From a virus, in IMG/VR virus record IMGVR_UViG_3300047277_000175, positions 1 to 33,561 of that record: a stretch of 33,561 bases of DNA, one strand, 5' to 3'. This document shows positions 1-33,561 of this stretch, in pieces. Within the stretch, counting starts at the first letter, position 1; each line of letters begins with the position of its first letter. The notes below the pieces were generated by a model, which searched no databases, was not told the origin of the DNA, and saw only the letters and a program-made list of their open reading frames with translations. The position numbers were made by a program, and so were the translations under genes.

Positions 1-180
1 CGTCATTTCACGACTTAACGTCATTTCACGACTTAACGTCATTTCACGACTTAACGTCATTTCACGACTTAACGTCATTTCACGACTTAACGTCATTTCA
101 CGACTTAACGTCATTTCACGACTTAACGTCATTTCACGACTTAACGTCATTTCACGACTTAACGTCATTTCACGACTTAA
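1..180. repeat. Tandem array of ten perfect 18-bp repeats
   Basis: The unit cgtcatttcacgacttaa is repeated ten times head to tail with no mismatch. The array begins at the first base of the window, so it may extend further left. There are no spacers. One forward frame is free of stops and runs out of the array to a TAA at 218-220, reading the hexapeptide VISRLN again and again; I see no start or other support for a gene. The array lies on the left flank of the phage immunity block, where a Mu-like phage would carry transposase sites, but it does not clearly match Mu end sites. Function unknown: iteron, binding array or host satellite are all open. Confidence 0.97.
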
Positions 181-246
181 CCCAGTTTTTGAACAGGCGC
201 ATTCCAGTGAGCGTGTATAATTGAGTTTTTGACTGGAGAGAAAACC

Positions 247-423
247 ATGACTGATGAATCGCAAGCATTGTCCAATACAGAAGTGTTGGCAATTGGCGAA
301 TGGTTAAAGACTTGGGCATTGACTTATAGTGACACCGCCCAAGCTTTAATAACTGAACTACAGGAAAAACCACACGGCGGCTTTACTTGTTACATTAAAA
401 AATACAGTGAGCTTCGGGGTTAG
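247..423 (+). CDS. Small hypothetical protein, 58 aa
   Basis: I do not recognise this protein. It is a soluble, helix-prone 58-residue product with no membrane segment. I chose ATG 247 over the upstream TTG at 229 because GGAGAG at 235-240 lies six bases before it. A TATAAT at 216-221 could be a -10 box; the nearest -35-like TTGAAC (189-194) is about 21 bases away, which is too far for a strong promoter. The gene converges with the leftward gene at 420-629, and the stop codons overlap by four bases. It sits between the 18-bp array and the immunity block, so it may be the leftmost phage gene or a host gene beside the insertion. Confidence 0.6.
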   Translation: MTDESQALSNTEVLAIGEWLKTWALTYSDTAQALITELQEKPHGGFTCYIKKYSELRG

Positions 424-629
424 TCTCTTGGTTTTGCCCACGGATCATTCTGAGCCTCAGACGAAGCCTCCTTTATAGCGCGATACATCTGTATGACCAA
501 CAAACCAACCTGCTCTTGAATATCTGCACTACCATCATCTCTAAAATTACCAGAATGTCGCAAATCGCCATTCTGGATAAAAGCTGCCGATAACGTAACT
601 GCGTGATTCATCATTTCTTCGTGCGTCAT
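420..629 (-). CDS. Hypothetical protein downstream of the repressor, 69 aa
   Basis: This is a leftward ORF starting at ATG 629 with GGGA about seven bases upstream on the minus strand. The product is acidic and probably helical. I recognise no domain. It is the last gene of the leftward immunity-side group (repressor 960-1430, then 714-947, then this one) but is separated from 714-947 by a strong hairpin at 656-690, so it may be expressed at a lower level or from its own promoter. Genes in this position of Mu-like prophages are often expressed in the lysogen and affect host or superinfecting phage, but nothing in this sequence proves such a role. Confidence 0.55.
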   Translation of the reverse strand: MTHEEMMNHAVTLSAAFIQNGDLRHSGNFRDDGSADIQEQVGLLVIQMYRAIKEASSEAQNDPWAKPRD

Positions 630-655
630 ATAATTTCCCGATTAAATTAAAAGCC

Positions 656-690
656 TATGCCATGCCCACTTATCAAATGGGTATGGCATA
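656..690 (-). terminator. Long hairpin, likely leftward terminator
   Basis: Arms tatgccatgccca (656-668) and tgggtatggcata (678-690) pair over 13 positions with one mismatch or wobble around a nine-base loop. Read leftward, the stem is followed by a T-rich run (CTTTTAATTT), which fits a Rho-independent terminator for the 714-947 gene. Confidence 0.6.
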
Positions 691-713
691 AGTGGCTAGT
701 TATAAGGCCCTAC

Positions 714-947
714 TTATTTATTTTTCAACAGTGATTCTAATCGGCTAATTTCATTCTTAAGTTGGTGTAATTCCGCGCAGGAATCAGTCGCTTTATGGAT
801 GTGGGTGTTATAGCTAACATGAAAGGTGGTAGCGTGCGTGTTGTTGAATTGAATGCCAGGTGATGGCTGTGAATCCATTAATTGTGCATTTTCGAGTGCC
901 GAGTGACTGCTAAATAGATTAACTACTTTGCGCTTATCTTCCTCCAT
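714..947 (-). CDS. Hypothetical protein next to the repressor, 77 aa
   Basis: Leftward ORF starting at ATG 947, with TAAGG about six bases upstream. It lies 12 bases after the repressor stop, so the two are almost certainly co-transcribed. The C-terminal third (from about residue 58, around ELHQLKNEISRLESLLKNK) has a leucine heptad pattern typical of a short coiled coil, suggesting an oligomer. The N-terminal half is Ser/Asn/His-rich and likely disordered. No family recognised. Being expressed with the repressor, it may be a lysogenic accessory or immunity-modulating protein; this is inference from position only. Confidence 0.55.
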   Translation of the reverse strand: MEEDKRKVVNLFSSHSALENAQLMDSQPSPGIQFNNTHATTFHVSYNTHIHKATDSCAELHQLKNEISRLESLLKNK

Positions 948-959
948 TTAGTTACCTTA

Positions 960-1430
960 TTATGCTGCAATGGACTGTACGAGTTTTAGCATGAATTGCT
1001 TGGTTTGTTTTTCGTCCCGATCACGGTCTTGATTCTTAAATAAATCATAGACCGCCATAATTAATTCCGCTTTTTTATCAGGCTTCATGACGCGATGTGT
1101 GACTTCTAAGCCTTCCTCTACCGTTTCAATTGCCAGCGTCAGGCGTTCACCGTCCAGAGTCGCTGATGACTGGATTGTAGCCGCCTTGCCTTTCAGCATT
1201 TCGCCATCCCCTGTCAGCACCCAGTCAGCACTTACATTGAGTTTTGAAGCTAATAGCATCAAAAAACTAGAAGATGGCTCATTTCTTCCACTTTCTATGT
1301 TGCCAACATACCCCCTGCTTACGCCTAATAAATCTGCAAGCTCCTGTTGAGAAAGCCTTTTTTCTTTTCTGTAGATGGTAATTCTTTCACCAGTTGACAC
1401 AATTGGTGTCATTTCGTTTGACTTTGACAC
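960..1430 (-). CDS. XRE/C1-type phage repressor, 156 aa
   Basis: Probable lysogeny repressor that silences the divergent early operon. Residues about 14-70 form a Cro/C1-type helix-turn-helix domain: LSQQELADLLGVSRGYVGNI is the recognisable core, followed by SGRNEPSSSFLMLLASKLNVSADWVLTGDGE, the usual end of this fold. The C-terminal ~80 residues are helical and charged, probably for oligomerisation. There is no LexA/CI-like Ser-Lys peptidase region, so RecA-driven self-cleavage is not expected. The start is GTG 1430, supported by AGGAG six bases upstream on the minus strand. A dyad TGACAC-n5-GTGTCA overlaps codons near the start (1395-1411), and the intergenic region holds further dyads. Induction may instead act through the antirepressor at 10155-10874. 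Confidence 0.85.
   Translation of the reverse strand: MSKSNEMTPIVSTGERITIYRKEKRLSQQELADLLGVSRGYVGNIESGRNEPSSSFLMLLASKLNVSADWVLTGDGEMLKGKAATIQSSATLDGERLTLAIETVEEGLEVTHRVMKPDKKAELIMAVYDLFKNQDRDRDEKQTKQFMLKLVQSIAA
1395..1411. promoter_or_regulatory. Dyad TGACAC-n5-GTGTCA in the repressor start region
   Basis: Six-base perfect arms separated by AATTG lie inside the first codons of the repressor gene. A second TTGACACAA occurs at the GTG start (1424-1432). This could be an autoregulatory operator for the repressor or for the 1525-1764 protein. Seen in sequence; binding is inferred. Confidence 0.4.
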
Positions 1431-1448
1431 AATACGCTCCTAAAATGA

Positions 1449-1493
1449 TTATTCTTTCTGAATAACAGTGGTTATGTATTCGTAATGAATAAC
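1449..1493. promoter_or_regulatory. Early operator region with repeated TATTC-n5-GAATA dyads
   Basis: The divergent intergenic region has TTATTC-n5-GAATAA (1449-1465) and GTATTC-n5-GAATAAC (1476-1493), with centres about 27 bp apart. Between them ATAAC-agtg-GTTAT (1462-1475) is a third dyad sharing their arms. Such clustered dyads between a leftward repressor and a rightward transposase operon are what operators of a C1/Cro-type switch look like. The early promoter must lie here but I cannot assign clean -35 and -10 boxes. Confidence 0.6.
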
Positions 1494-1524
1494 AGCATAC
1501 ACCGCAAATAATAAATAAACAAAT

Positions 1525-1764
1525 ATGCGTACACAAATGACAAATCGACAATTTTACGCACGAGTCAAAGCTAGCTTTGTGGCGAGAGAAACCTCGCTAC
1601 ACGCATGGTGCGTCAGTAATAAAATCCATCGGCAAAATGCTAAAAAGGCACTGTTAGGCGAGTGGCAGGGCGATAAAGCCACTCTGTTACGCGAACGGAT
1701 TGCCAAAGAAGTTGGCATTAGTCAAAGCGAACTAGCTGTGGCTAATCATGACCATCTGGCTTAA
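1525..1764 (+). CDS. Small DNA-binding protein, BcepMu gp16-like (Ner position), 79 aa
   Basis: First gene of the early operon, in the place occupied by ner in Mu. Residues about 24-72 resemble the small helix-turn-helix proteins called the BcepMu gp16 family: a SLHAWCVSNKI segment, then NAKKALLGEWQGDKATLLRERIAKEVGI. Likely role by position: a negative regulator of early or repressor transcription. ATG 1525 and ATG 1537 are both possible starts; upstream sequence is A-rich without a clear Shine-Dalgarno site. The end overlaps the transposase start (1748) by 17 bases, so translation is probably coupled. Family assignment is from residue pattern only. Confidence 0.7.
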   Translation: MRTQMTNRQFYARVKASFVARETSLHAWCVSNKIHRQNAKKALLGEWQGDKATLLRERIAKEVGISQSELAVANHDHLA

Positions 1765-4249
1765 CTCAGAACAGCTAAAAGACATGACTGGAAAATCGCT
1801 TGTCACAGCCCAGCGCATCATCAAAAACCACGCCATAGCCTATCCGCTGTGCGTGCGAAAAGTGAAGCTGGTGGGAAGCCGCCCATTCTACGAAGTCCTC
1901 TGGGACACCACCACCAACCAACCTGCCACCTCGGCAGAAGGAGATTATTTTGAACAATCAACAGCAGGGTTTTCTGCGGCAGGAATTAAAGGAGCTTCGG
2001 AGGGCGTGGGTATTGACGAAGCTGAGCAAGATAGATTGCCTGCTATTTCGGATGGCAATGAACAACATAGAAGTAGAGCTGAAAAAACTAACTTAATTAC
2101 AGGAAATGACCATGTCAGAACAACAATCAGAGAAATGGAATCAGTTGTCATCCAGAGTGGCGAAACTGCCGCCAAAAACGGTAGTACCGATGCCACGCTC
2201 GCTACACGAGATATTTCAGGCCCTACAGAAAGCGACTCAGAAAGCGCGAGAGGGCTTTGTTCAGGCGTTCAATCAGTTCAGCATTCACGCACTGCCGAAT
2301 CTGGACGAGATTTTCACATTGACGATGCCACAGCAACGCCCTTGGTGGTGTCGTCCGCGTTATCACTATCTGAGCAAGCCGCTGTTGAAGAGTCAGCAGT
2401 ATTCAGTGAAGCCCAAGCAAGAGATGGCGTTCAAGTTCCGCAAGGGCGAATCGCAGAAGTAATCCCATTCAGCGGTGAGGCGATGGTAGGTGAATTGGTC
2501 GTTGCAAACGGCATTGATCCACAAGGTAACTGGGACGAGATGGCGAAAGATGCAGAGCCTGTTTATACCTTTGAAGACCTACTTTATCGTCACCTCCTAG
2601 GTAGAAACCCTGCCAGCAAACGCACGTTGAAGTGCAAATACACCAAGCAATACACCGAAACGGGCATTATCCCGCCCGTGCTATTTGCTAACGGTGTTGA
2701 CGGTCGTAAAGGGCGTTCAGGTTTGAAGTCCACGTTACCTGAAGACATTAAAAACCGCTTTGAAGCCATGATTAAAGAACGGGCAGATAAAGAAGCAGCC
2801 ACTTTTCGCACCAAACGCCACCGCCGCGTGACCGTGATGCACCGTGCATTAGAAAAAGAGCTGGATCAAGTCATTGCCATTCATAAATTAACAAACTTTT
2901 TGAAGTCACGCCCTGATTTAAAGACACTGATTAAGATGGAAGACGCTGAAAAAATAACCAATAAAACCCCGTCCGCGTTCCCGATGATTCCCGTCGGCAA
3001 CGTCATCATGATGGATGGTGTAGAAGCAGATTATTTTGAATTGGTGGGTGGTGATTTGATTAAAAAACCACTCAAACCCGTGTGGATTGAATTATTTGAT
3101 ACAGGCAGTCGTAAGTTGATGGCCATGCACGCTTACGGTTCAGAAAGTAATGAAAATTCAGCGGATATTTTTAACCGCTTCATTCGGGGTAATGATTTTG
3201 CCCACCAATATATGCACATCCGTCCTGACAATGCGAAAGGCTTTTTAAACCTCAAGCACGTTCTGCATGAACTAAACCAACACTGCAAAGCAACGAAAGG
3301 CGGCTTTACCTTTATAGATGATTACGCCCGTCCGCTTAAACCGAAGGATAAGGCACATTTAGAGTCTAGCCATCGGTTATTTCATGACTGGGAAGATGTT
3401 GTCATTACCCATTATGAGCAACTGGGTCGTGTCGTGGGTCGTCGTTCTGCTACCCGTCGCATTAGTAACAAAGTGGTCGATATTACCATCACACAAATTG
3501 ACGTGACGCTAGAAGAATTTAACGCCAGTGGCTTAACGCAAGACTACGTTAATTTTCACAACTACAACGACAAGCACCGTTTTACCGAAGATGGCGTGCA
3601 GAAAATATGGAGTCCAGCACAACGCTGGGATGCGCATATCGAAAGCTACATGATGGCAAATGACGGCGAAGTATTACGTTTTGGTGAAGCAGAAAGTCGT
3701 TTAGTCATGATTCATGGCTGTCGCAAACACGATGCAACCATCGGCAAAGACGGCACGATTACCTTCCAACGCCAAAAATACAGCGTTGCCCCTGAGTTAT
3801 TAGAGCAAGGGCTATGGTCGCGTCATGCCTCAACCGCCGTGAAAGTCGGACGTTTAAGTGATGACAGCTTAGCCGTATTTACACCTAAAGAGGATGGAAA
3901 ATTTATCGCTGAAGCCACGGTGATTATCGGTGCAGTCAAACCGCAACACATAGCCGAAAAGGAAACCGCAAAAATAGAAAAAGTACATGAAAAGACCGAA
4001 CGCTCACAGATGATTGAACGCTGTAACGCGCACGGCTTTGTTTTTAACAGTGCATTTGAAATAGAACAACTAATAGCCAAGGGCTTAACACTCGCTCTTA
4101 CTGACCACCTACTCGCTAATCCTAAAGACCAAAATCAATACACCAGGTACAAAGGAAAAACGAGTGCCTCACTGTTTCGCGCTGATTTTTTTGCACATCT
4201 CGCCGCAAACAAAACCATCACACCTTATAAAGAAGGAAAAGAGTCATGA
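1748..4249 (+). CDS. MuA-like DDE transposase, 833 aa, with long extra linker
   Basis: Catalyses phage DNA strand transfer for integration and replicative transposition. Residues 1-60 match the N-terminal winged helix of MuA-type proteins (IWLNSEQLKDMTGKSLVTAQ). The catalytic domain has D423 (VIMMDGVEADY), D494 (HIRPDNAKGF) and E539 (KAHLESSHRLF), a credible DDE triad with spacing close to MuA. A helical region at about 250-400 carries the DNA-binding subdomains, and 560-660 the beta-barrel with SPAQRW. The C-terminus has a helical tail suited to contact the ATPase. It is about 170 residues longer than MuA; the excess (about residues 65-240) is Ser/Ala/Glu-rich, low in hydrophobics, and exactly covers two out-of-frame ORFs (1950-2096, 2112-2462). 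It overlaps the preceding gene by 17 bases and the next by four. Confidence 0.93.
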   Translation: MTIWLNSEQLKDMTGKSLVTAQRIIKNHAIAYPLCVRKVKLVGSRPFYEVLWDTTTNQPATSAEGDYFEQSTAGFSAAGIKGASEGVGIDEAEQDRLPAISDGNEQHRSRAEKTNLITGNDHVRTTIREMESVVIQSGETAAKNGSTDATLATRDISGPTESDSESARGLCSGVQSVQHSRTAESGRDFHIDDATATPLVVSSALSLSEQAAVEESAVFSEAQARDGVQVPQGRIAEVIPFSGEAMVGELVVANGIDPQGNWDEMAKDAEPVYTFEDLLYRHLLGRNPASKRTLKCKYTKQYTETGIIPPVLFANGVDGRKGRSGLKSTLPEDIKNRFEAMIKERADKEAATFRTKRHRRVTVMHRALEKELDQVIAIHKLTNFLKSRPDLKTLIKMEDAEKITNKTPSAFPMIPVGNVIMMDGVEADYFELVGGDLIKKPLKPVWIELFDTGSRKLMAMHAYGSESNENSADIFNRFIRGNDFAHQYMHIRPDNAKGFLNLKHVLHELNQHCKATKGGFTFIDDYARPLKPKDKAHLESSHRLFHDWEDVVITHYEQLGRVVGRRSATRRISNKVVDITITQIDVTLEEFNASGLTQDYVNFHNYNDKHRFTEDGVQKIWSPAQRWDAHIESYMMANDGEVLRFGEAESRLVMIHGCRKHDATIGKDGTITFQRQKYSVAPELLEQGLWSRHASTAVKVGRLSDDSLAVFTPKEDGKFIAEATVIIGAVKPQHIAEKETAKIEKVHEKTERSQMIERCNAHGFVFNSAFEIEQLIAKGLTLALTDHLLANPKDQNQYTRYKGKTSASLFRADFFAHLAANKTITPYKEGKES
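1950..2096 (+). CDS. Nested ORF in another frame inside the transposase gene, 48 aa
   Basis: Starts at TTG 1950 in a frame different from the transposase, with a perfect AAGGAG (1938-1943) six bases upstream. The product is helical and basic (QQGFLRQELKELRRAWVL, then DCLLFRMAMNNIEVELKKL), with regular leucine spacing, and looks more like a folded protein than the transposase frame does here. It ends at TAA 2094-2096, 15 bases before the next nested start and in the same frame. No family recognised. It could be a true overprinted gene, or the trace of a gene captured by the transposase frame. Confidence 0.5.
   Translation: MNNQQQGFLRQELKELRRAWVLTKLSKIDCLLFRMAMNNIEVELKKLT
2112..2462 (+). CDS. 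Nested ORF in another frame inside the transposase gene, 116 aa
   Basis: Same frame as the 1950-2096 ORF. ATG 2112 is preceded by AGGAA (2101-2105) with six bases of spacing; ATG 2106 is an alternative. The product begins MSEQQSEKWNQL, has an amphipathic helical centre (LHEIFQALQKATQKAREGF) and a basic aromatic C-terminus (QQRPWWCRPRYHYL, ending in KFRKGESQK). Composition is protein-like, with Trp, Phe and Tyr that the overlapping transposase frame lacks. I recognise no family. Both frames stay open for over 110 codons, which suggests dual coding or recent capture. Whether it is translated cannot be judged from sequence. Confidence 0.5.
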   Translation: MSEQQSEKWNQLSSRVAKLPPKTVVPMPRSLHEIFQALQKATQKAREGFVQAFNQFSIHALPNLDEIFTLTMPQQRPWWCRPRYHYLSKPLLKSQQYSVKPKQEMAFKFRKGESQK

Positions 4250-4422
4250 GTAAAAAGCCAAAAATATCAGAATTTATCGCTGTTATGAAGAATAAGAAAA
4301 TTTACCGAGTCCTTGGATACTCAGCCAAAGGTGCGCGGCGCATGGTGCAGCGAGAGCTTGGTGCGGTGCATGGTGTTTATTTATCATCAAGATTCACAAA
4401 AAGAGTGGAGTTATCGCTATGA
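4246..4422 (+). CDS. Small basic hypothetical protein, 58 aa
   Basis: A lysine/arginine-rich 58-residue product between the transposase and its ATPase partner. It starts at ATG 4246, overlapping the transposase stop (ATGA), with AAGGAA upstream; it ends overlapping the next start (4419) by four bases. The core reads MKNKKIYRVLGYSAKGARRM, which suggests nucleic-acid contact, but no domain is recognisable. Tight overlap on both sides places it in the early operon and supports real translation. Confidence 0.7.
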   Translation: MSKKPKISEFIAVMKNKKIYRVLGYSAKGARRMVQRELGAVHGVYLSSRFTKRVELSL

Positions 4423-5072
4423 GCTTACGAAAAAACAAAACAGAATTTTTAATTGATGCTAGTCGTCAAGCGTGTTTGAACAGCATCACTGCCCACATTA
4501 GACGTGCAGGTAGTTGTGTGATTACAGGCAATTATGGTAGTGGTAAAACTGAGCTATTAAAGCAAATAGCCCATCCTAGCGCGGTGCGCGTGCGTAGTCT
4601 GGGCAGCTTGTATCAAGTGTTGGGCAGCATGGCAGGTGTCTCCGAGCCTAGCTGGCGTGCAAAAGAGAAATATTTAAACCAATTAATCGCTCATCCACGC
4701 GTCATTATTATAGACGAAGCCCAGCATTTAGCAGAACGGGTTTATCCCTATCTGAAAATCATCATGGACGCAGGCAATAGCATCATCTTATCGGGCCTGC
4801 CAGATTTGCATGACTCGCTACGAGCCAGACACCCTGACGTACTCAGTCGCATGACACATTTAAAGTTAGGCGTACTCAGTCAAGATGAAATGAGCAAGCT
4901 ACTACCCGACTTTACCCCAGCCGCTGTTAGCGTGTTATACGGGCATAAATCCAACCCCAATATGCGCGAAATGATGAGCATCGTAGCGATATGTCGTGAC
5001 TATGCCAGTGAATCAAAGCTCACTGAGATTGATGTCGATACCGTTAGTTTATTTGCCTTTGAAGGGGAATAG
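4419..5072 (+). CDS. MuB-like AAA+ ATPase, transposition target selector, 217 aa
   Basis: Partner of the transposase: an ATP-dependent DNA-binding protein that selects target DNA and stimulates strand transfer. Walker A is GNYGSGKT at residues 37-44; Walker B is VIIIDEAQH near residue 95; a sensor-like SGLPDLHDSL follows around 123-132. This is the AAA_22-type fold shared by MuB, TniB and TnsC. At 217 residues it is much shorter than MuB (312): the N-terminal helix-turn-helix domain of MuB is missing and the ATPase core starts almost at once, more like B proteins of BcepMu-type and Tn552-like elements. Start supported by GTGGAG upstream and four-base overlap with the preceding gene. Confidence 0.9.
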   Translation: MSLRKNKTEFLIDASRQACLNSITAHIRRAGSCVITGNYGSGKTELLKQIAHPSAVRVRSLGSLYQVLGSMAGVSEPSWRAKEKYLNQLIAHPRVIIIDEAQHLAERVYPYLKIIMDAGNSIILSGLPDLHDSLRARHPDVLSRMTHLKLGVLSQDEMSKLLPDFTPAAVSVLYGHKSNPNMREMMSIVAICRDYASESKLTEIDVDTVSLFAFEGE

Positions 5073-5074
5073 TC

Positions 5075-5368
5075 ATGTCAATAGTCAATGCAGTTAAAAG
5101 ACAAATCATCATTGAAGAACAGGGACAAGATATGCCCGTGATAACAGCAAAACCTGTTTTGTATTTTATGGCAATCAGCGGAAATACCCATCAACAGATA
5201 GCAGCATATTCAGAAGCGGATGCACGGGAACGCGCAACAATATTATTTGGAAGAATGGTAAGAGGTTTTTATCAGGTGTTCCCATGTGATGTTGATTATT
5301 CAGCCTACCCAGACATACAAGTACGGAAAGACCTTGCACTGGGCGGATTTGGCGGGAGAGCGGCATGA
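5075..5368 (+). CDS. Hypothetical early protein, 97 aa
   Basis: Starts two bases after the ATPase stop, with AAGGGGA upstream and AGTC directly before ATG. No family recognised. The middle (VLYFMAISGNTHQQIAAYSEADARERATILFGRM) looks like a small alpha/beta domain; no membrane segment or metal motif. The four-base overlap with the next gene and position inside the early operon support expression after induction. Confidence 0.65.
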   Translation: MSIVNAVKRQIIIEEQGQDMPVITAKPVLYFMAISGNTHQQIAAYSEADARERATILFGRMVRGFYQVFPCDVDYSAYPDIQVRKDLALGGFGGRAA

Positions 5369-5634
5369 GCTACACACCCGAAAAATTAGCAGACGCAAAA
5401 ACCCGCTACCGTGTCGCAATGGAAGAAGCGGAAATGAGCTTAGCCATACTCTACATTATTGAAGACGAAGGCGGCAAAATCACAGGCTTGTTATTAGCCG
5501 ATAAATTAATCAAGCGTGGACTATCAAATGCAGCAACCGCCGCTGATTTATGCGATCAGTTAGAAATGGGTAAAACTGAAATTATCCGTCTCACTGACGA
5601 CCTTTTAGACTTTGGCTTGGGAGAATTATTATGA
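5365..5634 (+). CDS. Hypothetical early protein, helical, 89 aa
   Basis: Starts at ATG 5365 (GGGAGAG upstream), overlapping the previous stop by four bases, and overlaps the next start by four. The product is acidic and mostly helical; the C-terminal half (KLIKRGLSNAATAADLCDQLEMGKTEIIRLTDDL) has the shape of a small winged-helix-like or three-helix domain. No named family. Its part in the early operon is unknown. Confidence 0.65.
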   Translation: MSYTPEKLADAKTRYRVAMEEAEMSLAILYIIEDEGGKITGLLLADKLIKRGLSNAATAADLCDQLEMGKTEIIRLTDDLLDFGLGELL

Positions 5635-6704
5635 GCGACAATCAAGACAACCTACCTGTATTAATCATGCAAGCCTTACCAGCCAACGCCTTACAACTGG
5701 CAACCTTAGCGGGTGAAATCAACGCAATGGAATCAGTGCGTATCGATATGGCGGCGGCAACGTGTATGGCGGTCAACAAAACGCTAATCCACACGGTTAA
5801 ACAGGGCGAAAAAATTAGACAGGCAAAGGCACAGGTACAAGGCAGCTTTACTGCGTGGCTAAAGGTTAACTGCCCAGCAATCGGCAGAACCTCCGCTTAT
5901 AACTACATGGCGTTAGCGGAAAAGATGGCTCATTTATTGGATGATTCGGTTGTTCAGACAGCTGGACGATTGCTATCTGATAATTTATCGCAGTCGCAAA
6001 TAATCGCATTAATTTCGGCGCCCGAAGAACTACAGATAGAAGTATCAGCGCGGGTGGATGCAGGCGAGAAAGTGCCAGTAGATGAAATTGACAGGTTAAG
6101 AAAGAAAGCCCAGCAAGCAGATGAAGACTATATAAAAGTAGCCGCCGAGAATGCTGAATTGTTGAGAGACAAAAACGCACTAGAGGATGCGGTAGATGAT
6201 TTTAAACGCGAAGTTGAAGTCATTAAAAGCGACAAGGGCTTTAATGCCTTGGTTATCGGCTTTGTTGCTGAGCAAGTAGACACTGAAAAAGCCAAACTAC
6301 AGCAAGATGTGGACACGTTGGTTGCTCAACACGCGACTGACTATCAAAGCCAGATAGATCACCTTCAAGACAAACTATCGACTGCGACTAATAACCTAGT
6401 CAAGGCTAAAAATCCAGCCGTGTTAGTTGAATTAAACAACCAAATCGTTGACCTAGAAAACGAACTGGCACGCACCGCCCACCGCCTAGAGACCGCTAAT
6501 GCAGAAGTCGCCTATCGCGGTATCGCTACACACGCTATCGAGTCCAGTGCCAGTATGACTATTAGCTTACTAGACCTGAGTGACGCGCTAATCGTTGACT
6601 CCGCTACCACTGAGTTACTACTGCGTGCCGCCCATGATTTGAGCGGTATTGTCGAGCTGCTACAAAAAGCAGCCGCCGTTGAACAGTTTGATATTGAGGG
6701 CTAA
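5631..6704 (+). CDS. DUF3102-like protein with long coiled coil, 357 aa
   Basis: The N-terminal ~110 residues match the DUF3102 pattern: a helix with GEKIRQAKAQVQGSFTAWLK, then GRTSAYNYMALAEK, a helix-turn-helix-like segment seen in phage and plasmid proteins. Residues about 150-300 are a long charged coiled coil with heptads (AENAELLRDKNALEDAVDDF; DLENELARTAHRLETANAEV). The C-terminus is helical and hydrophobic. Likely a DNA-binding, rod-shaped early protein; the biochemical role of the family is not known to me. Overlaps the preceding gene by four bases and is followed after three bases by the next. Confidence 0.7.
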   Translation: MSDNQDNLPVLIMQALPANALQLATLAGEINAMESVRIDMAAATCMAVNKTLIHTVKQGEKIRQAKAQVQGSFTAWLKVNCPAIGRTSAYNYMALAEKMAHLLDDSVVQTAGRLLSDNLSQSQIIALISAPEELQIEVSARVDAGEKVPVDEIDRLRKKAQQADEDYIKVAAENAELLRDKNALEDAVDDFKREVEVIKSDKGFNALVIGFVAEQVDTEKAKLQQDVDTLVAQHATDYQSQIDHLQDKLSTATNNLVKAKNPAVLVELNNQIVDLENELARTAHRLETANAEVAYRGIATHAIESSASMTISLLDLSDALIVDSATTELLLRAAHDLSGIVELLQKAAAVEQFDIEG

Positions 6705-6707
6705 GTC

Positions 6708-6977
6708 ATGAGCAAAGAACGCTTAATCACCTTGCCACAAGCCGCCGAACTACTAGGAATTACCTACGGAACATTAAACGGTCGATACACTAGGCACGAG
6801 TTTGGCTTACCTGAAGCAGTAGCCGATAAAGCTAAGCGTGGCGCAGACCTGTATCGCGCCGCTGATTTTATCGAATACAAGAAAACAGGCGGCAAACGCA
6901 GAGGCTTAAATAATGAATTAGCGCAGTTATTTATCACTTATCAAATTGGGTGCAAGCCCGCTGGAGTATCGTTATGA
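6708..6977 (+). CDS. MerR/excisionase-like HTH protein, 89 aa
   Basis: Starts with KERLITLPQAAELLGITYGTL, a pattern of winged-helix DNA-binding proteins of the excisionase/MerR type, followed by the FIEYKKTGGKRRGLN basic segment. Probably a small DNA-binding regulator or architectural protein of the early region. It follows the previous stop by three bases (TAA-GTC-ATG) and overlaps the next gene by four. No sequence-specific site can be assigned to it. Confidence 0.6.
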   Translation: MSKERLITLPQAAELLGITYGTLNGRYTRHEFGLPEAVADKAKRGADLYRAADFIEYKKTGGKRRGLNNELAQLFITYQIGCKPAGVSL

Positions 6978-7672
6978 ATTGCAAATGTCCTGTCTGTGGA
7001 ACAACGGGGTCGCTGGCTGTGTTTTTAGGGGATGATGATATGTCTAAGGCGATTATGGCAGCATTGGATTTATCACCCATAGGCAGACCGATTGCCAAAT
7101 ATTTAACCCTGTTTACACCTGCTAAAAGCAAATTAACACCTGCAAAATTTGCCGCGTTATTAGGTGAAATATCGCCCATGATTGCCGAGCAAGCTATGAA
7201 GCGCAACGGCATAAGCCACAGCGTACCGCTCGCTATCTGGGAAAGCGCGATTAGAAAAACCTTGGCAGCGCGTGATGCAGGGAAATTAACACTGCCGTTT
7301 AAAACCCACGGCTACTTATTGGAAGTGGTGGTGTCTGAATTAGCCCATGCTCAAGCCGATAAAGACGCACGAGCCAGTGCTAAAAAAGCCAGTGAAAGCC
7401 ACGCGGTAGAGCAACAATTAGCCGATGCCCGCCGTCGTGCCGATGAAAAAGAAAAGCCAAAAACACACGTCCCTGCACCCGTGCCAGCGGCGTGGGCAAA
7501 TCAGCTGAAGGAGATGTTAGCCACTGCCAAACAAGCCCCTCCGCTCACACCAGAGCAGAAAGCCGAGCAGGTTAAACGCTTGCAATCAGTGACAGCAAAC
7601 CTGAGTGCCGAAGAGCAAGCCAAGCTGAATGCCTATCGCACTGAGCGCGGCGACTTTGCTTTAGAAGCCTAA
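6974..7672 (+). CDS. Hypothetical early protein with Cys-rich N-terminus, 232 aa
   Basis: I chose ATG 6974 (CTGGAG seven bases upstream, four-base overlap with the previous stop) over an upstream start. The product begins MNCKCPVCGTTGS, with three cysteines of which CPVC is a CxxC pair: half of a zinc-ribbon-like knuckle. Residues 40-130 are a helical domain. From about 135 to 185 there is a lysine/alanine/glutamate-rich helix (DARASAKKASESHAVEQQLA), then a Pro-rich linker and a C-terminal helical segment. The length and place, just before the DUF3164 gene, suit the semi-essential early region of Mu-like phages. Function not recognised. Confidence 0.65.
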   Translation: MNCKCPVCGTTGSLAVFLGDDDMSKAIMAALDLSPIGRPIAKYLTLFTPAKSKLTPAKFAALLGEISPMIAEQAMKRNGISHSVPLAIWESAIRKTLAARDAGKLTLPFKTHGYLLEVVVSELAHAQADKDARASAKKASESHAVEQQLADARRRADEKEKPKTHVPAPVPAAWANQLKEMLATAKQAPPLTPEQKAEQVKRLQSVTANLSAEEQAKLNAYRTERGDFALEA

Positions 7673-7696
7673 CAAAAACCCAACAGGAAAAACATA

Positions 7697-8365
7697 ATGA
7701 CCATAACGCAACGCATTCAACAACTATTCGCCCGCGCAGACGCGTGGAAAAAAGACCCAATGACCAATGAAACCGCCGTTAAAGACTCACAAGGGCGGCT
7801 TTGTCCAATCACTATGTTTAGCGATGTGCAGTTAGCGCGCAACCTGCTTGTCACGGAAGGCATTGCCGAAGCCAAACGCCGTGCGACTGAGCAGAACAAC
7901 TACCACCAAGACCTGATGGCATCAATCACTGAGTTTTTCCGAATCAGTGCCGAAGAACACAAGGCTAAAGGCTTAGGCACGGAAGACGGCGTATCAATGG
8001 TCTCTATTGATGGCTTGCAGCGCATTAAGGTAGTCAAGGCTAAATCAGCGACCGCTAACGAAAAGTTAATGATAGCCAAGACCATGCTGGAAAAACTGGT
8101 AGAAGAACGCGGCGCGAACATTGAACCGTTTTTTAAAACCCTGGCTTTGTCTGCGTTTGAAACCAGTTCCACAGGGCAAATGCGTCTTGATAAAGTCATG
8201 GAACTAAAGAACCTGCGTTGTGATTACCCCGAATGGCTAGAGATTAAGGCGGCATTAGATCAAGCCATCGAGTATGTGTTTAAAAAGCGTTATGTGGTGT
8301 TTTATGAGCGTGAATCGGTTAAAAAATCGTGGGTGCAAATCCCACTGAACTTGCACAATAACTAA
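7697..8365 (+). CDS. DUF3164 family protein, 222 aa
   Basis: Matches the DUF3164 proteins found in the early region of most Mu-like phages: DSQGRLCPITMFSDVQLARN near the N-terminus, then a helical region (DLMASITEFFRISAEEH), a short strand segment (GVSMVSIDGLQRIKVVKA) and the C-terminal part ending in FYERESVKKSWVQIPLNL. The role is unknown; the gene travels with transposase A/B and GemA. Start ATG 7697 has AGGAAA upstream. No membrane segments. Family named from sequence pattern. Confidence 0.85.
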   Translation: MTITQRIQQLFARADAWKKDPMTNETAVKDSQGRLCPITMFSDVQLARNLLVTEGIAEAKRRATEQNNYHQDLMASITEFFRISAEEHKAKGLGTEDGVSMVSIDGLQRIKVVKAKSATANEKLMIAKTMLEKLVEERGANIEPFFKTLALSAFETSSTGQMRLDKVMELKNLRCDYPEWLEIKAALDQAIEYVFKKRYVVFYERESVKKSWVQIPLNLHNN

Positions 8366-8373
8366 GCTCAGTC

Positions 8374-8709
8374 ATGAAAAACCCCAACGATGATTTTTTA
8401 TTGGATTTACAAACCATTGTTAAATCTGCATTGACAGCGAACAGCGAACAGTCAGCGCAAGTTAAGGAAATTATTGCGGGTGTAGTTAATAACTGGGGCG
8501 GTTTACAGCCTTACATTCGCAAGAATGAAGAAAAACGCGAGCAGAACACTAAGCGCGACCACCTGCTATACCAACGCTTCAATGGCAGAAACAAACGTGA
8601 GTTATGTCATGAGTTTGGTATTTCAGAAGGTTATTTATATGAAATTATCCGTCGCGTGCAGAATGAAGCACAGGCGGATTTATTCCCCAAGAACGAGACT
8701 AAACAATGA
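8374..8709 (+). CDS. mor: Mor-type transcription activator, 111 aa
   Basis: Matches the Mor/C activators of Mu: N-terminal dimerisation helices (residues about 8-60, GLQPYIRKNEE) and a C-terminal helix-turn-helix (NGRNKRELCHEFGISEGYLYEIIRRV). Mor activates the middle promoter and so links replication to late gene expression; here it probably acts on a promoter upstream of the 9306 gene or the 11165 late operon. No second gene of this family (C) is visible, so one activator may serve both stages. The start at ATG 8374 has no clear Shine-Dalgarno site, only AGTC directly before ATG. Confidence 0.85.
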   Translation: MKNPNDDFLLDLQTIVKSALTANSEQSAQVKEIIAGVVNNWGGLQPYIRKNEEKREQNTKRDHLLYQRFNGRNKRELCHEFGISEGYLYEIIRRVQNEAQADLFPKNETKQ

Positions 8710-8852
8710 AAACAGATGCACAAAAAGCCGCTGATAAACGGGCGAATAGCTTGACATTACAGGGTATTAAACGCACTAAGCCACACCATGTAAAAAACAT
8801 TGCTATCGCACCTGCTACCCTGATTTGCTACCCAGCATGGAGAAAGTCATGA
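8706..8852 (+). CDS. Small basic hypothetical protein, 48 aa
   Basis: A 48-residue basic product (KTDAQKAADKRANSLTLQG at the N-terminus, ending AWRKS) that overlaps the mor stop by four bases at its start and the GemA-like start by four bases at its end. The perfect coupling on both sides is the main evidence for translation. No domain recognised. Confidence 0.6.
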   Translation: MKTDAQKAADKRANSLTLQGIKRTKPHHVKNIAIAPATLICYPAWRKS

Positions 8853-9241
8853 GCAACGACCTACACAAACGCCACTTGGCAAAAATTCACCTACTGAAAA
8901 AACAGCTAGGGCTGGATGAAGAAACCTACCGTGGCTTGTTACTGGCACACGGTGGGCATAACTCCGCTAAAGACATGACTGCGCAAGAAAAAGTGAGGGT
9001 TATTAATTGGATGTCAGGCTATATCAACGGTAAATCCGTTGCTGAAGAATACGCTGATAGAGCCAGCTTGTTTAATGCCATTAGTAGTCTAAAGCTAAAA
9101 ATGGGGCGATATGGTCAATATGCTAACCGCATTGCGGGGCGTATGTTTGGTAATAGTGATTTAAAACGCTGTACCGTGATTGAGTTGGGCATGGTGTTAG
9201 CGGCAATGCGTGAGCAGCATCAACGGGAGTCAGTAGCCTAA
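8849..9241 (+). CDS. gemA: GemA-like regulatory protein (DUF1018), 130 aa
   Basis: Matches the Mu gp16/GemA family: RHLAKIHLLKKQLGLDEETY, then a conserved-looking GGHNSAKDMTAQEKVRVINWM, and a C-terminal helical domain. GemA of Mu is reported to change host gene expression and supercoiling; the exact activity is unsettled. I chose ATG 8849 (GGAGA about five bases upstream, overlap with the previous stop) over an upstream TTG or ATG. Last gene of the early operon; a 64-bp gap with a TATACT follows. Confidence 0.87.
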   Translation: MSNDLHKRHLAKIHLLKKQLGLDEETYRGLLLAHGGHNSAKDMTAQEKVRVINWMSGYINGKSVAEEYADRASLFNAISSLKLKMGRYGQYANRIAGRMFGNSDLKRCTVIELGMVLAAMREQHQRESVA

Positions 9242-9260
9242 TTAATCAATCACAGTGCGG

Positions 9261-9266
9261 TATACT
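9261..9266 (+). promoter_or_regulatory. Possible middle promoter -10 box
   Basis: TATACT lies in the gap between the GemA-like gene and the 9306 gene. No good -35 box is seen at 16-18 bases upstream, which is what an activator-dependent (Mor-type) promoter would look like. Low-confidence inference. Confidence 0.3.
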
Positions 9267-9305
9267 GGCAGCTCACACTATCTTTTAATAACTTAGGATG
9301 TAAAG

Positions 9306-9815
9306 ATGAAAAAGTTGATTATGTGGATGCTTATTCTATTTGTCAGTGCCGCCAATGCCAGTGATACGGATGGTGACACGAACAATGACGGCATTCTATC
9401 GGGCGAAGAACAGTATTTTTTTGAGCATCCATCCGTTAATGCGTCCGACGGGGAGATAAAAAACGCGATTGAACAGGCAAAAATGGAACAAGAAATGGCT
9501 GTTCGGCAAGAAGAGTCTGAAAGGGTGCAAATTGCGGCAAGCAATAGACAGACAGTGGATACTCCGCAATCCAATTCAGCCGAGCGTGAAAATTTGTTAC
9601 GCACGATAAACCGTCCAGTTACTGGCATGGCAGATGCGCTGGATAAAAAATACGCTACCAGAGCATTGGAAACATTAAATGGCACTGGCTCAAGCAGCAG
9701 AAATGCGATGGAGGATAGAATCAATGGGCAAAACGCGCAGATGAACGCTCAGCTTCAGCGACAACAAGCGGAGCAACAACGATTAAGCGATCAACTGAGA
9801 AGATTAAATCGCTAG
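9306..9815 (+). CDS. Secreted protein with one EF-hand and C-terminal coiled coil, 169 aa
   Basis: Begins with a clear signal peptide: MKKLIMWMLILFVSAANA, with cleavage expected after ANA. Right after it, DTNNDGILSGEE fits the 12-residue EF-hand loop (D1, N3, D5, G6, L8, E12), so one calcium site is likely at about residues 24-35. The rest is Gln/Glu/Asn-rich and helical, ending in QLQRQQAEQQRLSDQL, a probable coiled coil. A periplasmic calcium-binding protein is not a normal part of Mu-like phages; this may be a host-benefit (moron) gene or part of lysis. The REP-like palindrome follows its stop. Confidence 0.75.
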   Translation: MKKLIMWMLILFVSAANASDTDGDTNNDGILSGEEQYFFEHPSVNASDGEIKNAIEQAKMEQEMAVRQEESERVQIAASNRQTVDTPQSNSAERENLLRTINRPVTGMADALDKKYATRALETLNGTGSSSRNAMEDRINGQNAQMNAQLQRQQAEQQRLSDQLRRLNR

Positions 9816-9823
9816 TTTTGTAG

Positions 9824-9852
9824 GTTGGGTTAGGCGATAGCCGTAACCCAAC
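9824..9852. repeat. REP-like palindrome
   Basis: Perfect nine-base arms gttgggtta (9824-9832) and taacccaac (9844-9852) with an 11-base loop that itself contains ggc/gcc. Sequences of this form (taggttgggtta...taacccaac) are widespread intergenic palindromes in proteobacterial chromosomes. It could also end transcription of the 9306 gene. Its presence suggests the upstream gene came from, or sits beside, host-derived DNA. Confidence 0.7.
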
Positions 9853-9871
9853 AGTTACCGCATTATCGGAG

Positions 9872-9891
9872 TCAAAACTCATGAGTTTTGA
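9872..9891. promoter_or_regulatory. Perfect 20-bp palindrome, probable operator
   Basis: The sequence centred on caaaactcatgagttttg reads identically on both strands over 20 bases. It ends seven bases before a consensus -35 box. A protein dimer bound here could control the C4 RNA/antirepressor promoter. The binding protein is unknown; it does not match the early operator dyads at 1449-1493. Confidence 0.6.
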
Positions 9892-10114
9892 TTCCAGTTT
9901 GACAAAAGCGCGTTATCGGGTTTATCTTATCCATGCACTGGCAAAATCCAGTGTCAGGGGTGAGAGCCTGAATAGTCTATGGTGCAAGCGCACCTTAACG
10001 CGCTTTTTTTATGCCTATCAGTTTATGGTGGGTGTAATTTGGGGAGTCTTACGACTCGCCGCGCCCATAGACGCGGTCTCTCAACCTGAATTATGCCTGC
10101 CGCCCAACTTTTGA
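9881..10114 (+). CDS. Ash/Icd-like small ORF overlapping the C4 RNA, 77 aa
   Basis: An open frame across the C4 RNA and its target, resembling proteins often annotated as Ash family or Icd-like in antirepressor loci (HALAKSSVRGESLNSLWCKR, then TRFFYAYQFMVG). Its ATG is inside the 20-bp palindrome and upstream of the promoter, so the unit transcript would not carry this start. The apparent conservation of such ORFs may merely reflect conservation of the RNA. I list it because annotators would see it, but favour an RNA explanation. Confidence 0.3.
   Translation: MSFDSSLTKARYRVYLIHALAKSSVRGESLNSLWCKRTLTRFFYAYQFMVGVIWGVLRLAAPIDAVSQPELCLPPNF
9899..9928 (+). promoter_or_regulatory. Sigma70-type promoter of the C4 RNA/antirepressor unit
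   Basis: TTGACA at 9899-9904 is a perfect -35; TATCTT at 9923-9928 (18-base spacing), or TTATCT one base earlier (17-base spacing), is the -10. Transcription would start near 9934-9936, at the base of the first C4 hairpin. Confidence 0.65.
9935..10010 (+). ncRNA. C4-type antisense RNA
   Basis: Consecutive hairpins fit the C4 RNA layout of P1/P7-type phages: cactgg/ccagtg (9936-9941/9948-9953); tcagg/cctga (9954-9958/9967-9971) whose eight-base loop shows TGAGAG; and a GC-rich end hairpin with a T run. Two exposed segments, TGAGAG (9961-9966) and GTCTATGG (9975-9982), are exactly complementary to CTCTCA (10078-10083) and CCATAGAC (10065-10072) downstream on the same transcript. In P1 and P7 this RNA represses antirepressor synthesis by blocking translation of a leader ORF. 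The perfect double complementarity, promoter, terminator and BRO-N gene make the call strong. Confidence 0.87.
9986..10010 (+). terminator. Rho-independent terminator of the C4 RNA
   Basis: aagcgc (9986-9991) pairs with gcgctt (10000-10005) around an eight-base loop, followed by seven T (10004-10010). An alternative small hairpin ggtgc/gcacc (9981-9994) competes with it, which could allow regulated readthrough into the antirepressor. Confidence 0.75.
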
Positions 10115-10118
10115 GAGA
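10065..10118 (+). promoter_or_regulatory. C4 RNA target and alternative hairpin upstream of the antirepressor
   Basis: CCATAGAC (10065-10072) and CTCTCA (10078-10083) are the complements of the two C4 segments, in antiparallel order as required. The second segment can instead pair with TTGAGAGA (10111-10118) to form a local hairpin (arms 10077-10084 and 10111-10118). The target ends ten bases before the ATG of the leader ORF at 10093, so C4 binding would cover its initiation region. Confidence 0.75.
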
Positions 10119-10293
10119 GTTGACGCGGTTTCCTACTTTTCTATGGAGACTATCATGTCTAACAATTCAGCTATTCAAGCATTCCAATTTCAAGCTACTT
10201 CACTGCGTGTCGAAACAGACGAACATGGAAATCCATTGTTCTGTGCTAAAGATGTTTGTGATATTTTGGGGTATGCCAATTCACGCGACATAA
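10093..10293 (+). CDS. Candidate leader ORF (icd position) overlapping the antirepressor, 66 aa
   Basis: ATG 10093 opens a frame that runs through the antirepressor start (10155) in another frame. This is the arrangement of icd relative to ant in phage P1, where C4 RNA blocks icd translation and thereby, through coupling, ant. The peptide (MPAAQLLRELTRFPTFLWRL at the start) has no clear similarity to P1 Icd that I can state. There is no strong Shine-Dalgarno site. Its role is inferred from layout. Confidence 0.35.
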   Translation: MPAAQLLRELTRFPTFLWRLSCLTIQLFKHSNFKLLHCVSKQTNMEIHCSVLKMFVIFWGMPIHAT

Positions 10294-10874
10294 TAAAGAA
10301 ATTTTGCAGAGAAGCTGGTGTATCTAATCGATACGTCAGCCATGAAAGCGGAGCAAAACAAGCGTCATTCATTGACGAAGGAAATCTTTACCGTCTAATC
10401 ATAAAATCCAACAAACCAGAGTCAGAGCCGTTTGAAGCATGGGTTTGTGATGAAGTTCTCCCCGCTATCCGCAAAACAGGCGGCTACGGAATGCCCGACT
10501 ACTCGCAACCCATTACCACCCCTATCACACTAGAAGAGTTTGAAACCCGTCACGCCTTTCACACCAACGCCCTAGCGCAACTCAAAACCGCCACCGTCAC
10601 TATGACCGTTAGCGGTGCAGATTGCTTAACCATGTCAAAGAACTTCCAGAACGCCTTACAAGGCAAGTTCACCGAAAAAGCCCTTGAGTTTGTGTTTGGT
10701 AGTGACAAGCCCAGCAAGCTCAAAAGAACCCGCTGGACACAATTCGAGATTGACGCACTCAGAGCCTATCGCGACGATGGCTACACTGCCGCCGACATTG
10801 CCAAAAAACTAAACCGCACCACCGATGGCGTTAGAAATGCAGCGTACAAATACGCCAAGGCAGGTACGGCATGA
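10155..10874 (+). CDS. ant: BRO-N antirepressor, 239 aa
   Basis: Residues about 5-105 are a BRO-N domain: LRVETDEHGNPLFCAKDVCD, ILGYANSRDIIKKF, FIDEGNLYRLIIKS, FEAWVCDEVLPAIRKTGGYG. Such proteins in phages bind or inactivate repressors. The C-terminal segment (RWTQFEIDALRAYRDDGYTA, then DIAKKLNRTTDGVRNAAYKY) is a Myb-like/GcrA-like helix-turn-helix. ATG 10155 is preferred to ATG 10143 because GGAG at 10145-10148 gives six-base spacing. Expression should be held down by the upstream C4 RNA. Likely target: the 960-1430 repressor or that of a competing prophage. Confidence 0.87.
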   Translation: MSNNSAIQAFQFQATSLRVETDEHGNPLFCAKDVCDILGYANSRDIIKKFCREAGVSNRYVSHESGAKQASFIDEGNLYRLIIKSNKPESEPFEAWVCDEVLPAIRKTGGYGMPDYSQPITTPITLEEFETRHAFHTNALAQLKTATVTMTVSGADCLTMSKNFQNALQGKFTEKALEFVFGSDKPSKLKRTRWTQFEIDALRAYRDDGYTAADIAKKLNRTTDGVRNAAYKYAKAGTA

Positions 10875-11041
10875 GCAATGAAGACCGCCTAATCCTCAGT
10901 CAATGCGTGGTAGCAATGGCTGAAATTACCCAACTACAGCTTGAACTGCACAACCGCATTCAAGTCTTAGCAGGCTTACTGGCTACCATGCGCCTACGAA
11001 AAGAAACCGAAGCCACGCCCCACTTAACCCGCATTAAATAA
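10871..11041 (+). CDS. Small hypothetical protein downstream of the antirepressor, 56 aa
   Basis: Starts at ATG 10871, overlapping the antirepressor stop by four bases. A helical product (AEITQLQLELHNRIQVLAGL) with a leucine pattern suited to a short coiled coil; no family recognised. Its coupling with ant suggests joint function. A strong hairpin follows its stop. Confidence 0.6.
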   Translation: MSNEDRLILSQCVVAMAEITQLQLELHNRIQVLAGLLATMRLRKETEATPHLTRIK

Positions 11042-11051
11042 CCCATCCCAA

Positions 11052-11084
11052 AGTCCTGTAAGGCATTCACCACCTTGCAGGACT
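11052..11084 (+). terminator. Strong hairpin after the antirepressor unit
   Basis: agtcctgtaagg (11052-11063) pairs with ccttgcaggact (11073-11084) over 12 positions with a single wobble and a nine-base loop. No T run follows, so it may be a Rho-dependent or attenuating structure, or an insulator before the late operon. Confidence 0.5.
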
Positions 11085-11143
11085 CCTTCGCAAAAACACT
11101 GACTCATCTCATTAACACCCGTCCGCACTAATCCCTATCATGA

Positions 11144-11158
11144 CTCCTAACTAAGGAG
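11144..11158 (+). promoter_or_regulatory. Shine-Dalgarno site inside a small hairpin before the holin-like gene
   Basis: AAGGAG (11153-11158), six bases before ATG 11165, can pair with CTCCT (11144-11148) upstream. TGACT and AGTCA flank this stem and could extend it with a bulge. Folding would hide the ribosome site of the holin-like gene, a plausible timing control. Confidence 0.45.
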
Positions 11159-11164
11159 CTAGTC

Positions 11165-11413
11165 ATGAAAAACCCCATTGATAACACCGCACCCAGCAAA
11201 CAATGGGTGCAATCAAAAACGATACTTTTTAATGTTTTAATTGCCGTACTGACTGTGTTAACTGCCGAGTCAGATACCCTGCGTGGCTTACTGTCAGACC
11301 GTGGCTATGTGTATTTGATGCTGTTTGTCGCTGTTGGCAACGCCCTATTGCACTTAAAAACCAGCGCGGCGATTGCTAAACCGCGCTTTATTCGCAAGCA
11401 GATAAAGGGCTGA
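11165..11413 (+). CDS. Holin-like small membrane protein, 82 aa
   Basis: Two hydrophobic segments, about residues 19-36 (SKTILFNVLIAVLTVLTA region) and 47-63 (YVYLMLFVAVGNALLHL), with a basic C-terminus (KPRFIRKQIKG). Length, topology and place at the head of the late operon fit a class II phage holin that forms membrane lesions at lysis. No endolysin is recognisable next to it. Start supported by AAGGAG six bases upstream. Confidence 0.7.
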   Translation: MKNPIDNTAPSKQWVQSKTILFNVLIAVLTVLTAESDTLRGLLSDRGYVYLMLFVAVGNALLHLKTSAAIAKPRFIRKQIKG

Positions 11414-11415
11414 TT

Positions 11416-11754
11416 ATGGATTACGAACTCGCCAAACTAGCCTTTATGGGTCTCAATGTCTTATTGACCATTGGGCTATGGCTATCAACTAATCGCGATA
11501 AAAAAGACCTAGCAACGATTGACAGCATCACCCGCATTGAGTCCCGTTTTAATGAAAAAATCCAAGTCCAAGAAGTGGCAATGGCGCAGGTAAAGCAAGA
11601 GCTGATGCACGCAGTAACCACGGAAGACTTGGATAAAATTTACCGTGAAATTAACGAAACTAAAGCCTCCGTTAATATGCAGGTAGGGGAATTGAAGCAC
11701 ATCAATAAATCACTGGATAGCCTAACAACATGGGCAAGGACAGCCACATTATGA
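11416..11754 (+). CDS. DUF2730 (Mu gp25-like) protein, 112 aa
   Basis: One N-terminal membrane segment (LAFMGLNVLLTIGLWLS, residues about 7-23) then a charged helical coiled coil with LDKIYREINETKASVNMQVG. This is the DUF2730 layout of Mu gp25, which lies before the small terminase in Mu-like phages. Role uncertain: membrane-linked, sometimes discussed as spanin-like or lysis-linked. It follows the holin-like gene by two bases and overlaps the next start by four. Confidence 0.8.
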   Translation: MDYELAKLAFMGLNVLLTIGLWLSTNRDKKDLATIDSITRIESRFNEKIQVQEVAMAQVKQELMHAVTTEDLDKIYREINETKASVNMQVGELKHINKSLDSLTTWARTATL

Positions 11755-12050
11755 GTTTTATCGACATTGAAAATCAGCAAATACGCCGTGACCTGTTAAG
11801 CCTGCTTAATACCGATGGTGATTTTGCGATGAATGAAATGAGCTTATTGGCAGGTATGAAATCATTGGGTAATCCGATTGCCCGCGATACCTTGACTACA
11901 CAGTTGCACTGGCTACAAGAGCAGGCATTAATCGCATTAAAAGACATCGGTAATACAGGCATTACCATTGCCAAGCTCACCCAACGCGGCGCGGATGTGG
12001 CGCAAGGCTTAGCCACTGTGCCGAACATTGCCAGAATGCCACTGGATTAA
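11751..12050 (+). CDS. Small winged-helix protein (Mu gp26-like), 99 aa
   Basis: Reads as a compact winged helix: IRRDLLSLLNTDGDFAMNEM, then TLTTQLHWLQEQALIAL and a wing ending in IAKLTQRGADVAQGLATVPN. It matches the small phage proteins (VpaChn25_0724 family) that occupy the gp26 position between DUF2730 and DUF3486. I chose ATG 11751, overlapping the previous stop, over an upstream in-frame ATG at 11730. DNA binding during packaging is likely but not shown. Confidence 0.75.
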   Translation: MSFIDIENQQIRRDLLSLLNTDGDFAMNEMSLLAGMKSLGNPIARDTLTTQLHWLQEQALIALKDIGNTGITIAKLTQRGADVAQGLATVPNIARMPLD

Positions 12051-12052
12051 TC

Positions 12053-12613
12053 ATGGGCAGAAAATCGACGTTTAGCCAGTTGCCAGAAGAGATCACCGCG
12101 CGGTTTCATGAGCTTCTGCGTTCAGACAAATACACGCAAGAACAAATGCGTGACTATCTGAATGACTATCTGAATGAGCTAGGTGAGCAGCCTGTTATTA
12201 CTCGCGACATCGTTCAGAAACAAGCTAAAAATTACAAAGAGCGGTTGATTGCAATCAGTGAAGACCGCCGCCGTGAAAAAGAGATTATTAACGGCATTAT
12301 GGCAGCCACAGGCATGAAGCCAGACGCAGAACAAGCACAGCTCACATCGATTTTATTGCAGAGTATTATTTCAAAAGTCACTATCGAAATGTCAGACAGT
12401 GAGGAATTGCCTGATATTGATAACATCAAAAAACTAGCGTGGACACACAAAATAGTCAATGAATCGAACCGCGTTATTGAACAGTCTGTTAAACAAGCAG
12501 AGGAGAGGCTGGCTAAGGAAATGGCGGCGGCGATGAAAGCCAACGGCGTTGATGCAGAAACAATCAGAGTAGTGGAGAGGGCAATTGTCAAAGTTACAGA
12601 TACCAACGGCTGA
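12053..12613 (+). CDS. DUF3486 (Mu gp27-like) small terminase subunit, 186 aa
   Basis: Begins MGRKSTFSQLPEEITARFHE, the usual start of DUF3486 proteins, with a helix-turn-helix in the first ~60 residues (SDKYTQEQMRDYLNDYLNEL; VITRDIVQKQAKNYKERL) and a helical oligomerisation region after it. In Mu-like phages this is the DNA-recognition subunit that starts headful packaging. The next gene begins inside its 3' end (29-base overlap), so the two terminase subunits are translationally linked. This is the last clearly Mu-type protein of the late operon. Confidence 0.85.
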   Translation: MGRKSTFSQLPEEITARFHELLRSDKYTQEQMRDYLNDYLNELGEQPVITRDIVQKQAKNYKERLIAISEDRRREKEIINGIMAATGMKPDAEQAQLTSILLQSIISKVTIEMSDSEELPDIDNIKKLAWTHKIVNESNRVIEQSVKQAEERLAKEMAAAMKANGVDAETIRVVERAIVKVTDTNG

Positions 12614-13901
12614 TGCTTTTCTACCGTTCTTAGAAAACCGTACAGCGCGCAACCACGCGGCGCACGGCGGACGCGGCGGCATGAAATCACATTACTTCGC
12701 AGGCGCATTGATTGAAGAGCATTTATGCACGGGCGGGTTTCGTTCTGTGTGTATTCGTGAGATTCAAAAAACCCTAGGCAGCTCATCTAAGCAGCTGCTA
12801 GAAGACAAACTACGCGAGTTTAAATTAACCCGCGCAGGTCAAGGCTTTAAGGTTTTTAATGACGTTATCCAAACGCCTCAAGATGGCTTAATCCTGTTTC
12901 AAGGGATGCAAGACCATACAGCCGATTCGATAAAATCATTAGAAGGCATGGATTTAGCGTGGGTAGAAGAGGCGCAAACCATTACCGAGCGGTCGTTGAA
13001 TATGTTACGCCCAACAATACGCAAGAAAGGTTCGCGGTTATGGTTTGGCTGGAATCCACGTCGCAAAACCGACGCGGTAGACAAGTTTTTTAGAAGTGCA
13101 GAAACGCCCACTAACTCAATTATTTTAAAAACTGGCTGGCAACATAACCCATGGTGGACAGCAGAATTAGAGCAAGAACGGCTAGACGATTTACGCATTA
13201 ACCCCGATCAATACGATCATATCTGGGAAGGCGGTTATATCTCAGTCGCTAACGGCGCGTACTTTGCCCAGCACTTACAGCAAGCACGGCTTGAAAATCG
13301 CATTGGTAAGGTAAACGTAGACCCACTGCTACGCAAGTATGCCTTTATTGATATTGGCGGCACAGGGGCTAATTCTGACGCTTTTACGATGTGGATAGTG
13401 CAGTTTGTTGGTAAAGAAATCCGCGTGCTGAATTATTACGAAGTCATAGGGCAGCCATTAGCCGCTCATGTGACGTGGTTACGCACTAATGCTTACGACG
13501 ATGCAGTGATTGTATTGCCACACGACGGTCGGCAACACGACAAGGTTTACAAGGTGACTTATGAGTCGTCCTTTAAAGACCTAGGTTTTAACGTGATTGT
13601 CATACCCAACCAAGGCGCGGGTGCGGCAAATATGCGTATCGAAGCAGTACGCGGTTGTTTCCATGACTGTTATTTTGACGAGATTAAATGTGCAGCAGGG
13701 CTTGAGGCTCTAGGCTGGTATCACGAAAAGAAAGACGCAAATAGAAATATCGGTTTAGGTGCGGATCATGATTGGTCTAGTCACGGCGCAGATAGTTTTG
13801 GCTTAATGGCCATCACCAGAAACAAGCTCAGCAAGCCACGCGATACGCGAAAAATAGCGTTAATCAATAACGCCCCTTCTGACTCGATAGCAGGATATTA
13901 A
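12585..13901 (+). CDS. Terminase large subunit, 438 aa
   Basis: DNA-packaging motor with ATPase and nuclease domains. A Walker A-like GGRGGMKS lies at residues 28-35; Walker B-like LEGMDLAWVEEAQT near 125; LWFGWNPRRKTD is the typical coupling segment of PBSX/P22-type large terminases. The nuclease half starts near residue 250 with YAFIDIGGTGANSDAF, and later acidic residues occur in PHDGRQHDK and GADHDWSSHGADSF. It resembles the Terminase_3 type, not Mu gp28. The start is TTG 12585, preceded by GAGAGG inside the small-subunit gene; a later start would remove sequence just before Walker A. Confidence 0.88.
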   Translation: MSKLQIPTADAFLPFLENRTARNHAAHGGRGGMKSHYFAGALIEEHLCTGGFRSVCIREIQKTLGSSSKQLLEDKLREFKLTRAGQGFKVFNDVIQTPQDGLILFQGMQDHTADSIKSLEGMDLAWVEEAQTITERSLNMLRPTIRKKGSRLWFGWNPRRKTDAVDKFFRSAETPTNSIILKTGWQHNPWWTAELEQERLDDLRINPDQYDHIWEGGYISVANGAYFAQHLQQARLENRIGKVNVDPLLRKYAFIDIGGTGANSDAFTMWIVQFVGKEIRVLNYYEVIGQPLAAHVTWLRTNAYDDAVIVLPHDGRQHDKVYKVTYESSFKDLGFNVIVIPNQGAGAANMRIEAVRGCFHDCYFDEIKCAAGLEALGWYHEKKDANRNIGLGADHDWSSHGADSFGLMAITRNKLSKPRDTRKIALINNAPSDSIAGY

Positions 13902-13904
13902 GCA

Positions 13905-16118
13905 ATGTTTGACGAATTTGAGCAGGAAGACAGCCCCGAAGAAGAAGCCAAGGAATTACTGGAGGCACTGGGTGAACGCTTGCAAAAACTGGCAAATGAA
14001 CAGATTGCTATTCGTGAGGTCGTGCAGACCCGCTGGTTAGATGATTTAGATCAATACATGGGGCGTTATGACTCAGAAACACTGGCAAGGCTAGAGCAGT
14101 CAGGCGGTTCTAAGGCGTTTGTGAACATTACCCGCCCTAAGACCTTGCAAGCAGAGTCACGCTTAGCGGATATGCTGTTGCCGACGGATGATAAGAATTG
14201 GGCAATACAACTCACGCCAGTTCCTGAGTTTCACGCCGCGCTGAATAATCACCGTGTTGTGTCGAACGATGAACAAGGCAATCCTGTCACTGTGGCACAA
14301 ATCGCCATGAAAGAAATGCGCAAACCTTGCTTAGCAATGGAAAGCGAGATAGACGACCAACTGACAGAATGTAACTACCACCGCACCGCCCGCGAAGTGA
14401 TCCATGATGCTTGCCTATTCGGCACGGGCATTATTAAAGCCCCTGTGATTGTCGAAAAAGTCACTAAGAAATGGCAGAAGCTACAGGGCGCGGTGCATGA
14501 ATTAACTGCTAATAGTCAGTTTGTACCCAGTGCAGAGCGGGTAGAGGTGTGGAATTTTTTTCCCGATATGGCAGCGCACCACATTGATGATTGCGAGTTT
14601 GTCTTAGAACGGCGTTATGTCAGCAAGTCACAGTTGCTAAAACTGGCTAAAAACCCTGCTTACGATAGTGCGGCAATTAAAAAAGTCATTAGTGAGAAGC
14701 GCAATTACGAAGCCAATAACAGCGGCACGCACATATCACGCCTGAGAGATTCATCGGATTTAAACATCTCGCTTAATAAAAATCGTTTTGAGCTATGGGA
14801 ATACTGGGGCGCGATTAGTAGCGAAGATTTAAGCGCGTGCGGGCATGATGTTGATGATATGGGTGAGCATAACGCGGTGGTATGTTTCATTAACGGCGTG
14901 GTGATTAAAGGCGATTTAAACGCCGATGAAACAGGCGATAACCCGTATTCGATGTTTATTTATGAAAAAGACGACTCAAGTATTTTTGGCTTAGGTGTGC
15001 CGTTTTTACTGAGAAATGAACAGCGTATCGCTAATGCAGCGTGGCGAATGGCACTGGATAACGCGGCTTTAACTACAGGGCCACAAATTATTGTTAATCG
15101 TGAGCTTGTCATTCCGTCGGATGGAAATTGGGATTTAAAGCCTAAAAAAGTGTGGTGGTTAAATTCAGAAGTGGGCAGTGTGCGTGACGTGTTTGCCACG
15201 CATGACATTAACGGGCATCAAGCCGAATTGATTAATTTATACGAACTTGCCAAGGGAATGGCAGACGACGTGACGAATATGCCATTAATCGCACAAGGCG
15301 ATTCAAACGCCGCGCCTGATACAGCTACAGGTACGTCTATGCTGATGAACGCGGCAAATGCGACACTAAGGCGCGTGGTGAAGTATTTTGACGACAATAT
15401 CACCGAGCCAGTCATTACCCGCTTCTATAACTGGAATATGCAAAATAGCGACAAGGAAGCGATTAAAGGAGACTTTAATGTTGATGCTAGGGGTAGCAGT
15501 GCCTTATTGGTTAAAGAGACTCAGAATCACGCCCTGCTTAATTTATTGAGTATATCTGAGAGTCCTACTTACTCGCCATTAACTAAACACGCTGAATTGT
15601 ATCGAAAAGCGGTACAGGCGCAGCACATTAACGCGGACGACGTGATTAAGACTGACGAAGAAATAGCCGCCGATGCGCAGAAACCAGATCCGCAACAACA
15701 GCAATTAGCACAATTGCAAATTGAAAAACTGACTGAAGAAGTCGCAAATCTAAAATTAACAGGCAACAAAATCATTGCCGATACTGCCGTGCAGAATGTT
15801 GACGCGCTCTTCGGATCAATGAATACCGCCGAGAAAGTCGCGCTAATGCCAGAAATAGCAATTATGGGCGATGAAATCAGCAAATCAGCAGGATTTATTG
15901 ACCATGATGGCGGGTCAATTGTTACACCACAATCACCACCCACAGAACAACAGGAGGCACAAAATGGCAGCGAGCAAAGGCAAGAGCAAGAGCAAAACCC
16001 CACCGAAACCGAAATGCTAGGCAATCAGGTGGAGGTACTACCACCGCCTGAACAAAACACCCACCCACAATTTCCACCTAATCCAGATGTTGGGATGATG
16101 GCGGGGATTGATAGTTAA
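13905..16118 (+). CDS. Podovirus-type portal protein, 737 aa
   Basis: Twelve-fold ring at the packaging vertex, joining head and tail. Length is close to the P22 portal (725 aa) and far above Mu gp29. Features: an N-terminal helix with RWLDDLDQYMGRYDSETLAR; RPKTLQAESRLADMLLPTDD, a typical portal clip/wing start; IHDACLFGTGIIKAP; a domain with EVWNFFPDMAA; QRIANAAWRMALDNAALTTG, likely crown/stem helices; MADDVTNMPLIAQGDSNAAP; and a Gln/Pro-rich C-terminus (from about 650) like the long barrel of P22-type portals, though probably disordered. It starts three bases after the terminase stop. Confidence 0.88.
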   Translation: MFDEFEQEDSPEEEAKELLEALGERLQKLANEQIAIREVVQTRWLDDLDQYMGRYDSETLARLEQSGGSKAFVNITRPKTLQAESRLADMLLPTDDKNWAIQLTPVPEFHAALNNHRVVSNDEQGNPVTVAQIAMKEMRKPCLAMESEIDDQLTECNYHRTAREVIHDACLFGTGIIKAPVIVEKVTKKWQKLQGAVHELTANSQFVPSAERVEVWNFFPDMAAHHIDDCEFVLERRYVSKSQLLKLAKNPAYDSAAIKKVISEKRNYEANNSGTHISRLRDSSDLNISLNKNRFELWEYWGAISSEDLSACGHDVDDMGEHNAVVCFINGVVIKGDLNADETGDNPYSMFIYEKDDSSIFGLGVPFLLRNEQRIANAAWRMALDNAALTTGPQIIVNRELVIPSDGNWDLKPKKVWWLNSEVGSVRDVFATHDINGHQAELINLYELAKGMADDVTNMPLIAQGDSNAAPDTATGTSMLMNAANATLRRVVKYFDDNITEPVITRFYNWNMQNSDKEAIKGDFNVDARGSSALLVKETQNHALLNLLSISESPTYSPLTKHAELYRKAVQAQHINADDVIKTDEEIAADAQKPDPQQQQLAQLQIEKLTEEVANLKLTGNKIIADTAVQNVDALFGSMNTAEKVALMPEIAIMGDEISKSAGFIDHDGGSIVTPQSPPTEQQEAQNGSEQRQEQEQNPTETEMLGNQVEVLPPPEQNTHPQFPPNPDVGMMAGIDS

Positions 16119-16144
16119 AAACTGTCCAGACGACTGGACAGTTT
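16119..16144 (+). terminator. Perfect hairpin after the portal gene
   Basis: aaactgtccag (16119-16129) and ctggacagttt (16134-16144) pair perfectly over 11 bases around ACGA. Only a short T run follows, so it may be a processing or attenuation site that sets portal to capsid ratio, not a full terminator. Confidence 0.6.
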
Positions 16145-16155
16145 AGAGAGCGCGA

Positions 16156-16359
16156 ATGATAGAGAAAAGCTCGCAAACGTGGGAGACCGTGAGTACAGAG
16201 CTGGACAAAGAAGCCGAGCGCGTACAGAAGCTGATTTTAGCGCGTGGTTTCTCGCACGATGAAAGCAATTATTGCCGTGGTTATCATGCGGCATTGTTGA
16301 AAATTAAGGCACTGGAAAATCCAGTGGTTACTGAAAAAGTTATACCAATCCAGTATTAG
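16156..16359 (+). CDS. Small hypothetical protein between portal and scaffold, 67 aa
   Basis: A helical, charged 67-residue product with a C-R-G-Y-H-A-A-L pattern (NYCRGYHAALLKIKALE) that recurs in small proteins at this site in podoviruses with N4-gp56 capsids. TAGAGAG lies upstream of ATG 16156. Role unknown; assembly or minor structural roles are possible. Confidence 0.6.
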   Translation: MIEKSSQTWETVSTELDKEAERVQKLILARGFSHDESNYCRGYHAALLKIKALENPVVTEKVIPIQY

Positions 16360-16368
16360 GAGGCGAAT

Positions 16369-17124
16369 GTGGATGAAGTTGTTAATGATTATGTTGATAA
16401 GCCCAGCTTTGAGACGGGCTTTAATGAATCGGTAGAGTCTACTGCCGATATTAAGCAAGATGATAGTGATAATGCTGTCATTGTTGCTGATAAGCCAGAA
16501 CCCGAAGGCGATGTTAAAGCCGATGTGGTTGTTAAGGTAGAAGAACCCGTTAGCAAGCAAGAGCCAGATAAGGTAATTGCTGAAAAAGAATCGGCTGATT
16601 TTGATAGTTTACAGCAAGATTTAAACACGGCTTATGAGTCACTAACCGCTGATATTGCTGATAAGTATGAGCGCGGTGAACTGACTTACAAAGACGCGCA
16701 GGTGCAGCAAGCGCAGTTAAATACGCGCTATCAAGCCGAGGCTGGAAAATTAACCGCTCAGTCAGCAACTGCCCAGCAAGCGCAGGCTAAAACAGAAAGC
16801 GACTGGCAAAGCACACAAGATGCTTTTTTTGCGGATAACGCTGATTTTAAAGACCCGATTATTCACGGTGCGTTAGCGGCCGCGTTGACTGAGTTGTATA
16901 AAGACCCTGCCAATGCGAGCAAAACACAAGGCGCATTGTTTCAAGAGGCGATTGCACAAGTGAGTAGCAAGCTGGGAATGAGTGTTGCATCCTCAGAAAA
17001 AGCTGACGATTTAACCAAAAAACGCCAAGGGCGCTTAGCGGGCAATGTGTCTGTTAAAAGTTCTGGTAACACAGTGCAGCAAAAGGCTAAAGGCTTTGAT
17101 GCTGGATTTAATGCGAAAGACTAG
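16369..17124 (+). CDS. Probable scaffolding protein, 251 aa
   Basis: Located directly before the major capsid gene, where podovirus scaffolds lie. Very acidic and Val/Asp/Lys-rich for about 85 residues (NDYVDKPSFETGFNESVEST and on), then a helical region (DLNTAYESLTADIADKYERG; QVQQAQLNTRYQAEAGKL) and a basic C-terminus ending KGFDAGFNAKD. Low hydrophobicity, high charge and helicity fit an internal scaffold. The start is GTG 16369 with AGGAGG five bases upstream; the ATG at 16367 is in another frame. Not proven by homology I can state. Confidence 0.65.
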   Translation: MDEVVNDYVDKPSFETGFNESVESTADIKQDDSDNAVIVADKPEPEGDVKADVVVKVEEPVSKQEPDKVIAEKESADFDSLQQDLNTAYESLTADIADKYERGELTYKDAQVQQAQLNTRYQAEAGKLTAQSATAQQAQAKTESDWQSTQDAFFADNADFKDPIIHGALAAALTELYKDPANASKTQGALFQEAIAQVSSKLGMSVASSEKADDLTKKRQGRLAGNVSVKSSGNTVQQKAKGFDAGFNAKD

Positions 17125-17136
17125 GAGTAGTTGACT

Positions 17137-18144
17137 ATGGTAGCCACAGTTTACGGTGACATTAGTTTAGAAGACGCGGGATACATGGTTAGAAAAATGC
17201 TTGACCATGCCAACCCCGAATTGGTTTTAACGCTGTTTGGGCAGTCAGAAGAATTGCCCGAAGACAGTAACGACACAGTGATTTTTACCCGAGCCGTGCC
17301 GTTTGCAGTATCGACAGCCCCATTGGTTGAGGGCGTAACACCCTCTTCTCAAAAACTGACGTATGAACGGGTAAAAACAAAAATTGAGCAGTATGGCAAC
17401 TGGGTAGAAATTACCGACAAAGCCGAAGATTTAGCCAAGAACCCACGCAAAGCGTTAGACGTTACGCAGATGTTATTGGGTGAGCAAGCGGGTAAAACCG
17501 TGGAGATGGTGACGTATGGCAAAGTTAAGGCGGGTACAAATGTATTTTATGACACCAACACTCACGCCAGCCGCGCTGCCGTCGATTCAAAAATCACTAA
17601 AACACGCTTGCGTGCTGTGGTGCGGTCGTTAAAAGCCAATCTAGCCAGCTTTGTCACGCAGATGGTCTCAGCGTCGCCAAACTACAAAACTGAACCACTA
17701 GCTCCTGCTTTTATCGGCTTGGTGCATACCGACGCAGAAAACGATATTCGCGAGTTAGCAGGTTTTGCCCCTGTTGAGTTGTATGCGAAACAAGGCGTAG
17801 CAGTACATCCGTATGAAATCGGCAAGGTGGAAAATATCCGCATTATTTGTTCGCCGATGTTAGAGCCGTTTATTGGTGCGGGTGCAAGTGTGGGCAGTAC
17901 AGGCATGGTAGGCACAACTAACATTGATGTTTATCCGATGTTAATTTTTGGCAAGAACGCTTACGGCACTATTCCGTTGAAAGGCAAGAATGCGATTGTG
18001 CCAAAAGTGTTGGCAGCCGATAGACCTGATAAGTCCGATCCATTAGGTCAACGTGGCAGTGCAAGCTGGAAAGCCTATCATGCAGCCGCAATTTTAAATG
18101 AATTGTGGATTGCACGGCTTGAAATCGCAGTAACGGCAATTTAA
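17137..18144 (+). CDS. Major capsid protein, N4-gp56 family, 335 aa
   Basis: Shell protein with HK97-type fold. Family marks: MVRKMLDHANPELVLTLFGQ near the N-terminus, the strand run PEDSNDTVIFTRAVPFAV, EQYGNWVEITDKAEDLAKNP, FIGLVHTDAENDIREL, and the C-terminal DPLGQRGSASWKAYHAAAIL followed by NELWIARLEIA, a signature of N4-gp56-like capsids of podoviruses. ATG 17137 is chosen (AGGAG nine bases upstream) over TTG 17131. It is unrelated to Mu gp34, so the head genes have a different origin from the early genes. Confidence 0.9.
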   Translation: MVATVYGDISLEDAGYMVRKMLDHANPELVLTLFGQSEELPEDSNDTVIFTRAVPFAVSTAPLVEGVTPSSQKLTYERVKTKIEQYGNWVEITDKAEDLAKNPRKALDVTQMLLGEQAGKTVEMVTYGKVKAGTNVFYDTNTHASRAAVDSKITKTRLRAVVRSLKANLASFVTQMVSASPNYKTEPLAPAFIGLVHTDAENDIRELAGFAPVELYAKQGVAVHPYEIGKVENIRIICSPMLEPFIGAGASVGSTGMVGTTNIDVYPMLIFGKNAYGTIPLKGKNAIVPKVLAADRPDKSDPLGQRGSASWKAYHAAAILNELWIARLEIAVTAI

Positions 18145-18189
18145 CGTAAAGCCGTGAGCAATCGCGGCTTGCAAATTTAGGAGGGATTT

Positions 18190-18621
18190 ATGACTTTACC
18201 ATTAGCAGGCAGACTTGCTTTATCCAATGGCAAGATTGCAGAAGGCACGAACGCGACGACTATTCAAACCGCCGCCGCCACTGATTATGCGATTAACGAA
18301 CAACTGTATTCCAAGGCGATTACTGACAATATCGCCTTGACAGCGTGTGCAGTGCAGGCGATAGGTACAACAGCGATGTATTCATTGTTTATGAATGCAG
18401 CGGGTACTGTGACTACAGTCAAAGGCACGGAACAAAAAACAGGCACTAAACAGCCGTTATCATGGGGCGTACAGCCTGCCGATACGGTGATGTTTGGGGC
18501 TATCAAGGTTGTTAATGCCACCAATACATTTACCGCTGGCACAACGGATTTATCCGCTTCAGGCGTAACAGCAACTTATTACAACGTGATGGCACAACCA
18601 TCATTTACCTTACAGGCTTAA
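18190..18621 (+). CDS. Probable head decoration or minor capsid protein, 143 aa
   Basis: Ala/Thr/Val-rich, beta-strand-prone protein directly after the capsid gene, with TAGGAGGG in front of its ATG. Place and composition fit a decoration or stabilisation protein. No motif is diagnostic; the opening LPLAGRLALSNGKIAEGTN resembles outer shell proteins only in style. Function by position. Confidence 0.55.
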   Translation: MTLPLAGRLALSNGKIAEGTNATTIQTAAATDYAINEQLYSKAITDNIALTACAVQAIGTTAMYSLFMNAAGTVTTVKGTEQKTGTKQPLSWGVQPADTVMFGAIKVVNATNTFTAGTTDLSASGVTATYYNVMAQPSFTLQA

Positions 18622-18625
18622 GATT

Positions 18626-18904
18626 ATGGCTGACAAAGACAAGCTAACAAGCCCCGAAGACACGGTCGTTAAATCCGACAAAGTTACCATTATTGTCCAC
18701 AAAGACCCCAACGACCCTACGTCATTGGTGGTCAACGGCGCGGTGAATGGCGTTAATTACTCGATTAAGCGGGGCGTTAAAGTTGAAGTGTCAAGAGCGA
18801 TTCTTGAGTCATTAGAAAACGCTAAAGGTACAGCTTATTATCAAAATGGCGATGAAATGCAGGAAAACGATATTTCCTCTTATCCCATTAGTGTATTTAC
18901 ATAG
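18626..18904 (+). CDS. Hypothetical structural protein, 92 aa
   Basis: A small protein with strands around DKVTIIVHKDPNDPTSLVVN and a helix RAILESLENAKGTAYYQN. It lies between the decoration-like protein and the adaptor, a site usually held by small head proteins in N4-gp56 podoviruses. No family recognised. Spacing to its neighbours is four and two bases. Confidence 0.6.
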   Translation: MADKDKLTSPEDTVVKSDKVTIIVHKDPNDPTSLVVNGAVNGVNYSIKRGVKVEVSRAILESLENAKGTAYYQNGDEMQENDISSYPISVFT

Positions 18905-18906
18905 TC

Positions 18907-19533
18907 ATGACTAAGCCAGAGTTGTTAGCGTTGTTTCGTGTGGCGGCTAATGATGTAACTACGCCTTATCTATCATCTGACACAGCAGTTAATGGCTGGA
19001 TAACGGAATCCGAAAGAGAAGGTGCGGAACGAGCATTATATTTACGCACAGGAAACGCGCACAACGTGGCGGTGGCGGCAGGAACGGCTGATTATACGAT
19101 TAGCAGCAGTATTATTTTTATTGACCGCGCCAAGCTGAGCGGCGAACGTTTACCGCTTAAGCAGTCAACGCGGGAAGAGTTGGATTATTGGCGCGGTGAC
19201 TGGGAGCTGGAAACAGGAACGCCCGCGCTGTTTATTATCGATGGTGCTGTGATGACGCTTTACCCAAAGCCTAACGCGGCATTTACCTTGCAATTGGGCG
19301 GCTCACGCCGTCCAGAAGCAAGCATGGAAACACCCGCGCATTTGCATGAAAATCTATTGTACTGGGTGTTATATCGACACTACTCAGTGCCTGATACGGA
19401 TAGCATCAACGCAGGAAGCGCGGCTTTTAATTTAAAGCTATTTGAAAGCGTGTTTGGGCATAAACGTAATGCGTCATTTGATAATGCGTGGCGCAATAGG
19501 TCTAAAAATAACCACGAAAGCAGTCAATTTTAA
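18907..19533 (+). CDS. Head-tail adaptor protein (DUF6682-like), 208 aa
   Basis: Adaptor that binds below the portal ring. Pattern: helical start TKPELLALFRVAANDVTTPY, NGWITESEREGAERALYLRT, a beta region (TADYTISSSIIFIDRAKLSG), then PALFIIDGAVMTLYPKPNAA and a C-terminal helix with HENLLYWVLYRHYSVPDTDS. These features fit the phage adaptor family found next to N4-gp56 capsids. Start ATG 18907 follows the previous stop by two bases, has no Shine-Dalgarno site and carries AGTC directly before ATG. Confidence 0.75.
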   Translation: MTKPELLALFRVAANDVTTPYLSSDTAVNGWITESEREGAERALYLRTGNAHNVAVAAGTADYTISSSIIFIDRAKLSGERLPLKQSTREELDYWRGDWELETGTPALFIIDGAVMTLYPKPNAAFTLQLGGSRRPEASMETPAHLHENLLYWVLYRHYSVPDTDSINAGSAAFNLKLFESVFGHKRNASFDNAWRNRSKNNHESSQF

Positions 19534-19545
19534 GGGGCGGGGAAA

Positions 19546-20004
19546 ATGAGTGAGTTACTAAATTACGATATTGAAAGCGGCGTGGCAAATGCAGGAGAAG
19601 ACTCTTTTTATCAGCGTGGTAGACGCAGCACAGGAGCGGCGTTAGTTGAAATAGTTGACTCAAGTGGCAGTCCTATTGCTGGTGGCAACGCATCATTATC
19701 TGTAGGCGTAACTGCTAGAGTCTGCGTTAGTCATCCAGATATTACTGTACCAATAACCACAGGTGTTACGCTCGCCAGTTTATGTGCAGGCGGTATTATC
19801 CCTGTTGGAGCTGTAACCGCTGAGATACAAGCTCAGAATGGCGTAGTGCGTTATAGACTTGATGCGTCTACTGTTACACCGACAACTGGCAAGCGTATTA
19901 ATGTTGACGAAAATTGTGTAATTGATTCAGTTTTAGCTAGTGTTAGAGTTGTTGCAGAAACTGCTGCCGTTACTTGTAGTGTTGCGTTCTTTGATAGGGT
20001 GTAA
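19546..20004 (+). CDS. Beta-rich structural protein, 152 aa
   Basis: Preceded by GGGGCGGGG-like purines. Mostly beta strands with Gly/Ala/Val/Thr: SLSVGVTARVCVSHPDITVP, LCAGGIIPVGAVTAEIQAQN, and a C-terminal VRVVAETAAVTCSVAFFDRV. Probably a tail or head-surface protein next to the fibre gene. No named family recognised. Confidence 0.55.
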   Translation: MSELLNYDIESGVANAGEDSFYQRGRRSTGAALVEIVDSSGSPIAGGNASLSVGVTARVCVSHPDITVPITTGVTLASLCAGGIIPVGAVTAEIQAQNGVVRYRLDASTVTPTTGKRINVDENCVIDSVLASVRVVAETAAVTCSVAFFDRV

Positions 20005-20007
20005 GTC

Positions 20008-21360
20008 ATGAAACGCTTACCGCGTAACTGTCGTTTGCGGCAAATACCTCAAATTATATGGACTAACCGACCAGACTTTTATGCACCATTAACTCATTCA
20101 CTTGCCTTAGCTAAAGGCAAAGGTGTAGCTACATTTACCCGTTCGACTACTGCTACTTGTTGGTGTTATCTTGAAAATGCGGTTAGTGGTGCTAGTCAAG
20201 TATTACAGGTTATCCCTAGCGGTATTCCTAGATTTGAGGGTGCTAGATTTATAGCATCTAATAATACTTGGAGTAACTTGCTGGCTGATGGTTCAGTAAT
20301 ACCCGAAGCTACTTTGAAAGGGGTAATGATTGAGGTTGCTAGCACGAATTTAGTTTTGCAGAGCAAAGCATTTAGTAATGGTAGCTGGGTAAAAGAAGCC
20401 AGTAGCATATCTGCAAATGCGGTTACAGCACCAGATGGTACATTAACAGCCGATAGGTTGATTGAAGCCGCAACAACCCAAGAACATAGGGCTTATCAAT
20501 ATATTACGTTGTCAGCAAGCACGGCATATACCGTATCTATTTTCGTAAAAGCATCTGGTAGAACCAGTATATTTTCAAAGGTTGCAACAAAAAATGAAAC
20601 GTATGGTGGTGTTGTCTTTAATTTATCTACTGTAACAGCTACAGGACAGGGGGCTGGGTTAATAGCAGGCTCAGCAGGAATTATAGCCCTTGGCGGTGGG
20701 TGGTATCGCTGTAGCTACTCAGTAAATTCAGGAATTGGGTCGACATCTACTTACATTACAGTTCAGCCTACTATTGGTGAATCTATTTCTTATACGGGTG
20801 ATGGAACGTCTGGCGTATATATTTGGGGAGCGCAACTCGAAGCAATCTCTTTCGCTTCCTCATACATACCCACAACCACAGCCACAGTTACCCGTAATGC
20901 TGATGTTTTAACTTTCCCTAGTGCTGGCAATGTGATTGATTCGTCTGTAACTGTGTTGATGGAAGCTACACCTGCTTTTAACATTCCGAGTAGCTCAACT
21001 GGTGGATACGGTAATAATTACTTACTAGATTTTGGTATTAGTAATGGGGTAGTGGCAAAAAATGGCTCTGGTATGTTTAGTTTTGATGGTACAAATACCG
21101 TAAATACACCTGCTTGGATACCCCTTAAAAACACCTCTTATAAAATTGGTTCTCGCTATGGTTCTACTGGTCAAAGAAACTTCTTAAATGGCGTAGCTGG
21201 AACTAATGGAAGTTTTGACGGTTCTATAAACTCAAGGACGAATATGACTATCGGTGGCTATGGTGGAGGAGCTGGCTATAACTGGGGTGGAACGATTAAG
21301 AACTTGAAGATTTACAAAAAAGCCCTAACCGATGCTCAGATACAGCAACAAACAACCTAA
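20008..21360 (+). CDS. Fibre/adhesin with carbohydrate-binding head-spike-like domain, 450 aa
   Basis: Residues about 130-300 follow the pattern of phage head-fibre and spike carbohydrate-binding domains: APDGTLTADRLIEAATTQEH, SASTAYTVSIFVKASGRTSI, LGGGWYRCSYSV, GVYIWGAQLEAISFASSYIP, then TVTRNADVLTFP. The C-terminal ~140 residues look like a lectin/concanavalin-type sandwich (IKNLKIYKKALTDAQIQQQT at the end). Function: host surface recognition. The base use is more T-rich than in the capsid genes, as if the cassette was exchanged. It lies between adaptor and stabilisation-type genes. Confidence 0.75.
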   Translation: MKRLPRNCRLRQIPQIIWTNRPDFYAPLTHSLALAKGKGVATFTRSTTATCWCYLENAVSGASQVLQVIPSGIPRFEGARFIASNNTWSNLLADGSVIPEATLKGVMIEVASTNLVLQSKAFSNGSWVKEASSISANAVTAPDGTLTADRLIEAATTQEHRAYQYITLSASTAYTVSIFVKASGRTSIFSKVATKNETYGGVVFNLSTVTATGQGAGLIAGSAGIIALGGGWYRCSYSVNSGIGSTSTYITVQPTIGESISYTGDGTSGVYIWGAQLEAISFASSYIPTTTATVTRNADVLTFPSAGNVIDSSVTVLMEATPAFNIPSSSTGGYGNNYLLDFGISNGVVAKNGSGMFSFDGTNTVNTPAWIPLKNTSYKIGSRYGSTGQRNFLNGVAGTNGSFDGSINSRTNMTIGGYGGGAGYNWGGTIKNLKIYKKALTDAQIQQQTT

Positions 21361-21369
21361 GGAAAACAA

Positions 21370-21750
21370 ATGTTAAACCAGTATTGGTTCAGTATTGCAG
21401 TAGAACCTGTCGTTACAATTGAGCAGCTACAAGAGCATAGTGACTTATTCTCTAACTGTTTCTATCCGATTGGTAATGAAGTTGATGGTAGGATGCTTTG
21501 TAGAGTCCTTGCTGATGACTTTGAAAGTATTAGGGTTATTCTTGATAGTATTGGTAAAGAAACTATTTTATGTGGTGGACAAGATGAAGAAGGCTACTGG
21601 CTTGATAGCTTAGAAAGGAATGACGCTGAGTTCGAGAAGTTTATGCAGTCGAGAGTTGAAGCTATTGACGGCATAGACTACACAATCACGCCTGCTGATA
21701 ATACCAGTGGTGGTAGACCTGCTTTTAAAGAAGGGATTTACCAACAGTGA
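21370..21750 (+). CDS. Hypothetical protein paired with the adhesin, 126 aa
   Basis: An acidic protein (FSNCFYPIGNEVDGRMLCRV; AEFEKFMQSRVEAIDGIDYT) following the adhesin after nine bases and overlapping the next start by four. It shares the T-rich composition of the adhesin gene and probably travels with it; a chaperone or fibre-assembly role is possible but no family is recognised. AAGGAAAAC lies upstream of ATG 21370. Confidence 0.6.
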   Translation: MLNQYWFSIAVEPVVTIEQLQEHSDLFSNCFYPIGNEVDGRMLCRVLADDFESIRVILDSIGKETILCGGQDEEGYWLDSLERNDAEFEKFMQSRVEAIDGIDYTITPADNTSGGRPAFKEGIYQQ

Positions 21751-22973
21751 GCAACATCGCACTATCTAGCTTTAAAGGCATTAATAACAAGGCAAATGAA
21801 ACCCGCTTGCCTGATGGTTATTTGCGCGAGTGCGTAGATTTTGTTATCAACAACAGCGGTGTCTTGACGCAACGCGAAGGCTATACGCTAAAAATAAGTG
21901 GCGAATTTACTGCGTTGTGGAGCGATGGCTTGCGCTGCTTTGCAGTTCGCAATGGCGATTTAATCGAGGTGTTTCCTGATTACACAGCTAAAGTTTTACG
22001 CGCTAATGCTGGGCGAGTTAGCCTTGATTTTTGCGAGTGTGATGGTGATTATTATTTTGTCGGCAATGCAATTACTGGGGTTATTCGCGGAGATTCTGTT
22101 CAGCAGTTTGGGCAGGATATGGTTATCGAGCAGCCTAGGGTAGCGGTTATTGATGGCGGGGCATTGCAGGCAGGGACTTATTTAATTGCGGTCACAACAC
22201 TGGACGGATTCGGCAAAGAATCTGGCACGGTCGAGCCTGTCTCTGTTGTTGTGACGGAAGATAATAGTGCGTTACAGCTCAGTGGCTTTTCATTGCCTAG
22301 CGATAGCGGCTCACCCCATTTTGCAATTTATCTCAGTGATACAAATGGCAATGCGCTGTATAGGCAAGGCATTATTGCGATCAATACGCAAACTGTCATA
22401 TTAACTGACGTTGATAACAGTACGCTGATGCTTGATTCATTCGGCATGCTGCCCGCACCTTTTGGTCGGTGCATTGCCTATCACTACGGGCATTTGTTTA
22501 TTGCCAGCGGCAATGTGCTTTATTATTCGGACACAATGGCGTATCACCGCTGGAATCCTGCTAATAATTACACTTATCCCAGCGAAATTACGGCAATTAT
22601 GTCGTGTGAAACGGGACTATGGATAGGTACAAGGTCAAGCGGGCTGTTTTGGATTAGCGGCAAAACCCCCAGTCATGGGCGCGAAGCAAGCGGAGATTTT
22701 AGCCAAACTCATAAGCACAGTGCGTGCGTTTTTCAAGGTAGTGAAAAGCGCGTAGAAGCAGATGCAATAAGCCAGACAACTTATGGTTGGATGATAACAG
22801 CCCAGGAAGGTTTATTTTTACTGTTAGATCAAGGGCAGTTTTTTAATGTCTCACAAGATAATATCAGGCTACCAATAGCTAGAGAGTGTACAGGTGCGAT
22901 TATGCGCAACAACGATTCAATCAATTATTTAGCAATTTTACACGGCGCGGGAATACCGCAAAGGAGCATTTAA
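21747..22973 (+). CDS. Tail hub/stabilisation-type protein, 408 aa
   Basis: Begins SNIALSSFKGINNKANETRL, followed by LRECVDFVINNSGVLTQREG, the usual opening of podovirus tail tube/stabilisation proteins (role like P22 gp10). Repeated short beta blades continue: WSDGLRCFAVRNGDLIEV; DGDYYFVGNAITGVIRGD; FGRCIAYHYGHLFIASGNVL; ETGLWIGTRSSGLFWISG, which suggests a beta-propeller. Such proteins close the portal exit. The start is GTG 21747, overlapping the previous gene by four bases; GAAGGG lies upstream. Confidence 0.7.
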   Translation: MSNIALSSFKGINNKANETRLPDGYLRECVDFVINNSGVLTQREGYTLKISGEFTALWSDGLRCFAVRNGDLIEVFPDYTAKVLRANAGRVSLDFCECDGDYYFVGNAITGVIRGDSVQQFGQDMVIEQPRVAVIDGGALQAGTYLIAVTTLDGFGKESGTVEPVSVVVTEDNSALQLSGFSLPSDSGSPHFAIYLSDTNGNALYRQGIIAINTQTVILTDVDNSTLMLDSFGMLPAPFGRCIAYHYGHLFIASGNVLYYSDTMAYHRWNPANNYTYPSEITAIMSCETGLWIGTRSSGLFWISGKTPSHGREASGDFSQTHKHSACVFQGSEKRVEADAISQTTYGWMITAQEGLFLLLDQGQFFNVSQDNIRLPIARECTGAIMRNNDSINYLAILHGAGIPQRSI

Positions 22974-22974
22974 G

Positions 22975-23385
22975 ATGGCAGGCGTAACAGCAGATGAAGG
23001 GGCAAAATTAATTGCCGATTTAATTTACCTAGGCAGTAGCGTAGATGCAGGCACGACTTTACAGCTAGGTCTTTTTACCAATAATTTAAGTCAAGCGGCA
23101 ATGAAGGCGTTAGCACTGACGGCAGTAACTGAGCCGACGGGCGGCGGCTACGCAAGAAAAACACTAACACGCGCAAGTTTTACTCGCGCTGGAGGCGTTA
23201 GCGGGTACGAGGCACAAATTTTTACACCTGTCACCGTTGGCTACACAGGCACAATTTACGGCTACTTTATCGCCACGACTGGCACGACACCTAGGCTACT
23301 GGAGGTTGAGCTATATGCCACGCCAATAACATTGCCGACTGTCAATACCACCCATTCTGTTGCATTAAACTCTACGACATCGTAA
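22975..23385 (+). CDS. Small structural protein, 136 aa
   Basis: ATG 22975 follows the hub-type stop by one base with AGGAG upstream. Pattern LGLFTNNLSQAAMKALALTA, then GGGYARKTLTRASFTRAGGV and TPVTVGYTGTIYGYFIATTG recurs in small tail or fibre-linked proteins of many phages. Mainly beta. Exact role unknown. Confidence 0.6.
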   Translation: MAGVTADEGAKLIADLIYLGSSVDAGTTLQLGLFTNNLSQAAMKALALTAVTEPTGGGYARKTLTRASFTRAGGVSGYEAQIFTPVTVGYTGTIYGYFIATTGTTPRLLEVELYATPITLPTVNTTHSVALNSTTS

Positions 23386-23395
23386 AGGGGTTTCA

Positions 23396-25015
23396 GTGGC
23401 CATTGATTTACTGCTTCATTTTGATACAGATTTTTCTGACTCAAGCGTCAATGATCACGTTATTGATATTGTTAGCGGCACACCTACAATATTAACGACA
23501 GGGCAAACATTTGGGGTCGGGTGTTATTCGGGTGGATTAACTAGGTATTATGTTACACCGCCAGTGGGTAATTTCACTCTTAGATGTAGAGTAACAATAC
23601 CTATTGGCGTTAGTACGCCTAACGCGTTAATTGGCATAAACGCGGTTTATGCTGACATAAGTATACGTCTGACAGACTGGGGAACTCCTGAGATAGCTCT
23701 TATCGGTACTAGCGAACCATCATCTCCTGTCTCAGTATCTTATGGGTCTACTTACGCCATAAGTATTGAGTTTTTTGGGGGAAATGCCTTGTTATATGTG
23801 GACGGTGCATTAGTTTCTTCGCTTTTTGTGGGCGAAGTTCCCAGCGGGGGATCTGAACGCATATCGTTCTACGGCGATAGTTTTATTTATGATGAGGTTA
23901 TGTATGACAACACAACCGCTCTAGCGGGAGGTGCGTCAAGCTACACGGTGGAAACATCCGCATTTGGCGCGAGTGCAATAGTTGAGATAGCTGTTACAGG
24001 CAATATACAGACCGTCACTACCACTAATGCTATCACTAAATTTAGCATCAACGGCGATGTACAGATTGTTACAGTCCCAGAGTCGGTAGTTAAAAATGGC
24101 GACATATTTACTGGTGATGTACAGATTGTTACAGTCCCAGAGTCGGTAGTTAAAAATCTGTACATATTTACTGGTGATGTACAGATTGTTACAGTCCCCG
24201 AATCGGTAACGACATATACGACAGCAGCATTAGGGAACATCAGCACGCTAAACACGCCAAGCTCTCTGATTAAAAATTCAAATATTTTTTCTGGTCGCGT
24301 ATCGACAATAACAGCTCCCAGTGCGGTGGTGTCTACAGTCTACGCATTTGTAGGTAGCACAGCACGCGCAACGATACCAGCATCAAACTACGCGGTCGCT
24401 CAGCATTTTATTGGCAGCGTAACGACCAACACCACGACAGGCCCTACACTGTCGCTCAGTCATACGGCAATCGGTAATATATCGACGCTTACCAAGCCGA
24501 GTGCATTATTTACGCTTAAATCACCTTCTTTAGCCCTTAATTTCGCGCTGGAAAATAAGAGTTTTACGACATTTAGCAATCATGACTTTGTTGGATCATG
24601 CGTGTTTGGCGGTAAGACATTGTTTATCAGTGACGCTGGGTTATTTGAGGCAGGCGGCTTGACTGATAACAATGCGCCAATTGTGCCTAGCCTGAAAACG
24701 GGAAAAATGGACACAGTAATGGGCGCAAACGGCGCAATTCATAGCCATAAAATCAAGCGATTACCTGATTCTAAAGTCTATATTGATGCTGATAAAACAG
24801 GGGGCGCGATTGATTTAACGATAACAGCAGACACCAGTACCAACACCTACAATAATGCAGTGACTCATGACGGTTTTGCTACTCATGCTATTAAGGTAGG
24901 TAGAGGCATTAAATACAATTATGTGCAGCTAGAGATAATCGGCAATGGATGTTCAAGGCTTGACATTGGGTCGATACGCTACAATCCAATAGAAATCCAG
25001 CGGAGTGAGCGGTGA
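23396..25015 (+). CDS. Tail fibre with lectin-like head and 20-residue repeats, 539 aa
   Basis: Start is GTG 23396 with AAAGGGG upstream. Residues about 1-175 resemble a concanavalin-like laminin-G fold (LLLHFDTDFSDSSVNDHVID; NFTLRCRVTIPIGVSTPNAL; YAISIEFFGGNALLYVDGAL). Residues about 200-380 hold tandem 20-residue units of the form G-x-(V/I)-x-x-(V/L)-T-x-P-x-(S/A)-(V/L), for example GDVQIVTVPESVVKNGDIFT. The C-terminal part reads TADTSTNTYNNAVTHDGFAT and ends in a jelly-roll-like segment. Probably a rod-and-tip receptor-binding fibre. The gene overlaps the next start by four bases. Confidence 0.65.
   Translation: MAIDLLLHFDTDFSDSSVNDHVIDIVSGTPTILTTGQTFGVGCYSGGLTRYYVTPPVGNFTLRCRVTIPIGVSTPNALIGINAVYADISIRLTDWGTPEIALIGTSEPSSPVSVSYGSTYAISIEFFGGNALLYVDGALVSSLFVGEVPSGGSERISFYGDSFIYDEVMYDNTTALAGGASSYTVETSAFGASAIVEIAVTGNIQTVTTTNAITKFSINGDVQIVTVPESVVKNGDIFTGDVQIVTVPESVVKNLYIFTGDVQIVTVPESVTTYTTAALGNISTLNTPSSLIKNSNIFSGRVSTITAPSAVVSTVYAFVGSTARATIPASNYAVAQHFIGSVTTNTTTGPTLSLSHTAIGNISTLTKPSALFTLKSPSLALNFALENKSFTTFSNHDFVGSCVFGGKTLFISDAGLFEAGGLTDNNAPIVPSLKTGKMDTVMGANGAIHSHKIKRLPDSKVYIDADKTGGAIDLTITADTSTNTYNNAVTHDGFATHAIKVGRGIKYNYVQLEIIGNGCSRLDIGSIRYNPIEIQRSER
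24053..24232 (+). repeat. Three near-identical 60-bp tandem repeats in the fibre gene
   Basis: Units start at 24053, 24113 and 24173. The first two are almost identical and the third diverges in its second half. They encode the 20-residue units, and several decayed copies of the same protein unit continue to about 24530. Such repeats allow length change by recombination. Confidence 0.9.
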
Positions 25016-26760
25016 TACAGCCACCACGCCTTGATTATATCGGTGATATTAAAAAAGCAATAACACTCAAGGGTGTTGCGCTTAATTTTTATACATTTGT
25101 TGCCAATAGTATGGGGTCGGCTGCTATGGTTACACGCGACAAGACAGTAGGGAATCATGCAATTATCAGAGTGTCTGTGACTACCACGCTGTATGGTGAC
25201 AAGCGCGGTTCAGTGGCTATCTACTGGGAAACTGAAGTAGATGGCGCGATTGCTGGCGTTTATATTTGCTACCCTGACAGCGAAGGCGTTGAATACTGGC
25301 ACACTTACGGTATTAATGAAAACGATTATTACAGTTGGTACAGATACCGCGACTGGCTGATTTACAACAACAAACCCACCCTCATTCCGACTGTTTTTGA
25401 TAACAGTTCAACCGATAAAAAGAAACAATTTCATAACGCCACAGCAGGTGCATATTGGGTTAATGCCCGTAAAACGCAATGCCTAACGTGGAGTGATAAA
25501 AACGTTTTTCTAGCAGGCGTTAATATTATCCGCGTACCCGATGGCAGTATTGCGGGTGCTTTTATTCGTGATAAAAAAGTTATTATTATTACTGATGGTT
25601 TAACAGCGAGCGTCTATAAATTATCAACCACTGATTATGTTTTAGAAAACACTGTAACGATAACCCGTCTTGCAACGTCGGCAAATGAACCCGCCGCTGT
25701 TTGTGAACCCAACGCCCTATTTTTATATATTTCTACCGTCACCACCGACCGCGTAGAGCTAGAAACCTTTGCCATTTCTTCGTCATTTGAGTTTGAGAGT
25801 AAATCGGTTGAATCATTCCCATTCGGCAGCGGCGGCTATGGCGGCAATGCGAGCAGTTGGTCAAATACCGCAAACGCGCCCAATTCATTTGTCGGTATTT
25901 ATGGCAGTGTCGGGGGTGCTTATTTAGTGACAGAGGATTATTCGGGTACGAGTAGTGGCGTGGATACAGTTACGCATGGAGCATCTATTAATCCAAATAT
26001 CGCTGATCCTGTAATTACCGCGACATTAAAAACATCGCTTGAAGCGATAGACAGGACGTGGCACATAACCCCGCTAAAAGATGGCGTTAAACAAACTGAG
26101 CTACTTTCCAGCGTAACTGCGACACAAACAGGGTCGTCATCATTCGCTGCTGATTTTAATGAGTTCGATACGGGCTTGGGGGAATGGATAGATAAGCCGA
26201 CGGGCGGATATATGCCTTGGGATGGTGCGTATTGGCGTGGTGTTACCGAGGATTTTTTTATAGCTAACCCCCACCCCGATGCGTACCATGGACTTGATGG
26301 TGTCTGGTGGTATCCAGATCTAGTCCCAATAACAGTCAGAACATGGACTCCTTTGTACGACACACAGGTAACAAACACTGTAACTACAAGCGGCAGCATA
26401 GCAGCAACAACTATTATTTACTGCTCGCCAGCGGATGAATTTATTGTCACATCTTCTTTCAATGCGACAGTTTCAAATGGTGTTGGCACATCATTCGAGG
26501 TCATCAAAGCTACGCATAAATCGAAAATAGTGTATGAGCATACCAGTGAACCCGTACCTTATAGCGGCAGTGGCGGTGCGCCTTTCTACGCTGAAAACTA
26601 CCACGCCCCGCCGCTTTATATGGGCGCAGTATTCGATGGCGAATTTTGCTTTATTCAAATAACCCCCAACCGCGCCGTTTTATTCTCAATAAAATCAGGC
26701 AAAATCAAAGAGATAACCACCACTCAGTCCATAGACAGAGTAAACTTAACAACCTTATAA
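25012..26760 (+). CDS. Probable tail fibre/surface protein, 582 aa
   Basis: Start is GTG 25012 in a four-base overlap (GTGA) with the fibre gene. Beta-rich with many Gly/Thr/Ser/Tyr; segments such as DKRGSVAIYWETEVDGAIAG and GVDTVTHGASINPNIADPVI, and an aromatic Gly-rich stretch (WIDKPTGGYMPWDGAYWRG). No membrane helices. By place and composition a large tail or receptor-contact protein. I could not match it to a family. Confidence 0.6.
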   Translation: MIQPPRLDYIGDIKKAITLKGVALNFYTFVANSMGSAAMVTRDKTVGNHAIIRVSVTTTLYGDKRGSVAIYWETEVDGAIAGVYICYPDSEGVEYWHTYGINENDYYSWYRYRDWLIYNNKPTLIPTVFDNSSTDKKKQFHNATAGAYWVNARKTQCLTWSDKNVFLAGVNIIRVPDGSIAGAFIRDKKVIIITDGLTASVYKLSTTDYVLENTVTITRLATSANEPAAVCEPNALFLYISTVTTDRVELETFAISSSFEFESKSVESFPFGSGGYGGNASSWSNTANAPNSFVGIYGSVGGAYLVTEDYSGTSSGVDTVTHGASINPNIADPVITATLKTSLEAIDRTWHITPLKDGVKQTELLSSVTATQTGSSSFAADFNEFDTGLGEWIDKPTGGYMPWDGAYWRGVTEDFFIANPHPDAYHGLDGVWWYPDLVPITVRTWTPLYDTQVTNTVTTSGSIAATTIIYCSPADEFIVTSSFNATVSNGVGTSFEVIKATHKSKIVYEHTSEPVPYSGSGGAPFYAENYHAPPLYMGAVFDGEFCFIQITPNRAVLFSIKSGKIKEITTTQSIDRVNLTTL

Positions 26761-26772
26761 ATTGAGACAGTC

Positions 26773-28155
26773 ATGACATGGATAAATGAACCGCTTAATA
26801 TAATAACAGCCCCAAATGATGGTTTTTTTAGTGATTTGATACTAAAAGGGACTCGCCTTATTGATAGCACTGTTGTAGCAACTAACGCTATATCTAAGTT
26901 AACTATCGACGACCCTAATTTTTTAGGGATAACTCCAGCACAGGTTAGCCCGTTAAATGTAGGCATTAATTTGCCAGCCGCGCCCAGTGAGGTATCGGTA
27001 GCGGATATACCTGCTTTAACAACCGCCGCCTATTTATTTGATATTCCAGCAACCCCGAATGCCCCGCAAATAAAGATCGCACCGAATAGTGTCTCAATTA
27101 TTGCCCCACAAGTCGGAGACCTGCCTACTGCACCGCAATTAATGACATTGACTACTAATATAACTCAGTTAGATAGCTGGATTATTGAGTTAGTGGGTAG
27201 CATTAAAAGCAATCTATTTGATAGGTTAACGTATGCAACTGGACTAAAGCCCAGTATTGAGGCGGCGATATTCGGGCGAGCAGTAGACAGGGAAAATAAA
27301 CAGCAATCCAGCGGCTACGCAAACTATATGGCAGCACAGGCGGCTATGGGATGGTCTTCGCCTAGCGGTCAAAATAAAGCAGCGTGGATTGCATTTGAGA
27401 CCGACAAAAAAGGTAAATTATCGGATATTAACCGCGACATTATGGTTAAGCAGGCGGAGCTTGAGCAGTCTAATACCCAGAAAACAATCGACGCGCTACA
27501 GGCATTAGAGTCGCAAATCTACGCCATGAAAGATGGCTTTGAAAGCAAAAGCCTTGCGATAGATGGCAATGAAGTACAGCTTTATGGCACGTTAGTCGAG
27601 GCTATGTTTAAGCGCGTTGAAACCTTTAACGCCATTAATGCCATGACGCTTGATAAATACAAGTCGGACATTGAGGCTTATATCTCAACAGGTAAGCTAG
27701 ATGGCGAGCTGTACGCAGCTCAGATTCAGGGCTATAGCGCGACAGTCAGTGCATTATCAGAGCAGGCAACAGGCAATGCCAAGATGGTTATCGACAGTTA
27801 TGCCGCAAACTTGCAAGGCTACGAGGCAGTAGGCAGGCGGGTGGATGGCAAAGACGAACGGGCATTGCGTAAATATGACTCAGACAGTCGTTTTCAGTCT
27901 GAAAAAGCACAATTACTCATGTCGCAAATTGAAGCTACTAACGCGCTGAATGAAAACTTAACTAATGTGGCACTGGAAAAACTAAGGGTTATGGATTCAC
28001 ACAATATTGGAAAATACGGTGCGTTGTCGGAAGCTCAAAAGGCAGTTGGGACTATTCTAGGGCAGTCAGCCGCATCATTATTTAATGTTATGAACCTCTC
28101 GCAAAGCTGGTCACACTCAGTCGGGTGGAGTGGATCAGAGTCATTATCAGCATAG
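26773..28155 (+). CDS. Helical virion protein, possible tail needle or ejection protein, 460 aa
   Basis: N-terminal ~130 residues are Pro/Ile-rich with repeats of I-x-P-x-x-P style (NLPAAPSEVSVADIPALTTA; FDIPATPNAPQIKIAPNSVS), then a long helical region (MVKQAELEQSNTQKTIDALQ; RALRKYDSDSRFQSEKAQLL) and a Ser/Trp-rich tail. The extended-then-coiled-coil build fits an ejected or tail-tip protein. Start ATG 26773 has AGTC directly before it and only GAGAC upstream. No family recognised. Confidence 0.6.
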   Translation: MTWINEPLNIITAPNDGFFSDLILKGTRLIDSTVVATNAISKLTIDDPNFLGITPAQVSPLNVGINLPAAPSEVSVADIPALTTAAYLFDIPATPNAPQIKIAPNSVSIIAPQVGDLPTAPQLMTLTTNITQLDSWIIELVGSIKSNLFDRLTYATGLKPSIEAAIFGRAVDRENKQQSSGYANYMAAQAAMGWSSPSGQNKAAWIAFETDKKGKLSDINRDIMVKQAELEQSNTQKTIDALQALESQIYAMKDGFESKSLAIDGNEVQLYGTLVEAMFKRVETFNAINAMTLDKYKSDIEAYISTGKLDGELYAAQIQGYSATVSALSEQATGNAKMVIDSYAANLQGYEAVGRRVDGKDERALRKYDSDSRFQSEKAQLLMSQIEATNALNENLTNVALEKLRVMDSHNIGKYGALSEAQKAVGTILGQSAASLFNVMNLSQSWSHSVGWSGSESLSA

Positions 28156-28165
28156 GAGTTATATT

Positions 28166-29449
28166 ATGGCGTTACCATCACGCGCGAATTTTCTAAAAAG
28201 AAATATGCCGATAGGCATACCAACAGCTACGAGTGTAAAAAGCAATATAAGCAATGTGTCGAGAACAGAAGGAGCGGATGGTAAAACTACTTATTCCGAC
28301 GCTGCGCCTATTGCATCATTGCCTATTGCGCCTCGGCACGCAGAATTTAGCGGCGGATCTTTACCACCGCCAGAGAAGCAATTACCACAGCAACCGCAGC
28401 AACCGCAGCAACCGCAGCAACCGCAACCGCAAGCAGCACCCAATTTGATTGCGATGAAGTCGGTTGATGGTATGCAAGCTGCTATGGACAATAAATATGC
28501 TCATTTAGCGAATGAATCAGCGATAGCAGAAGCCAATGGAATCAACGCAGCACGACAGGCGGCGATTAACTCAGTGCAAACGGGAAATCAAGCGCAAGCC
28601 GATTTGGCGGAGAAGCAGCGGCAAGCGAATATGCAGGATACGCAGAATACACAGGGTATGGCGCAAAAAGATAATCAGTTTGCTTTGTCGCTTGATGACA
28701 ATCGCACAGCGCGACAACAGCAACAAAATCAGTTTGCAACGTCGTTAGCTGATACACAGGCAGGCAGAGAGCAATCTAGCAATCAATTTAACCAAGAAAT
28801 GGGGATGAAGAAGGAAGTTAGTAGTGTTGATTATTTGTCTAAGTTGGCAGGGGCAAAAGCAGCGGCTGAATTGCCCGTTAAGCAGCAAGAAATGGCGATG
28901 AAGACAGAGCAGGCAGTGGCTGAAAAACAAGCGTTAGTGCCTATAAATACAGCCCAGAAAATTTCCGATGACAAAGCGACGGCAGCACTAAGTATCCCAA
29001 AAGTAGATAGTGACTCTAAATATGCTACCGATTTAATTGATTCGTTGACTGAGCATAAAGGATTTGATGACTCAGTAGGTGCGTACACATACCCGATTAC
29101 ATCCAGAATACCGAGTACAGATGCAGCGGACTTCAAGGCAAGGCATGAGCAAATACAGGGCAAGCAATTTTTACAAGCCTTTGAATCATTAAAAGGCGGC
29201 GGGCAAATTACAGAGATTGAGAGCAAAAAAGCGACGGATGCAATTGCTAGAATGCAAGTATCGCAAAGCCCAGAAGAGTTTAGAAAATCAGCGGAAGAAT
29301 TTAAGGGCGTTATAGGCACGGCAAGAAAGAACGCCTACACCAAAGCTGGAATGGAAATGCCAGATAAGCAACAATCGCCAGCAATCCCAGCAGGCGTAAA
29401 CCCTGAACGCTGGGCAGCCTATCAAGCTTATATAAACGGAGCTAAATAA
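28166..29449 (+). CDS. Gln/Pro-rich internal virion protein, 427 aa
   Basis: I chose ATG 28166 (TAGGAG seven bases upstream) over a start inside the previous gene. Residues about 70-95 are a QQP repeat. From 110 to 280 it is Gln/Ala/Lys/Glu-rich and helical (NGINAARQAAINSVQTGNQA; FATSLADTQAGREQSSNQFN). The C-terminal part (EHKGFDDSVGAYTYPITSRI) seems folded. This is the profile of podovirus ejection proteins, which leave the capsid with the DNA. Its stop overlaps the next ATG by one base. Confidence 0.65.
   Translation: MALPSRANFLKRNMPIGIPTATSVKSNISNVSRTEGADGKTTYSDAAPIASLPIAPRHAEFSGGSLPPPEKQLPQQPQQPQQPQQPQPQAAPNLIAMKSVDGMQAAMDNKYAHLANESAIAEANGINAARQAAINSVQTGNQAQADLAEKQRQANMQDTQNTQGMAQKDNQFALSLDDNRTARQQQQNQFATSLADTQAGREQSSNQFNQEMGMKKEVSSVDYLSKLAGAKAAAELPVKQQEMAMKTEQAVAEKQALVPINTAQKISDDKATAALSIPKVDSDSKYATDLIDSLTEHKGFDDSVGAYTYPITSRIPSTDAADFKARHEQIQGKQFLQAFESLKGGGQITEIESKKATDAIARMQVSQSPEEFRKSAEEFKGVIGTARKNAYTKAGMEMPDKQQSPAIPAGVNPERWAAYQAYINGAK
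28386..28432 (+). repeat. CAACCGCAG microsatellite coding QQP/QP
   Basis: A nine-base unit (caaccgcag) repeats four times or so and then decays to caaccgcaa. It encodes the QQP linker of the internal virion protein and may vary in copy number. Confidence 0.8.
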
Positions 29450-32400
29450 TGTCAGCGCAAATGAGTTTTGAAGAGTGGGATAAGGCGAACCCTGCGCAAC
29501 CACAAGCCCCTACGACAACAACCCCGCCCATGAGCTTTGAAGAATGGGATAAAGCCAATCCACAACAACCCAAGGAAACCAGCTGGGGCGACGTAGCCAC
29601 AGGCGCAGCAACAAACCTAATCCCCAGTGTCGGTAACGTCATAAAAGGCGTGGCTGAAATGGCAGTACACCCAGTGGACACTGTGCAGGGTATGGGTGAC
29701 GTGATTTTAGGCGGCGTTAATAACGCTATGCCCGCATCCATGCAGCCTGACATCCTTACTGAGCAACGCAAAAAAGCGGGAGCATTAGGTGATGTGTATG
29801 CAGACAGATACGGATCAGTCGAAGGCTTTAAAAGCACATTGGCAAACGACCCAGCCGCAATCATGATGGACGCATCCATGCTTTTAGGTGGTGCAGGTGC
29901 GGCGGCAAAAGGTGGATCAATCGCCGCCGAGGCAGCCGCCGCAACCGCCGCAAAAACAGCCGCAACAAACTTAGGTGCGGTGGGTAACGTAGCAGCAAGC
30001 GCGGCGACTGGCATAACAAAAGTAGCAGGCGGTTTAGGGCGCGTGGCTGAAATGGCTAACAGCGCGGCAGTGGTAACTAATCCGCTTTATTTGCCAATAA
30101 AAGGCACGGTTGCCACTGCTAAGGCACTGCCCGCAATAGCTGATTTTGTTAAAACGCCATCAAATTTCATCGGGGCAAACGCTGAAAAAATAGCCGAGGA
30201 TTTTGCGAGTCGTGACAAGTTGTTTGAAACGCCCGACAGTCAATCAATGGGTGCGGCAGGTGTTAGTAAAGAAATGAACCGCGCAACAATGGCGGAGCAG
30301 CTGGGCTTTACAGGCGACAAGGGCTTGACCGCTGGACAACTAAGCAGAGATCCAGTTCAACAGGCTTTTGAAAGCGACGCGGCAAAAATAGAGGGCGGTA
30401 TGCCTTTAGTAGAACGCACGGTAAACCAAGAGCGACACACACACCAGAAAATAGATGACTTCTTTGAACAAACAGGCGCAGAAACAGGGGATTTAACCAG
30501 TGCGGGCGATGTAGTATCGAGTCATATTAATAATCTAGCCAAACAGGCGCGAGCTAAGTCAACGGCTGAATACGATAAGGCGGCAGCATCACCTGAAGGC
30601 GATAAACTTGTGCAGCTCAATGATTTAGCAAGCTACATTAACGCTAATAGTTATGATGCTGATTTAGCCCCTGTTCTAGGTGCGATAAAAAATAAAATGC
30701 TGGGCAATGGCTGGGCAGAAGTAGACCCCGTGAACCCTAATGGCATAATCGCTAAAGATATGCCACTCAGAGACACAGAGTCACTGAGAAAGACAATGGC
30801 GGTTGCTACTCGTGAAATAGGCAACTCAAACGCGCATTACGGCGGCGAAATGAAGCCGCTAATCGACAAAGTCACAGAAGAGGCGGGCGGCGACTTATAC
30901 AAGGCGGCGCGTAGTGCGCACAGATCTTATGCAGAAACCTTTAAAAATACGCCGATTATTTCTGATTTAATTTCCTCAAAAAAAGGCACTAATCAGCGCA
31001 AGGTAGCACTTGAACAAGTCTATGGCCATATTGAAAAAAGCCCCGCAGCCAGCATTGAGATTGTTAAAAACCTCCTTAATGGCAGTGGCGAAAGCGGCGT
31101 GCAGGCGTGGAAAGAAATACAAGGCAGGGTTATTGGTGAAATGTCCGCAGAAGCCAAGCGCATTGTCGCGCCCAACGCGGCTGGAGAGTCACTAGTATCA
31201 GTAGCTGGCATTAACAAATTTGTTGAAAACCTAGATAAAAATGGCAAGCTGGATTTGTTTTTTGATACTGCCCAAGCAGAGGAGATTAGAGGGCTTGGTG
31301 AAATAACAAAAACCCTCATGACGCACCCAACAGGCGCGGTAAACGCCTCAAACACAGGGCGTGTTATCGCTAACATTGCAGGAATGGCGTTAGATGCAAC
31401 CATATCAGGCGCGTTATTTGGTGCGCCACTTCCTTTAGTGACAGGGGCTAAAATACTCAGAAGCCAGATAACAGGCGCGAGAGCAAGGGCAAATGTGCAA
31501 GCGGCTTTGAATCCAAAACTGCCTAATGGTGGAGTGCCACCAACACCGCCAACAGGTGGAGGTACACCACCAATACCGCCCACGCCAACAGGTGGAGGCA
31601 CACCGCCAACAGGTGGTACGCCTTCATTGCCACCACCCGCAAAAACATTGTCGCTACCAACGCGTGAAGACTCGTTACAGCAAGCATTTAACGATCAGCA
31701 CGGCGACACAATCCGCTTTAAAAGTGACGGCTCTACCATTACACGCGGCGAGAAATACAATCGCTACATTGACAACGGCAAGTCGCCAGACGAGGCTAGG
31801 ACGCTAGTTGAAGCGGATGTTATCAATAACAAAGGCAGTGTTACCCGAGCAACGCCCACCAAGCGCAATGAAACAGCTATTAAACTAGGGCAAGACCTGC
31901 CAGCTAAGCCCCCTTCGCCTATATATAAGGAGTCGTCAGCTAAAGACCCATTAATACTAGGTAACGACGGGCGCGTTATGCAATTCGCAAATGAAGCTGA
32001 AGCCACTGATTTTATCGCTAAAAATGGGCTTAGTGGTACACATAGCGCAGACGTGGCTTTTGGCAATAATGTCGTTAAGCTGAAGGAAAATAAAAACACC
32101 CTGCCCAGTCGTGACAGCATTATAAATGCAGGCGTTAAATCAGAGACCCCAGCACCAAAAACACTACCAGCCAAGCCAAAACCACCCGCTATCAATCACG
32201 AAAAAGATAACATCTTGACCGCGATAAGAAAGTTAGGTGGCATTGATAAGGGTATGTACGAAAGCACTTATGGCGACACACGCGGGCTAAAAGAACAGGG
32301 TATTAATAACGTATTTAAGTCCGCTGGCGGCAAGTCTATCGACGACCTACAATCGCAACTAAGGAGCGAGGGCTATCTAACACCAGAAGGCGATGCACAT

Positions 32401-32595
32401 GAGCTAGCTAACCTGCTTTATGAACCCAGCGTTAAAGAGGCGTTTAGCAGCAGAAAGGCTAATTATGACCACTTGAAGCCTGTTGAGACTGAGCCGCAAT
32501 CGCTACCCGCTAAGCCAAAAAAAGAAGCCGCTGATGTGCGCATTGATAATGCGTGGACACAAGCATTATCTGAAAAAAACAGATTGAAAGAATAG
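29449..32595 (+). CDS. Large ejection-type virion protein, 1048 aa
   Basis: Opens with two copies of MSFEEWDKANP, a short motif seen at the N-terminus of large podovirus internal proteins, then a Gly/Ala-rich helical region (NLIPSVGNVIKGVAEMAVHP). A helical domain follows to about residue 640 (MTHPTGAVNASNTGRVIANI nearby, and a hydrophobic GMALDATISGALFGAPLPLV segment). A Pro/Gly/Thr linker lies at about 685-735 and three LPAKP motifs separate small C-terminal modules, one reading ILTAIRKLGGIDKGMYESTY, typical of large polyvalent phage proteins. The stop TAG 32593-32595 is followed at once by an open frame in the same phase (32596-33042). Confidence 0.75.
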   Translation: MSAQMSFEEWDKANPAQPQAPTTTTPPMSFEEWDKANPQQPKETSWGDVATGAATNLIPSVGNVIKGVAEMAVHPVDTVQGMGDVILGGVNNAMPASMQPDILTEQRKKAGALGDVYADRYGSVEGFKSTLANDPAAIMMDASMLLGGAGAAAKGGSIAAEAAAATAAKTAATNLGAVGNVAASAATGITKVAGGLGRVAEMANSAAVVTNPLYLPIKGTVATAKALPAIADFVKTPSNFIGANAEKIAEDFASRDKLFETPDSQSMGAAGVSKEMNRATMAEQLGFTGDKGLTAGQLSRDPVQQAFESDAAKIEGGMPLVERTVNQERHTHQKIDDFFEQTGAETGDLTSAGDVVSSHINNLAKQARAKSTAEYDKAAASPEGDKLVQLNDLASYINANSYDADLAPVLGAIKNKMLGNGWAEVDPVNPNGIIAKDMPLRDTESLRKTMAVATREIGNSNAHYGGEMKPLIDKVTEEAGGDLYKAARSAHRSYAETFKNTPIISDLISSKKGTNQRKVALEQVYGHIEKSPAASIEIVKNLLNGSGESGVQAWKEIQGRVIGEMSAEAKRIVAPNAAGESLVSVAGINKFVENLDKNGKLDLFFDTAQAEEIRGLGEITKTLMTHPTGAVNASNTGRVIANIAGMALDATISGALFGAPLPLVTGAKILRSQITGARARANVQAALNPKLPNGGVPPTPPTGGGTPPIPPTPTGGGTPPTGGTPSLPPPAKTLSLPTREDSLQQAFNDQHGDTIRFKSDGSTITRGEKYNRYIDNGKSPDEARTLVEADVINNKGSVTRATPTKRNETAIKLGQDLPAKPPSPIYKESSAKDPLILGNDGRVMQFANEAEATDFIAKNGLSGTHSADVAFGNNVVKLKENKNTLPSRDSIINAGVKSETPAPKTLPAKPKPPAINHEKDNILTAIRKLGGIDKGMYESTYGDTRGLKEQGINNVFKSAGGKSIDDLQSQLRSEGYLTPEGDAHELANLLYEPSVKEAFSSRKANYDHLKPVETEPQSLPAKPKKEAADVRIDNAWTQALSEKNRLKE

Positions 32596-33042
32596 GTGGT
32601 TAATTTAACTGACAAACAAGTCGCAGCCCACAGGGATTCGCCAGCATACAAAAACGCACAAGAAGAATATGATGTAAAAATTAAAGCGGATGCTAAATAC
32701 AAACAAACTGATGAATTTAAAGACATTGAATCAAGTAATATTAAAAAGGATTTTTCAAAAAAATACGGGGAAAACTCCTTAGAAATCGTATTGAATACAG
32801 TCAACGAAACAATGACCGACGCAGAGTCTATAGCTAATGCAATTAAAGATAAATTAAATGCAGCAGGGATAGCCGACAAGGGAATTATCGCCAGAATGTC
32901 GATTGATGCTAACGCAATGAGGGCTGAATTGCTCAGAGGAGAGAAGCCACAAGCTAGTGATAAGCGGCTTACGTTAAGCGAGGAAGCGGCAAAGCCTAGC
33001 GACGCACAAGTCCGCAAAAATAACAGACTCAGCTATCAATAA
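32596..33042 (+). CDS. In-frame continuation after an amber stop, 148 aa
   Basis: This frame is in phase with the 1048-aa gene and directly follows its TAG. The only start is GTG 32596 with no credible Shine-Dalgarno site, so it may be reached by coupling, stop readthrough, or be the severed end of one longer gene. The product is Lys/Asp-rich and helical (AHRDSPAYKNAQEEYDVKIK; MSIDANAMRAELLRGEKPQA). The end (from about residue 138) looks out of frame: a better continuation is in the next frame. TAG is a normal stop elsewhere in this window. Confidence 0.55.
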   Translation: MVNLTDKQVAAHRDSPAYKNAQEEYDVKIKADAKYKQTDEFKDIESSNIKKDFSKKYGENSLEIVLNTVNETMTDAESIANAIKDKLNAAGIADKGIIARMSIDANAMRAELLRGEKPQASDKRLTLSEEAAKPSDAQVRKNNRLSYQ

Positions 33043-33064
33043 TGCTAAAAGACAAATTGATGAA

Positions 33065-33223
33065 ATGAAAAAAAGCAGTATTCCTTATTATAGTATGCCC
33101 ATAAATCAAGCAAAGGCACTTGAAAGCAACGGGCTTATTATTCGTGGCGATATGGGTACTATTGAGCTAACTAAAAAAGGCGAAGAGCTACTGTTTGGTG
33201 ACCCCCTCAAAAGAAAAAAATAG
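33065..33223 (+). pseudogene. Likely frameshifted C-terminal part of the preceding gene
   Basis: An open frame from 32978 to 33223 reads protein-like sequence; the part after the A run gives ITDSAINNAKRQIDEMKKSS, then ALESNGLIIRGDMGTIELTK and a KGEELL end with winged-helix character. ATG 33065 is the first ATG but has no ribosome site. The run of five A at 33016-33020 is where one base less would fuse it to the 32596 gene. Either a frameshift mutation, an assembly error, programmed slippage, or a separate 52-aa gene. Confidence 0.45.
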
Positions 33224-33252
33224 TAATTCGAGCGTCCAATTAAAAGTTTTTA

Positions 33253-33354
33253 GCGTAAAAAGTTTTATGTCATTCTTGGATTTTTAGTTAATTTTAAAGA
33301 ATGGCGTAAAAAGTTTTATGTCATTCTTGGATTTTTAGCTAAAACAAAAGTATG
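33253..33354. repeat. Two direct repeats with 51-bp period, 35 bp identical
   Basis: Identical 35-bp cores lie at 33253-33287 and 33304-33338; both include ttttatgtcattcttggatt. The rest of each 51-bp unit is partly conserved (ending aagaatg versus aagtatg). A third, decayed unit may follow (gttatatattttgttggttttta). Evenly spaced, direct, intergenic and at the right side of a transposable phage, they resemble a set of transposase end sites. Confidence 0.85.
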
Positions 33355-33477
33355 CTATAAAAATCAGTAGGTTATATATTTTGTTGGTTTTTACAGAAAT
33401 TTAAAAAAGCGTTAATCTTTTCTATCTGCAATCACCAAAGAATCAATAGTTTCAATGAAGCAATCAACATCAATATA

Positions 33478-33561
33478 ATGAATCAGACATTAAGTGATTT
33501 GCAATTAAAATACAATAAGATACATTTATTGCTAGATAACTTACTTGAAGAGCTAGATCTT
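33478..33561 (+). CDS. Partial ORF at the window edge
   Basis: ATG 33478 opens a frame that runs off the window: MNQTLSDLQLKYNKIHLLLD, then NLLEELDL, a leucine-rich helical segment. The same frame is open from 33361, so the true start may be earlier. No ribosome site. It could be the next phage gene or a host gene. Confidence 0.3.
   Translation, partial: MNQTLSDLQLKYNKIHLLLDNLLEELDL

Follow-up and report, generated by a model that had tools for sequence, protein, structure and literature searches.

Ahead of the antirepressor gene (ant) of a Mu-like phage we found what, with a probability of roughly 85%, is a P1-type C4 immunity unit with an IsrK-like decoy. The window, by which we mean the whole 33,561-base stretch of DNA that was analyzed, comes from an IMG/VR virus record. 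Computation established the identity of the C4 and IsrK RNAs, the complementarity of C4 to two targets (a1b1 and a2b2), the co-variation of the pairing segments, the placement of one of them (b2) at the ribosome-binding site of ant and the synteny of the unit in Mu-like phages. The C4 unit is genuine and conserved; its kind is already known but its carriers are new, and it is of interest because it recurs in transposable phages, co-varies at three sites and is linked to IsrK. P1 C4-type RNA immunity is thereby extended to transposable (Mu-like) phages, where it occupies a recurrent place. The initial annotation had proposed a second, RNA-based immunity unit besides the repressor in this Mu-like phage, and this proposal holds, as there is a C4/antirepressor unit and a separate HTH repressor gene (Table 1).

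Table 1. Features of the immunity unit and the repressor gene, by position in the window; L030 and L004 are related contigs.
Feature	Position	Strand	Basis or remark
Phage repressor gene	960–1430	−	HTH_3 and Phage_CI_repr matches
Near-perfect 28-bp inverted repeat just 5′ of the −35 box	9868–9895		Candidate operator
Promoter-like site, TTGACA-18-TATCTT, of the isrK-C4-ant transcript	9899–9928	+	Consensus match only (−35, 9899–9904; −10, 9923–9928; spacer 18); TTTGACA and a −10-like hexamer also in L030 and L004
IsrK/a1b1-type RNA ending at a Rho-independent terminator; candidate C4 decoy	9935–10010	+	Rfam isrK
a1, TGAGAG	9961–9966	+	Co-varies in L030 and L004
b1, TCTATGG	9976–9982	+	Co-varies in L030 and L004
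Intrinsic terminator between IsrK and C4	9986–10010	+	Stem-loop 9986–10005, T run 10004–10010
C4 antisense RNA	10021–10107	+	Rfam C4 covariance model, three-stem fold
b′, CCATAGA, P3 loop of C4, complementary to b1 and b2	10065–10071	+	Sequence complementarity
a′, TCTCTCAA, of C4, complementary to a1 and a2	10077–10084	+	Sequence complementarity
a2 target, TTGAGAGA, in the ant leader	10111–10118	+	Complementary to a′
b2 target, TCTATGG (10140–10146), overlapping the ant Shine-Dalgarno GGAG (10145–10148)	10140–10148	+	Same layout in L030 and L004
ant, BRO-N antirepressor, 239 aa	10155–10874	+	Pfam Bro-N, PHROG

Anatomy of the isrK-C4-ant locus

The Rfam C4 covariance model (RF01695) matched with 56.8 bits against a cut-off of 45, over its full length (model positions 1–87), and the region folds into three stems (z −3.35). 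RNAs of this family are trimmed to about 77 nt by RNase P, and the TTTAT/GGTGGG context in the window resembles the AATTAT/GGTGGG of P1. Since the C4 model matches the downstream element, the Rfam search suggested in the initial annotation succeeded, but on the RNA that had been taken for the target; the antisense and target roles had been swapped. The stretch 9935–10010 was rejected as C4 because the C4 model matches elsewhere and this upstream RNA matches isrK; it is an a1b1/IsrK element. Its isrK match (RF01394) is marginal, with 50.8 bits against a cut-off of 50, and c4-a1b1 (RF03163), the Rfam model for upstream targets of C4, stayed under its cut-off at 9922–9974 in a relaxed-threshold search (33.7 vs. 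46.7 bits). The motifs listed in the initial annotation, among them three hairpins, a consensus −35/−10 promoter and a Rho-independent terminator, all stand where it had placed them. The first IsrK hairpin (9935–9954), with the loop GCAAAATC in the window and GCAAATTC in P1, is strongly conserved without pairing to C4.

The pairing segments follow the order target-C4-target, with exactly two occurrences of TGAGAG...TCTATGG (from 9961 and 10112) and one of CCATAGA...CTCTCA (from 10065) in the whole window. The b1 region is contained in GTCTATGG (9975–9982), and C4 holds CCATAGAC (10065–10072) and CTCTCA (10078–10083). The complementarity between two segments and two downstream sites that had been reported for this locus is indeed exact, but the second copy of the segments, at 10111–10118 and 10140–10146, had been missed. 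Here TTGAGAGA is complementary to TCTCTCAA, and CTATGG, complementary to CCATAG, overlaps the GGAG that lies 6 nt upstream of the ant start codon (ATG 10155), ant starting 9 nt past b2. It is thus a2b2, on the ribosome-binding site of ant, that C4 would repress. Given this site and the position of the C4 match, the order of elements is therefore promoter, a1b1/IsrK, terminator, C4, a2b2 and ant, as in P1.

A BRO-N gene had been recognized downstream and is present. Its ORF (10143–10874) matched Pfam Bro-N (1.7e-21; 77.1 vs. 25.6 bits) and its product matched the PHROG "anti-repressor Ant" (phrog_130, 4.8e-42); an in-frame ATG at 10143, 5′ of the ant ATG, falls inside b2. The leader ORF (ATG 10093, 66 aa) that had been credited with icd-like control of ant does exist as an open frame, but such control by coupling is not supported because its start codon is lost in L030 and L004 (AATTATGCC versus AATTACATCC) and b′ covers the ant Shine-Dalgarno directly. 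As the start is not conserved and there was no Pfam match, this ORF was rejected as an icd homolog.

Within the 28-bp inverted repeat upstream of the promoter is a perfect 20-bp palindrome, TCAAAACTCATGAGTTTTGA (9872–9891), which has one copy in the window. The repeat is a possible operator and is absent from L030. Another inverted repeat, GTTGGGTTA...TAACCCAAC at 9824–9852, has a differing counterpart in L030 (GGTGGGC...GCCCACC); it may be host-derived and of use for naming the host.

Co-variation of the pairing segments

The window, L030 and L004 belong to one phage lineage, the latter two as fragments. L030 encodes a DUF3164 protein 80% identical to that of the window together with a MuA-like protein, and L004 encodes GemA and, as judged from the translated sequence, a Gp27-like ORF. 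The a1/a′/a2 segments are TGAGAG/CTCTCA/TGAGAG in the window, TGACAG/CTGTCA/TGACAG in L030 and TGGTAG/CTACCA/TGGTAG in L004, while b1/b′/b2 are TCTATGG/CCATAGA/TCTATGG in the window and TCAAAGG/CCTTTGA/TCAAAGG in both relatives. Thus L030 departs from the window at one a-position and two b-positions, in every one of the three sites, and L004 departs from it at two a-positions and two b-positions, every a′/b′ change in C4 being matched on both sides. Complementarity is therefore kept in these two relatives, the pairing segments changing together, and heteroimmunity between very similar phages is predicted from these few co-varying bases.

Among the 53 of 63 C4 loci that had a parsable a′ region (10 were unparsed), complementarity to the locus's own flank reached a score of ≥12 in 87% of cases upstream and 85% downstream. 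When C4/flank pairs were swapped between loci, this score was reached in 11% upstream and 4.6% downstream; these percentages ignore kinship, and many of the scored loci came from an isrK pattern that fixes TG..AG. With dinucleotide shuffles of the window's flanks, complementarity as high as that observed arose in 72 of 5000 trials upstream and 2 of 5000 downstream, and we regard the comparative evidence as stronger than this test. Cofold energies were weak, too weak to discriminate, and a kissing-loop contact lies outside the model.

Proposed mechanism and relation to known systems

By analogy to P1 and Gifsy-1, the processing, repression, decoy action and Ant activity of this unit may be envisaged as follows. 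Most transcripts from the promoter would end at 10010, giving a 76-nt IsrK-like RNA with a1b1, and read-through past this point would give a longer RNA, on which both C4 and ant depend and which RNase P would cut to release C4 (about 10027–10104, ~78 nt). The a′ and b′ segments of C4 would then pair with a2b2 (10111–10146) and cover the ant Shine-Dalgarno, so that ant would not be translated in the lysogen. The a and b segments of the IsrK-like RNA match those of the ant leader, so it would compete for C4, and its build-up would titrate C4, allowing Ant to be made and the phage repressor to be inactivated. The presumed target of Ant is the repressor in Table 1, as assumed from family annotation. 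A direct block of ant translation at the Shine-Dalgarno, without icd, is most likely judging from the anatomy of the locus and from P1 and Gifsy-1, because conservation of the 10093 frame is lacking and b2 falls on the ribosome-binding site of ant. Judging likewise from the anatomy and from P1 and Gifsy-1, competition for C4 is the most likely role of the IsrK-like RNA.

The annotation of the P1 record has the order a1, b1, c4, a2, b2, icd; the Rfam C4 and c4-a1b1 models match there, with isrK under its cut-off on the a1b1 region (35 bits). The P1/P7 immI locus (c4-icd-ant) resembles the window in its succession of promoter, a1b1, terminator-like hairpin, C4, a2b2 and antirepressor, in the C4 fold and in the complementarity of a′ and b′ to both flanking sites. 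Unlike P1/P7, however, the window is without icd and has b2 directly on the ant ribosome-binding site, its Ant is a BRO-N protein as opposed to P1 Ant1/2, and it belongs to a transposable phage rather than a plasmid prophage.

The Gifsy-1 locus, isrK-orf45(STnc1160)-anrP, shares with the window isrK, C4 and a2b2 ahead of an antirepressor, while the window differs in having no orf45-type ORF running into ant (its frame is 29 aa) and in the domain of its Ant. C4 in Gifsy-1, a strong match that takes in orf45/STnc1160 (69 bits, 10132–10215, minus strand), comes directly after isrK (79 bits, 10241–10317, minus strand). Counted from the isrK start, C4 occupies nt 103–186, with a1 at 26–32, a′ at 158–164, a2 from 192, b2 from 223 and anrP at 241, and the 45-codon orf45 begins inside C4. 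The published compensatory pairs G28/C162 and G31/C159 (PMC4825925) are a1:a′ pairs, and the ~80-nt species STnc1160, to which a ~180-nt RNA is cut (Hershko-Shalev et al., PMC4825925), agrees with C4 at nt 103–186. The term "C4 RNA" is absent from the text of that paper; we infer that STnc1160 is C4, a statement that we found in no paper. In a list of matches for Xylella, isrK and C4 adjoin without comment.

Gifsy-1 also provides an observation against the decoy idea, since constitutive orf45/STnc1160 failed to relieve IsrK-mediated growth arrest (PMC4825925). The authors of that study proposed that IsrK binds the mRNA directly, and in the corresponding model for the window the IsrK-like sRNA would rearrange the long mRNA such that orf45 in the C4 region is translated and coupled to the antirepressor, C4 being mainly mRNA structure and not a free antisense RNA. 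Despite the experimental support for this model in Gifsy-1 (PMC4825925), the anatomy of which is the same as that of the window, we consider it quite improbable here. The window ORF from the C4 AUG has 29 aa and ends at 10114, 40 nt short of ant, and by reading of the alignment the same frame in L030 meets a TGA inside C4, so coupling through an orf45 homolog is not conserved; moreover, the model has no need of the co-variation of C4 with a2b2 at the ant Shine-Dalgarno.

PMC4825925 likens the Gifsy-1 locus to P4 seqA/CI/seqC, which, as described there, has the same layout as the window, an antisense RNA that is processed and is flanked on either side by a site complementary to it. Pairing of C4 with a1b1 and/or a2b2 might accordingly act mainly by ending transcription early, as attenuation, and not by a translational block; the terminator between IsrK and C4 and the weak BLAST similarity of the C4 consensus to P4 would agree with this. 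P4 CI acts through transcription termination of replication genes, and P4 has no antirepressor in this system. In the window, b2 on the Shine-Dalgarno fits translational control, which makes attenuation unlikely as the main mode, although the two forms of control can coexist. The arrangement in the initial annotation, with 9935–10010 as C4 and 10065–10083 as a target controlling a leader ORF coupled to ant, we regard as highly improbable: the complementarity it listed is exact, but the C4 covariance model falls on 10021–10107, a further copy of the a and b segments stands on the ribosome-binding site of ant, and neither relative keeps the start of the leader ORF.

A wider proposal is offered tentatively, at a little under even odds. 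At all such loci, including Gifsy-1, IsrK/a1b1 would be a self-terminating, C4-titrating decoy, and C4 systems would act as RNA threshold switches of three parts, a decoy, an antisense RNA and a target. IsrK would activate AnrP in Gifsy-1 via an unrecognized C4 (STnc1160), and the same device, syntenic across several transposable phages, would be a second immunity whose specificity shifts by concerted three-site substitutions. Apart from this wider proposal, P1 C4 and Salmonella IsrK/STnc1160, which have been studied separately, are joined here as one module; the published Gifsy-1 mutants are therefore open to re-reading and the decoy idea is directly testable.

Carriers of the unit and genome context

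Fifty C4-bearing viral records were surveyed, with GemA over its cut-off in ten and DUF3164 in six. In nine, C4 is on the strand of GemA or DUF3164 and just 3′ of it, and an isrK match is present too in all ten; a record with C4 about 20 kb off and on the other strand was left out of the count. MuA was over its cut-off in two of the C4-bearing Mu-like records and weak in three. With the IsrK-C4 pair in at least nine other contigs that have Mu-like genes, the unit is a recurring one among transposable phages. We found no published C4 case in a Mu-type phage in the open-licence literature, to which the search was limited, so the missing report is no proof of absence. Two Vibrio phages, Aeromonas phage LPM4 and Pseudomonas phage PAJU2 also have C4 without an RNA feature annotated there; isrK or a1b1 precedes it in all four, and an antirepressor is annotated downstream in all but PAJU2 (hypothetical protein).

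Different antirepressors stand behind C4: the window and L004 have BRO-N, L030 has KilA-N and other loci have others. In L029, a contig of the same lineage (DUF3164 88% identical), two Arc-like ORFs precede a KilA-N ant (L029 6987–8197) and neither C4 nor isrK was detected. The P22 arc/mnt/ant locus is arranged likewise. In P22 immI (arc/mnt-ant), as in the window, the antirepressor gene of a prophage has a small repressor to itself, but in P22 that repressor is an Arc-like protein, and it is such a protein that replaces C4 in L029. Control of the ant locus thus seems to switch between protein and RNA.

The window encodes the Mu-like early proteins GemA, Mor, Gp27 and DUF3164, each over its Pfam cut-off, and its early region has the order repressor, weak MuA, MuB-like AAA, DUF3164, Mor, GemA, C4-ant, Gp27. 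The MuB-like AAA protein matched phrog_296, "DNA transposition protein" (8.9e-13). The MuA-like protein has a DDE-like D/D/E pattern and a weak match to Mu-transpos_C_2 (E 0.006), to which its L030 relative matched with 1.6e-4. It had no match to PF09299 or in a PDB profile search, and the predicted structure of the transposase core had a pLDDT of 35, too low to read. No relatives were found for the transposase or for MuB among viral contigs or named phages, or via the portal or DUF3164 among genome contigs. A podovirus-type terminase and portal (12585–16118) are combined with this Mu-like early region, and the closest terminases are from podoviruses of Vibrio, Sulfitobacter and others. A 357-aa protein (5631–6704) has weak matches to DUF3102 and LmuB (PADLOC, E 1e-4), which probably arise through a coiled coil.
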